Shown here: one piece after another, positions 1-64,000 of the stretch
Layout of the letters: each line of letters opens with the position of its first letter
Numbering within the stretch: position 1 is the first letter of the stretch
Notes under the pieces: generated by a model
Databases searched by the model: none
What the model was told of the DNA's origin: nothing
The model's input: the letters and a program-made list of their open reading frames with translations, nothing else
DNA from: Dasypus novemcinctus
Taxonomy: Eukaryota; Chordata; Mammalia; Cingulata; Dasypodidae
Assembly (NCBI RefSeq): GCF_030445035.2
Contig: NC_080704.1
Coordinates: 27,074,499-27,138,498 of the forward strand
DNA: 64,000 bases
Reading direction: 5' to 3'
Position numbers and translations under genes: made by a program

Positions 1-106
1 AATTACTGTTTTACTAAAATATGCCTGGCATAATCATTTGGGAAGGATAGTATTTTAGTATTTTAGGCCTGAGAACTTGTCAATTATTACATAAATATAT
101 ATGGAG
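1..106. other. Flank left of the older ERV
   Basis: AT-rich unique sequence. No gene or repeat is recognised. The last four bases (GGAG) may be the left target duplication of the older ERV, because GGGG follows its displaced 3' LTR (13159-13162 on the reverse strand). Confidence 0.4.
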
Positions 107-507
107 GAATAAAATGGTATAGAGAAAGCCCTGGGCCCCTCAGAGCCAAACACACACACACAAACAAACAAAACATGTTCTCTGGAGTTTCCTTGTTTCT
201 TTGTTTGTTTCCTCTATCTTTGTCAATTTGAAATCCCCACCAAAGCAGCTGACCCAGATAGCCAATCAGGCCCCTAGTTCATTACCAATACAAAATAAAG
301 CCCACCTGCCCTAAACCTCCCTCTATGAGATGCACAAACCTTCGTCCAATCAGTAGGAGACAAAACTAATTAACTTTCTATGTCTATAAAAATCCGTTGC
401 CATCCCTAGAACCTTGAAGCTACTTGGCTTCCTTTGCGGCAGTAAAACTTTGGCGCCCTGAATAAAATGCTGTAGTCTGCAAACTCAACTCCAATCTGTC
501 TTTCACA
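107..507 (+). repeat. 5' LTR of the older class I ERV
   Basis: This stretch matches a reversed copy at 13163-14010 over most of its length, at roughly four-fifths identity by eye. Shared landmarks are the AGAGAAAGCCCTGGGC block near the start, GCAGCTGACCCAGATAGCCA near 246-265, a TATAAAA box near 386, and the AATAAAATGCTGTAGTCTGC poly(A)-signal block near 461-480. The end is set by the CACA before a short spacer and the primer site. A CA-rich simple tract lies inside. The divergence suggests an insertion tens of millions of years old. The exact start is uncertain by a few bases. Confidence 0.8.
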
Positions 508-511
508 AGTG

Positions 512-529
512 TGGAGGTCCCACCAAGAA
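512..529 (+). other. Primer binding site, tRNA-Gln type (older ERV)
   Basis: TGGAGGTCCCACCAAGAA complements the 3' end of mammalian tRNA-Gln (TGGAGGTCCCACCGAGAT) apart from two bases. It begins four bases after the LTR end, where a retroviral primer site belongs. A splice-donor-like CAG/GTAAGG follows near 571. Confidence 0.75.
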
Positions 530-1035
530 ACAGAAGGTGTCATCTGGGGCTGCAGGCTCCTGCAACCCAACAGGTAAGGCATCCACGAAAAACCTGAGGC
601 AGGTTAGTATAGGGAACGGGGAAGGCGGCTGGTCAGAGTAAAGCCATGGCACCTGGGACCCAGATGGTCAGAACAGAGCCATGAAACCCCACCTGGAAAC
701 CCCCCAAGGGCAAGCAGCTGCTTGAGAACAAAGTTGTAACCGTTAGGGCTAAAAGCCCGCCAAAGACCCTGGTCAATAGGTCCGCTTTGAAAGTCCTGGG
801 CTCAAAAGAAGTCCCGGATAACACCATACAGGCCTCCCTATTGGTTCCCTGAAAGATGACAGGTGAAGGCAGAAAGGCAACCTATCAGGACAGCAAATAG
901 GTAGGGTCCCTCCCTGACTTGAGGAAAGGGGAGGAGGAAAGGTCTTTAAAAAGGTCTACCCCGAGGCACCACACCCGTGTCACACCCTGCAGTACGCAGC
1001 CATGTTTGGGTATGTACTATCTCTTTTCCTCATTT

Positions 1036-1454
1036 TTTTTTCTTTTTTAAAGATTCATTTATTTATTTATTTCTCTCCCCTCCCCCCCCCACCCCGGTTG
1101 TCTGTTCTCTGTGTCTATTTGCTGCCTCTTTGTCCACTTCTGTTGTCGTCAGCGGCATGGGAATCTGTGTTTCTTTTTGTTGCCTCATCTTGTTGTGTCA
1201 GCTCTCCGTGTGGGCGGCGCCATTCCTGGGCAGGCTGCACTTTCTTTCGCGCTGGGTGGCTCTCCTTATGGGTGCACTCCTTGTGCATGGGGCTCCCCTA
1301 CGTGAGGGACACCCCTGCGCGGCAGGGCACTCCTTGCGCATATCAGCGCTGCGCATAGGCCAGCTCCACACGGGTCAAGGAGACCAGGGGTTTGAACTGC
1401 GGACCTCCCATGTGGTAGACGGACGCCCTAACCACTAGGCCAAGTCTGCCGCGC
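1036..1454 (-). mobile_element. Long DAS-type SINE
   Basis: Long form: a tRNA-like head with a B-box-like GGTTCAAACCCC, a GC-rich body and an A-rich tail. The tail is at the left, seen as poly-T. It is flanked by CCTCATTT at 1028-1035 and 1455-1462. It sits in the leader of the older ERV, so it is younger than that element. Confidence 0.85.
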
Positions 1455-4189
1455 CCTCATTTCTTAATAAACTCTTTATTCCCTTGCCTACCCTATGGCA
1501 TGTCCTTAAATTCTTTTATGCGACTTAGCCAAGAACCTAGAATCCAGAACCTAGTCAGAGCCCAGAGCATTCCACTAACAAGACCCTTTTGTGTCTGCTG
1601 TCCCATCGCAGGGACCCCCAGGTAACCCCTTCCTATATCTGAACTCTGCAATTGGCATCAAGTTCAATTGCCTTTTATTTGGGATTTTGGTTTAGGTACC
1701 CTTGGTTTGTGTTAGGTTTCTGTTCTTTCTATCATCAGACCTTCCATTTGCTCTCATTTCATTTTTGCCTCCAGCTCTCTAATTTTCTGTCTCTCTGAGA
1801 CGTAGGGTTTGGAATCCATGAGGCTTGCCTGGTAAGCAGACTGGGTCACATGGCGACTGGGTTGCCAGTTCTCTCCTATGTAATGAGCCTCTATTTCTAC
1901 ACATTATGCGACACATTGTTCCTACACCTGTCTGGAACTTCCACTCACCAGAGGATCCTGCAACGGTTGGAGGGATACCCAAGTGACTGAGTTGAAAATA
2001 AATCTCTTTTTTTTAAAGTTCCATAGGAAAAGAAAAGGCTGAAAACAGAACAAAGGCGAAAGGGCTCCAAAGCAAACCTATACCTCCCTCATTTTCCTGT
2101 GCCCAGCCCTTCCCCCATAGCTGCCCTACCGGTTCCTCATGACCCCCAAGGGAAAATGATCTAACCCAGACTCCTTTAAAGATTAAGCCTTCTCTGGAAC
2201 CTGGCTGCCTGCTAGAGCTTAATTTAAACCTTGGACTTGAACTAAAAGCTATAATTGAAGATACCCCAAATAAGACCAGCAAATATTCATAGAACTTAGA
2301 ATTCTTTGGGGTGCATGTGATCAGGGCTGCCTGACCTCTATCAGCTTTGCTCACATGTTGGTCAAAACCTCAGAGGCTAAATCCTGGATGGCAAAAGCTG
2401 GTTGTTCTGGCACAGAAAGGGACTTTAAAAGATACCTCTTTCCACAATCTAAGAGTCAAATAGGCCTGAGAAATAGGGCAAAGTTTATATAAGATTACAC
2501 ATCAGGGCAAAGGAAATCTTAAAAGTCTCCTCCACAAATTACAATCAGAAAGCTTGTAGTCCTCATATTAAATAAAGAAGCTCAATTTGTCCCATTTGCC
2601 AAGAACAAAAACTCTGAAAAAAATATAAGGAAAGCCAGCTCTTTTTATATAAACGAGTAAATTTTATATTCTGTGTTTCTGTGTTTTTATGTCTGACTCA
2701 TGGTTGAAAATTTTTTAATTGAAGCTATAGGCTCTCTATATGTGTCTGGTTTTTTAAATGTATATTTTCCTACCTCCAGATGGTAATACCAAATTAACAA
2801 ATATTAATAAAAAATTCTTAAAAGAGCTCCATTCAAATTGCTTAAGCATAAATAAGCACTTATATATATAAATTATTGATCCAAAAGTCCCAGAAATTAA
2901 GGAAACCTAACTTCGAATACTTCCAGTGTAAATAAGAGTATCCGTAGAACTAAAACCACATGTTTAAAAAAATTCATGTTCACAGAATTCAGATAAATCT
3001 TTTATAAATGGGACTAGTTTAATATTGTTACTTAAATAAAAACAGCTATACCTTCTGAGTTATCAACGTTAAGTACAATACAAGCACAATTTTATTCTAC
3101 TTGTGTATATTCTCCCTAAATTTCTACAGGTTTACTGATAAGATAAGCTAGCATTATATCTACTAGATCTTTAAGATGATGAAAAAATGTAAATTTGTGT
3201 TTAACCAAATTGAGTTTTTACTTTGACAAACTATTTTAAGAATAATTGTGCTTTGTAGGATGTTTGAAGACCCTTTCAAAGGCCTTTTGGGTAACTTAAG
3301 GTATGCAGGTATGTAAGGTATGCAAGATGTGCTTTGTTTAGGAAAAGGAGTGTAGTTTTGCCCTAAAGTAAAATGACTGGTTGTCACAGAATGAGAAGCA
3401 GGAATGTCTAGGACAAAACCTGAATGGATATTGTAAGTTGTAAAAGGTTTGTGGAAAGGGAATTTTATTTGTCATGGGCAGGTTGGCTAAGATTTGATAG
3501 GCTTTTGAGACTTTTAAGAGTTTTCTTATCAGTATCCTCAAGCAAAACTAGAACTTGGGTTTCTTTCTGTTAAAATGAGTTTTCTTGGATTATTGTTCTG
3601 TTTTTACGAAGAGTTTGTAAAAGGTTTTTCTTAACCATCTGAGTAATTGACCTAGAAGGCAAAGATTATCTTATCAGAACATTCTTATTGATATTTATCA
3701 GTATTTGAAAATATTTTCTTTTCAAACCTGATAACTTTTTGACATTTGATATGTTATGATTTACATGTCAAATTAAAAGGGATTTTCTAACTTTCTGTTG
3801 ATTAAGTTTAAATGGGGTAAATGTTATTCATATAAATATTTAGAGATTAAATAAAATTCCTAGAGATTTTATAATGTTCTCTCTGTTCATGTTATGTCCT
3901 GATACTGATCTGTATTATATTAGACAGCAGTGTAGTATTGTTGGTCATAATTTTAGTTATTCTTAAAAAAAAATGCTACATACCACAAAAACAACCAAAT
4001 TTCCTTGTTAGTTACAGTGTGTTACTCTGATGTTTCTCTGAAAGTGCTTGCAGTCAGATACAGATCAGTGATTTAGCTTCAGGGGGAAAAAAAGGTACTT
4101 TAAACAAGAAGCAAGGCAAGTAGATAAATTATGTTCTACCTGCAATTAACATGACCCTGAAAAAGGTGGGACAGGGTCAGATATCTTGA

Positions 4190-4860
4190 CCAAAAGAGCC
4201 ATTTGGACATCTTCAAATTAACTTTATATGGCTATCTTTTCTACATTTATAACTTTATAACTTTGTACAGTACCATATTCTACAGGATAAGAATACATCC
4301 TTGTTATTGTGTATCTATTTTCTGGATGGATAGAGGCTTTTCCTAATCACAAGGCTACTGCCCTCACAGTAGCTAAAAGAACTATTGGACTTTGTTTTCC
4401 CCATCTGGGAAATTCTTCAAGCAATACAGTTTCAATTAAGTGGAACTGTAATCAAGGAACTTCCCAAGGTCTCATGCATCAAGTAAAAGCATCCTGTCAT
4501 CCTCAACTGACAGGAAAGATAGAATGAACAAATGGTATCTTAAAACTTAAATTAGCTAAATTATCTGACTCCTTCTCTCTTGACCTTAGCCTAGGGTTCT
4601 TCCCTTAACACGGTGTAGTTGTAAGGAACTAATCACATATATCCAGTTCCACCATTTACAGACCTAGGCTGCGTTTTCTGAGACTTCTCTAGAGCAGACT
4701 CTATATGATCTTCAACCAGAAGAACTTGATATACTAGAAGAGACATCAACGAAAGACTGCTTTAGCACCTAGATGGAAAGGCCTTTATCAAGTCTTATTG
4801 ACCACCACTATGGCAGTAAAACTGCAAGGAACTGACCCCTGGTTCCACCTGTCACAACTA
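4190..4860 (+). pseudogene. pol: Integrase part of pol, older ERV fossil
   Basis: Conceptual translation shows gammaretrovirus-like integrase signatures. FSGWIEAFPNHKATA lies in the catalytic core, and a HPQLTGKIE-type segment follows near 4498. A LAPRWKGLYQVLLTT-like stretch near 4767-4810, followed by a WFHLSQLK-like segment, fits the C-terminal domain of class I retroviral integrases. The piece is a broken fossil. No reverse transcriptase or RNase H is recognised upstream; the AT-rich stretch lies there instead. Confidence 0.75.
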
Positions 4861-4914
4861 AACATGCACCAAGTCCTCGAGAGGTTACTCTCATTTTGAA
4901 TCTCCGGCTAAAAC

Positions 4915-5754
4915 TGACATGAGGATTCCAGAAGCAGATGGCAACTGATGTAGACAGCTTCTGCCCAAAATGTTGGAATAAGTAGACGATGCCCAAGAAC
5001 ACGGTTAAGACACGCCTGAATTTCCTCATCTAATTCTGTCTTTTCCTTTCCACCATCTATCTAAATGTTCTCTTAGTCATCGTGCACCCCTAACAATCTC
5101 CATCCCCAATGATATGCTACCTTCACCGTGATTTTATCTGTTTACCCTTTTTCTGCCCTATGTACTTACGACCTTGATCACAATTTCTTTGTCCTTCTAG
5201 CACCCCAAACTTTTAATAACATGAGAACTTATTCCACTCAAGGCAAAAATTTCTGGTGGGCTGAAGGGTTAGGCAAAGGAAATTGTTGGTTAAATGGGAC
5301 TAAGATATCAGATAATAATGATGATGACAGTTATGATTCTCCTTTTGGAGTTTACACCCAATTAGTTCTACATGCCAGTATCTCACTTCCTGAATAGGTA
5401 CCCTTATTAAGCTCTTCAAGGGCATTATTTTATGTGTAGACACAAGACATAACAAAGTACTACCTGTAAATTGAATTAGTCTCCCTGTTATACAGCTTCT
5501 GCTCTTCCTCAAATGGCTATTTATAAGCTTCCAAAAAGGAAAATTAGAAGCATGAAGGCTGTTATGACCTCTTTCCGTATTATAAAAACTCATGAAGAGG
5601 TTATTGCCAGACTAGAGACAACTTTAAATGGACCATGGAAAAACCCATAACCCAGGCTAAAGACATGGGGTGTTCTGTTCTTGGTATTGTTCCTCATGTA
5701 TTTGGGGCAGGTACCTCCTGTGTGGAAGATACCCTATAGGATTACAGATGGTAT
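4915..5754 (+). pseudogene. env: Envelope (SU-side) remnant, older ERV fossil
   Basis: It follows the integrase C-terminus directly, as env does in simple retroviruses. A frame at 5128-5397 has features of a surface-unit envelope, with W-rich and N-glycosylation-like motifs (NFWWAEG, NGTK). It is broken and is cut at 5754 by the insertion of a younger LTR. Assignment rests on position plus weak sequence character. Confidence 0.5.
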
Positions 5755-6218
5755 TGATGTGGGCTATGGGTGGAAGGCTCTTTGTCTCTTCAGAGATAAC
5801 GAAGTTGTTTGACTTGTGGGTGTGAAACGGTAAGAGGCTGCAGTCCTGCTCTTAGGGACCAGCAGGCTCCAGTCCCAGGAAATGTTTAACAAAGCAAGGG
5901 CTATAAACTTTAAGTATTTAGGGGAAATGCAAAAACCAAGGCTTATCTAAAATGTCTGGAGTCCTTGCTAAAAGCTTACCTAAGATGTGGAAGAGATATA
6001 TGCTAATTGAAGCCTATTGAGAACTGAAACAAAGGGACGATTTGGCCTTTCCTCTCTGTATAAAAGACATTTGAAAATCTTGTTCCGGGCTCGGGATTCA
6101 AACAGAAAGCTCCCGAGTCCGGCCGGCCGTCAATAAACCATTTTTCCTTCTCAAAATCATTCCTGAGTCCTGGCCTCTCTATTCTCAAATAATTGAACTT
6201 CTCTTAAATTCCACAACA
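5755..6218 (+). repeat. Younger-family LTR, first copy
   Basis: It starts TGATGTGGGC and ends CCACAACA. It has a TATAAAA box near 6060, AATAAA near 6132 and a U5 tail. It is about 99% identical by eye to the reversed copy at 14612-15109, but it lacks the 34-bp duplication seen in the other two copies. The left flank is GTAT (5751-5754). The matching GTAT lies not after 12691 but beside the reversed copy (14608-14611, reverse strand). Its 5' portion is therefore best read as an originally solo LTR inserted in the older env region. Confidence 0.85.
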
Positions 6219-6222
6219 TTAA

Positions 6223-6240
6223 TGGCGACCACGAAGGGAC
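6223..6240 (+). other. Primer binding site, tRNA-Arg(CCG) type
   Basis: TGGCGACCACGAAGGGAC is an exact complement of the last 18 bases (with CCA) of mammalian tRNA-Arg(CCG), four bases after the LTR end. A strong splice-donor match AAG/GTAAGA lies near 6460. Confidence 0.85.
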
Positions 6241-9200
6241 AAAAATGAAGGCCAGAGATGGTAGCATTTTGCTGCCCCTTCCAAATCCCCGAGGAAGCCG
6301 GGAGGACTCGGGTGAACCCCAAATCTGGGCGCCCCTGGATTAAATTTAATCCAGAAAAGATGTGGGCTCCACCAGAATCTTCCCGACAAAATCAAGGGGC
6401 AATGGAAGGTCTGAAGAGAAAGATTCTGGGAACGAAAAAGAGCTCCGAACAGGGAAGAAGGTAAGACTCCCCGGGTGAGCACAGTCTGGAAGGCCCTAGC
6501 TTTAATTGCTAGGAAGGGGAGGCTGATCACCTCCCGAGAGAACCCTAGTAGCCCCAGAAGGCTGGGGGGAAGCCGTTCTCTCTAGGCTTGGGAAAAGGAG
6601 GAAAACCGGGGAAAAGCCCTGGTGTTTTGGGTTTGTCTAACTGCATGTTAGAATCTGGTACTGGTCTTATATCCACTAAAGGAGTGGAGTCTCGATTTTA
6701 ATAGGAAGGGTATTTATAGGTTCGAGTCCTAATATCCTGGAAATTGGTCTAGATTAAGGAAAACAAAACTTGGTTACAGGAAAATGGATCGGCTTTTCTG
6801 GTGGAGCTTGGTCTGGGTGTAAAGTTTAAACAGTGGAAAAGTCTAGCTGAAATCTTTTGTTATGGTGCTAATTTGTGAATGAATTTGCTTTATACCAAAT
6901 GTTAAGTGTTCTGAGGTTTGTGATGGCTGTGGGGGCAGCCGTGGTGAAAATAAATATATAAACTTGTGAGTCAGATTAGTGACCTTTGTGCTTCTGTCTG
7001 TGTCAGCTCAATGTTAGTGTTGGAGTTGTGTCCTTACATGAAGTAGAATTACAGCTGAGCTGGAGCCCTCCCTTGCCATTGGCAAGGGGGTGAAATGATT
7101 CTGGGGCAAAAGCTGAGGAGTCTAGATGTTTGTGCATGTTCTGGTGTCTTGTCTCTGGTCTGGCCCTTTGCCGGGGCTTGGAGGCCATCTGTGTCCGAGC
7201 CAAGCACCCAAGTCTGTTGGGAATGTCCCAGTCAGGGCGGCTGGGTTCCTGGGAGAGTTGCCAAATTTGAGTAGGTTCTGTCTGCCCATTTTGGCTGAAA
7301 GCTGGAAAGGGGGGAGCGGCTTGCCCCTTTCCAGTGAGTCCACCCTTCTATTCATAAGCCGCATTCCTGTTTGTTGTGCACCCGACTGCCTGGAAGGGGG
7401 GGAAGTGAAGGAGGTGAAAAGCAGAATCAGAATAAATGCAGTAAAGTTCCCTCCTTAGGGTGTCAAAGCCAAAATACGTTTGCATTGTGCTCAGGTTCTT
7501 AGAAGGTATTGTAGTAACCTTAAGTAAGAGAATGTGTTCTGTGAAGGTAAACTTTGTATTAAGGGTATAAATAATTATAAAAGTTTTACAAAGCATTGTT
7601 TAAGGTATTTAAGTGGCTAATTGCAGAAAGTCATTATTTAACAAAACTGAATTGATAATAATAATAAAAGGCAATTTTATAACAAACTTATTCGGCAGCC
7701 AATCTCCCCTGCCAACTTGCTTCCAAAAAAACTGTTTCTGGTATTACATGCTACTAAGTATTTAAAGTGAAGAAAAGTTCATTATTTTAACAAACTTGTT
7801 TAGTATTAATGGCAATTATATGTTGCAAGAAGTTTGCCTGGTAACTTAGTATGTGGGATATATGGAGTGTGTTTTTATTGTTAAGGCAACAGAAGATGAT
7901 TTTGTCCTAAGATAAAATGATTGATTATTGGAAAGAGTAGAGTGTGGGACAGAACCTGAATGAATACTGAAAGTGTAGAAGGTTTGTGGAAGGGAAATTT
8001 TTATGATTAAATTGAGTAAGATCAATATACAAAGAAAATATTTTATCAATAGCTTCTTGTGCTTTAACCTCATCATATCCTCAATGTTTGAAGAAGAGTC
8101 TTACCTCTTTTAAAAGAACATTTTATGTTCTAGAAATCAAATCCTGAAAAGTAGCCTTTTATTTCAAACTAACTGCAAGAGATTTATTCTTTTACTTTAA
8201 AGGAAAATTAAAGTAATGGTTAAGTTCATTTAATATAAGTTGAATGAAAGGTATTTAAAGGTGTTATAAAATTAATAGGTTTTAAAAAAATTAATAAAAA
8301 CTGTAACTAAGAGTTAAAATCATTTATAAATGCATTTATATTATAAAACAGTGGAAAGACAATAACTGAGATTATAGCTGGGTGAATTTAGCCTGAAACT
8401 ATTATTTAAGTGTAAATTCTACACTAACCTTTCCTTTGTTTATGGTTACTTCAAGCCTAACCTCACCCTTTGCCTTTGCCTATGGTTATTTCATAATTGA
8501 GAAGAGCTGGGACATCACTGTCTCCTCTCCTGGTATTAGTAACCCTTTCTCTCATGAATTCAAGTGTAAACTAAATAAATTGCTGCCTGATAGAATAAGG
8601 TTAAATGGCCACTGGAGTTTTATTATCTCCAAAATCAAAAAGGGGGGTGGAGGGGGAGAAGTCTCCTGCCTTGACGGTCAGTGTTCCTAAGAGTGGCAAT
8701 TCATGAGAGAAAGCAGTCTGTCTCCCTGAGGCTTCAAATAGCCTCAGTAAATATATATAAAGTTAATCTTGTTGCTTATCCAAAATTCTGCTAATTTCAA
8801 AGTAAAATATAAAGTTCTAAAACAAAATGGTGCTAAGGTATTGAGAACATTTTGGTTATTACAATCCATTAAGTAAGAAAGAAAATTCTTGTGGTAAACT
8901 GCATGGTCATAGTGCAAATTAAGAAGAGTTTCAAAAGTCTTTGAAAAGTTTAAAGTAACTAAAGTCATGTTGTTGTGCCAAACTATTCATGTCTGCCTAT
9001 TTGCTCAAATTGTTGAGGTTAAATATGCAGTTATATTTATAAATATTCTTAAAGCCCAAATTGAACTAAGCAGGATGAAAAAGTCATAGAAATCTAATTA
9101 TGGAAACAATTGGGAAAGGGCCTCCTCTTTGCAAGAGCTTTTAAGGCAAGACTAGGTGTGGCAGATTAAATCTATCTACTAGGCTAGGGAATTAAGAATC

Positions 9201-9303
9201 AGTTTGCCTGGTAATTTCCCAGTTTAAACCTTTGTCAGCCATAAATTGGAAAAAACAAAAAAAAAACAAAACAAAGATTAGGTTAATTTTCACAGAAGAA
9301 AAA

Positions 9304-9767
9304 TGTTGATGTAACCCGGCGGCCTGCTGCCTCAGTCTCCCACTCCCGGGTTGGACAGCAGTGGAGGAGACCAGTTTAGGCCAGTCCTATGGGCAGTGGA
9401 AGGATGCCCAAGAAGGAGCTAACTAAGTCGGTGCCATTTCAGCACTAAATTCTATTCCTTATTTGAAAAAGGGGGGAGCAGGTAAAAACTAAAATGGTTG
9501 GAATGTGATAGAGGAAGCAGTTAAATCAAACTTTTGCGTGGGAAAGTTAAATCTCAGATAAGCTGTAACTTCTGAAGTATCCAATCTATGGAAAACAGAG
9601 GAAGAGCTTGCATGCTAGGCTTAGGGGTATAAATTGTGTCATTTTTCTTTGTTCGGGGCACCAGCCATATCTGGCTCTGCGCCCCTTCTTGCAAGACTGA
9701 GAATAAATTATTTTCTTCTCCACAATCTGGTGAGCCTTATTTTCTTCCAGAAGATTTCTTTCCAACA
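9304..9767 (+). repeat. LTR-like block of a third ERV family
   Basis: It has a TATAAA box near 9630, a GC-rich hairpin-like segment (GGGGCACCAGCC ... GCGCCCC) near 9655-9690, AATAAA at about 9702, and a CTGGTGAGCC-type U5 ending in CCAACA at 9767. These are class I LTR features in correct order. The left boundary is a guess. It could be a solo LTR nested in the younger provirus or part of its ancestral body. Confidence 0.5.
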
Positions 9768-12181
9768 AAATAAGGTAATTAGTGGCTCTATTAACAAATT
9801 TCAGTAAGTAAAGGAAAGTCCATAAAAACTATAGAGAGATCTTTCCTGGGTTATGATTTTAAAAAAATTAAGTAATTGTGTAATGTGTTTTAAAACCTGG
9901 TAGTCAGTATGCTTTTAATTTAATAATTTTGATAACTTAAAGAAAAGAAGTTTTTAGCTTCCTGTAAGAGAAAAAGAGAACATTCCTTGCATAAACTATT
10001 ATGGTTTCAATTTTATTTAACTTGAGTGTAATCTCCCATAGTTAATTTATAAACTAAATTAACATATGTACAAAATCTTTACAGTAATGAAAATTGTAAG
10101 TTCACATTGGTGAAATTAGGCTAAAGGGAAAAGATTGTAGATATGCTCTCTTAAATAGAGAGTAAATTTCTTTCATTAGTAATTGTAATTTAGTAAGTTT
10201 ATTTAAACATGAAGTGTCTAGTCAATGCAGTTATAGTCAATTATAAAGAGTTTGTAAAACATCTTCCAAACTGAAAATGTTTAAATAATTCTAGTTGTAA
10301 AAGTCATTGTTAACTAAAGAAACTTAGATTAGTATTAGTAGCAGAAATAACTTCATGATAATAAACCTGTCTGAAGGCCACTGCAAAATACACATTTAAG
10401 TAAATAATAATAAAAAGTTGTCTTAATTCTATTAGAAATATTCTGTTTTCATTCTAACAATGAAAAGTATTTTTCCTCTATTACTAAAGTAAAATACCTA
10501 CTGTTATCTTCATAGTAAAATTGTGTAAGTAAATAGTCATTTGATATATGTATTGCGTTAAGTTGTTTAAAATATATATAAAACAAAAAATAAACTTTAA
10601 CATTGTCAAACTCTTGTGCATTCGAACCAAGCCTTGTATACATTACAGGTGGCCTCTCCATGTAAGTTATTAGCTAAGCTAGTCACTGACCCCTCAATTA
10701 AAAATATGTGCTATATCAGTCTCTGGTTCTGCTCCTAAAGTCGATAGAAACTATATTGCAGTTTCAAGCTCCTGCAGCCAATAATGACTCGGTACAGCCA
10801 AGTGTACAATAGATATCGCCTCCAGACTGGCACTGTTCCATGGTGCCAGAGAGCGCTATGCACCGGGCTAGTAAAATACTAAAAAATCTCTCTAAGATGA
10901 AAAATGCTGCAACTTGCTCACTGCATTAAAAAACATGCTAAGTAGAGCCATGATACCAGGAGACTGTAAGTAAAACTTAAGCACAATTGACATTATAGCC
11001 TGCTCTCATAGAGAGATAACATGTAAAGTATTACAAACCTGAAACTCAAAACTAATAATAGCAACTCTGAATCCTTATGCATTAAGTAATACATTAGTTA
11101 ATATTAAGTGCTGTACTTTTATCCTGTACTAAATATATGCCTAATAATTGTAATGTTATCTTTTCTATTTTAGATCAAGTGCAGAAGTATATTAAGCATG
11201 TTAAATTCCTGGTAAAATCATTTTCTAAACAGTTAATAACATGTCTATAGAATAAGGTAGCAGTCTCAGCCAGTCTCAGTTAGCAAAAGTGAAGCTTGCT
11301 TGCTGATAGTGAGTCACCTATTGAACAAGTCAAAATTGCTAGAAATTGTACAATGAAAACCAAAGTGTAAAAATCTTTATTCTGTAGTTCTGATCACTCC
11401 CACAGGTAAAAACTAAAAATATTTCCAAATTAGTGTTCTAATCCTGAGTGAAGCCAGTTGCCCAGAGAGTGCCAGTTCACCAGGAGCATCTGACAAAGCA
11501 AATGAGTGTCGATCATTAAACAGCTTAGAATGTGTCTTCAGACAAAGCTAAGTGTCTGTTGCAATTTCTCTCTAAAGATAGATAACTTAAAAAAGAGCGT
11601 ATATGCTGTTCCCACCAGCTTTTGGAGAATGCCATCTTTATAGGCACCTAACCTTGTCTACCTCTGTAATCCAATGTGTCCTCTTTTAAAAACGAGTATT
11701 CCAAATTTTTAATTAAGTTTGTTTCTTTCAGAGTGAACATCTTATTAACCATATGAAAACTTCATCCAACTTCGTACAGAATGCCAGATCCATCTTCCTC
11801 CAGTTAGAATAAATTAAGAGTTTTACACCTTATTAGGCAATGACTACAGCCCATGGCCAGCAAGAAGCAGTTACAGAAAAGAGATCGTCTCCCTTCAGCA
11901 CCCCTTTTAAATTAAAGGTGTAAACTCTTTAAGAGTAAAATAAAAGTAATAGATGGATCTAGAACCTGACTAGAAATCCACGTGAGTGCCAGTGGCAACA
12001 GAATAACTGCAAGAGGCCCCTGCCCAAGATTCTGCTGTCCAGAATGAAAAGCTCTAAACTTCTAAAAACAGTCCTGATGCTGTACTAAAGACTGATAAAT
12101 AATCAATCAAAACAACAAACAGCCATCCACCTCATAGCTCCAACAATAATTATGCCAAAGCTTAGCAAGTTAATCTTTGGC

Positions 12182-12194
12182 AGAAAGAAGAGAA
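12182..12194 (+). other. Polypurine tract of the younger ERV
   Basis: AGAAAGAAGAGAA directly precedes the TG that opens the LTR at 12195. This is the position of the plus-strand primer. Confidence 0.7.
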
Positions 12195-12691
12195 TGATGT
12201 GAGCTATGGGTAGAAAGCTCTTTGTCTCTTCAGAAATAACTAAGCTGTTTAACTTATGTCTCTTCAGAAATAACTAAGTTGTTTAACTTGTGAGTGTGAA
12301 ACGGTAAGAGGCTGCAGTCCTGCTCTTAAGGACCAGCAGGCTCCAGTCCCAAGAAATGTTTAACAAAGCAAAGGCTATAAACTTTAAGTATTTAAGAAAA
12401 ATGCAAAAACCAAGGCTTATCTAAAATGTCTAGAGTCCTTGCTAAAAGCTTACCTAAGATGTGAAAAAGATATATGCTAATTAAAGCCTATTGAGAACTG
12501 AAACAAAAGGACCATTTAGCCTTTCCTCTCTGTATAAAAGACGTTTAAAAATCTTGTTCCGGGCTCAAGATTCAAACAGAAAGCTCCCGAGTCCGGCCAG
12601 CCGTCAATAAACCATTTTCCTTCTCAAAATCATTCCTGAGTCCTAGCCTCTCTATACTCAAATAATTAAACTTCTCTTAAATTCCACAACA
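12195..12691 (+). repeat. Younger-family LTR, second copy, G-to-A enriched
   Basis: Same family as 5755-6218. It carries the 34-bp duplication that it shares only with the copy at 14612-15109. Against that copy I count about 24 substitutions. About 22 are G in the sister and A here, nearly all before G or A. The right flank is GCAT (12692-12695), which matches the flank of the third copy rather than that of the first. Confidence 0.85.
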
Positions 12692-12731
12692 GCATAGCAA
12701 ATAACATAGCTATTTTTTTAAAAATCAGAGA

Positions 12732-13143
12732 TGGAGTCGGACTTGGCCCAGTGGTTAGGGCGTCCGTCTGCCACATGGGAGGTCTGTGGTTAAAACCCCG
12801 GGCCTCCTTGACTCGTGTGGAGCTGGTCCACGCACAGTGCTGACGAGCGCAAGGAGTGCCATGCCACGCAGGGGTGTCCCCCGCGTAGGGGAGCCCCACG
12901 CACAAGGAGTGTGCCCCGTAAGGAGAGCCGCCCAGCGCGAAAGAAAGTGCAGCCTGCCCAGGAATGGCACCGCCCACAGGGAGAGCTGACACAACAAGAT
13001 GACACAGCAAAAATAAACACAGATTCCCGTGCCGCTGACAACAGAAGCAGATAAAGACGACGACGCAGCAAAGAGACACAGAGAACAGACAACCGGGGCA
13101 GGGGTGGGGAGGAAGGGGAGAGAAATAAATAAATCTCAAAAAA
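12732..13143 (+). mobile_element. Long DAS-type SINE
   Basis: Head at left, A-rich tail at right, with target duplication AAAATCAGAGA at 12721-12731 and 13144-13154. It lies in the short stretch between the younger LTR and the reversed older LTR. Confidence 0.88.
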
Positions 13144-13449
13144 AAAATCAGAGAAAACCCCCTATAAAAGACAAATTGAAGTCGTTTGTAGACTACAGCA
13201 TTTTATTCGGGACACCCAAGTTTTGCTGCAGTAAAAGAAGCCCAGATGGAAGTAGCTTCAGGGTTCTAGGAATGGCAAAGGATTTTTATAAACATAGGAA
13301 ATTAGCTTGGCTTTTACAGATTGGACCAGGGTTTGTCAATCTTATAGAGGCAGGTAGGCTTTATTTTGTATTGGGTCAAAGGTAGTGAACCAGGGGCTTG
13401 ATTGGCTATCTGGGTCAGCTGCCTTGGTGAGGAGTTCACATTTCAAAAG

Positions 13450-13535
13450 ATAAAGAAGAGTGGTTAAGTGCTGGCTTCCCACATATGAGGTCCTGGATTC
13501 AATCCCGGGTCCCAGTACCTCTAAAAATAAATAAA
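13450..13535 (+). mobile_element. Short DAS-type SINE
   Basis: A tRNA-like head of about 85 bp (TGGTTAAGTGCTGGCTTCCC, then ATTCAATCCC) with an A-rich end. It sits inside the reversed older LTR, directly left of a long SINE. Confidence 0.7.
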
Positions 13536-13922
13536 GGGAAGCGGACTTGGCCCAATGGATAGGGCGCCCGCCTACCACATGGGAGGCCCGTGGTTCAAAC
13601 CCTAGGCCTCCTTGACCCGTGTGGAGCTGGCCCATGCCCAGAGCTGGTGCACACACGCAAGGAATGTGCCCCGTAAGGAGAGCCATCCAGCGCAAAAGAA
13701 AGGGCAGCCTGCCCAAGAATGGCACCGCACACATGGAGAGCTGACACAACAACAAGATGACACAACAAAAAGAAACACAGATTCCTGGTGCCGCTGATAA
13801 GGATAGACGTGGTCACAGGAGAACACACAGTGAATGGACAGAGAGAGCAGACAACTGGGGGGGGGGGCGGTGGGGAAGGGGAGAGAAATTTAAAAAAATA
13901 AAATCTTAAAAAAAAAATAAAG
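13536..13922 (+). mobile_element. Long DAS-type SINE
   Basis: Full head-to-tail copy inserted in or beside the A-rich tail of the short SINE to its left. It has a G-run near 13856-13868. Clean target duplications cannot be set because both flanks are A-rich. Confidence 0.8.
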
Positions 13923-14010
13923 AAATAAAAAGATTAAGAAGCAACTCTAGAGGGCTTGGGTGTTTTTTGGCTCTGAAGAGGCCCAGGGCTTTCTCTATGT
14001 AATTTTATCA

Positions 14011-14024
14011 CTTCCCCTTCTTCT
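14011..14024 (-). other. Polypurine tract of the older ERV
   Basis: On the reverse strand AGAAGAAGGGGAAG runs straight into the TGATAAAATT start of the older 3' LTR. Confidence 0.65.
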
Positions 14025-14345
14025 GGTCATTCTCTCAGTTATGAGTGTTTGACTAAAGATGTTGTTAGTATTTCACCACTAAAAGTCTCCTGTGTTCCAT
14101 TACTGATTTCATAGATTTTCTCAAGTTCGAGATTTTCATTGTCCTATTCCCACTAGTTTTGTATCATCAGTTGTATCATTTGTCAAGTTAGTGACTGCAA
14201 ACTGTCATTTAAGAGTAGAGAGATATGCCAATGACTGAGGGATTGTATGAATATGATTAAGAGGATAACAAGTGCCCCTCTTAGGACATCTCTTAACCAA
14301 GGTCCCCACGACCCTAGAAGCCAACCAAAAAGAGACTCAGATCAG

Positions 14346-14549
14346 TCAGATTTCGGAAAGTGTGTAAGCTGATTTGCCTGCTTCTCTAGCCTGGGCTTCT
14401 GCTGCTCCTACCTCTTGGTAAACATCCTCTTGACTGTCATTTACAAATACATAGCACTGGGTCCCCCTGAGTACATACACACTTCCTTGGGAAGCCAGAA
14501 TGTAATCTAATCCTAATTGATTTCGTAGACTCATTTTATAAAGTTCCAA
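14346..14549 (-). pseudogene. env: Envelope TM remnant, older ERV fossil
   Basis: A 67-codon stretch contains NQLGLDYILASQGSV, which fits the conserved ectodomain (immunosuppressive-type) segment of class I retroviral TM proteins, with a nearby cysteine. It lies just upstream, in its own direction, of the polypurine tract and 3' LTR of the older element, so it is the far end of that element's env. It is a short broken fossil. Confidence 0.65.
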
Positions 14550-14611
14550 TACTTTGTGAGCTGATGGTGGGAGATAGATTTCTCTAACTTTAAAGCTACC
14601 TTTTCTAATAC

Positions 14612-15109
14612 TGTTGTGGAATTTAAGAGAAGTTCAATTATTTGAGAATAGAGAGGCCAGGACTCAGGAATGATTTTGAGAAGGAAAAATGGTTTATTGA
14701 CGGCCGGCCGGACTCGGGAGCTTTCTGTTTGAATCCCGAGCCCGGAACAAGATTTTCAAACGTCTTTTATACAGAGAGGAAAGGCCAAATCGTCCCTTTG
14801 TTTCAGTTCTCAATAGGCTTCAATTAGCATATATCTCTTCCACATCTTAGGTAAGCTTTTAGCAAGGACTCCAGACATTTTAGATAAGCCTTGGTTTTTG
14901 CATTTCCCCTAAATACTTAAAGTTTATAGCCCTTGCTTTGTTAAACATTTCCTGGGACTGGAGCCTGCTGGTCCCTAAGAGCAGGACTGCAGCCTCTTAC
15001 CGTTTCACACTCACAAGTTAAACAACTTAGTTATTTCTGAAGAGACACAAGTCAAACAGCTTAGTTATTTCTGAAGAGACAAAGAGCTTTCCACCCATAG
15101 CCCACATCA
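14612..15109 (-). repeat. Younger-family LTR, third copy, reversed
   Basis: The reverse complement runs TGATGTGGGC to CCACAACA. It carries the 34-bp tandem duplication near its 5' end, like the copy at 12195. Outside that it is about 99% identical to the copy at 5755. In LTR orientation the flanks are GCAT (15110-15113) and GTAT (14608-14611). They do not match each other, but each matches a flank of another LTR. Confidence 0.85.
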
Positions 15110-15155
15110 ATGCTTATTATGTCCCTAAAACTTATGAAATCAAAAATTGTTATAC

Positions 15156-15560
15156 TGGAAGCGGATTTGGCTCAATTGATAGGGCGTCCGCCTACCACAT
15201 GGGAGGTCCACGGTTCAAACCCCGGGCCTCCTTGAACCGCGTAGAGCTGGCCCACGCACAGTGCTGATGCGCGCAAGGAGTGCCGTGCCACACAGGGTTG
15301 TCCCCCACGTAGGGGTGCCCCACACTCAAGGAGTGCGCCCCGTAAGGAGAGCCGCCCTGTGCAAAAAAAGTGCAGCCTGCCCAGGAGTGGCGCCGCACAC
15401 ACGGAGAGCTGACAGAGCAAAATGACGCAACGAAAAGAGACACAGATTCTGGGTGCCACTGACAAGAATACAAGTGGACACACGAGAACACACAGTGAAT
15501 GGACACAGAGAGCAGAAAACTGGCAAGGGGGAAGGGAAAGAAAGAAAGAAATTTTAAAAG
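15156..15560 (+). mobile_element. Long DAS-type SINE
   Basis: Complete copy with perfect ATTGTTATAC at 15146-15155 and 15561-15570. It lies about 90 bp upstream of the U1 pseudogene. Confidence 0.88.
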
Positions 15561-15650
15561 ATTGTTATACATTGAAACAGGAAGTTGCTGGGCTTGCCAA
15601 TGCATAGGCTTATGGCATCCTGCTACGGATCTGATTGAAGAAAGGGCTGA

Positions 15651-15817
15651 ATACTTACCTGGCAGAGGAAACACAGTGATCGCAAAGGTGGTTTTCCCAG
15701 GGTGAGGCTCAGCCCCTGCACTGGGGATCTGCTGACCCCTATGATTTCCCCACATGGGGGAAACGTGTGACTGCATCATTTGTGTTGGTGGGGAGTTGTA
15801 TTCACACTCTCCCCCTG
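15651..15817 (+). pseudogene. U1 snRNA pseudogene
   Basis: It begins ATACTTACCTGGCAG, the conserved 5' end of U1 that pairs with splice donors, and runs full length (167 against about 164 nt) to CTCCCCCTG. Recognisable blocks are GGTGGTTTTCCCAGGG (stem-loop II side), GCTGACCCCT, GATTTCCCCA and GACTGCAT. I judge roughly 80-85% identity to mammalian U1 from memory. The Sm-site region is changed (CATTTGTGTTGG against AATTTGTGGTAG). There is no clear proximal element upstream, and an A-rich stretch follows, so it is most likely a dead retrocopy. A GTTTAAAAGGA near 15846 only loosely resembles a 3' box. Confidence 0.85.
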
Positions 15818-16629
15818 ACATAAAAATAAAGAAAAATTTAAAAACTGTTTAAAAGGACTGAAAGCAGAGCTGAGGTCTGTCTCGGTCCAAACCAGAGCCC
15901 CAAATCATCAACCGCTTATTCCACTTGTCAGCCTTTCTAGAGAAAAGTAGAGAGTCTTTTTCACAGAAATGCAGAAGAAACCTAGTGATTTATCAATGCC
16001 CTAAATCTACTCTACCTCATCCTGTGCTGCTCCTTTCCACTGTTGAGCTGCCAGGGCTAGAACAGGTGGTACTTATCACGGCTCCTTGAGGCACGTGACT
16101 GCTCAGCAGCAACTGAAGGAGCTAGCAGTGCCCTGGGAAGCCAGCCACGGTCTCCTCCTCGCAGTAAAGCAGCTTCCTCCCTAACTGTAGCAGGCTTGGC
16201 CTCCCTTTCAGAATCTGCAGGTGGTCACATCTGCTCCTAGAATTGTGTCTGATTGCTTAAAGGGCACCCTCTTGATTTTCTTGCTTCTTCATCATCTCTT
16301 CCTGTAGGTGGTCAACTCAGGGTGACTCTGTGCTCCAGTCTCATCCCTTTTCCTTGTGCTTTCAGGTCAGGCTTGAAGCCACTCGGCTGTTACCTACCTA
16401 CCGCTCAGCCTGCCAGCCAGCCCACACCCTTCATGGGCCCACCCCATCATCATTGCCTCTCTGGTCTCCACCTATCAAAGGCCACCAAATGCCCTTCCTC
16501 ATAATGTTCTCCCTGCACCGCATTCCCCATTGCCTCTTTCTTTCTTGTGGTTCACATCTGCTCAGCAAACGTTTTAATAGATTCCAAATGGTTATCAACA
16601 TAATAGCTCATAATAAGAGCTAACATTTA
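15818..16629. other. Unique stretch, possibly with decayed L2
   Basis: No gene is recognised. The pyrimidine-rich stretch at 16240-16560 has the look of a decayed L2 but cannot be assigned safely. Confidence 0.3.
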
Positions 16630-16860
16630 TTAAGCATTCACTAGGAGCCAGGCATTATGATTAGTGCTTTATATTAATATATACATTATCTCACCTAATT
16701 CTCACAACCACCCTTTGAGGTAGGTACTATTATTAGTTTCTTTTTATAATGAAAAAGTAAACCTCAGGGAGGTTAAGTTGCCCAAGGCCACACAAGTAGG
16801 CCTGGGACTCAAACCTCAAACAGATTCTCAAATCCCTGGGGGTTCACTGCCATGCTCTCA
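16630..16860 (-). mobile_element. MIR-family SINE
   Basis: The order of AACATTTATTAAGCATTCAC, a CTCACAACCACCCTTTGAGG-like core and GGTTAAGTTGCCCAAGGCCAC fits a reverse-oriented MIR. It is ancient and diverged. Confidence 0.75.
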
Positions 16861-16960
16861 GAGAGCCTCACATTCTCTCTAAGAGTGATTTAAGTTTGCA
16901 TTTCTTTTGGATTATACTCTAAAGAAAAATCATTACAAGCCTTTTCTGTATCATCTAACT

Positions 16961-17102
16961 AAGTGGTTCTCAGTACTGGCTGCACAGTAGAATCACCTGG
17001 CAAGTTTATTTTTAAAAAATAACAATGCCCACCCTGAAAGCCTCTAAATTTGATTATATCTCAACGTGCATTCCAATGGGAAGTCAGGGGTGAGAACCAC
17101 CG
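16961..17102 (+). mobile_element. MER5-like hAT element
   Basis: It is bounded by inverted ends AAGTGGTTCTCA and TGAGAACCACCG and includes AGAATCACCTGG, as in MER5-type non-autonomous hAT-Charlie elements. Internally shortened or diverged. Confidence 0.65.
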
Positions 17103-17428
17103 AGCTAGACAATCACCTTATAAGTGAATCCTGAAAACAACTGCAAGTACAACCATTTAGGTTTGTTTTCTGCTCAACTTGACACCGAGTCATTAACAAC
17201 GAGCTCTTGCCAAGCAAAGACCGAGTGAAGTCACATCACACTGCATAAAGGAGAACATTCTCCAGGGCTTTTCAAGAAAAATGTTGGGAGAATTGTGGCA
17301 TCCCACTCCATACGGTGCTGAAACCAAAGAACATCTAGCTGCATATTTATAATAAGTAATATGATAAAAATAATTTCAATCACCACTGGGGATTTGTGAA
17401 AATTGTTTTGCCTTTAAAAGGGGTCCGT

Positions 17429-17945
17429 CAATCACCACACCGTGGAGCCTAGAGTGATTACAACTGAAAATGGGAGGACTGCATCCAGCATCCATGTGGA
17501 ATCTGAGCCTCCTCTTGACATAGAGGTGCAATGGACACAACCAATCCAATGTCCACATTGAAGAGGTGGCATGGAATTGGGAAAAGTGGACATGGTGGAC
17601 GATGGGTATGGGGAAGGGCAGGAGGAGATGAGAGATGGAGGCGTCTTTGGGACATGGAGCTGCCCTGGATGGTGCCTCAGAGGTAATCACCGGACATTGT
17701 AAATCCTCATAGGGCCCACTGGATGGAATGGAGGAGAGTGGGGGCCATGATGTGGACCATTGTCTATGAGGTGCAGAGGTGCCCAAAGATGTACTTACCA
17801 AATCCAATGGATGTGTCATGATGATGGGAACGAGTGTTGTTGGGGGGGGAGAGGGGGGGTGGGGGCGGTGGGGATGAATGGGACCTCACATATATATTTT
17901 TAATGTAACATTATTACAAAGTCAATAAAAAAAAAATTAATTTAA
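17429..17945 (+). mobile_element. Retroposon of about 520 bp, copy 1
   Basis: It begins CAATCACCACACC and ends CAAAGTCAATAAA followed by an A-rich tail to about 17962. A second copy (40719-41239, reverse) has the same start to within a base and similar length, at about 90-95% identity. The 13-bp target duplication AAAAGGGGTCCGT lies at 17416-17428 and 18178-18190. The right copy comes only after an extra segment and a second A-tail. The nick context on the opposite strand is TTTT/AAA, the LINE-1 endonuclease preference. No Pol III A or B box is seen. It may be a LINE-1 3' UTR or a separate Pol II-derived retroposon. Confidence 0.75.
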
Positions 17946-17962
17946 AAAAAAAAAAAAAAAAA

Positions 17963-18177
17963 GAAAGAAATACCATGACCCCATTACTTGTTTCCAGCTT
18001 CAAAAATGATCCCTCATTTTATAATATTCTTTCATCTAACCTCATTTTTAATGGACTTTTTTTAGGAAAATGCCAGGTGTCATGTCATTTCTTCAAAATG
18101 CTTCATGCATCTCTGTATTATGCAGAGAAATCATCAATAAAGTGACTTTGTTGTTTAAGGTGAAAAAAAAAAAAAAA
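17963..18177 (+). mobile_element. 3'-transduced segment with second poly(A)
   Basis: About 200 bp with no similarity to the other retroposon copy lies between the element's own A-rich end and a second pure A run (about 18163-18181). An AATAAA at 18136-18141 lies upstream of the second A run at normal distance. It lies inside the same target duplication as copy 1, so both arrived together. This is the signature of read-through past a weak poly(A) site. Confidence 0.75.
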
Positions 18178-18190
18178 AAAAGGGGTCCGT

Positions 18191-18662
18191 GTTACACAAG
18201 TTTGAGAAATACTGCCATAACTAATATGCAACACCGCCTGCTTCTGTTTGTTTAAAAAAAAAGTACCAAGGTGTTAGAGGTAAGACTTTACCTATTGGGA
18301 CCCAAATTTGATCAGATTCAGGTTTGATTTGTTTGGCAAGGACATTTCATAGCTGATTTTTTTTAACCATCAATACGCATATAATGTCTGGTGGTCTCTT
18401 TTGTAATGCTAGCAGCTGTTAATATAAATACCTAGGTCCCTTCATTAATTAGGATAATATTTTACCATCTCTTCTTCATTTATTGGCTAGATACCTTTAT
18501 AAAGAGAATTTTCCCCCATCTTGTATTTGTTACTAAGGTACAGCTCATCTAGAAAAGATAGAATGCTTGATTCTTCTCTTTTATTTATTAGTTTTGAAAA
18601 TAATGAATTGGGTTCCTTAGCATCTTCTTATTAGGTTTGTTTAACATTTCCTGGGGTTCAAT
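18191..18662. other. Unique stretch
   Basis: AT-rich DNA. The GTTTGAGAAATACTGCC at the left resembles a MER5-type terminal sequence. Nothing else is recognised. Confidence 0.3.
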
Positions 18663-18678
18663 CCATTGTCATCATTTG

Positions 18679-19112
18679 GGGTTTTTTTTGTTTTTTTGTT
18701 TTTTTTTTAAAGATTTATTTATTTATTTCTCTCCCCATCCTCCCCACCCCGGTTGTCTGTTCTTTGTGTCTATTTGCTACGTCTTCTTTATCCACTTCTG
18801 TTGTTGTCAGCGACACGGGAATCTGTGTTTCTTTTTGTTGCCTCATCTTGTTGTGTCAGCTCTCCGTGTGTGTGGCGCCATTCCTGGGCAGGCCGCACTT
18901 TCTTTCACACTGGGCAGCTCTCCTTACGCGGTGCACTCCTTGCGCATAGAGCTCCCCTACGCAGGGGACACCCCTGCGTGGCAGGGCACTCCTTGCGCAC
19001 ATCAGCACTGCGCGTGGGCCAGCTGCACATGGGTCAAGGAGTCCCGGGGTTTGAACCGCAGACCTCCCATGTGGTAGACGGATGCCCTGACCACTGGGTC
19101 AAGTCCGCCTCC
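18679..19112 (-). mobile_element. Long DAS-type SINE, nested
   Basis: Tail as poly-T at left, head at right. CATCATTT flanks it (18670-18677 and 19113-19120). It sits in the tail end of the SINE to its right. Confidence 0.85.
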
Positions 19113-19120
19113 CATCATTT

Positions 19121-19491
19121 GTTTTTTAAAAATTTATTTATTTTCTCCTCCTTCCCCCACCCTTGTTTGTGCTCACTGTCTGCTCTCTGTGTCTGTTCAT
19201 TGTATGCTCTCTGTGTCCACTTGTCTTCTTTTAGGAGACACGGGAAACTGAACCCGGGATCTCCCATGTGGGAGGGAGGCACCTAATTGCTTGAGCCACA
19301 TCTGCTCCCTGCTTGCCGTGTCTCCTCATTGAAACATCTGGTTGCATCATCTCATTGTGTCAGCTCACCATGCCAGCCCTTCGCATCAGCTCACTGTCTT
19401 GCTCATCTTCTTTAGGAGGCCCCGGGAATCAAACCCAGGACCTCCCATGTGGGAGGTGGGCACCCAACATCTTGAGCCACATCCACTCCCC
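19121..19491 (-). mobile_element. DAS-type SINE, two-headed form
   Basis: It contains two tRNA-like heads (GAACCCGGGATCTCCCATGT near 19251 and GGAATCAAACCCAGGACC near 19425). An outer target duplication CCATTGTCAT lies at 18663-18672 and 19492-19501. The long SINE at 18679 is inside that span, so this element came first. Confidence 0.75.
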
Positions 19492-19659
19492 CCATTGTCA
19501 TTATTATTCTTAGTGAAGCTCAGATTTCCCTTATTTGTCCAGTGAGGGCTTCTTCAAGTCGGCTCCAGAGTCCTTTGGACACAAACCCAAAAGCCTTTGT
19601 TATTTTCCTTGCTTGGTATAAGCCCCACTCAATCAGAGAGAGTGGGCGTCACCATCCTA

Positions 19660-20135
19660 AAATCTTCAATACTGAGGAACGAACACATATAAGGGGGGAA
19701 TGCAACTATGGACTAAAGTAGACTTATTATTATTCTGGTAATGGAAGATCTTGTAACATGGATATAAAGGAAGTAGTCAACAGAGTTTCTGAGGGGAGGG
19801 AGAGGGAAGGATAGGTGTAACATGGGGCATTTAGGGGACATTGAAATTGTTCGGAATGATATTGCATTGATGGATACAGGCCATTATACATTTTGTCAAA
19901 AACCTATAAAAATGTGCGGTACAAAGTGCAAACTATAATGTAAACTACTGACTGTGGTCAGTAGCAATACTTCAATAAATATTCATCAATTCTAACAAAT
20001 GTACCACATTAATGAGAGATGTCGTTAATGGGGAAAAGTGTGGGAGGGAGAGGGGGTGAAGTATATGAGAATCCCCTATATTTTCAATCTATCATTTATG
20101 TAATCTAAAGCTTCTTCAAAAATTAAAAAAAAATT
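19660..20135 (+). mobile_element. LINE-1 3' UTR fragment
   Basis: Typical L1 3' end wording: AAGTAGACTTATTATTATTC, then CAAATGTACCACATTAATG, then a G-rich TGTGGGAGGGAGAGGGGGTG run and an A-rich end. 5'-truncated and non-coding. Confidence 0.7.
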
Positions 20136-20145
20136 TTTTTAAAGA

Positions 20146-21494
20146 TGTCCCAGGCTCATCTTGTAAATTTCCTACCCCAGACACAACGTCAATGGCTGGG
20201 TAATTCTGGGCTTCAGAGGTTCTCAGGGGGAGCCTTTATTGGGAGCAGGTGGCTTTCACAGCTCTCTATTTTAATAATGACATGATCACAGCAGGGACAT
20301 CCTTTCCAGTGGGGGCTGAAAACAGTGGCATTCACCTCCGGCTTCAGGCCTATGGCTCAGCTCATGGAAGGTGCCCAGGAGCTGCCAAATGGGCCTGGAG
20401 CACCAACGATGGGCCAGGGCTGCCTCCTTCTACCTCAGTTGCTTACACTGCAAAGGGAGTTAACCCATTGCTTTCTTTCATCCCATGAATCAACAACAAC
20501 AAAAAAGTGGTTTCAAAACAGCTGGATGCATCATGACAATGATCCTTGTTTGCAGGGAGGTGGGATAACAGTCCAGAGGCATTTTGGGTTTGGTGGAAAG
20601 AACACTTGACTTGGAGTGGAAAAAAAAAATCAGATTCTGGCTCTTTTTCATTTACGGGATGGGATAAAGAAACTACCTCAAACAATTGCTGTGAGGACTA
20701 AATGAGATTATGAGTCTGGATAGGCCGGATATACATTAATATATTCTATGCGCTATATTTAGAGTGGCCCTATGCTGAGCATCTATGTGCCAGACACTGA
20801 TTCTGATATTTCGTGAATCCCCATGATGATCCTGTAAGGTATTAAAGTGCTGTGTTGGTAAACCAGCTGTGTGGATGGGAGTGGGAGGGAGGGGAGCCTT
20901 GATTTGTAGTGTTTGCTGATTTCCATGGTGTAAATACTTCCACCATGGCGTAATACTTCCACCATGGCTGATTTCAGGCTGCCAATGGTTTAACCACTGG
21001 CTTGCAAAATTCCTGAATTCTTATTTAACAATAGGCTCTCCAGAGCCAGCAAGAGCTGACTCCAGCATGCCACTGGACAAGTTGGTCTATTGGTTACAAA
21101 AGCTCACACACTCTTGTGGCCAGTAGTTTCAGGTGAGAGAGCCTCTCAAAGGATGATAAATTCTAAATGACAGCGCTAACCCCAAACAGGAAGTATGGAT
21201 GAGTGCGGGGACATAGGAAGAGTGCTATATTTGTTTTTCTGCATGAGGGACCCATCAGCTAAGAGTACCTGAAAAGGAAAAGGGATTTTAAAAATACAGT
21301 CTCGACAGAGGAAATGGAGGCTCACAGAGGTTCAAGCAACTTGGATGCGCCGCAGAGGGTGCAGCAGGTCTTTGCTGTCAACCACAAATGTGTGCTTCCT
21401 CTATCACACTCCTGCCACTTCTCTACGCGGTTGATCTAAACTATTTGACCTCGGGTTTACTTATTTATTTATGCTTTTGGCATAACAACGTAAA
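20146..21494. other. Mostly unique, with MIR scraps
   Basis: MIR-like scraps are seen at about 20620-20745, 20760-20850 and 21305-21430. A short TACTTCCACCATGG duplication lies near 20935-20965. No gene is recognised. Confidence 0.35.
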
Positions 21495-21625
21495 AAAAAA
21501 AAAAGTGTTTACCTCCCTTGACTGTGAACATCTTGGGAGCAAGGACCATGCCCCATAATCTTTGTACCCTCAGGGCCTCGTTCCATGCATGGCACACAGT
21601 GGGCACTTAATAAAACCTGTTAAGT
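21495..21625 (+). mobile_element. L2 3' end fragment
   Basis: ACTGTGAACATCTTGGGAGC, then a CATGGCACACAGTGGGCACT-type stretch and TTAATAAA form the usual L2 tail pattern. Confidence 0.65.
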
Positions 21626-21784
21626 GAATTGAATAACCAGCACCAGTTTTAGGGGGCAACTGCAGACGAAAATCAACTATAAGGTCATTCTTTTTTTCTT
21701 TTTTCCCTTCTTGCAGTAACATATATACTGCAATGTCTTTACTTATAGCAGATACCCATTTTGAAGCCACAATTTAATTGGGGG

Positions 21785-21955
21785 AGGCTAATAATTATGG
21801 AGTGCTTTCTATACCCCGGGTGTTTTCATGGATTATGTCATTTAATCCTTAAAACAAAGCCATCCCTTTGTGTATGAGGAAGCTAGGGGGTGATGCAACT
21901 TATTCTATGTTATACAACCAGAAGGCAGTGGAGTTGAGATTTGAACTGGGCAGTG
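21785..21955 (-). mobile_element. MIR-family SINE
   Basis: GGAGTGCTTTCTATACCCCG, then CATTTAATCCTTAAAACAA, then GTGGAGTTGAGATTTGAAC match a reversed MIR in order. Confidence 0.65.
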
Positions 21956-21959
21956 GTGC

Positions 21960-24149
21960 ACCAGGTACATCTCACAAGTTACAAACCTCTGTCTCATTTA
22001 ACCATATATGGTGGCCTTCAGTCGGTAAATACTGGTGCTGTTTTGGGGCTAAGACTGTTTCTTTGTAATCCAGAAAAGATTAGGTGTTGAGGAGCCAGAG
22101 TGGGTGTGGGCTTCCTACCAAACACTCCCTGCCTCAACGCTTCTCAGCCAGCTCCGCAAGAAAATTCGGCTTTTCCACTGAAGGCACCACCGAGGCAAGA
22201 CAAGTGGCATCCTGGCTTCATTTTCTCTTCCTTGAATTATATATGAGTTCTGTTACTAGAAACAACAATTTGCGCTCTTAAATTTTCCATACGGGCCTCC
22301 AAGGAGTTGAAAAACAAAAATCATTTTCCAGTTTCTCTGGCTTCAAGCCTGATTGCCGGACGTGATCCAACACTAATCACCATCCAAATGCCTGTCAGCG
22401 AGATGGTCATTATGTACTCTGGCATATAGTACTAAAGCAGTCTTGTGCAATGTTGTTATAGCATTATGTTATAATTATACCCTGGCCTTGTTTCCTGCAA
22501 ATCTCACAGATGGTTATCCACCAACAGAGTACTAGCTGACAATTACTCTAAACAAGCCTGGACAAAAGAAATAATAGCGGTAACCCTGAGGAACTTCTGA
22601 AGGAATATGCAGCTAATGTTCCAGAATGTTCAGCCAGCTCAATATTTTCTTACAGGCAAGTCAAATGTCAGGCAGTATTTCTACCTTTTCCTGCTCTGTC
22701 TTTAATCTCGCTTTCTGCTTTTGTCTTGTCCAGAACAATGCTACTTAACTCCTCTGTATCAGACTTAAACCGTGAAACACTGAGGGAAATCAAACCACCC
22801 CCTGGCCCCCCACCCCAATGGCACCCCAGCTCCCAGAGGGGCTAAAACACTTAAGGAGTCATGCAGATGCGCTGTTTGCAGGAACTGCTACAGAGGGTCG
22901 GCCTAGCCTATTTGCACCCCCCCTGGGTGGGAGGGAAAAGGTCGTGCCATGGTCATGGACACTGACACCACAGTGGACTTGACCAGACAGAACCCTGGGA
23001 AGTACGTTCCCGCTGACATCCAGAGAAGCAGTGAAGAGAAAGCTCCTGACGGGAGAAGAAGCTAGGTGGTGGTGAGTATGGTTTATATCCCAGTCTGTGT
23101 TTTAAAAGGTTTTGAAGCAGGTTGTAATTAGCCACCAGCTGAACTTGCTAAACACGTTTTGCAACCCAGGTTATTGTGTTAGTATTTTTCCGGTATATTG
23201 TCTTAGGTTTGAATTTCATGAAGTTTATTATTCTTTCGAACTACAAGTCAAAGGAGAAAGGCAAAGTATATGTTTTCAAACCTAGGTATTTCCTGGTAAT
23301 GACTTGTAGGAAGGAACGATCTCCCCTTAAGATCTGGACCAAAAAAAAGGGAAGTGAGAAGTTAAAAGTCTACATTTGCAAGTGATAAAAAGGCAAAACA
23401 AAAAGTATTCTTTTGAAGAATATGCCTTTCTTCTAATGAAATTTATACAATCATTCTGGTCCAAAATGATAATGATTTGAGATTTAACTTTTAAAACAAA
23501 TCCCTTTAGGTTTCATGTGCTCCAAAACCTAGGGGACAACATTCAGAGTGGTTTGTTTTTTCCTAATCTACTTTATCAAGGTCTGCCTTTTACAGACTAT
23601 TTTTAATAAGTACCTCATGATCTTCCTGAACCAATTACCACTGAACAATAATCACTCTATACCTCGAAGGAGCCACGGAGAAGGGTAGGCTTTGGGGAAA
23701 CAGGGTAAGATGCAGGATGCTGACCCAGACACCTCCAATCAGAGCCCTTACAATTAATTGGCCGACATGATCACTGATAAGTCACTCTCTGCCATCATTT
23801 ATCTAAACCTGTGGCCCAAAGCCTATTGGAGTCATCTAGTTCAGAGCCTTCAAACTAAGAAACGTTCGCCACTTGAGGTAGATAAGAACTTTCCAGGAGA
23901 CTGAATTTTAATGACTCTAGTTTCCAAACCTCAACTTCCATCTATACTCTTGCCAGAAATGATCTGCTGAAGAATGCTCCTGAGGTTCCGAGGTCATACC
24001 CGGTTCCCCTTGCAATATCCCCTTTCATAACTGCCCTTCTCCCACCTTGCCCAAGAAAGGTGTACCTCTCATCGACCCCGAATCTTGGCAGAGTGCCGTA
24101 CTACAAGGTATACAAACCTGTGAGCACCAAACCAAGGAATAATTCAGAA
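21960..24149. other. Unique stretch without recognisable gene
   Basis: Open frames here are short (under 70 codons), lack family resemblance and sit in ordinary-composition DNA. No splice-bounded exon could be supported. Confidence 0.35.
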
Positions 24150-24355
24150 ATTCTCAGCTCCTAAGGTGTCCTTTTTTGTTCCACGGACCCCTTTGCCAGT
24201 CAGGTGAAAACCACGGACCCCTTCCTAAGTTCACATATACTGTGTATTATTTAATAAAAATATCACACCAGCACCAACATGTCCCCTCAAGAATTTTTTT
24301 TTTTTTTGCATTTTGATTCATGCTCATGGACCCTTAGCTAAGAACCCCTGTGGCG
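24150..24355. mobile_element. Ancient repeat with hAT-like ends, unclassified
   Basis: The CACGGACCCCTTTGCCAGTC wording and the closing TTAGCTAAGAACCCCTG look like an old MER-type DNA transposon. The family is not certain. Confidence 0.35.
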
Positions 24356-24682
24356 AAGAGTTTCCCTGATATTAAGCAGCTTCTAAGATTGCTTAGGAGC
24401 ACCCGCCAAGGTTTTATTTCAAATTCCACAAAGAGGCTCCCAAGCAAGCCAATTCAAAGATTTCACTCTTGGTCAAGAGATTTTGTTTTGTTTTATTTGG
24501 TTTGGTTTGGTAAAGAGATAAAGGGTACAATAAAGGAACTACAGGAAAAAAAGTGTGAGCAGTCAGTCAGCTGGGAATTGCATAACCTTCCAAAAGGAGA
24601 TTACTCAAACACTTTATCAGGAGTGCCTATTACCTCCCAAAAGAGAGTGTACATTACATCAGACATAAAAATTCTATTCCAG

Positions 24683-24771
24683 GGCGGGGAGCAGCTGTAG
24701 CTCAGTGGTTGAGTACCTGCTTCCCACATATGAGGTCCTGGGTTCAACCCCCAGTACCTCCTAAAAAAAAT
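24683..24771 (+). mobile_element. Short DAS-type SINE
   Basis: One tRNA-like head (AGCTCAGTGGTTGAGTACCT, GGTTCAACCCC) and a short A tail, flanked by perfect AATTCTATTCCAG at 24670-24682 and 24772-24784. Confidence 0.88.
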
Positions 24772-24939
24772 AATTCTATTCCAGATTAGGAACAGATCAT
24801 TTTCTTTCTTAAGACCTAAAACGAGAAGAGCTATGGCAAAAAAAATATTGATGGGGACAGCAACTTATTTTACCCAGGTGACAGACAAACTGCCTCATCT
24901 AAGTATTTTTTTCAGTTTAAATAAATGAAGAATTTCTTT

Positions 24940-25185
24940 GAAGATCTCCATCCCCTTCACCTAATTAAACTCCTACCCTTCCTCATTTCTTAGCTCAAGC
25001 ATCACATCCTAGGAAGCCCTCCCTGATTACTGTCCATCTCCTCCTATTGTGCATTCTACAAATACCCTGTGCCTCTTAACTGTACTTGTCCCAGTTGTGA
25101 TTTGCTGCTTATTTTGCAATTCTTTGATTAAGATCTATCTTCCTCATTAGCTCTCAAGCTCTATGAGGGCAAGAATCATGTCAGT
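24940..25185 (+). mobile_element. L2 fragment
   Basis: TTAGCTCAAGCATCACATCC, GGAAGCCCTCCCTGATTAC and CAAGCTCTATGAGGGCAAGA occur in L2 order. Ancient. Confidence 0.75.
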
Positions 25186-25723
25186 GTACTGAGCAGAGAG
25201 AGGGCTAACATTTTGCACAAGTCTTTAAAAGTTAGTTGGATTTAGCTGATTGGTTTGACAATGAGGACTGACTTTGTCTGTAGGCTACAGGGCAGGCACT
25301 TTCTGTTAACTGAATGAGTAAAATGAGCTGTGCCAAAATTTTGAAGCAATAAAGAGCTATTTAAAGCATATGTATAATATACAGTACACCAGAAATTACA
25401 TTCTTTGCAACTATTTAACCTACAACTTTACAGAAATTAGATGTCAACTTGGAAGATATGCGGGAAAATGAAAAATGGGGGAAAAAGACAAAATTTTTAA
25501 GTGAGGGGGTGCATAGTTGTTCAAAATCATTTTAGGGAACATGTGAGCAAAAATGTCTGAAGGAAACTGAACTAGTGCAATCACTGCACTAATGGAGGAC
25601 TCCCACTTTTTACCGTACCTGGTTGGGGATCAGTCAGCATCTACTGGAACACATTCAGTGATGGGAAATTACTACCTACATAATAGCTCAAAGTATACTT
25701 GGAAAGCTCTATTTGTTAAAAAT
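25186..25723. other. Unique stretch
   Basis: No gene or repeat is recognised. Confidence 0.3.
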
Positions 25724-25732
25724 TTCAAGTAG

Positions 25733-25934
25733 GGGAGAGGATGTCACTCAGTGGGTTGAGGGTCTACTTCCCAGGCACGAAGTCCCAGGGTTGATCCCGG
25801 TACCTCACAAAAACAAGAAAACAAACAAAAAACCCAACTCTCATTGCGGAGTGGATGTAGCTCGGTGGTTCAGTACCTGCTTCCTACGTACAAGGTTCTG
25901 GGTTCAATCTCTGATACCACCCTTAAAAAAAAAA
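25733..25934 (+). mobile_element. Dimeric short DAS-type SINE
   Basis: Two heads (25733-25808 and about 25848-25922) are joined by an A/C-rich linker. One target duplication, TTCAAGTAG at 25724-25732 and 25935-25943, encloses both, so they moved as one unit. Confidence 0.8.
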
Positions 25935-25943
25935 TTCAAGTAG

Positions 25944-26627
25944 CTTGGAGTTGAAAGGTCTCTGTTGTTTCCTTTCACCAAATTGTGGCCTTAGTTCTGC
26001 TCCCTGGAGCTAGAATAACCCCCTCATCCAACGAGCAGACTTTTGAGGATTCAAAGACAGACACATCAGATATCCAGTCCTTCAATCATTCTTTATTAAA
26101 TATAATTGCTTGGCACAGCATCATCTTTCTTTGAAGATCTCTGTTCCCCCATCACCTAGTTAATTCTTCCTCCTCAGCTTTGTGTTTCAATGTCACTTCC
26201 TGTACCTCCAAGAAAAGTTTCCTTTTTCTACATAAGGAAAGGGAGAAGGCAATGGGCAAAAACCACAGCTTTTCCTCTGCTTTTTTGAATTCTGAAAAAA
26301 AGCCGTCTCCAAGCACTTCTGCCTTCAGTTCATTGGTCAGGATGTGTCACATGGCAACCCTTAGCTGCAAGGAACCTGGGAATTCTAGTATTTTGTTTTC
26401 CTATTTCCATACATAGTAGAGAAAGACATGGGTGTAAAGAAGGAAGTTATAAAACATATTGCAATAATTGTAAGCTATAATTTAAAAAATAATTCGGAAG
26501 ACTCAGAGGTAAAACAAAGTAGATATTTAAAAACCAAAACAAACCTTTGACACTGTAAAGCTATGCAACTTTCTAATTGGGTTAAATAAAAAATAGACTC
26601 TCAAAAAATAAAAAGCAGAATATACGA
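25944..26627. other. Unique stretch with a possible L2 scrap
   Basis: Bases about 26115-26225 resemble L2. The rest is AT-rich without features. Confidence 0.3.
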
Positions 26628-26642
26628 CCTGACATTAATCTT

Positions 26643-27013
26643 TTACATTTTTTTTAAAGATTTATTTTTATTTATTTAATTCCCCTCCCCTCCCCTCCCC
26701 CGGCTGTCTGTTTTTTTTCTGTGTCTTTTTGCTGCGTCGTTTCTTTGTCCGCTTCTGTCGTTGCCAGCGGCACGGGAAGTGTGGGTGGCGCCATTCCTCG
26801 GCAGGCTGCTCCCTCCTTAGCGCTGGGCGGCTTTCCTTATGGGTGCACTCCTTGCCCCACGCGGGGGACACCCCTGTGTAGCACGGCACTCCCTGCGCGC
26901 ATCAGCACTGCGCATGGCCAGCTCCACACGGGTCAAGGAGGCCTGGGGTTTGAACCGCGGACCTCCCATGTGGTAGACGGACGCCCCAACCACTGGGCCA
27001 AAGTCCGTTTCCC
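26643..27013 (-). mobile_element. Long DAS-type SINE
   Basis: Complete reversed copy with CCTGACATTAATCTT at 26628-26642 and 27014-27028. Confidence 0.88.
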
Positions 27014-27028
27014 CTGACATTAATCTTA

Positions 27029-28474
27029 AAATTTTCTAGCGACTTCTCTTTCGACTTCTAGCTACAACAGCCGTATCCCCAAATGTTAAAGGACTATCTC
27101 ATATGTTTTGTAATCAGAGAGTCAGAAATTCTTAAAATAGATTTTAAATTGTGAACCATTATATGACTTTGTCTATAAGGCAATTTGATTTTTTTACAGG
27201 AAATTTGATTTTCAAAACACTTACAAATGTTCTGTTGATTACACTTAAGACAGTTTTCTTCTGGTGAATCAGCATGATTTCTTCATCAAATTAGGTAGTT
27301 TGTCTGCTTTGTGGAACACTAGCAGTTTCATTTCCTGTTAAGAAAACATTATCTTCAGAACTCAGAGAAACTTTTGCTTTACTATTTGAGTACTGAAAAT
27401 AAACAAAAAAGACCACAAAACATACTTAAGCATATTTTGAGAATAGTTTATCAAATATGTTTTAAGGATTATTTAAAAGTTTAGAAGGATTATTTGTTCT
27501 GACTGGAGAAAAATCTTTTTATTTTTTAATATGGAAGATCTCTTTTTAAAGATGGTCTGGCTGATGCTGTTGGATAGGTACCGACTTCCTCCTCTTCGTA
27601 ACAGAATCACATCCTCATCACAATCTACATGCTCCCACTGTACTCTTGAGTGAAGCCTTGGGTGACCCCAGGGGTAACAGCCCCCATTTTCCCAGGATAT
27701 GTTGCACACAACATCCTCACAACTTTTAGGAAAGTTTTTCATTGTTAGTGTTTCGTTTTAGAAAAAGTCCAAAACAGGACATGGTAAAAAAAAGTCTAAA
27801 GGAAAAGGAAGACGAGACGAGAGAGGGGACATTTCGAAATATAACCACATGATTTGCTGGCAGGGCGAGGGAAGAGAGCAGGGGGGAAAGATGGGGTTGT
27901 GAAAAACAGAGAAAATGCGCTGAGAGGTAGGGAAGAGAGATGAGCCACATACTGAGCGTTTTTGAAAGTGTTTTTATAGGTGCCTGTATGACAATAACCC
28001 TAAAGCAGAATCCTGTCGATACTGCAGAGGGCCACACAGAGCTTTGGTTGCTGGTTTTGGATGGGACACTCCAAATTTTCAGTTTGCACTCTGGGAAGCA
28101 AACAAAATCCCAAATATTATAGCCTGTAGTGACTTTGGGCTTTGCGCCACCCACTCCCCCATCTCCCCGCTTTTGATCATTTGCAGGACTCCTCTACCAC
28201 CCTGTGTGGTCCTGGGGCGGGGAAGGCTATCAAGCATGATGCCCTGCCCCTCTTCCTCCTGCCAGGCCCCCACCCCCAGGAACTGGCTCAGGGCCGCCGC
28301 TCTCAGCCAAGCAGAGTGCTCCCAGGATTCTACAGCTCCCGCTAAATTCTAACTCACAGGCTGTGAGGCTGGAGCTTGGGGCCCGGGGCTGCCACCTGTC
28401 TTGCTTTGAGGGTGCACCTGCTGCAAAATGCAGGCAAGGCCTGTGAGAATGAGAGCCAAGCACCCAGAAGATGG
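27029..28474. other. Unique stretch, partly GC-richer
   Basis: Bases 28140-28460 are GC-richer and C-rich, but CpG is sparse and no exon or promoter pattern can be supported. No gene is recognised. Confidence 0.35.
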
Positions 28475-28760
28475 CACAAGGGTTCCTGATGTTTCTCCTT
28501 TCTGGAATTCCTTACTCTGTTCTCTGTCCCTAAACTCCCAGTTCAAGCTCCACCCCCAGCTCAAAGAGATGAGTCCCCACTCAGAACTACAAGCCCCTAC
28601 TTACAGACTGCCTTATATTATTTATTATGTCACAGGAGTGTAGCTTTTCTCCCCAGCTGAGTCCTAAATGGCTTGATAGCAGGCCGTGTTCGGGTTCTTT
28701 TCTGCCACTCATTGTGCACAGGCAGTGGGGGTCCAGGTAAGCCTTGTTCAATTCTTTTCT
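28475..28760 (+). mobile_element. L2 fragment
   Basis: CTGGAATTCCTTACTCTGTT, TTCAAGCTCCACCCCCAGCT and CTTATATTATTTATTATGTC fit L2 3' sequence in order. Confidence 0.65.
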
Positions 28761-29989
28761 TGTGGCAGAAATTATAAAACCAAAATGTTTTTCTAATAAG
28801 CGATCACACTCTGCGTCTGCTTAAGAAGCAACGTTTACTGCACACAACGCACAGTAGCTCCTTTAATCTGCACAGCAAATTTGTGAGGTGTGTGTTCAAG
28901 TTTATGACCTTGGACTCTTGAACGTATGCATAAATTGAGATGAAAGCAAGTACCTCTGACTCCAAATTCTGCAGAAGAACTCAAATCGCCCACAGCTCCT
29001 CCTCTTTGCCTCTTCCCACCCAACAGCAAGCAAACTTGCACCATGTTATTTATGATTCAACCCTTTCTGTATCTCAGGGACAAAGGACATTCAAGGACAG
29101 GGCCTTACATGCTAAGTCAACTGGGACAAATTCTCCACTTGAGTTCGGTCAAATACATTTCCCAAGCAGCAAAATATGTGATTCAGCAAAGGAAAAACTA
29201 ACCCTTTGCCCAGACAGCACATTTGCTGAGTGAGCCTTGGGCCAGCCTTAATAACACCCGCCTCCGCAGGGGAGGCCTCCATTTGCGGGGGTGGGGGATA
29301 GGGGTGGGGGGAAGTGTGTATGTGTGTGGGGGGGCGACTGTGACCTTCTAGAACCACAGCTGCAGACCTCAACAGGAACAGATGACCTAAGTTTTTCAAT
29401 TTCTTTGACTTCATTTCTGTGTTTAATTCTAAAGTTGCAAACAACAGGAAATGAACCACAGCGTTAGCCAGTTAACATCAAAGGTAGAAGGAGACCAGGA
29501 GGCTGGACTGTTAAAAAGAATTAAAATGGTAAACATTACAGTGCGTCACAAGCATTCAATACTCAAACCACTAGCAGAAAAATTGTGGGAATCTCAAAGT
29601 GGATACCCCAGATGAGATCAGACCGGCACGCTTTGAAGTGTAAAGTTCTATGCAAATGTGAGAAATAATACATAAGCCATATTTAGGCAACCATTCATAA
29701 GATGGAAGAAATGATTTTTAATGGAAATTCGACTTGGGGACATATTGATTTGCAGTACAGATATTTTATCCATTTGCTCCTTGAAAGACCTTTGCTCTTT
29801 TATTTATCAGACTGTTAAATGTGGATTGTGTGGTACTTCAGCCTTGAAAGTTTGTGCACTGTTCTTGAACAAAAAGTTAAAATTTTAAAATTAGGATGCT
29901 GCGGGCAGGGGGAGCAATAGAATCTGCTCTTTCTCTTATGCACAGGATTCTCCACCTTGGGGAGCTATACACAAGTAATGATGGCTCCC
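28761..29989. other. Unique stretch with MIR scrap and G-rich tract
   Basis: A MIR-like scrap lies near 28835-28900. A G-rich/TG tract lies at 29283-29335. No gene is recognised. Confidence 0.3.
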
Positions 29990-30110
29990 CTCTCCAGTCC
30001 CCCTGAGAGTCTGATGTAATTGGTGTCAGGTGCAGCCTGGGCATCAGAATTTTTTAAATCGCCCTCAGGTAATTCTAACGTGTGGCCAAGGGCAAGAACC
30101 ACTCTCTTAG
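29990..30110 (+). mobile_element. MER5-like hAT fragment
   Basis: CCTCAGGTAATTCTAACGTG and CAAGAACCACTCT near 30064-30103 match the right half of MER5-type elements. Confidence 0.5.
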
Positions 30111-30579
30111 CGGCTTCTTACAAAGCAAGGCAGCTGCCTGGAAAAGGGAGGCAATTTCTTGAGATCAGTGGATTCCACAGAATCAGCTCTATCGTCTTTA
30201 GTTTAGCACCCTCCACCACAGGATATGTCCTTAGAGAGTTTCCCACTCCAAAAAAATCTGCGCACCAAATAACACCATTTAATCTTTCCATTATTTCAGA
30301 TGTTTGGGGGAAAAAAAGTAGAAAGTGAGTAGAGGTGAGTAGGTTTTGCTCACCTCCACCAGTTAGGCTAAGAGTTTGGACTTTGGACAAAGAAAATGTT
30401 CAAAAGTAGACTGTTTTAAGAGGTAGGCTCCCTTCTCTCACTCTCCTTTTTTTTCCCCCTTAAAAATCAATCGGAATAATTCGGTATAATGTTGTACCAT
30501 GGCAGAGTCTGATGTCAAATTCACTGATAGCACCAGTTGAACAAAAACATGTAATTTTAGCCATAAAAATATGTATGTA

Positions 30580-30979
30580 TGGGGAAACGGACTTGGCCCA
30601 GTGGTTAGGGCGTCCGTCTACCACATGGGAGGTTCGCGGTTCAAACCCCGGGCCTCCTTGACCCGTGTGGAGCTGGCCCATGTGCAGTGCTGATGCGCGC
30701 GAGGAGTGCCCTGCCATGCAGGGGTGTCCCCCGCGTAGGGGAGCCCCACGCGCAAGGAGTGCACCCATAAGGAGAGCCGCCCAGCGGGAAAGAAAGTGCA
30801 GCCTGTCCAGGAATGGCGCCACCCACACTTCCCGTGCCACTGACGACAACAGAAGCGGACAAAGGACAACAGAAGCGGACAAAGGACAACAGAAGCGGAC
30901 AAAGAAACAAGACGCAGCAAATAGACACAGAGAACCGACAACCGGGCGGGGGGGGAATTAAATAAATCTTTAAAAAAAA
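30580..30979 (+). mobile_element. Long DAS-type SINE with internal tandem expansion
   Basis: Complete copy with flank ATGTATGTA at 30571-30579 and 30980-30988. Near 30845-30905 a 20-bp unit, ACAACAGAAGCGGACAAAGG, occurs three times in a row; other copies here have one. Confidence 0.88.
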
Positions 30980-31064
30980 ATGTATGTAATGATGAACATA
31001 CATAGGGGCTTTGGTTTCTATCTAGTTTTATTTCACCTTTCCAACAATTAAAGAGAGCTTGGAG

Positions 31065-31481
31065 GAAAGAGGACTTGGCTCAACGAATAGTGTCTGCCTA
31101 CCACATGGGAGGTCCAAGGTTCAAACCCCGGGCCTCCTGACCCATGTGATAAGCTGGCCCAGCACAGTGCTGATGCACGCACGGAGTGCCGTGCCACGCA
31201 GGGGTGTCCCCCACGTAGGGGAGCCCCACACGCAAGGAGTGTGCCCTGCAAGGAGAGCTGCCTAGCGCAAAAGAAAGTGCAGCCTGCCCAGGAATGGTGC
31301 TGCACCCACAGAGAGCTGACACAGCAAGATGATGCAACAAAGAGAGACACAGATTCCCGTGCCGCTGATAAGGATAGAAGTGGTCACAGAAGAACACAGA
31401 GCAAATGGCCACAGAGAGCAGATAACAGGGCGGGGCGGGGAGAGGAGAGAGGAATAAAAAAAAAAACTTAAAAAAAAAGAA
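31065..31481 (+). mobile_element. Long DAS-type SINE
   Basis: Complete copy with AGCTTGGAG at 31056-31064 and 31482-31490. It lies only about 85 bp from the previous SINE, in the same orientation. Confidence 0.88.
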
Positions 31482-31490
31482 AGCTTGGAG

Positions 31491-32679
31491 AGAGGATAAA
31501 GAACTCTTTATCCCCAAGAATTCATTCTTGTAAAGGAAAATGATGTTAAATGAGACGCCAAAAACAGCATAAAGAAGTGAAAATCTTAGGTTGAAATGAA
31601 GATAATGAGCTTCTTTCATTAAGAAATGAAAATTTGTTAAGAGTCTTATCTCAGAAGGAAAGGCTCACTGCTGTGACTGCTATAACTTTAATTTGATAAT
31701 TTCAATTTGCTATAAATTTGACTCTGCCCTTTTCTTTTTTCCTTCAGTGTCTGCCAAAAAATGGGTGTTTTCTTGACGTATGTTTCTTAATCCACAAATA
31801 GATTAAGATGAACATATCTCGGGTTAAAACTGAAAGAGGAAGCCTGAGCTAAAGGAAGGTAAAAAGGTTTAGGCAGCAGGTGTATTCCCTACTAAATTAG
31901 GAAGGGAACAGTCATGAAATCTCAGATTTGAAACAATGAAAAGCAGAGGACTCAACCGTATGCCTAAAAGATGTTCCATTGTGATTTAAGTATTTTGATC
32001 TAAGTCTGAGTCCGTTCTCATTGTATTAAAAAAAGGAGGGGTGACCTCTCTTTGGTGGGAACTAAAAACAGAATCTGATTCATAATTGAATTTTTTCCCA
32101 AAAGTTACGTAAAGGGAAGTAATAATGCCGACTGTGAGAATCGAGGTGAAAATCAGGTCTCAGCCTAACCAGAACAACCAATGGGAACAATAGACAATCA
32201 CTGTTCCTCTAATGAAATTCATTTCTCAGCTGAAGGCATTGGACAGATGTTTCTCTTGCTCAATTCTTAGTACTAAATCAAACTTTTTCCTTTAGGGGAA
32301 ACAGTTCCCTTCAGTTTGAAACAATAGATATTCACACTGTATTCCATATTTTCTAGGTTCTCAGCATGGCCTAAAATGTCATGATCCCCTCCCTTCCCCC
32401 ACAAGATATGACGGAGATTTTCCCTTCTGCAGAAGATCACAGCTATTTTAAGAATGTGAACATGTAGGGTAAGGGCACGGATCTTATATGTAGCAGCAGC
32501 AGCACTAATAAAGTGAGGGAACCCAAATTTGGGAAATGGATGAAAACTCCTGCACAAATAATCTGATAATTTAGACAGTTGTCTCCCACTTCCGGGGTAA
32601 AATGGGAACTGATGACAATGGAAGGCAAAGATACCATCTTACATTCCTCTATGCAGTAACTTCTGTCTTGTGAAAAATG
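31491..32679. other. Unique stretch
   Basis: AT-rich, with short frames only. No gene or repeat is recognised. Confidence 0.3.
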
Positions 32680-33170
32680 CTAGACAGGATCTGTGGTTGC
32701 AAGTGACAGAAACCAACCCAAACTAGCCTAAGCAAAGAGGGAATGTTTGGTCAAACAACTGGAAGTCCTAGGTGGATCTGGCTTGAGTCATGATTGGATT
32801 GAAGGATGAACAATCACCAGGCCCTCTTCTTTCCATCCATCGACTCTGCTTGACTTGAAGTTTTGGCTTCAAGTATACCCAGTTGCCTCCAGCAGGTGCT
32901 CACCAGCAGTTCCATACTTTTAGGGTCTCAACTTAGTAACCACGGGCAGTAGAAATACTCTTTCCTGAGAACTCCGGCAGAAAAGTCCCATGGAGGGTTT
33001 TCATTGGCTCGCTTGAGTTCTGTGCTCATGCCCAAGTCAATGACCTTTATCAGGAAAGTGAGATTCTGACAGCCCAAGCCTGGGTCATGTGCCCACCCAA
33101 GTGCCTGGAGGAGGTGTAGGGCCAAACTCACCCAAAGCATGTGGAATATGTTTCATATCACAAAGAAAAA
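32680..33170 (+). mobile_element. Ancient interspersed repeat, class uncertain
   Basis: GTGACAGAAACCAACCCAAACTAGCCTAAGCAAAGAGG, split here as two familiar blocks near 32704-32740, and the repeated GGGTCATGTGCCCACCC wording near 33083 recall a mammal-wide repeat. I do not assign a family. Confidence 0.4.
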
Positions 33171-33179
33171 AAACAGTGG

Positions 33180-33285
33180 ACTATGAGCTTTTTAAGATAA
33201 AAAAGTATGTCTTATCTTTGCATCTCAAGTGTGCCTGCCACTTACTGGCATTAGATAAATGTTTGTTGAATGAATAGGACAAAAA
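33180..33285 (+). mobile_element. L2 3' end fragment
   Basis: CTATGAGCTTTTTAAGATAA, CTTTGCATCTCAAGTG and TTGTTGAATGAATAG form the L2 tail pattern. Confidence 0.55.
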
Positions 33286-33499
33286 ATTTATCACCTTTAT
33301 ATACAACACATCAAAATGAATTAAAGTTTTAAAGTAAAAGTGGTTGTTGCATTGTGACTGCTTGATAAATGCTAATGGAATGTGTGTGTGGTTGAATGAG
33401 CTGGATTTCCTAGTGACAACGACAGCCACCAGCTTTTAGGCTGGTATAGTGAAGGCTCTGGCTGCATACTGAATACCTACCCACCAATTCTCTCTCAAA

Positions 33500-33905
33500 T
33501 TAAAAGAATCCCAATTTTTTAACTTGGCACATTACTTGCCAGTTAAGACTGCATTTGTCAGACTCCACTGCAGCTAGGTGAAGTTACAGCCAATGAGTAA
33601 GTTGAAGTTTTACGTGGAACTTCTGGGAAGTCTTAGAAGGGAGGTGGCATGTGCGCCTTCCTTTCCTTTCATTCTGTTCCTAGGAACCAGGATGTGATGA
33701 CTGGAGCTCCAGCAACTGCTTTAGACCATAAGGATTAGGCCCATAGCCTAGGGATGGCAGAATAGAACGCTGCAAAGAGCCTGGGTCCCCTATGACCATG
33801 GAGCTGCCTTGGACTGCTTACTTATAAAATTCTTTTATGTAATAAACTTTTATTTAGTCATTATTTCAGGGCCTCTATTATAATCAACTGAGCCTAATCC
33901 TACCT
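33500..33905 (+). mobile_element. Ancient interspersed repeat, class uncertain
   Basis: GACTCCACTGCAGCTAGGTG, GATGTGATGACTGGAGCTCC, AGCCTGGGTCCCCTATGACC and a late ATGTAATAAACTTTTATT recall a known mammalian repeat with a poly(A)-signal end. Assignment is left open. Confidence 0.45.
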
Positions 33906-35047
33906 TCGATAGCTGTGGTCTCGGAAAATATAGAACTAGGTGTGAGGTCTCTGATCCAACCCCTGTGCCCCAAGGTCAAGCCCTAAACTCTGTCTAGGAA
34001 GGGTACCAGTCCTCTACTTCACAAAGGCAACCTAGTTTAGGTCATTTTCATGATTATATTCCTGTACAAATGCAAAGATAGTTTAACTTGTCTGGCAGTC
34101 TCCCAGCTCCTCACTCCTCTCTCTTGCTCCTAGAAGCCAATGCAGTGTAACATTGCTTACCAAAGATTCTCCTTGCCCTACCTCCTTCATTCCTAATCTC
34201 TTCTAGGCCTGCCTTCTCCATATGGCAAAATTGTCTAACATCCTCTTGCCATCTGATTAAACTAATTCACAATAAGAGAATGAATGACAGCCTTAATCTG
34301 AGGAGAAGAGGAGGAACACAAATATTCTGTAAGTATAAAAATTCTGAATGTATTTGTAATAGGTAGAATGCCTGAAGATACTTTGGGGGACAGTAAGAGT
34401 GGAATTTGGGAGTAAAATGACTTACCAAGGCCACATAGTCAGTGAAGCACATGAATCCAGGACTTCTAGCTCCTGGTTCAGCATTCTTTCTCCAAGCCAA
34501 GTACTCAGGTAGCTTTGGCACTCCAGAATAGGTGTTACCAAGTCCAGGACTACCACGAAAGGCGTGTAGAGGGTGAAACTTGAGTCTTATGAATTTCGAC
34601 CACATTGGACTCCGTTGGCAGAGCCAAAGCAACCAGAAGCCACATGAGGGGGAGCACGTGAGGAAGATCATGGGCTAAACTTTCAATTCAAAGGCTCTGA
34701 TCGACACATGCAAGGAAAGGGAAGCCGTTCACATTCTGTGCATGTGTGATTTCTCTCCTGTGGCTCTTTCACTCTTCCAAGGAAGAGATGAAACTGTCTA
34801 GAAATAATCTCTAAAGCTTCTTCCAGTATTGAGTTTCTGGTATGTGTCCCACAACTTTTTGGTGAAACTCATAAATAATAGATCACATAGGAATAGTTTT
34901 AAAGAAAGATACATACATACACATCCATGTCTACTGAAAACATCTTATACTGTGCAAGAGGTTTGAACTTTGATTCTATGGTTCCTACAGTGTGTACCTA
35001 AGAACAATTGCCATTGCCACATAGCAGGTGCCTGTTAAGAGATAAAT
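33906..35047. other. Unique stretch with a MIR fragment
   Basis: Bases about 34375-34510 (CTTACCAAGGCCACATAGTC) are a reversed MIR. Nothing else is recognised. Confidence 0.45.
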
Positions 35048-35058
35048 TATAATATAGG

Positions 35059-35530
35059 GAAGCAGATGTGGCTCAAGCGATTGAGCCACATGGGAGGTCT
35101 GTGGTTCAGTTCCCAGTGCTTCCTAAAGAAGAGAGTGAGCTGGCACGATGGGCAGGCGAGGCAAGCTGGCATAAGATGATGCAACAAAAGACACAAGAGA
35201 AAAAACAACAAAGCAGGGAGCAGAGGTTCCTGGCGCCTCCTAAAGAGGACAAGCAGGCTGGTGAGATGGCACGATGCACAGGCACAGTGAGCTGAGGTAA
35301 CAAGATGACACAAGAGACACAAGGGAAAAACCGAAGGAGAGACACAACAAAGCAGGGAGCAGAGGTGGCTCAAGCGATTAGGCACTTCCCTCCCATATCA
35401 GAGGTCCTGGGTTTGGTTCCTAGTGCCTCCTAGAGAAACAAAGAAGACAAAGATGAGCAGACACAGCAAGTGCACACAATGCAGGGGAGGGAGAGATAAA
35501 TAAAGTAAACCTTCAAAAAAATTAAAAACT
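35059..35530 (+). mobile_element. Composite DAS-type SINE, repeated heads
   Basis: It starts with a head (GCAGATGTGGCTCAAGCGAT), then a body with two rounds of CAAGATG/CACAAGAGACACAAG-like sequence, then a second head at about 35360 (GCAGAGGTGGCTCAAGCGAT). One target duplication, TAYAATATAGG at 35048-35058 and 35531-35541, encloses all. Confidence 0.8.
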
Positions 35531-35666
35531 TACAATATAGGTTCAGTGCGCTAAGAGAGCTCACAGCTTAGCTGGGAGGCAAACACAATGACAAATACCA
35601 TGTCAGAACAGAGGACAAAGAGATGAATTCTCCCTAGGAGTTACCAGAATGATTTCACAAAGATTG

Positions 35667-35840
35667 GCCTCCCCCCACCCCACCGAGATGGCTCCCTCAT
35701 CTGTGTGCTGGTTGTTTTTGTGGGGTTTTTTTGCGCATTGTTTGTGCTTGTTTTCTGTTGCTCATTGTTTGTTTGTCTTCTTTAGGAGAGACCTCCCATG
35801 TGGGAGGCAGGCACTCAATTGCTTGAGCCACATCCACTCC
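35667..35840 (-). mobile_element. Short DAS-type SINE
   Basis: Reversed head near 35788-35838 with a T/G-rich tail side. CAAAGATTG flanks it at 35658-35666 and 35841-35849. Confidence 0.8.
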
Positions 35841-35954
35841 CAAAGATTGACCTTTGACTAGACCTTTAAAAACAATGAAGAAGGGGGCATCTGGACTGGT
35901 GACCTCAATGGCAGGGCTGAAACACTCCCAGGTGAAGGGTGGATGTTCCAGTTA

Positions 35955-36180
35955 CTATGGCTTCAAATTATCCCAAAACTCAGGTGGTGCAAAACCAACC
36001 ATTTATTATGCTCAAAGATTCTGTGAGCCCTCCATTCCATCATGGCACAGGACGGGTTGTCACTGCTCCACAATGTCTCAGCTGGAAGACTCAAAGGCTG
36101 GCGGCTGAAATTGTCTGTGGGCTTACTTGTTCACGTCTGCCAGTTGATGTAGGCTGCTGGTGAGACCTTAGCTAGAGCTG
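35955..36180 (+). mobile_element. Ancient interspersed repeat, class uncertain
   Basis: CAAATTATCCCAAAACTCAG, AACCATTTATTATGCTCA, GATTCTGTGAG and CAGCTGGAAGACTCAAAGGC are known wording of an old mammalian repeat. The family is not assigned. Confidence 0.45.
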
Positions 36181-36181
36181 G

Positions 36182-36247
36182 AAGCTACCCATGGGACCTT
36201 GTACATGGGAAGCAGGCACTCAGCCACTTGAGCTACATCTGCTCTCT
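36182..36247 (-). mobile_element. DAS-type SINE head fragment
   Basis: GACCTTGTACATGGGAAGCA and CACTTGAGCTACATCTGCTC are a reversed tRNA-like head. Tail and flanks are not clear. Confidence 0.6.
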
Positions 36248-36739
36248 GCTACATCGCCTTTTGTATCTCAACCTCTGAAGTCATGCAGTGCCACTTCTGC
36301 CCCATCTGATTTGTCAGAAGGAAGTCACTAGAGTTGGCCCATATTCAAGGGAAGAGGATTTACACTCTGCCTTTTGGAAGGAGGGCTGGCAGGGTTCTAA
36401 GAGAACATGTGGAGCCAGGAATATCACTGTGGTCATTTTTGGAAAACACAATCTGCAGCAATAGGTTTGGTGGTATATGTCTCAACTGGAGCCACTGTGG
36501 CATGGGGACTCCCTCTGGGACAATGGCTGGGTCCACAGGTATAAATCAGCCGTATATATATAAAGAGTGATAACCCTGGGGCATCACTCCACCCCTTGCA
36601 ATGCCTAACTTCAGTACTGACCAAGTGGTAGTGATCACAGGGCTGTCTTTCATTTAGGACTGATCCATTCAGTTCATGAACCCTGGGGTTCTTGAATACA
36701 ATTTTGTGGGGGGTGGGGATGGGGGATTTTGAGAGAGAA
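36248..36739. other. Unique stretch
   Basis: No gene or repeat is recognised. A TATATATATA run lies near 36552. Confidence 0.3.
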
Positions 36740-37106
36740 AAAAATAGGCCCCAATCAAGCTGGTGGAGTGAGGTGCTTCAGGGCTCTGTTCCTCCATAGA
36801 AGCTGTGTACAACCATCAAGAACTGGGAGAAACATCATTCTCAAAGCTCCAGAAAACAGCTAAAGGACTGCAGTATAACAGGGCAAATGCCTAATTGAGA
36901 AAAAGGTCACTTAAAAATTGCCAACCAAGAATTTCATATCTGGTAAACTTGTCTTTCAAAAATGAGGGAGAGATTAAGACATTCCCAGATAAACAAAAGC
37001 TGAAGGAGTTTTTCATCACTAGACTGGCCCTACAGGAGATGCCAGAGAGAGTTCTGAAGGTTGAAAGGAAAGGACACTAGGTAATAGATCAAAGTTCCAT
37101 GAAGAA

Positions 37107-37560
37107 GAAGGAGGCGGATGTGGCTCAACCAATTGGGCTCCCGTCTACCATATAGGAGGTCCAGGGTTCGATGCCCAGGGCCTCCTGGCAAAGGCAAGCT
37201 GGCCTGTGGAAAGCTGTGGAGAGCTGTGGAGAGCTGGCTCATGTGGAGTGCTGGCCTGCGTGGAGTACGCACAGGAGTGCTGCCCTGTGCAGGAGTGCTG
37301 GCCCACGTGGAGAGCTGGCGCAGCAAGATGACACAACAAAAAGAGACATAGAGGAGAAATAATAAGAGATGCAGCAGACCAGGGAGCTGAGGTGGTGCAA
37401 GAGAATGATCGCCTCTCTCCCACTCCGGAAGGTCCCAGAATTGGTTCCTAGAGCCGCCTAATGAGAATACAAGGAGACACAGAAGAACACACAGCGAATG
37501 GACACAGAGAGCAGACAATGGAGGGAGGGTGGAGAAATAAATAAATAAATCTTTAAAAAA
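37107..37560 (+). mobile_element. Long DAS-type SINE, variant body
   Basis: Head at left (GGCGGATGTGGCTCAACCAA), then a GC-rich body with small GAGCTGTGGA repeats, then the A-rich tail. AAAGYTCCATGAAGAA lies at 37091-37106 and 37561-37576. Confidence 0.85.
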
Positions 37561-38308
37561 AAAGCTCCATGAAGAAATGAAGCTCTCTGGTGAGGGTAAC
37601 GACATGGGCAAATATAAATGCCAGTACTATTGGTATTTTGAGTTTGTAACTCCACTCTTTGCTTCCGACAGGATCTAAAAGGCAAATGTATAAAATAAAA
37701 TGATAAATCAGTGGTTTTGGACTCATAGTGTACAAACATGTCATTTTAAACAAGAACTACCTAAAAAGGTATAGGACTGAGGGGTACAAGAAGTTAGTGT
37801 ATACTATTGCAGTTAATTTGGTACCAAAGCAAACAAGGTTGTTACAGATGTAAGATGTTAAAATTTAAACTCCATGGCAACTACAAAGAAAATATCAGAG
37901 AATATGCAAGCTCATAGAGACAGAAATTAGAATACAAGTTGCTAGGGGTGGTGGGGTAGGGGGAATAGGGAGTTAATGTATGATGGGTATAGGGATTCTG
38001 TGTTGGAAGATGAGAAAGTTCTAGTAATAGAAGGTGGTGAAGGTACTGCAATATTGTGAATGTGATTAATCCCACTGAATGGTATGCTTGGGAGGGGCTG
38101 AGATGGGAAAGTTTATGTTACATATATATTCCCACGATTACAAAAGAAAAAAAGAGCAACTAAAGACAATGACAATTAAATGCAATACATGGTCCTGATC
38201 CTGGATGGGATCTAACAAGGGAGTAGTAAAAGCCCAAAGGGACATCATTGGGACATATGAAAAAATTGGAATATAAACTATAAGCTTTATATCAATGTTA
38301 AATTTCTT

Positions 38309-38676
38309 TCTTTTTTTTTTAAAGATTTATTTATTTATTTAATTCCCCCCCTCCCCCGGTTGTCTGTTCTCTGTGTCTATTTGCTGTGTCTTGTTTCTTT
38401 GTCTGCTTCTGTTGTCGTCAGCGGCACGGAAGTGTGGGCGGCGCCATTCCTGGGCAGGCTGCTCTTTCTTTGGCTGGGCGGCTCTCCTTACGGGGCGCAC
38501 TCCTTGTGCGTGGGGCTCCCCTACGCGGGGGACACCCCTGCGTGGCGCGGCACTCCTTGCGCGCATCAGTACTGCACATGGGCCAGTTCCACATGGGTCA
38601 AGGAGGCCCGGGGCTTGAACCGCGGACCTCCCATGTGGTAGACGGACGCCCTAACCACTGGGCCAAGTCTGTTTCC
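38309..38676 (-). mobile_element. Long DAS-type SINE
   Basis: Reversed complete copy inside the L1M. It has a perfect 16-bp CAATGTTAAATTTCTT at 38293-38308 and 38677-38692. Confidence 0.9.
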
Positions 38677-38833
38677 CAATGTTAAATTTCTTGAACTTGA
38701 AAACTGCACTTAAGGTGGTTATATAAGTGAATATCCTTGTTCTTAGGAAATGTATGTGGCAGTATTAAGTGTTCAAGGAACATGATATATGCAACCTACT
38801 CAAATGTTTAGAAAATGTAATGATAAATATAAA

Positions 38834-38856
38834 CGGATGGATGGATGGATAGAATG
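38834..38856 (+). repeat. (GGAT)n microsatellite
   Basis: Short run of ATGG/GGAT units inside the L1M 3' region. Confidence 0.7.
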
Positions 38857-38999
38857 ATACTGCAAAAGGGGTGTTAAATTTGGTAGATCTGAGTATGGGG
38901 CAGGGAGGGAGAGTAGGGATATTTTAGAACTCTCTGTATGGGATTTATTTTTGTTATTTTAAACTATCCTGAAGTTTGAAATTATATTTTTAAAAAGAG

Positions 39000-40264
39000 A
39001 GAAATGCTGGACTGCCTGTGAGTGTGGGTATGTGGGTGTTTGAGCAATTAAATAATTTGAAATCAAAAGTGTTCATGGTGGACAGCAATGGCTCTGGGGC
39101 CAGTAACACAACGAGCCTTAAATCATAAACATTCATAGCCTTGGAATATGTCCATGTCTTTGCCTAAAAGTCACTCAGACTCTACACCTAGTTTCCTGTG
39201 GGCGATCTCTGCAGATTTAGTATAATTGTCAACGTGTTGGTCTTCTCACAAAGGCAAGTGACCTCACTTGTACCTTCAAGCTGGTAAAGAGGTCAAATGA
39301 GTTATAATTTTAATATGCTAATTTGTGTGCCTGTCTACCCCCCCCCCCCATCAGTTTAGAGGCTCTTTTGAGGGTAGAATCCATTATATCTAGTCTCCCC
39401 CTGAAGTACTTAAGAACATGGTAAAATGGGCACTTTGGCTCCTTGGGAAAAGCCTGGACTCTGGTGATGTCGGACAATCCTTGATTTAAATCTCAAATCT
39501 GCCACACTCTAGTTGTGTGGACTTGGATATGTTACTTAATTGCATTGGATTTTAGTATCCACATCCCAGAATTATTATGAGGATTAAAATTATTTTGCCC
39601 TGCACCCTAGTTGGTGCTCATTAAGTGCTAGTTCCTTTCTTTCCCATTGAAAATGTTGACTGGTCTCCATTCCACCTTTCCCCATTTAGCTTATTTCACT
39701 AGAGTTCTTCCTCTCCCCAACTCAATTGTGAATGCAGAAACTGGGCAATGGGAAAATTCCAGAGACTTTCTCTGACCCCTGCAGGTAGGCTTCCCCCAGG
39801 GAGGCCCAGGCAAGCTTTATCCTCCTACTTCCCCTCCTTCCCACCACTGTTTTCTCGCTGCTTTCAAATGAGGGAAGGAGAAGGAGCTACAGGAGGTTGT
39901 AAGGGACCAGAGGCCTCAGGTCTGAGAAAAGAAGAGCTGGCATGCCCTGGGGAGCAGGGAGGAAAGCTGATTTGTCACAAGTTAAATCCTTCTCATTCAC
40001 TGATGAAATAATTACTTATTGCATCTCACTATGTCCCAAGCACTAAGTGAGGAGCTGGGAATACAGCAGTGAGGAAGAACAAGATCTCTATAATCTTTCC
40101 AGATTTATGGCATTTATGTTAGTCATCAGTGTATTATGGCAGGAGAGGATGGTGTAGATAAAAGATAGACAGATAAACAAATTATAAATTGTAATACAGT
40201 GAAAGTGCTACAAGGAAAATAAATTGCCTTGTGCTGGCTATCCAACCAAAGGGCAACTGAGGTC
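39000..40264. other. Unique stretch with MIR and old LINE scraps
   Basis: Bases about 39445-39640 are a forward MIR (GGACTTGGATATGTTACTTA, TTATTATGAGGATTAAA). Bases 40010-40230 have old LINE/MIR3-like wording (GCTGGGAATACAGCAGTGAG). An 11-bp C run lies near 39340. No gene is recognised. Confidence 0.45.
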
Positions 40265-40279
40265 AAGAGCTGGAAGACA

Positions 40280-40668
40280 GGGAAACGGACTTTGGCCCAG
40301 TGGTTAGGGCATCCGTCTACCATATGGGAGGTCCGCGGTTCAAACCCCGGGCCTCCTTGACCCGTGTGGAGCTGGCCATGCGCAGCGCTGATGCGCGCAA
40401 GGAGTGCCCTGCCACGCAAGGGTGTCCCCCGCGTGGGGGAGCCCCACGTGCAAGGAGTGCGCCCGTGAGGAGAGCCGCCCAGCGTGAAAAGAAAGAGCAG
40501 CCTGCCCAGGAATGGCGCCGCCCACACTTCCCGTGCCACTGACGACAACAGAAGCGGACAAAGAAACAAGACGCAGCAAATAGACACCAAGAACAGACAA
40601 CCAGGGGAGGGGGGGAAATTAAATAAAATAAATAAAAAAATAAATTAATTAATTAAATAAAAAAAAAA
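40280..40668 (+). mobile_element. Long DAS-type SINE
   Basis: Complete copy with perfect AAGAGCTGGAAGACA at 40265-40279 and 40669-40683. Confidence 0.9.
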
Positions 40669-40718
40669 AAGAGCTGGAAGACAATGAGCTAGACTTGCAA
40701 AGGTCTAGACCAGGGTTT

Positions 40719-41239
40719 TTTTTTTTTAATTTTTTTATTTTTTATTGACTTTGTAATAATATTACATTAAAAATATATATGTGAGGTCCCATTCAACCCC
40801 ACCCCCCACCCCCCCTCTCCCCCCCCCAACAACACTCGTTCCCATCATCATGACACATCCATTGGATTTGGTAAGTACATCTTTGGGCACCTCTGCACCT
40901 CATATACATTGGTTCACATCATGGCCCATACTCTCCTCTATTCCATCAAGTGGGCCCTGTGAGGATTTACAATGTCCGGTGATTACCTCTGAAGCACCAT
41001 CCAGGGCAGCTCCATGTCCCGAAGACGCCTCCACCTCTCATCTCTTCCTGCTTTTCCCCATACCCTTTGTCCATTATGTCCACTTTTCCCAATCCAATGC
41101 CACCTCTTCTATGTGGATATTGGATTGGTTGTGTCCATTGCACCTCTATGTCAAGAGGAGGGTCAGATTCCACCTGGATGCTGGATGCAATCCTCCCATT
41201 TTCAGTTGTAATCACTCTAGGCTCCATGGTGTGGTGGTT
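40719..41239 (-). mobile_element. Retroposon of about 520 bp, copy 2
   Basis: Reverse-oriented match to 17429-17945. A-tail appears as poly-T at left, and the 5' end is AACCACCACACC at right. Perfect 13-bp target duplication TAGACCAGGGTTT at 40706-40718 and 41240-41252. The target is the end of a MER20 element. No 3' transduction is seen here. Confidence 0.8.
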
Positions 41240-41244
41240 TAGAC

Positions 41245-41479
41245 CAGGGTTTCTCACACTTGACACTGCTGAAATTTGGGGTCAGATAACTTTGTGTTGT
41301 GTGTGGTGGGGCAGAGTGGGCAGCTGTCCTGTGCATAGTAGGGTGTTTAGCAACATCCCTGGCCTCTACCCACAAGATGCCAGTAGCACCATCCTGCCCA
41401 AAGTCATGACAACCGAAAATGTCTCCAGGCATTGCCAAATGTCACTTGCAGGGCAGAACCACCTGGCTGAGAACCACTG
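41245..41479 (+). mobile_element. MER20-like hAT element
   Basis: It opens CAGGGTTTCTCA and closes TGAGAACCACTG, with internal GGTGTTTAGCAACATCCCTGG, CCACAAGATGCCAGTAGCAC and AAATGTCTCCAGGCATTGCC-type blocks. The length of 235 bp is close to the family's roughly 220. Its first bases were duplicated when the neighbouring retroposon inserted. Confidence 0.8.
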
Positions 41480-41999
41480 GGGGCAAGCGCATTCCCGGCA
41501 GAGGGAGCAGCAAGGGCAAGGAAAGGCCCACAGGTGGGCCCCGGCCTGCCTGGCCTCACCAGTTTCAGCTGCCCCTGCCTCGGGGTGAATGTGTCAACCG
41601 TGAGAAAGCAGAGGTTGGTGCTAAGAGAGGAAAGAAGTAAACCAGGGAGAGCAGATGAACTGCTCTTCTCTCCACTCACAGTCTGCAAGTGGGGCCAGGC
41701 AGCCTCACAGTACATCAGGGCACAAAGTCCAGCAGGTACTACGGTTCTGGGCTCTGGACTGCTTCCCGGAAAAGAACTCTGGCATCGCTTTTCTGTGATC
41801 CAAGACCAGATTTTAGTTGCTTTTAGTAGTTGTCTTAGTTAATTGGGAAAAATTAACCCATCAACTCTACCGCAAATTTTTATCATGTAAACTCATCATC
41901 TCTAAATAGCATCAGCTTCCTAGAAACAGGTTAATGAAATTAAATAGGACAATACCTCCTTTCACTAGTTGCACCTTGATATAGCCCCATTTCCTCCCT
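41480..41999. other. Unique stretch
   Basis: Moderately GC-rich at the left. No exon or repeat is recognised. Confidence 0.3.
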
Positions 42000-42950
42000 G
42001 TCTTTCCCACCCCGAATCCACCAAGTCCTGAGCAACCACTATTCTACTTCCATCTCTATGGATTTGCCTCTTCTGGAAATTTCATATAAACAATATGTGG
42101 CCTTTTTAAACTGTCTTCTTTCCCTTAGAAATGTTTTCAAGGGTCATCGATGTTGTAGCATTGATGTAGCAAAAAAGTTAATTCCTTTTTATGGTTTAAT
42201 ACTATTCCACTTGTGGATGTACCACATTTGTTTATCCTTTCATCAGCTGATGGACATTTGGTTGTTTCTACTGTTTGACTATTACGAATAATGCTACAAA
42301 TATCTTTTTACAAGTCATTGTGTGGATTTGTTTCCACTTCTCTTGGACATATACCTAGGAATGGAATTGCTGGGTATTATGGTAACTGTTTAACATTTTG
42401 AGGAACTGCCAGACCATTTTCTCCATATCCTTGTCAATACTTGTTAGTGTCAGTCTTTTAAAATTTAAGCCATCCTAGTGGGTATGAAGTGGTATCTTGT
42501 TGTGGTTTTCACTTGCATTTCCATAATGAATAACAATGTTGAACATCTTTTCATGTGCTTATTGGTCCATCTTCTTTGGAAATATGTTTGTTCAAATCTT
42601 TTGCCCATTTGGATTGTCTTTTTATTCTTGAGTTGTAAAAGTTCTTTATATATTCTAGATACAAATCCCTTATCAAATATATGATTTGCAAATATTTACT
42701 CCCATTCTGTGAGTTGTCTTTTTACTTTCTTGGCGGTATTGTTTGTTGTACAAAATTTTGATGTAGTTCAAATGATCTGTTTTTTATTTGTTGTTTGTTC
42801 TTGTGGTAGTCTAAGAAACCATTGTCTAACTCAAGGTCACAAATATTTACTCCTATGTTTTCTTCTGAGGGTTTTAAAGTTGTAGCTCTGACATTTATGT
42901 CTACTATTCCCATGGTCTTCTACGAGTCTTACCTGATTGGTAGTGCTTTC
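42000..42950 (-). mobile_element. L1 fragment (ORF2/3' region), reversed
   Basis: Familiar antisense L1 wording: CTTGGACATATACCTAGGAA, GCTGGGTATTATGGTAAC, AAATCTTTTGCCCATTTGGA, GTTCTTTATATATTCTAGAT, CAAATATTTACTCCCATTCT and TTTTCTTCTGAGGGTTTTA, in order. Heavily mutated and old. Confidence 0.8.
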
Positions 42951-44385
42951 CCAGGGAAATATTTATGGTACCATCAAAAAACAAACAAACTATTGTGTTT
43001 AATACAGAATGTGCAATGTGTACTCTTTAGCATTCTGATCTAGGCGAGAACAATATTTGAAATGAGCCAGTGCTCTCTCTGTAGGACAAATAAATGCTTT
43101 CATAAGGACGTCACTTTTGAATGGGGTGCAGCTTATGACCTATTTACTTATGAACCAGTCCAAACAGCTTGCCTCCATAGCGTGAGGGAAGGAAGAAAGA
43201 CGCTATTGTGAGAATCAGAAAAAAAACCCAATCACTAATTTGGTCTAAACAAGGGAGCTTGGAGTTTTCTATGGCCTTCAAAAACTACTTTCTCTTTGCT
43301 TGAGTTAGATGACTGAAACTGTTTTTTTTTAATGTCTTGTGACCTGGAAATAGTTAATGTAAATATAATAGTCCTATTATTTATGTTTTTTTTTCCCCTC
43401 TAAAGCTGAGGGGAAGATGGCATAACATAAGTAAAACAAATGATTCACTAAAAGGACTCATGGGACTCAGAATATGGCTATGATTTATCACAGCAAAAAT
43501 GCAGCCACATGTGTGCAATGCATCTGCAAAGGGAAGCCCATTAGAGACTAAGTGCCCAAGGATTTTACTGGGGGCTGGTCACGTAGGCATCCTCTGCCTA
43601 GCAACTAGCAAAATTCCAGATTCCCATAAGGAAGGCAGGCATTCCTCATAAATCACATTGCTTACACAAACAATCTATGTGATCTGATACAACACAGTTT
43701 GGTGCCCCAGTCTGGTCAGCGTAGGGAACATTTTAGAAGCCGAGTTTTCTCAGGGCCAACCCTGCAAGTGGGCCTTTCTAGACTGCAGTCTCAGGCCTGC
43801 TATGTTAACTTGTTTCTTCAGAGGCCATGCCACTCACTCAAGTGTCAATTTGAAGTTTACTTATGTAAATGCTCAAAACTGGCGTATATTAATATTCTGA
43901 ATTTGTAATAGTTTCAGTGAGTTGAAGTTTATTCTATTTATGAATTAAAAATTTAAGTATAATATTATGATAATAAATATTGTATGGTGAATGTTTAAAC
44001 TTAAGAAACATTTAAAGGACAGTGGCATACTGTGCTAGGCAAGCTGAAATTAATTTGACATAAAACATATCTATTAATTAAAGCATGGCCTGAGGGTCTC
44101 AGCTGGCCCTACTTTGACTTTTAGCTAGATGGTCAAATTCCTGTTTGTACCTGAAAGCAATAAGACATTAAATGTTTTCTATTAATATATACAATAACAT
44201 TAATGAATTAACTAGAGTAACACATCATGGATGCCTCAGAAGACCAACCCTGGGTTAACTCTTGCCGGTGTTTAAAGGGAAAAATGGTGATCACGCAGAG
44301 AAAGCATGAGTTAGGGCCTAACTTAGTAAAATCACCCACCTAAAACCAATGTCCCCTGTTTTACACCAGGCATGTTTCCTCTTCT
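42951..44385. other. Unique stretch
   Basis: AT-rich. No gene, RNA gene or repeat is recognised. Confidence 0.3.
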
Positions 44386-44405
44386 TTCTTACATAAAAGA
44401 GTTAG

Positions 44406-44837
44406 GGAAGCGAAGTTGGCCCAGTGGATGGGGCGGCCACCTATCACATGGGAGGTCCGCGGTTCAAACCCCGAGCCTCCTTGACCCGTGTGGAACTGGC
44501 CCATGTGCAGTGCTGATGCGTGCAAGGAGTGCCCTGCCACGCAGGGGTGTCCCCCACGTAGGGGAGCCCCATGCGCAAGGAGTGCGCCCCGTAAGGAGAG
44601 CCACCCAGCGCGAAAAAAGTGCAGCCTGCCCAAGAATGGTGCAGCACACACAGAGAGCTGACATAACAAGATGACACAACAAAGAGAGACACAGATTCCC
44701 AGTGCTGCTGATAAGGATAGAAGCGGTCACAGGAGAACACACAGCGAATGGACACAGAGAGCAGACAACTGGGGGAGGTAGAAGGGGAGAGAAATAAATA
44801 AATTAAAATCTTTAATTAAAAAAATTAATTAAAAAAA
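44406..44837 (+). mobile_element. Long DAS-type SINE
   Basis: Complete copy. AGTTAG flanks it at 44400-44405 and 44838-44843. It splits the left member of a direct repeat of about 55 bp whose right member is at 45261-45318. Confidence 0.82.
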
Positions 44838-44878
44838 AGTTAGTGTAGATGAAAAATATAAAATCATTGCTTAGGTGT

Positions 44879-45267
44879 TATTAGCCAGAGTTCTCCAGAG
44901 AAAGAGAACTGTAGATGAAGACGAAGTTAAATTCCCCAGGAGAAGCTGCAAGTTGGAAACTACAATGAAGGTGACGTTAAATTACTTAGGAGAAGATGGC
45001 TGGCTCAAGTAGAGATAGAAATTCTCTTTTCTAACTTCGGAAATCATCAATTTTGGCTTTACTATCTCCACCACTGGATAAGGAGACTACCCTCACTGCT
45101 GAGGACAATTTTCTTTGTTGATTGTAGATGCAATTAATTGACTATAGATACTAATCCATCTGTGAAATACACTCACAGTAACAATCAGGCCAGTGCTTGC
45201 TTGATCAAACACCTGGACACCATAACCACGCCAAGTTGATGCATGCAATCAACCATCACATTACCTA
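44879..45267 (+). repeat. Interspersed repeat, class uncertain, copy 1
   Basis: It shares start (TTAGCCAGAGTTCTCCAGAG), middle (CAGTGCTTGCTTGA) and end (AACCATCACA) with the repeat at 47715-48165. Known in mammals by this wording, but I do not assign the class. Confidence 0.55.
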
Positions 45268-45318
45268 AAAAAGTTAGTGTTGGTGTACACAAAAACTCTA
45301 AAACCATTGCTTAGGTAC

Positions 45319-46954
45319 ATTAAGTTTGTGTTTTCAACCAACATCGTCAGCTACTCCTTTGCATGAGAACTCGAGTTAGGGCAGTGCTGTGGGAACATTA
45401 AGAATAAAAAGACACTTGTCCTGGCCTCAATGAAATTATAGTCTACTAGAGGAGTTGGGTGTGAAATAAGAGTAGAATAGGCACAGGGCTGTAAGAAATC
45501 TAGAAAGTGAACTCAGAGTTCAGAGAGAAAAGATTTTCATGCCTGGAAATTTAGTTCTGCAGAAAGCTAAGAGCAATGGTGAATTCAATAAGGAGCACAA
45601 ATAAGTTAAACAATTTTGAAAGGGTACAAGTTTTCCCTGACTCTCACATCCTGTTTAGACATGAGTAACAAGAACAGGTGTCCCAAGGGGAAAACAGCAA
45701 TCACACAAAGAAATGTGTTCGTTCTAAGTTAAGCATCTGTAGGTCAGTGGACTACAGAGAGCCAATAACACAAAGTGAGAAGTAGAAAACAATGCCAGGA
45801 TTTGCTTGAAAATAATGGAGAGGGGCAGCAGCAAGAAGCACAGCTCTGCTCCCTCCTCTCACACAGGAGGCAAGTGCAATGTGCCAAGCAGGAGAGGCCC
45901 TGGAAACACCACTGCCCCTTCCAGGTTCTGGAGAAGAAGAGCAAAGCTAATGAGCTTCTCCTCACAAATCATGCAACTTCCAATACTGGAAAACACACTC
46001 AAAGCCGATCCGAGCCTCCCTTTTGAGCAGTGCCATGGCTGAGGGTTGCGCTCCTAATGAAGGATTCTGAAAATGACTCAGAGATAAGAGTGACACACTG
46101 CCATAGACACAAAAGACATACTTGTAACTTTCTAAAACTTTTTCAAATGGAGAGAAATACATCAACTGCATTAATTACAGGAAGGGCCTCAGTGGTCACA
46201 TGGAGCCAAAGTTTACTAAATAAATATGAGAGTTTTAATATTAACTTCCTTGCTTTTATCATTTGTTTTGAAAATTTATTTTTATTTGTGTCAATGTTAT
46301 ATAGGCACAGAGTTTCAAGATAAACAGTTTAGCTAAGTCTTTTGTGAAAAAAAGCAGGAGTCCCATTGTCTCGTCTCCCCACCCTTAGTGTGCCAATGGC
46401 ATCTTACAAACCCCTTTCCTCTTGTCTTCTTGGGGTTTCAGGAGAAAGTAATGTGTGTATTTAGATACCATCATTACTTGGAGGCCATTTTCTCATAATT
46501 TGGAAGGGATATGGAAGATACATTAGATGACTGATATTTAAAAGCTGATAGTGAACAAAGCATTTAAAATCATTTCTCCTACCATACTCAAATTTGGGGT
46601 CACTCAATTTTAAAATCCCAGTACTGTGTCATTAGGCATCTGAAGGATTCACTATGACTTCACTTTTGAGCGTGGGGAACAAGCGTTTGAACCTTGTATT
46701 TTGCTCCATCTTTGCCTTTCACTTTTTCTCCCCCCTATCCTTACAGTCCCAGAGACAAGGTGGCGTTGAAGCGGGAGTCTTACAAAATATACCTGAGAGG
46801 AGAGGGTTTATGGACTGACTATATGGATATTGAATCTCAGGATTATTTGACAGGTGGGAGGGCGTCAGGGAGAAGAGTCACTTCTTTTGCCTTCCAGAGC
46901 CATGCTAAAGTCCAGCAACTGAACTCGACAGTTGGTTAAAGAGCTAAAGGCCCC
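45319..46954. other. Unique stretch
   Basis: Old LINE/MIR3-like scrap near 45420-45510. Overlapping frames of about 80 codons at 45775-46042 have no family resemblance. No gene is recognised. Confidence 0.35.
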
Positions 46955-48415
46955 AATGTCTCTAAGCAGATGAATGGGTCAACAAAAATGTGGTATATAC
47001 ATACAATGGAATATTATTCAGCCTTAAAAAAAATGAAGTACTGAAACATACTACACGGATGAAATCTTGACAACATCATGTTGAGTGAAATAACTCAAAA
47101 GGGCAAGGCAAATGTTGTATAATTCCACTTATATGAAATATCTAGAATTCACAAACACATAGAGACAGAAAGTAGAAACAGGTTACCAGGGTTGGGGTCA
47201 GGGAGAATGGGGAATTAATGCATAATGGGTGCAGGGTTTCTGTCTGGGGTGACTGGAAAGTGCTGGTAATGGACGGTAGTGAGGGTAGCACAATATTGTG
47301 AATGTGATTAATCCCATGAGATGGTATCCTTAAGAGTGGTTGAAATGGGAAAGTTTATGTTGTATGTATGTTTCCATGTTTTTAAAAAAGACAACTAAAT
47401 GCAACACACGATCCTGGACTGGATCGATTAATGGAGGAGAAAAAGCCCATTTTTGGGATATATGAAAAAAATTGGAATATAGACGGTAAGCTTTATATCA
47501 ATGTTAAATTTCTTGAACTTGATAACTGTACTTAAGGTGGTTCTATAAGTGAATATCCTGGTTCTCAGGGAATGTACTTGAAGTGTGTGTTCCAGGAGAA
47601 TGATGTATACAAGCTACTCTCAAATGTGTTTGATAGATGGATAGACAGAATGATAAGGCACATTCAAAAAATGTTAATTTTAGGTGGATGTGTGTATGGG
47701 GGAAGAGGAGTATATTAGTCAGGGTTCTCTAGGGAAACAGAACCAACAGGAGATATCTGTAAATAGTTTGAGATTTCATAAAATTCTCTCACACGACCAC
47801 AGGGATACAGGAGTCCAAATCCATAGGGCAGGCTGTAAGCCAGGGACCCTGATGAAGGTCCTTGAATTCCCCAGCAGACACTGGCTATCTGAAGTAGAGG
47901 TGAGAATTCTCTCTCTGAATGCTGAAATCACTTCTCCTTTTAAGGCCTTCAACTGATTGGATGAGACATTACACACTGCTGATGGCAATTTCCTCAATTG
48001 ATGGTAGATGTAACCAGGCATCTATGCAATCAACTCACTGATGACTAAAGTCCAGGAAATGTCCTTGTCTTACAATTAGCCCAGTGCTTGCTTGACTGAA
48101 CAATTGGGCACCATTACCTGGCGAGTTGACACATTAGCCTAACCATCACAGTGTGTATACTGGAGTTCTCTGTATGGTTCGTTGTTGTTTTGTCTTGTTT
48201 GTTTTAACCACTTTCATATATATAATTCAGTAGTGTTAATTACATTCATGATGTTGTGCTACCACCACCATGGTCTATTACCAAAAACTTTCCATCACCC
48301 CAATCAGAAATTCTGTATTGATTAAGCATTAAGCCCCTATCTGTATGGGTTTTGTATTATTTTTGCAACTGTCCTATTAAGGTTAAAATTACCTTGCAAT
48401 AAAAAGTTTAGGAAA
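46955..48415 (+). mobile_element. L1M-type LINE, 3' part, with inserted repeat
   Basis: ATGTGGTATATACATACAATGG and ATTATTCAGCCTTAAAA near 46990-47030, ATGGGAAAGTTTATGTTGTA near 47346, CTTAAGGTGGTTCTATAAGT near 47531, and the terminal GCAATAAAAAGTTTAGG. It is parallel to the L1M at 36740-38995. The repeat at 47715-48165 interrupts it. Confidence 0.75.
47715..48165 (+). repeat. Interspersed repeat, class uncertain, copy 2
   Basis: TTAGTCAGGGTTCTCTAGGG ... CCTAACCATCACA, inserted in L1M. A possible 5-bp duplication GTATA lies at both edges. Same family as 44879-45267. Confidence 0.55.
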
Positions 48416-49042
48416 AAAGACAAAAGGGAGAAAACCCCCCCTTCCTGGCTGTGAACACTGCTTTGTGATGATGTGATTCCTTGGAGCTATTCTAGCCATC
48501 TTGCAACAATAAGGGAGCATCATCATGATGGTGAGGACAGCAAAGTGAAGAGATGGAGAGAACCTGGACCTTGAAGACTCACTGAGCCCATGGACCAACC
48601 CTTGGACCTCTTGGAAAATGGGATGGTAAACGTCTTTAACAAAGAAAAAAGACAAAGGTTCCTACATGTGAAATACCAGTCACTTATTCAGCATTGCTAA
48701 ATGAACAGAATGTGAAGTACTGGCATGCTTACTTATAAAAACAAACTTTTTTTCCACCCAGAAATTTCCTTGGCTATCATTTCATAAATACAGATGAGCC
48801 TGAACTTTAGTCATGTCTGGAGTTTGACCTAATTTTACCTTTGGTGCTATATGCTGGCTAATTATTAACTTCAAACTTTAACCTATCGGAAGGGAAACAA
48901 AACATCAAACAGGAGATTTACAGTGTGAAAACCAGACATTCAGCAAATTTCTTCCAACCAGTGGTGAAGAAAACCATTTTTTCATATATTTGCCTTTGAA
49001 TTAAAATGGAATCTTCAATGAAAGTTTAGATAGTTCCACAAG
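48416..49042. other. Unique stretch
   Basis: No gene or repeat is recognised. Confidence 0.3.
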
Positions 49043-49051
49043 TATTTCTGG

Positions 49052-49295
49052 GGGAGTGGATGTGGTTCAAGTGGTTGAGTGCCCATCACCCACATGGGAG
49101 GTCCCGGGTTTGGTTCCCAGTGCCTTCTGAAAAAAAACAAAAGGCAAAACAACAAGCAAAACGAATGAAAAAAATCAACTCAGGGAAGCCAATGTGGCTC
49201 AGTGGTTGAGTACTGGCTTTCTGCATACTAGGTCCTGGGTTCAATTCCCAGTCGCTGGTACCTGAAAAAAATATACATACATACACATACATATA
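49052..49295 (+). mobile_element. Dimeric short DAS-type SINE
   Basis: Two heads (49056-49130 and about 49190-49262) with the linker AACAACAAGCAAAAC. TATTTCTGG lies at 49043-49051 and 49296-49304. The tail holds a (TACA)n/(TA)n microsatellite. Confidence 0.85.
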
Positions 49296-49304
49296 TATTT
49301 CTGG

Positions 49305-49614
49305 TCCCCTTGACAGTGTTTTTTGTATAGACTGGGTATGTTGAATTAAAAAGTGAAAACTTTTACACTCATGTTAAAACCATTCAGCTTATACAATAAA
49401 CATGAACATTGCTGGAAAACTGCTCTCTAAATATGAGGCCTTTCCCAAAAGCTTAGTTCAAAGAGCATTAATTAAGACAGGACAATGCAAACATAATTCC
49501 TTTCCTTTCTAAATTTAAGGAGTCTGGATTACATTTTACACTAATAAAAATCAGTGATACTCAGATTATATGACCTCATTCTGTCTCTGATAACCTTGAA
49601 TAAGTCACATTTTT
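49305..49614. other. Unique stretch
   Basis: Nothing is recognised. Confidence 0.3.
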
Positions 49615-49622
49615 CTATCTGT

Positions 49623-50028
49623 GTTTTTTTATTAAATTTATGTCTTTATTTACACCCCACTCCACCCTACCCCGGCTGTCTTTTCTCTGTGTCCATTTGC
49701 TGCGTCTTCTTTGTCCGCTTCTGTTGTTGTCAGCAGCATGGGAATCTGTGTTTCTTTTCATTGCGTCATCTTGTGTCAGCTCTGTGTATGCGGCGCCATT
49801 CCCGGGCAGGCTGCACTTTATTTTGCACTGGACGGCTCTCCTTATGGGGCACACTCCTTGCACGTGGGGCTACCCTATGCGGGGGACACCCCTGCGTGGC
49901 AGGGCACTCCTTGCAGACATCAGCACTGTGCATGGGCCAGCTCCACACGCGTGTAGGAGGCCCAGGGTTTGAACTGCAGACCTCCCATAAGGTAGACAGA
50001 CGCCCTAACCACTGGGCCAAGTCTGCCT
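49623..50028 (-). mobile_element. Long DAS-type SINE
   Basis: Reversed complete copy, more diverged than most. CTATCTGT flanks it at 49615-49622 and 50029-50036. Confidence 0.82.
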
Positions 50029-50036
50029 CTATCTGT

Positions 50037-50915
50037 ATATTTGAACACAGGTGTTTTGCCTACAGTCTGAATTTTCTTTAGGCCACCTGGATATAATGCG
50101 ATTGATCCAGTAGTGAACGTGCTTTGCATTATATGGGCCACCACTAGACCAGGACCCAACACTGCACAGAAGACAAAAGCTCCTGCCCCAGAGGCCCAGG
50201 AATGTGCCACTGTACTGCCTGGGTGGACTCAGCTGACTCGAGATTTGTCCCAAGGGCTGATAAAGGTAATGAATTGATGAAGACATTTTTAGTAACCCTA
50301 GACCATTTGTTTCCACTGAAGCAACTACTTTTAAATCTTGATTTTTGACAAAGCATTCTTTTTTGGGAATCCAACTACTACGTTATCACAGGACAGAACA
50401 CACCATGTTTCTCTCTTTAGAAGAGCTTAAATCACTCTGTATGGTGGATGATGTACCTTCCAAAGTTCTTTAAGTTATTTAAACTCATATTATTATAAGG
50501 AGAAATGGTCAAAAAGAAATGGAATAAGTATAACTTTAAGTAGAGAGTATTACAATGGGACAGAGGAAAAACAGTGCAAACTTACTAAGGTCGGGAATAA
50601 GCCAAGAGAGAAATGATTTAAAATAGCACTTTGAAAAGTATAAGGAGCTAAAGAAAGAAAAAGATATAATATGCATATTTTCAATCCCTATAGTTCAACG
50701 GTGCATGGAAAACAAGAAGTGTTAAATATGAAAAGAAGATAGCACTGGGTACAAACAGATAACACAGGAAAAAATCTTTGGGCTGTCATCTACAAATCAA
50801 AAATAGTTTAAAGGGTAACTGAGGTATCCTAGTCGGGAGGTGATTTCCCTGCTGTAGAGGGCAGATTCTATTGGAAGGCTCTGTGATGCCTAACCCTTCC
50901 ACTTGCACTGAACAG
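50037..50915. other. Unique stretch
   Basis: Short frames only. No gene or repeat is recognised. Confidence 0.3.
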
Positions 50916-50924
50916 TTAAGATGT

Positions 50925-51150
50925 GTTTGTTTGTGGTACTACGGGCTGGAGATTGAACCCAGGACCTTGCATGTGGAAAGCCAGCACTCAACCACTAAGC
51001 CACATAGGCTTCCCTGTGTTGGTTTTTTCATTTGTTTTGCTTGCTGTTTTTGTTTTTTTCAGGAGGCACCAGGAACCGAACCTTGGACCTCCCATGTGGG
51101 AGGCAGGAACTCAACATCTTGAGCCACATCCGCCCCCCGCCCCCCGCAGG
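50925..51150 (-). mobile_element. Dimeric short DAS-type SINE
   Basis: Two reversed heads joined by the same linker type as at 49052. TAAGATGT lies at 50917-50924 and 51151-51158. Confidence 0.82.
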
Positions 51151-51159
51151 TAAGATGTT

Positions 51160-53240
51160 TTAAAGCAAAGTTTCAATATTGACTAAAGGGTTCAAAATGG
51201 GAAGTGATGCCTTACAGTTAGGAGGCACTCAAATACCTACTGATTAATGAGTTCCAGAACATGCTGAGGTGAAGGCCATTTCTTCTTAATCTTCTCTAGA
51301 TTGAGCAATCTCAAGAATGAGAAAACTCATGGAACGCCCACTTTCTGAAGATGATGTAGGAAGCCAGGCCAAATGAAAAAACCTGAAATAATAATACTAT
51401 ATTTACAATGAAATATTATAATTTAGGCACAGCTTTTAACGTATTAGGATGACTGGGGGGATTATTCTAGGGACAAATTTGCTTCAACTCATTAATCCTT
51501 TAACAACGTCAGCAATGATCCTACCATTTTGGCTAAGTTAAACATATTTAACATTAACACGTCCATGTTCCATTTGTATATTGCTATCTTACCAACTGTT
51601 GTCAATTCTGTAAGGTCAACAATTAGAAATTAAATTGAAGATGTAAGAATACAAAGAAGATTTGAAATTCCCAAGTCTGCTTACAATTTGGAAATTCTCT
51701 TTCACATACTGTTCCCTCACCATCCTTCCTGGCAGGCTGACAAGTCAAAAGAGGCTCCTGCTGTTCCCACCAGCACTGGGAATGCAGATTTCAATGAGCC
51801 ATGCAGTCAGGGGCCAAAAAGGGGGAGAATACAAGGCACGCATATGGAGAACAAATACGCACAACTATAATCCATTCATCCACTGGCAGAGGGCATACAT
51901 TACTTCATTCTGAATCTCCCATAGCATCAAGAATTAGAAGATCTGTACAAATGAGGAGGGGAAAGCACATAACAAGGGGTCACTGTCACTGTTTCTTTTT
52001 GGATGACAGTTTCAGGCAAACTGTAACACTTAAAAATTTAGTTTCTTTTGTTTGTTATCGAAACATTCCTCAGCTCTACAGCCATCCTTCTCTACTCTAC
52101 TCTGTGTTGCAGGGCTTGGACTCTGCAGACTGCCTTGTTCCTTGGCCAGCTGACACTCGCCTTGAGAAGAATCAATTCTTTTCTTTAGCGCACACACATG
52201 TACCACATACATGGACACAAGATAGGCTTAAAATGGCAATAATAGCAGAAAAGAAAGCAGGACAAGTTTGGTTTCTTTTACTTGATATTTTAATTATGTA
52301 CATAAATAGCAACATGAGAACAAGGAGTTCTAAGGCTTGTACAATATCTCTAGGTGGAAAAAGTCCAGATTAGTTGATTTGTAATATGGTATCACCCAAG
52401 ATATCAGAGAGGGTTAGAATAGGTTTTTTTTTTCATGAAGAAAAAGCCAATTTACTACATTCAATACTGACTTCTCTGCCGTTTTTTCTGTAGAAATATG
52501 ATGATTTACTGTATGGAGTTTCCATGTTTACCTAAAACTAAAGGAAAAAAAAAGAAAAACATAAGTGAACTATACCAAAAAATAAAAAAAGCAACTCTAA
52601 AATGTTGCCTTTTGAAAATTCTTTAAATAGAGAAGCCATGTAAAATACTTATATTTCCATTACATTACTATAGGATCATAATAAACCAGAGAAAGCTGTG
52701 ATTATTCCCATTTTACAGATAGGTAAGCTAAAAATCAGAGCGGTTTTTGTTCCATCAATACTACATTCAGAGTCTGAACCAACTGTGTATATGAGCCTAA
52801 TAGACATATAGCTGGACGAATAAATGAAAAATAAATGCCTAAATGATCAGCACACACCACCTTCCTCTCCTTCCATTGAGCAAACAATTCCATTTCTACC
52901 CCATCCCCTGGAGGACAGTATGATTTTATCATTGTCAGTCTGTTATATCCCTTTCCTCACATCACCCCCATCATTCTTTTCTGGAATGAAATACACATAA
53001 ATCTAAACAGATACCAGACAAACCAAATCTTTTCTATATTGCTTTTTTCCTAATATGTAATAAATATACTTAGCAATTAGAGGTTTATAAATATTTTAGA
53101 GGCCAGTGACTACTCACTTTTAATAAAAGACCAAAACTACTTCAATTGAACATGTAAACCACTAGTCTACCTTTTTTGTCTCTGTTTATTAATCTCTTTT
53201 GGACTTGGCTCTAAGAATTGAATGATTTACTGCTTAAGAA
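51160..53240. other. Unique stretch
   Basis: A MIR-like scrap lies near 52680-52745 (CCCATTTTACAGATAGGTAAG). The 190-codon frame at 51801-52373 has no recognisable family or codon bias and is not called a gene. Confidence 0.35.
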
Positions 53241-53252
53241 CTCAAAACTGGG

Positions 53253-53477
53253 GGAGCTGATATGGCTTAAGCAGTTGAGCATCTGCCTACTATATGGGAG
53301 GTCCCAGGTTCAATTCCGATGCTTCCAGAAAAAACAAGAACAAAACAACAAGCAAAACAAATGATAAAACCAACTCAGGGAAGCTGATGTGGCTCAGTGG
53401 TTGAGCGCCGGATTCCCACATACAAGGTCCCAGGTTCAATCCCTGACCCTGGATACCTCAAAAAAAACCCAAACAAA
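53253..53477 (+). mobile_element. Dimeric short DAS-type SINE, first of a pair
   Basis: Heads near 53255-53330 and 53383-53455 joined by the AACAACAAGCAAAACAAATG linker. AAAACTGG lies just left, and again between this and the next dimer. Confidence 0.82.
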
Positions 53478-53489
53478 CTGAAAACTGGA

Positions 53490-53721
53490 AATGGGAGCAG
53501 ATGTGGCTCAGGTAGTTGGGTGCCTGCTTCCCATATTGGAGGTCCCGGGTTTGGTTCCCAGTACCTCCTAGAAACGAAAAACAACAACAAACAAATTAAA
53601 TAGCCAACTCAGGGGAGCCAATGTGGCTCAGTGGTTGAGCACCGGCTTCCCACATACAAGGTCCAGGGTTCAATCCCTGATCCCAGTATCTCATACAAAA
53701 AAGAAACAAAACAAAAAAAAA
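53490..53721 (+). mobile_element. Dimeric short DAS-type SINE, second of a pair
   Basis: Same architecture as the preceding dimer, bounded by AAAACTGG motifs near 53481 and 53723. The pair looks like two insertions at one target. Confidence 0.8.
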
Positions 53722-53731
53722 CAAAACTGGG

Positions 53732-54839
53732 AACTTAAATTAATAAGGATTAAGGAGATCATGGTAGTCCATCCTAGGAAATTAGTAAGCAGCTATAAGA
53801 AGGAATGCGGTAGATCTGTAATTACTGACAAGATATACACAACATAGTACAAGAAAAAAGCAAGTTAATTAATTAGTTCAACGTATATTAGCTAAATAGA
53901 GCCCAGTCTATGAAGTATTCTTTTTTTTAAAAAATTGAACATGTGTCTGATTAAGCCTTCGGATCCAACTATCAGTTTACGGGAAATGCAGAGAGGAGAG
54001 GAACCAAAAGAAGAACAGAATGAATGACACTAAATGGACGCACTCTGTTACATCCAGAACATGGGAAATTCTAAAGAATAAGTCATGTTTTTCAACAAAT
54101 AAATGACAAGGGAAAAATGAGGGAGAGGGAATTTTTCAGTCTAAAAGAGACATAAGAGACCTATCAGCCAAATGCAACAGGCAGACCTTGTTTGGATTCT
54201 GATTCAAACAAACCAGTTGAAAACATATTATTAATCAGAGAAATCTCAACACTGACTGGATATTAGAAGAGATTAAGGAATTAGTGTGAATTTCCTTAGG
54301 TATGATAATAAAATTGTGATTATATGTCCTTCTGGAGTTTTTTCATTGTACTTGCAAGACAACATGAGGAATAAGACTTCACTTTGTTAAAAAAAAAAAG
54401 CATGGATGGATGCACACACGTACAGATACATATACACGCACAGAAAAAAAGTCTGGAATGACATACCAAACTATTGAGAAAAATTACTTCTGGGAAAGGA
54501 GGGGAGGGTAAGACAGACTTTAAAAATATTTATCTAAAAATTTTTTTACAACAAATATGCATCACTTTTATAATTAGAAACTACATCTCCAATAAAGATT
54601 TTTTAAAATGAAGAAGGAAATGAAGGTTGTGTATATAGTAAGCTGAGCTCTGGTCCAGGATATTTTTGGGAAATGAAATGGGTATTTATATAGTTTTACT
54701 TTGTTCTGCGTCTCATTGTCCATGCAGAGAAATAAAACTACTCAATGTAAAGTCTCTAGAGGACACGTGTGACTTTCTGTCCACTTACCCTCTAGTTTCC
54801 TTTCTAACAGTACATACTCCTGGCCCCACTCTGTAGACA
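53732..54839. other. Unique stretch
   Basis: AT-rich. No gene or repeat is recognised. Confidence 0.3.
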
Positions 54840-54932
54840 TGGTGATGGGGGGTTGGGGGGCTAGTCCTCTGTGTTTTAACAAGTTCCTGAGGTGATTAAT
54901 TTGTATAACAAAATTTGAGAACTACTGCCCTG
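54840..54932 (+). mobile_element. MER5-like hAT fragment
   Basis: CTCTGTGTTTTAACAAGTTC, then CTGAGGTGATT and TTTGAGAACTACTG, match the right half of MER5-type elements. Confidence 0.65.
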
Positions 54933-54954
54933 TTTTTCCTATTTTAAATGTTTT

Positions 54955-55080
54955 ACTTATATTAACTGTTAATCATTTTACATTTCAGGAAATCAAGGGT
55001 CAGAAGGGTTAAATAACTTACATAAGGCTACATACACAGAGATGGCATTTAAATCCAGGCAGAGAACTACTGCCTTTGAG
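54955..55080 (-). mobile_element. MIR-family SINE fragment
   Basis: GGTTAAATAACTTACATAAG followed by TTAAATCCAGGCAG fits a reversed MIR. Confidence 0.55.
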
Positions 55081-55209
55081 TTACTATATGAAGGGCTATT
55101 AGGTGAAAGAGGAACTGGATGTGTTTTCTCTAATTCCTAAAGCAGGATCCAGACCACTGCAGGAGTTACATGGAGACACATTTTTTGCTTAGTATAAGAT
55201 ATAGCTTTT

Positions 55210-55634
55210 TTTTTTAAGATTTATTTTATTTATTTCTCCCCCCCACTCCCCCTGTTGTCTGCTCTCTGTATCATTCACTGTGTGTTCTTCTGTTTCTGCT
55301 TGTATTCTCATTAGACAACTCCAGGAACCGATCCTGGGATATTCCAGAGTGGGAGAGAGGTGATTACTCTCTTGCGCCACCTCTTATGTAGCCTGTTCCA
55401 CTAAGTCTTATTTTCTTTCCTCTGTGTCTCCTGTTGCGTCATCTTCCTGCGCCAGCTCTCCACATTGGCCGGCACTCCCACACAGAGTGGGACTCCTGCG
55501 TGGAGTGCCATTCCTGCGTGGGCCGGCACTCCATGTGGGCCAGCTTGCCCTCACCAGGAGATCCTGGGCATTGAACCCTGAACCTCCTACATGGTAGACG
55601 GGAGCCCAATTGGTTGAGCCACATCCATTTCCCT
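55210..55634 (-). mobile_element. Long DAS-type SINE, variant body
   Basis: Same variant as at 37107, reversed. An imperfect duplication (ATAGCTTTT against ACAGCTTTT) lies near 55201-55209 and 55641-55649. Confidence 0.8.
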
Positions 55635-55995
55635 AAGAAACAGCTTTTAAAAAAATCAGAACTGTCCAGAAATGGGTGCCTATCAGTGGAGGTATAAAAA
55701 TGGGAACATACAGGGCTACATGGAATTTATGCCTGAGGCTGGTATTGGCCAGACGACCTCTTTCAAATCCTAAGATTATATGACTCTCTGGGTCTCCAAA
55801 ATTATGGAGATAGTTTGAGGAAAAAACCTCCCTCAAACCCACAGCTTTCATGAATTTTAAGTAGCAGCCATGATTCAATGAACATAACATTAATTTTAAA
55901 AATATTTTTTATTATAAAAGAAAATTCATATTCATTACAGAAAACTTAAAAATACAGAAACTTATAAAGAAGAAACAACTTAAAAGCCATTCATA

Positions 55996-56431
55996 GAGAA
56001 GTGGATTTGGCCCAGTGGTTAGGGCGTCCGCCTACCACATGGGAGGTCCAAGGTTCAAACCCAGGGCCTCCTGACCCGTGTGATGAGCTGGCCCACGCGC
56101 AGTGCTGACGTGCACAAGGAGTGCTGTGCCACTCAGGGGTGTCCCCTGCACAGGGGAGCCCCATGTGAAAGGTGTGCACCCCGTAAGGAGAGCCACCTAG
56201 CGTGAAAAAAGTGCAACCTGCACAGGAATGGCGCTGCACACACGGAGAGCTAACGCAGCAAGATGAAGCAACAAAAGGAGACACAGATTCCGGGTGCCAC
56301 TGATAAGAATACAAGCAGACACAGAAGATCATGCAGCAAATGGACACAGAAAGCAGACAATTGGGGGCTGGGGGCGGGGAGGGAGAGAAGGGAAGAAAAA
56401 TAAATCTTTAAAAAATAAAATAAAAAAAAAT
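55996..56431 (+). mobile_element. Long DAS-type SINE
   Basis: Complete copy with perfect AAAAGCCATTCATA at 55982-55995 and 56432-56445. Confidence 0.9.
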
Positions 56432-56474
56432 AAAAGCCATTCATAATCCTACTACCTAAAGATATACAATTAGA

Positions 56475-56565
56475 TTTTTTTTTGAGGTGCCGGGCCAAGG
56501 ATTGAACCCAGGACCTTGTATGTGGAAAGCTGCCCTCAACCACTTGAGCTATATCCACTCCCTAC
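56475..56565 (-). mobile_element. Short DAS-type SINE
   Basis: One reversed head (GATTGAACCCAGGACCTTGT, CACTTGAGCTATATCCACTC). First of three SINEs separated by ATTAGA motifs. Confidence 0.75.
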
Positions 56566-56571
56566 ATTAGA

Positions 56572-56955
56572 CTTTTTTTATTCCTGATGTTGGCTTATTT
56601 ATTTATTTATTTTTATCTCCCCCCCTTGCAACTTTTTTGCATGCTGTCTGCTCTCTGTGTCCATTTTGCTATACATTCTTTTGTGTCTGTATTTTATTTT
56701 CCCCTCCCTCCTTGCGGCTTGCTTGCTGTCTGCTCTCCGTGTTGATTCACTGTCGGCTCTTCTGTGTTCTTGCTTGTCTCCCTTCTTTTTATTGCATCAC
56801 CTTTGCTGAGTCAGTGCTCCACCACGCCTGCGGGCCAGGCAGCGCTCCGCAGTGTGTGGGCAAGCCTGCCTTCACAAGGAGGCTCCGGGACTCGAACTGA
56901 GGGCCTCCTATATGGCAGATGGGAGCCCATCTGATTGCGCCACAGCCGCTGCCTG
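56572..56955 (-). mobile_element. DAS-type SINE, variant body
   Basis: Reversed, flanked by perfect CTACATTAGA at 56562-56571 and 56956-56965. The body differs from the standard long form. Confidence 0.8.
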
Positions 56956-56965
56956 CTACATTAGA

Positions 56966-57163
56966 TTTTTTTTTTTAAAGATTTATTTATTTATTTAATT
57001 TCCCCCCCTCCCCTGGTTGTCTGTTCTTGGTGTCTATTTGCTGCGTCTTGTTTCTTTGTCCGCTTCTGTTGTCGTCAGCGGCACGGGAAGTGTGGGTGGC
57101 GCCATTCCTGGGCAGGCTGCTCTTTCTTTTCACGCTGGGTGGCTTTCCTCACGGGCGCACTCC
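56966..57163 (-). mobile_element. Long DAS-type SINE, 5'-truncated
   Basis: Only the tail half is present; the tRNA head is missing. ATTAGATTTT lies at 56960-56969 and 57164-57173, so it was truncated at insertion and not later. Confidence 0.82.
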
Positions 57164-57173
57164 ATTAGATTTT

Positions 57174-58119
57174 GATTTTATCTTCTGGTCTTTTCCCCCT
57201 CTACAAATGTATCATACTACTGTTTTGGGTTTTTAAAAAATTATTATTTAACAATAATTGTACCCATGTTTCCTAAAGTTGAATATTTAGGTTGTTTCCA
57301 AATTTAATATAATTTTCTAATTACCAGGAAATGACAATTTCTACAATTTTAATATATATACAAAATAATATTAATAACTAGTGTTTTGTACTTAGCAGGC
57401 ACTAAGTAATATTAATCAAATGAATGAAAAGAAATGGTAACATGAATACAAGACCAAAAAACTCTCAGTGATTTTCTGACTTCATCTGATATCATCCTAA
57501 ATTTCTCTAGCCTCCAGTCACTCAATCTTTAAAGAAGGAATAATTATACCTATGAATTCCCTATGTCACTTAAGATAATATCTCTATATAATTTTGAGGT
57601 TCTATAACAGTCATGCAATCAACAAATGTTGATTGAATAACTATTAAACACAAGTGTGTTTACCATAATAAGGTTATTTGAAAAAAATAAACCTAAGAAA
57701 TAATGGCACTTTCCAACTGTTTGAAATAGACATTCAGAAAATACCAACTGTCCAGTTCTAGCTTGTCTAATAAACACCTAGGTAATTCTCTGGAACAAAA
57801 GTCATGGCACCTAAGTCCAGCAATGAAAGGTAGAATAAAATATCATCTATGGGTTATAAATGTAGCCTTGATGCCACAGGTATGTTTTCTGGATAGACAG
57901 GGGCCCACACAGTAATTAACAAAATATCAAACTTCCCTCCTAGAGAAGTCCTACTATTTTCTCAAATAAGATGGCCAGAAGCTCTCAAACATATAAGCCT
58001 TGCTGAATAAAGGAAAGTAAGTTAATAAGCCCAGACCTCGAGCTTAATGATTGTACTTATGAACCTTATTCCTGTAATAATTAAACTAAGCCTAATTAAA
58101 ATTAATGCCTAAGAGTTGC
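57174..58119. other. Unique stretch
   Basis: AT-rich. No gene or repeat is recognised. Confidence 0.3.
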
Positions 58120-58441
58120 TTCCTGAAAACCTTCTTCCTCAAACGTGGCCTCTCTAAGCCAAACACTGTAAATAAACTTACTACCTTCCCTTCAACATGG
58201 GACATGACACCCAGGGATGAGCCTCCCTGACATCGAGGATGATTACCAAGAGTTAATCAGCAATGCATTCGAAGAAAGAGCTTGATCAAAAGGGGGAAAT
58301 ATTAAATAAAATAGTTTTTATGGCAAAGAGATTTCAAAGTAAGTCAGTAGGTCATATCAGAGCTTATGCTTATGCAAGTCTCAGCCAGACCCCCACAAAA
58401 TGCCACAGTAAATAAAAGTGCTTCAAAATAAAAGGGAGCTG

Positions 58442-58870
58442 GGAAGCAGACTTGGCCCAATGGATAGGTCGTCCGCCTACCACATGGGAGGTCCGTGGTT
58501 CAAACCCCGGGCCTCCTTGACCCGTGGGGAGCTGGCCCATGGGCAGTGCTGATGCGTGCAAGGAGTGCCATGCCACACAGGGGTGTCCCCCCTGTAGGGG
58601 AGCCCCACCCATAAGGAGTGTGCCCCATAAGGAGAGCCGCCCAGCGCGAAAGGAAGTGCAACCTGCCCAGGAATGGTGCCGCACACACGGAGAACTGACA
58701 CAAGATGACGCAACAAAAAGAAACACAGATTCCCGGTGCCGCTGATAAGGACAGAAGCAGTCACAGAAGTACACACAGCAAATGGACATAGAAAGCAGAC
58801 AACTGGGGGAGGGGTGGGGGGGAAGGGGAGAGAAATAAAAAAAAATCTTTAAAAATAAAATAAAATAAAT
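58442..58870 (+). mobile_element. Long DAS-type SINE nested in a short SINE
   Basis: Perfect TAAAAGGGAGCTG at 58429-58441 and 58871-58883. GGGAGCTG at the left is the opening of the short SINE that continues at 58884. Confidence 0.88.
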
Positions 58871-58883
58871 TAAAAGGGAGCTG

Positions 58884-58962
58884 ATATGGCCCAGTGGTTG
58901 AGCACTGGCTTCCCACATATGAGGTCCGGGATTGAATCCCTGGCCCTGGAACATAAAAAAAA
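58884..58962 (+). mobile_element. Short DAS-type SINE, remainder
   Basis: ATATGGCCCAGTGGTTGAGC, GGGATTGAATCCC and an A tail. Its first bases were separated from it by the long SINE. Confidence 0.78.
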
Positions 58963-59510
58963 AAAGGTAATCCTGTGGGCCCTAGAGATGTTTAGATACC
59001 ATAGGCAAGCCATCCAGCCACATGATATCAACACCCCCTCAGCAGAATCTATCTGGGAATATATGAAAAGCTATTTCCCCAACATAGTTATACTTAGGTA
59101 TAAATCCCCTAATCATGATTCTTCTACTTCTTTTGTTTGAACCTATAATTTTCAATTTACTTAAGTATATTTCTCAGAGACTTAAAGCCTTTGGATCGTT
59201 CCTATGCCAGTGGGGCCTTGAAACCCAGCAGATATACGGCCAACTCCTACTAGCCAGTTCTTCGGGCTTGCCCTATACAACTAACAAAATGATGACCATG
59301 GACCAGCCCCAGCCCAAAAGGAAGGAATATCTTCAACTCTAAGCAAAACAATGCCATTCCTCTGCCTTGCAATATTTACATTCCTTCTCAGCCTGAAGTA
59401 GTTAGAGTGAACATCATCCCAAATCCCACAAGATTGAGAAATGAACAAAAATAAGGGGGGAGGAGTATAACTGCTGACTAAAGATTTATTGTTATTGAAA
59501 AAAAAAATCA

Positions 59511-60899
59511 GAAGACCTAGCATATTAACTACTGCTTTGCAAAATAATAAAATACCATTCATTTCCTGACCTTTATGTTTCCACAACAAGTTGAAATTAC
59601 TATACTTAAGTTGCATAAAGACAAGTCATTTCAAGCTGGCCCTAACAATGCTAAAAATAACCATAGAGTTTGCTTGTTCTTTACCTGGTTAAAATGGGCA
59701 GAACAATAAGTAATCTTACTTATTTCCAGGTGAATTCTTCACATTTCCTGGCTTGTAAAACAAAAGGAAGAGTATTAATGCAATTTGAAAAGAAATGGTG
59801 AAACTTCTCAAAGCACCCATTCTCAGCATTTAGCTGACAACAAATATTTATCATTATTATACAAAATTGATATTGAAGAAGTAATTCAAAGTGACCCACT
59901 TCTCAGTAAACTGAAAGAATTACAGTTCCCTGAGGGCCCATCTGTAGAGTGACTTGGGCACAGAGGTAAGAAGGAACTAAAGCTCCGTTAATCCTCACTA
60001 AACATTTTCAGCTAAAAGCTGAAATCAAATCAATAGTGAAAAGATTTCTTATTTCCATGAATGAGGAAGATTTAATATTTCATACCATTGCCCTTGTTGG
60101 AGAAGCCTTAGACTATAGTTGTGTACAAAGACTTACACCTATGGGAATGGGTACTCCACTGTGCATCATCCACCATAAGGGCCAATTCACAAAACATGTT
60201 TACTCTGAAAGAGGTTATAATGGGACCACACCCATTCTGCCTGGCTGCCATCCGGGAACATATAATTAGGTCATGTCACCCGTGAGAAGTGATGTGGGAA
60301 AATTTCTAGTGGGAAACCTTCATTTCCTATATGTTTTGAAGATTTTAATTTTGAAAACATGTTAATAAGACCTGATTTATGTCAAAGACCTGAGCTCTCG
60401 AGATGGCATTCTAAAAAACCCTGGGCAGGCTACAGCTGAACAGACAGTGGGGCTGTGAATCTGTGGCTGAGACTTGGTGCAGGTTCCCCTGACTTATCCA
60501 TGGGTGAATGGGGTGGGGAAGTGGGAAAGCAGGAACATGTGACTGACCCTGTAATTTCAAAGCATGGTTTCACGGTTTCTAGGCAACTGTGGGGCTTACT
60601 GGAGTGGTTGCGAAATGATAAGTATGATGACCATACATCCTGGCTTGCCCAAGCTATACCGGTTTACACCCATTGTTACAGCATAATTAATAGCGCCCCC
60701 TTTCACTCTTATAAGAGTGTTCCAGTTTGGATGATGAATTCTATGGTCACCCTGTCTATATACCACGTCCACTAGATGATGGCATTCTGGAGAACATGGC
60801 CAAATGTATAGCTTGATGGGTCATGCAACACCCAGGTCTACCTGTCACTTTGAATGGAGCTCTACAGGACTCTGTGCCTATGTACTTACCTCCTTCACA
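59511..60899. other. Unique stretch
   Basis: Several frames of 70-106 codons lie at 60036-60775, but without family resemblance, splice context or shared composition. No gene is called. Confidence 0.35.
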
Positions 60900-61275
60900 A
60901 GAACCACTTTTTGGCTCCCATACCATGCCACAGACCCAGAGGCCTTCTTGCTATTGCTTGAATTTGCCCCAACGTCTTTCCTGGGACAGGACCTTTACAA
61001 AATGTATCCCTTGACCTAGAATGGTCAATTCCAGTATTTCTTTTTTGCCTGGCAAGTGCTATTCATCCTCTATGTCAAGGCTTTTCACCTGTACCGTGCT
61101 CTTCAATTTAGGTTAGAACCTTTGATTCACTTTCATAGCACTCATACACTTCCTTATGAGTGCAATTATTTCTTTAATGTTTGAATCCTTTACTAATCTA
61201 TAAGCTTTGTGAGAACAGAATGTCCCGAGGGCCTCCTACACAAAGTATTCAAATATCTGTTGAATAAACAAATGG
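60900..61275 (+). mobile_element. L2 fragment
   Basis: GGCCTTCTTGCTATTGCTTG, CTTGACCTAGAATGGTC and the tail CTATAAGCTTTGTGAGAACA ... TGTTGAATAAAC fit L2 in order. Confidence 0.7.
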
Positions 61276-62174
61276 AATGGGGCAAAACTAGAGTGCTGGT
61301 ATTAAAAAAGGCTTGGGTGTGTGATAAATAAATAATAAGAAGAGATTTTTTAAAAAGGCTTATAAAGGAAACATAGATACCTATATCCAAGGACTGCGTG
61401 TGGCATACAAACAATGTTGTTCTCTACCGAGTTAAATATATTTTAGGTCTGAACTACCTAAATATAATGCTTGCAAGATACTTCTAGTGATAGTCTTATA
61501 TATACATATATATACATCCTACTATCGGTACTCACCAGCATCTCGATCTCAAAAACTATGAAATGTTAAATTCATAAGCTCTTTGATCTTTCAGCCACTA
61601 AGAAAATGAGCACATAAAAACATTCTTCTGATTGAGGAAAACAATCATGTTGCTAGGAAAATGTTCTTCTTTGGTTACATAGCACATAGTATAACAAAGC
61701 ATGACAGGCAAATATCTCACTGAAGAAATATTGAGCCCATCCACCCTACTAACAAATCAGACCTCTCTTGGCAGAGACCGCCATGATCTCAGAAAAAAAA
61801 CAACATTCCGACTTCAAAAGGCAGTTCCTGGTTTAGCCCAAGCCAGAAATTTTCTGTTTTTGCATTTTTCTGACCGAACGGTTTTCTTTAGTATATTTTA
61901 TACCTCAGTCATTCTCTTTATAATCTAATTTTAATACTTATATGGTTCTGGTAATTAAATTTCTTTTTCTTACCATAGCCACAAGCATGAATGCCAATTT
62001 CTGTCAGTAAAATTCAAACAACATAGCTTTTCAATCAATACCTTTGTTTCTAATTAGTATGCATTGCCACGTGAAGGTGGATTTCTAGTTAAGCCTTTTG
62101 AGGTATAACAGCCCACTGAAATAAATGCTTGAGCCCCTCACCCAGTTGAATTCTTTTAATTAATTTCTCCAAAA
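61276..62174. other. Unique stretch
   Basis: A (TATACA)n run lies near 61498-61518. No gene is recognised. Confidence 0.3.
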
Positions 62175-62312
62175 TGCAGTTTCCTCATTTGTAAAATGGG
62201 GATAATAATAGGAACTGCCTCACAGAGTCTTCGTGAGAATTAAATGAGAAAATAGTGCAAAGAGTTTAGCACACAGGGCCAAGTTCATAGCAAGCACTTA
62301 ATAAACATCAGC
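62175..62312 (+). mobile_element. MIR-family SINE
   Basis: TTTCCTCATTTGTAAAATGG, GGATAATAATAGGAACTGCC and GCACTTAATAAACATCAGC are the right half of a forward MIR. Confidence 0.85.
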
Positions 62313-62410
62313 TTTTGTGTAAGGCAGGCCTCTCCACTTTCATGACGAGGAAATAAAGGGTAAGGATACAGGACCTGTTAAAGACCCCAGAGAAATTCCA
62401 GTTCACTGGA

Positions 62411-62915
62411 TGTGGTGGGCAGAAAAATGGTCCGCCAAAGATGTCCACGTCCTAATCCTGGGCCCTGTGATGACCCTACCTTAAATGGTAAAGGGGAATT
62501 AAGGCAGTTGATGGAATTAAGGGTGCTAATCAGCTGACCTGAAAACAGGGAGATTATCCTGGATTATCTGGGTGGGCCCAAACGAGTGTCACATGAATCC
62601 CTAAAGTCTGAGAGGGGGAGGGGGGGTGTCAGAGAGATGGAACACGAAAAGGATTCAACCCGCCCTTGCTGGCTGCGAAGATGGAGGAACCGGCCGCGAG
62701 CCCAGGAATGCTGCAGCCAGGAAGCTGGCCAAGTACCCTCAGCTGACAGCCAGCAAGAAAACAAACCTTGGTCCCACAATCACAAGAGCCCCCAGAAAGG
62801 ACACTTTGATTTAGTACTGGACTTCTGACCTATAGCACCCTCAGAGAATAAATTTGTGTTGTGTGAGGCCACTAAATTTGTGGTTATTTGTCACAGCAGC
62901 AATAGGAAACAAAAA
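62411..62915 (+). mobile_element. Ancient LTR-like repeat (MLT1/MaLR-like)
   Basis: TGTGGTGGGCAGAAAAATGG, AAAGATGTCCACGTCCTAAT, GATTATCCTGGATTATCTGG, GACTTCTGACC and AGAATAAATTTGTGTTGTGT recall an old MaLR-type LTR. Family uncertain, and long dead. Confidence 0.5.
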
Positions 62916-63039
62916 CCCTGGTATAAGGACTCTTGATGAAAGAATATAAACCCTGTGATCCTGTTTTCCATGAGCAGACATTATCTTCTCAGGCAGAACG
63001 TAAAACGTGCCCTGTCACATGAGCAGTGGTGAGTGGCGA

Positions 63040-63225
63040 TCATGTGCTAGTCTGTTCGTTTGGTGTGTTCCTCAAAACAGCCCCATGAAGCACTACCTCC
63101 ATTTCCCAGAGGTGCTAAGTAATTTCCCAACGTTTCAAGGCTAGGAAGAGGCAGGGCTGGGACAGGGCCCAAGTGCCCCAGTTCCAGAGTTCACCCTCTT
63201 AATCACCATGCCACGCTGCATCTGA
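63040..63225 (-). mobile_element. MIR-family SINE fragment
   Basis: CTCCATTTCCCAGAGGTGCT, AGTAATTTCCCAACGTTTC and GTGCCCCAGTTCCAGAGTTC fit a reversed MIR. Confidence 0.6.
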
Positions 63226-63789
63226 TACCGAGAGTCTCATTTTCTAAAAAAGAGACGATCATTTTAAAAATCATATAACTTACTTTGGGCCAAAATTGCA
63301 TGTACTTAGCGAGGGGAGGAAATTTCGAATGGAGGAAGAGAAAGCAGGGCATGTTTACTCAGGGTGGTGGCTGCTACTTCCCTTTTGTTTTCCTGCTGAG
63401 CCAGCAAGGGCCTGAAGAAAACTATTCAACACGCAGGTTCCGAAGTTCTGTTCAGTTTCATGTTGGTGACAAGTTCGTGTTTCTTTATGAATTTTCTTGC
63501 CCTTTAAAGAATTACTAGGATTTTTCTTTTTAGTTATTGTTGGCCTTTAACAGTCATTCTACATTTCTTTGCTAGTAACTTGTTAACATTTTTTAAAACC
63601 TAGTGAAAAACTAAACTATGGCATTTACTGAGGCAGACTGCCGAGTACAGCTGATTATAAGACAACTTCTACAAGAATCATCTGTGGCCCAACACCCACA
63701 ACGGGCCTCCATCTCTGATACTCAGTCCTTGGGTTGGGTCTATTCTGAACAGGTTTCGGATTAGCAATGGACAGCCAATAAATATTTCC
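63226..63789. other. Unique stretch
   Basis: No gene or repeat is recognised. Confidence 0.3.
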
Positions 63790-64000
63790 ACACTTTTATT
63801 ACATTCCTACAGTCAAAGAACAAAAACCATTATACAAAAGATCAATAAATTCAATTACATTAAGAACTTCTGATCATCAAAAAAACCACCAAAACTGAAA
63901 AAGACAAACCCCAAAAACTAGGAGAAGACATCTGTAAACACATGATCAAAAATATCAGTCTCTGGAAAAAATATAAAGAACCCTTATAAATCAGCAGGAA
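63790..64000 (+). mobile_element. L1 ORF2 fragment running off the window
   Basis: CAAAAGATCAATAAATTCAA, TTACATTAAGAACTTCTGAT, AGGAGAAGACATCTGTAAAC and TAAAGAACCCTTATAAATCA are L1 ORF2 3'-part wording in the sense direction. Frames are not intact. Confidence 0.8.

Follow-up and report, generated by a model that had tools for sequence, protein, structure and literature searches.

A segment at about 6.2–14.6 kb of the window (the whole stretch of 64,000 nucleotides of Dasypus novemcinctus DNA that was analyzed) has very probably been turned around by recombination between two LTRs of one very young retroviral family, LTR1 (+) and LTR3 (−). The kind of event, retrotransposon recombination-mediated inversion, is already known, and the locus is a very young, well-marked new case of it. 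An 8.4-kb inversion by LTR1 × LTR3 had been proposed in a sequence-only reading and is retained as the best model, to which private nucleotide states, a chimeric LTR3, and 11 paralogues of an older ERV have been added. The features are collected in Table 1.

Table 1. Features of the locus, in window coordinates
Feature	Position	Strand	Remarks
5′ part of older ERV	100–5754	+	5′ LTR ~109–503; presumed env remnant reaching the GTAT site
MLV-type integrase C-terminal domain of older ERV	4738–4896	+	PF18697, E 1.2e-9
GTAT, left target-site copy of the element now LTR1	5751–5754	+	Partner: GTAT 14608–14611 (−)
LTR1	5755–6218	+	464 bp; non-duplicated subfamily; LTR1-type markers to 6183
Provirus interior	6219–12194	+	No recognised genes
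PBS-like	6223–6240	+	In provirus interior
Edited polypurine tract	12181–12194	+	End of provirus interior
LTR2	12195–12691	+	497 bp; 3′ LTR of provirus; duplicated subfamily
GCAT, target-site copy of provirus	12692–12695	+	
Host and older-ERV segment, now reversed	12696–14607	−	SINE-like repeats inserted
Older ERV 3′ LTR	~13167–14010	−	Comparison with 5′ LTR
PPT-like (polypurine tract) of older ERV	14011–14024	−	Read by eye
Likely older-ERV TM remnant	14349–14606	−	Weak match, best E 0.13
GTAT, other target-site copy of LTR1 element	14608–14611	−	
LTR3	14612–15109	−	498 bp; looks chimeric
GCAT, other target-site copy of provirus	15110–15113	−	

Young LTRs and their target-site flanks

The first description of the three LTRs and of the 4-base flanks held, as did that of the 34-bp tandem unit, which LTR2 and LTR3 have and LTR1 lacks. 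LTR1 and LTR3 were 99% complementary over 439 nt and separated by 8387 nt, so that opposite-facing copies of one element stand at both ends of the segment, as in recombination-mediated inversions. LTR1 had zero differences from the solo LTR L063.

Read in LTR sense, GTAT stood before LTR1, GCAT after LTR2, and GCAT before and GTAT after LTR3. Matching flanks were found for 0 of 2 elements as the locus stands, and turning the segment gives both elements exact target-site pairs, just as had been claimed. In the same genome, the 4-base flanks matched exactly in 23 of 25 two-LTR proviruses of the young family; one of the other two had a one-base shift and the other a one-base mismatch. The 28 single matches of the family comprised 14 solo LTRs, with matching flanks in 14/14, and 14 provirus halves. 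The family has a 4-bp target-site duplication and TG...CA ends, as class I ERVs do. Each control provirus pair was built from the matches of one query, which biases subfamily concordance, and this concordance was not counted.

Pairing the 25 sampled target sites in all 300 ways gave 4 identical pairs and 52 pairs within one mismatch; both cross-matches would arise by chance with a probability of the order of 1 in 5000. Because GTAT and GCAT are one base apart and such near matches are this frequent, the flanks alone are weaker evidence than first claimed.

The older ERV and the reversed middle segment

The 5′ LTR of the older ERV (+) matched pieces of 13167–14008 (−) at 72–77% identity, and one 53-base piece reached 85% under another scoring. 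All ten chains listed for the likely TM remnant were retroviral or filoviral envelope or fusion subunits; no Pfam family was found in this remnant, and no env family in a Pfam scan of the 5′ part of the ERV. Of 39 scored non-self matches to the older ERV, the best 11 were examined as paralogues, covering the left junction only. In all 11, what stands left of 5754 continues, on the same strand, into the sequence ending at 14607 in reverse, with the join placed within one base in 8/11. The present orientation of the middle segment after the left piece was seen in 0/11. An inversion is real in the assembly, and the paralogues show the older ERV in its uninverted order. The suggestion that turning realigns this element is borne out by the LTR match and the paralogue order; to these the TM remnant adds a weak match and the polypurine tract a reading by eye.

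The same paralogues bear on a history without any inversion, in which two independent insertions would have had their target-site copies mutated to GTAT/GCAT and GCAT/GTAT by one transition each. The two flanks being one base apart, and the share of sampled site pairs within one mismatch, fit such a history. The middle segment is nevertheless reversed relative to the 11 paralogues examined, and the states shared by LTR2 and LTR3 and the mixed type of LTR3 (see below) would go unexplained. Mutated flanks are ruled out by the paralogue order, unless all 11 paralogues were rearranged instead, and this history is extremely improbable.

The flanks and the older ERV do not separate the 8.4-kb inversion from a 1.9-kb inversion (12692–14611) by LTR2 × LTR3, because both turn 12692–14611, and only the LTR pairing decides. 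In the shorter inversion, LTR1, the interior, and LTR2 would form the original GTAT/GTAT provirus and LTR3 would be a GCAT/GCAT solo LTR. Turning this shorter piece pairs up the target sites of both elements and puts the older ERV back in order equally well, and the recombining repeats are closer together. The "four independent clues" counted in the sequence-only reading were accordingly too many, as two of them, the flank matches and the realignment of the older ERV, fit both lengths alike.

LTR pairing and the composition of LTR3

Two LTR classes were found in the genome, of 464 bp and of 498/497 bp, with the 34-bp duplication as the subfamily mark. LTR2 and LTR3 are of the same class on the left, and the earlier argument that the duplication favours 8.4 kb over 1.9 kb holds. 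LTR3 carried three G>A states that were absent from 78 rows of 53 other loci (an absence that holds for these loci, not for the whole genome), and LTR2 had 3/3 of them; among the 1378 pairs of those 53 loci, 3 pairs shared one such private state and none shared more. LTR3 itself scored 899 bits and the next class 876 bits, and no copy among 40 scored of 2910 candidates fell between the two. Because the three private states are common to both, LTR2 and the left part of LTR3 are likely to come from one provirus. With sites omitted at which the window has A and the copy has G, the last 700 bp of the provirus had 6–16 differences to 11 duplicated copies and 16–20 to 11 of 14 non-duplicated copies, the exceptions being C42 (5 differences, nearest of all), C1b (11), and C40 (13). 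The first 700 bp did not separate the subfamilies.

The 1.9-kb inversion would place a 464-bp and a 497-bp LTR in one provirus, and would leave the three private states of LTR2 and LTR3 and the mixed LTR3 without explanation. It also makes LTR2 the recombinant, yet the edits in LTR2 span column 8 to column 476, and it otherwise equals one known copy, differing from the 5′ LTR of provirus L089 by 24 private G>A changes and in no other way. The shorter inversion was rejected on this pairing and is very unlikely.

LTR3 was provirus-type from 15109 to at least 15011, with the duplication and the three private G>A states, and LTR1-type over the stretch reaching from at least 14791 to 14612. Its haplotype at five marker columns was the commonest non-duplicated one (12/25, the two LTRs of a pair weighted half each), which was seen in 0/28 duplicated copies; the haplotype of LTR2 occurred in 2/28 duplicated copies. 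With G/A differences omitted, LTR3 was nearest to the duplicated copies in columns 1–110 (mean 0.04 versus 1.40) and to the non-duplicated copies in columns 311–499 (0.60 versus 2.71). The right part of LTR2 was of a minority type (mean 2.86 to duplicated copies versus 2.56 to others). LTR3 looks chimeric, duplication-type on the left and LTR1-type on the right, as the element at a breakpoint should be. With G>A sites omitted, column 320 was the sole difference between LTR3 and one duplicated copy, L074, so this column carries the mixed type by itself unless the pairing with LTR2 is accepted, which adds columns 422 and 464.

No provirus-type marker and no switch were found in LTR1 up to 6183, and its last 35 bp had no markers; columns 320, 422, and 464 were solo-type in both LTR1 and LTR3. 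After a simple reciprocal crossover, LTR1 should be provirus-type right of the switch, so a conversion tract must be added. The exchange was likely inside the LTRs, with a tract of at least ~145 bp, and the LTR1-type sequence in both LTRs between the switches is likely to reflect gene conversion. The markers put the switch at 15011–14791 in LTR3 and after 6183 in LTR1, and the inversion ends formerly set at 6219/14611 are revised accordingly. A crossover in the last 150 bp, derived from the three LTRs alone, was likewise displaced by the 53-locus comparison in favour of the tract and this LTR3 interval. Column 350 is A in LTR1 but G in LTR3, which calls for either a patchy tract or an additional mutation, probably at a CpG.

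The near-identity of the two LTRs could also be read as repeated flipping, a compatible form of the LTR1 × LTR3 inversion in which exchange between the inverted LTRs goes on and the population may contain both orders. LTR1 equals LTR3 right of column 100 except at one column, as repeated conversion would give; a single exchange with one tract covers every marker but column 350, though, and in a family this young, copies that were never converted are near-identical as well. Repeated flipping is unlikely.

It is quite unlikely that the true order is uninverted and that the present one arose in assembly, by a flip of the stretch which the inverted LTRs enclose. The complementarity of LTR1 and LTR3 would be enough to mislead short reads, and the data come from one assembly with a single haplotype (one 100% match for the left flank). 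The window, however, has no N and lies inside a 189.6-Mb contig, and solo-type sequence in both LTRs at columns 320–464 is unlike a plain mis-join, a pattern that read collapse could give.

G>A editing, course of events, and known systems

G>A changes in LTR2 were found at 22/61 GR sites and at 0/47 GY sites (p 8e-7), that is, in the GG/GA context; the duplicated unit has two more edits, one preceding A and the other T, which this test omits. Along the provirus interior, the GR rates from 5′ to 3′ were 0, 0, 0, 0.065, 0.34 (one reference only), and 0.22, a gradient toward the 3′ end, and 11 control copies had GR rates of 0 to 0.018 in their last 700 bp. The provirus was G>A edited in its 3′ part, likely by APOBEC3 as judged from context and gradient. 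A Pfam search of 11 of the 17 plus-strand ORFs of at least 45 aa in the interior gave no family above the cut-off, one chance-level match, and no retroviral domain of class I gag, pol, or env. The young element looks non-autonomous. The LTR word had 0 matches in viral contigs.

We infer the following course of events for the LTR1 × LTR3 inversion. The older ERV with its MLV-type integrase would have occupied the site. An element of the 464-bp subfamily, now a single LTR, would then have inserted at GTAT in the presumed env remnant, and a provirus of the 498/497-bp subfamily, G>A edited during reverse transcription (likely by APOBEC3), would have inserted opposite-facing at GCAT, beyond the 3′ LTR of the older ERV. 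At this stage, LTR1 would have been a solo LTR with GTAT/GTAT and LTR3 the 5′ LTR of a provirus with GCAT/GCAT. A break in the provirus 5′ LTR was likely repaired with the solo LTR as template and with a crossover that would have inverted the intervening DNA; both LTRs would thereby have come to hold LTR1-type sequence across ~145 bp or more.

Mismatched LTR flanks and LTR phylogeny were reportedly taken as signs of ectopic recombination of primate ERVs by Hughes and Coffin in 2001 and 2005; the hosts and families were other ones, and here private edited sites and mapped markers are used. In human and chimpanzee retrotransposon recombination-mediated inversions, inverted copies recombine, both turn chimeric, and the target-site copies mismatch, the mismatch being one way of finding the ancestral state (PMC2603318). 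The armadillo locus is alike in having inverted copies of one element and target-site copies that no longer match; the agents in human and chimpanzee were Alu and L1, and a second genome helped to establish the order, whereas here LTRs recombined and ERV paralogues and G>A editing served. HERV-K124 is likewise a young ERV locus; it has three LTRs, the first of which faces opposite to the other two, and LTR inversion plus template switching in one element is proposed for it (PMC3625200); the present locus has two separate insertions with host DNA between them. For ectopic conversion among human LTRs, maximum tracts of 14 to 450 bp are given and a link between conversion and rearrangement is offered as a speculation (PMC4921805), whereas the tract here would accompany a crossover with inversion. 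Mouse Mtv proviruses have edits shared by both LTRs and extra G>A only in the 3′ LTR (PMC12548423). The armadillo provirus resembles them in both respects; its host differs, its LTRs are 464–498 bp long, the pair is now separated by the inversion, and 5′ LTR edits right of column 100 may have been lost by conversion.

With only one genome to go on, it is usually difficult to prove an inversion between inverted LTRs. At this locus, a broken older ERV with paralogues, two LTR subfamilies, and shared edits make it possible to read from one assembly which LTRs recombined, within what interval, and in what order the DNA originally stood. If reads confirm the order, the locus would provide a mapped crossover with a conversion tract, the two LTRs involved being from a very young family, together with a ready PCR test for polymorphism. 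LTR divergence within a provirus can come from editing and not from age, as the 24 G>A changes in one LTR, with nothing else relative to the nearest copy, indicate. Tentatively, this could be the first non-mouse case of APOBEC3 editing heavier on the 3′ than on the 5′ LTR, in a very young family, with LTRs parted by an inversion that may be recent enough for both orders to segregate still, and with the edits as a barcode of the former pair.

The young LTR family and its provirus

The sequence-only reading had named three LTRs of one young family and their flanking 4-mers; all were present where it placed them, with the flanks as it gave them. The searched genome comprised 3.61 Gb in 546 contigs, with the window inside contig C47. 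The SINE-like repeats in the window resemble DAS elements, which makes an armadillo the likely host.

Features of the young elements and neighboring DNA
Feature	Position in window	Strand	Remark
LTR1	5755-6218	+	Young LTR family
LTR2	12195-12691	+	Young LTR family
LTR3	14612-15109	-	Young LTR family
LTR-like stretch	9301-9775		Inside the interior; on visual inspection resembles an LTR from a different family (TG...CA, AATAAA); no second copy within the window
Polypurine tract	12181-12194		Carries G>A changes when compared with the family's other proviruses
U1 snRNA match	15651-15815	+	Full length, 102 bits; just to the right of LTR3

The provirus interior between LTR1 and LTR2 (5976 bp) starts with a PBS-like site, which we take to be of the tRNA-Arg type, and ends with the polypurine tract. 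Of its 17 plus-strand ORFs (≥ 45 aa), 11 were scanned separately against Pfam; because none exceeded the cut-off (one match at chance level), the young element is likely non-autonomous. Window positions 7782-8001 and 10008-10102, inside the interior, were 65–66% alike to window positions 3218-3466 and 3087-3195 in an older ERV, and the two families are therefore likely related.

With LTR1 and LTR3 as queries, 40 copies each were scored out of 2333 first-look candidates and 2910 candidates, respectively. The best scored copies formed two classes, 464 bp (463–465) without and 498/497 bp with a 34-bp tandem duplication. Ends were retrieved for 25 two-LTR copies (14 non-duplicated, 11 duplicated) and 28 single matches (11 and 17), 14 of which were solo LTRs, all with exact flanks, and 14 halves of proviruses. 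The paired LTRs were identical in 15 of the 25 and differed at one alignment column in 7, at two in 2, and at seven in 1, and the 4-base flanks were exact in 23. With most pairs identical or one column apart, the sample consists of very young copies, and these are the ones that resemble the window's copies most closely.

The pair with seven differing columns (0–2 in the other 24) was the provirus at C8:116836874-116843896, flanked by ATGT/ATGG. Its 5' LTR carries the duplication together with right-side marker states usual for non-duplicated copies, and it is likely another LTR conversion. Two of the 14 non-duplicated proviruses (C42:13557404-13564367 and C1:103271086-103278048) had the polypurine tract variant of 8/11 duplicated ones and are likely recombinants between the subfamilies. 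Over the last 700 bp of the interior, and disregarding sites where the window has A but the copy G, the window's provirus showed 6–16 differences to the 11 duplicated copies and 16–20 to 11 of the 14 non-duplicated ones, the exceptions being C42 (5, the nearest of all copies), C1b (11), and C40 (13). The first 700 bp did not separate the classes.

Order of the older ERV

The 5' LTR of the older ERV matched the segment between LTR2 and LTR3 (12696-14607) on the minus strand, and its presumed env remnant ended at the GTAT preceding LTR1. When the final 655 bp to the left of LTR1 served as a query, one place was identical, namely the query itself, and another 39 copies were scored out of 145 candidates. 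In the 11 best of these, what came after the left piece on its strand was the middle segment in reverse (present orientation, 0/11). The spacing was 0 or 1 base in eight; two had extrapolated ends overlapping by 19 or 42 bases, for which small deletions are the likely cause, and one had a 658-base insert. The inversion is present in the assembly, and because the paralogues join these two pieces, 5754 and 14607 very likely adjoined before LTR1 arrived.

The reversed order that the sequence-only reading had offered as a clue was thus borne out, but paralogue order and flanks fit an 8.4-kb inversion between LTR1 and LTR3 and a 1.9-kb inversion between LTR2 and LTR3 equally well. The inversion mechanism is already known. 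PMC2603318 applies the same flank logic to inversions, the agents there being Alu and L1 and here LTRs. Among the titles and abstract openings listed for work on inversions by LTRs, on target-site reasoning, and on the ERVs and APOBEC3 of armadillos, none described this locus or an LTR-mediated inversion in an armadillo.

Origins of the three LTRs

The reference set for private states comprised 78 rows covering 53 other loci. LTR1 had none, LTR2 had 24, all G>A relative to copies having the column, and LTR3 had three (columns 22, 92, and 100), all G>A and all also in LTR2. Among 1378 control pairs of other loci, three had one common private state and none had more, so one provirus is the likely source of both LTR2 and the left portion of LTR3. 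The 1.9-kb inversion, in which LTR2 would be the recombinant, leaves this sharing without explanation.

At columns 320, 350, 367, 422, and 464, LTR3 had the commonest non-duplicated haplotype (12/25), seen in 0/28 duplicated copies; LTR2 read as 2/28 duplicated copies do. With G/A differences excluded, LTR3 was closest to duplicated copies on its left and to non-duplicated copies on its right, and is therefore likely a chimera with a switch between 15011 and 14791. Against a chimera, the duplicated copy L074 matches LTR3 everywhere except at column 320 once G>A sites are set aside; the chimera is firm only because the partner, LTR2, has another state at 320, 422, and 464. LTR1 is of the non-duplicated type at least to 6183 and identical to solo LTR L063. 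LTR2 differs from the 5' LTR L089 by 24 G>A changes and nothing else; its right part is of a minority type (mean distance 2.86 to duplicated and 2.56 to other copies). For the 8.4-kb inversion, a crossover accompanied by gene conversion from the solo LTR would account for the types of LTR1 and LTR3; the conversion tract would cover at least columns 320 to 464, and column 350 would require one additional change.

G>A editing and age

Changed sites in LTR2 comprised 22/61 G before G or A (GR) and 0/47 before C or T (p = 8e-7). The duplicated unit holds two more edits, one preceding A and the other T, which this count omits. Along the interior, the GR rate was 0 at 0–700 (11 references), at about 700–1450 (two references, 489 columns), and at 1888–2482 (four references, with one G>A before T), 0.065 at 3383–3939 (four references), 0.34 from 1500 to 700 before the end (a single reference, hence with family variation counted in), and 0.22 in the last 700 (11 references, with four private A>G). 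In 11 other proviruses, the rate in the last 700 ranged from 0 to 0.018. GG observed/expected reached its window minimum in the edited 3' part of the interior. The changes follow the pattern seen when APOBEC3 edits minus-strand DNA; 5' to 3' editing gradients in some primate ERVs are described in PMC2564838.

LTR2 and LTR3 edits can be compared only left of column 101, since LTR3 may be solo-type to the right; on the left, it is most likely provirus-derived. Of seven LTR2 edits there, three were common to LTR3 and four were LTR2-only. Two of the four sit in the duplicated unit, and because LTR1 lacks this unit, conversion by LTR1 cannot have removed them from LTR3. The provirus is alike in this to four mouse Mtv proviruses and the MLV copy Mpmv5, for which PMC12548423 describes edits present only in the 3' LTR, with single such sites in three more MLV copies; that paper states that such edits were not previously reported for other retroviruses.

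Right of column 100, a single column separates LTR1 from LTR3. Given a mammalian neutral rate of ~2e-9 per site per year, each change in a single LTR corresponds to about a million years. Because LTR2 has no non-edit change relative to L089 and LTR1 and LTR3 are one column apart, the provirus and the inversion would, as a rough inference, have an age on the order of a million years or less. An inversion polymorphism is plausible.
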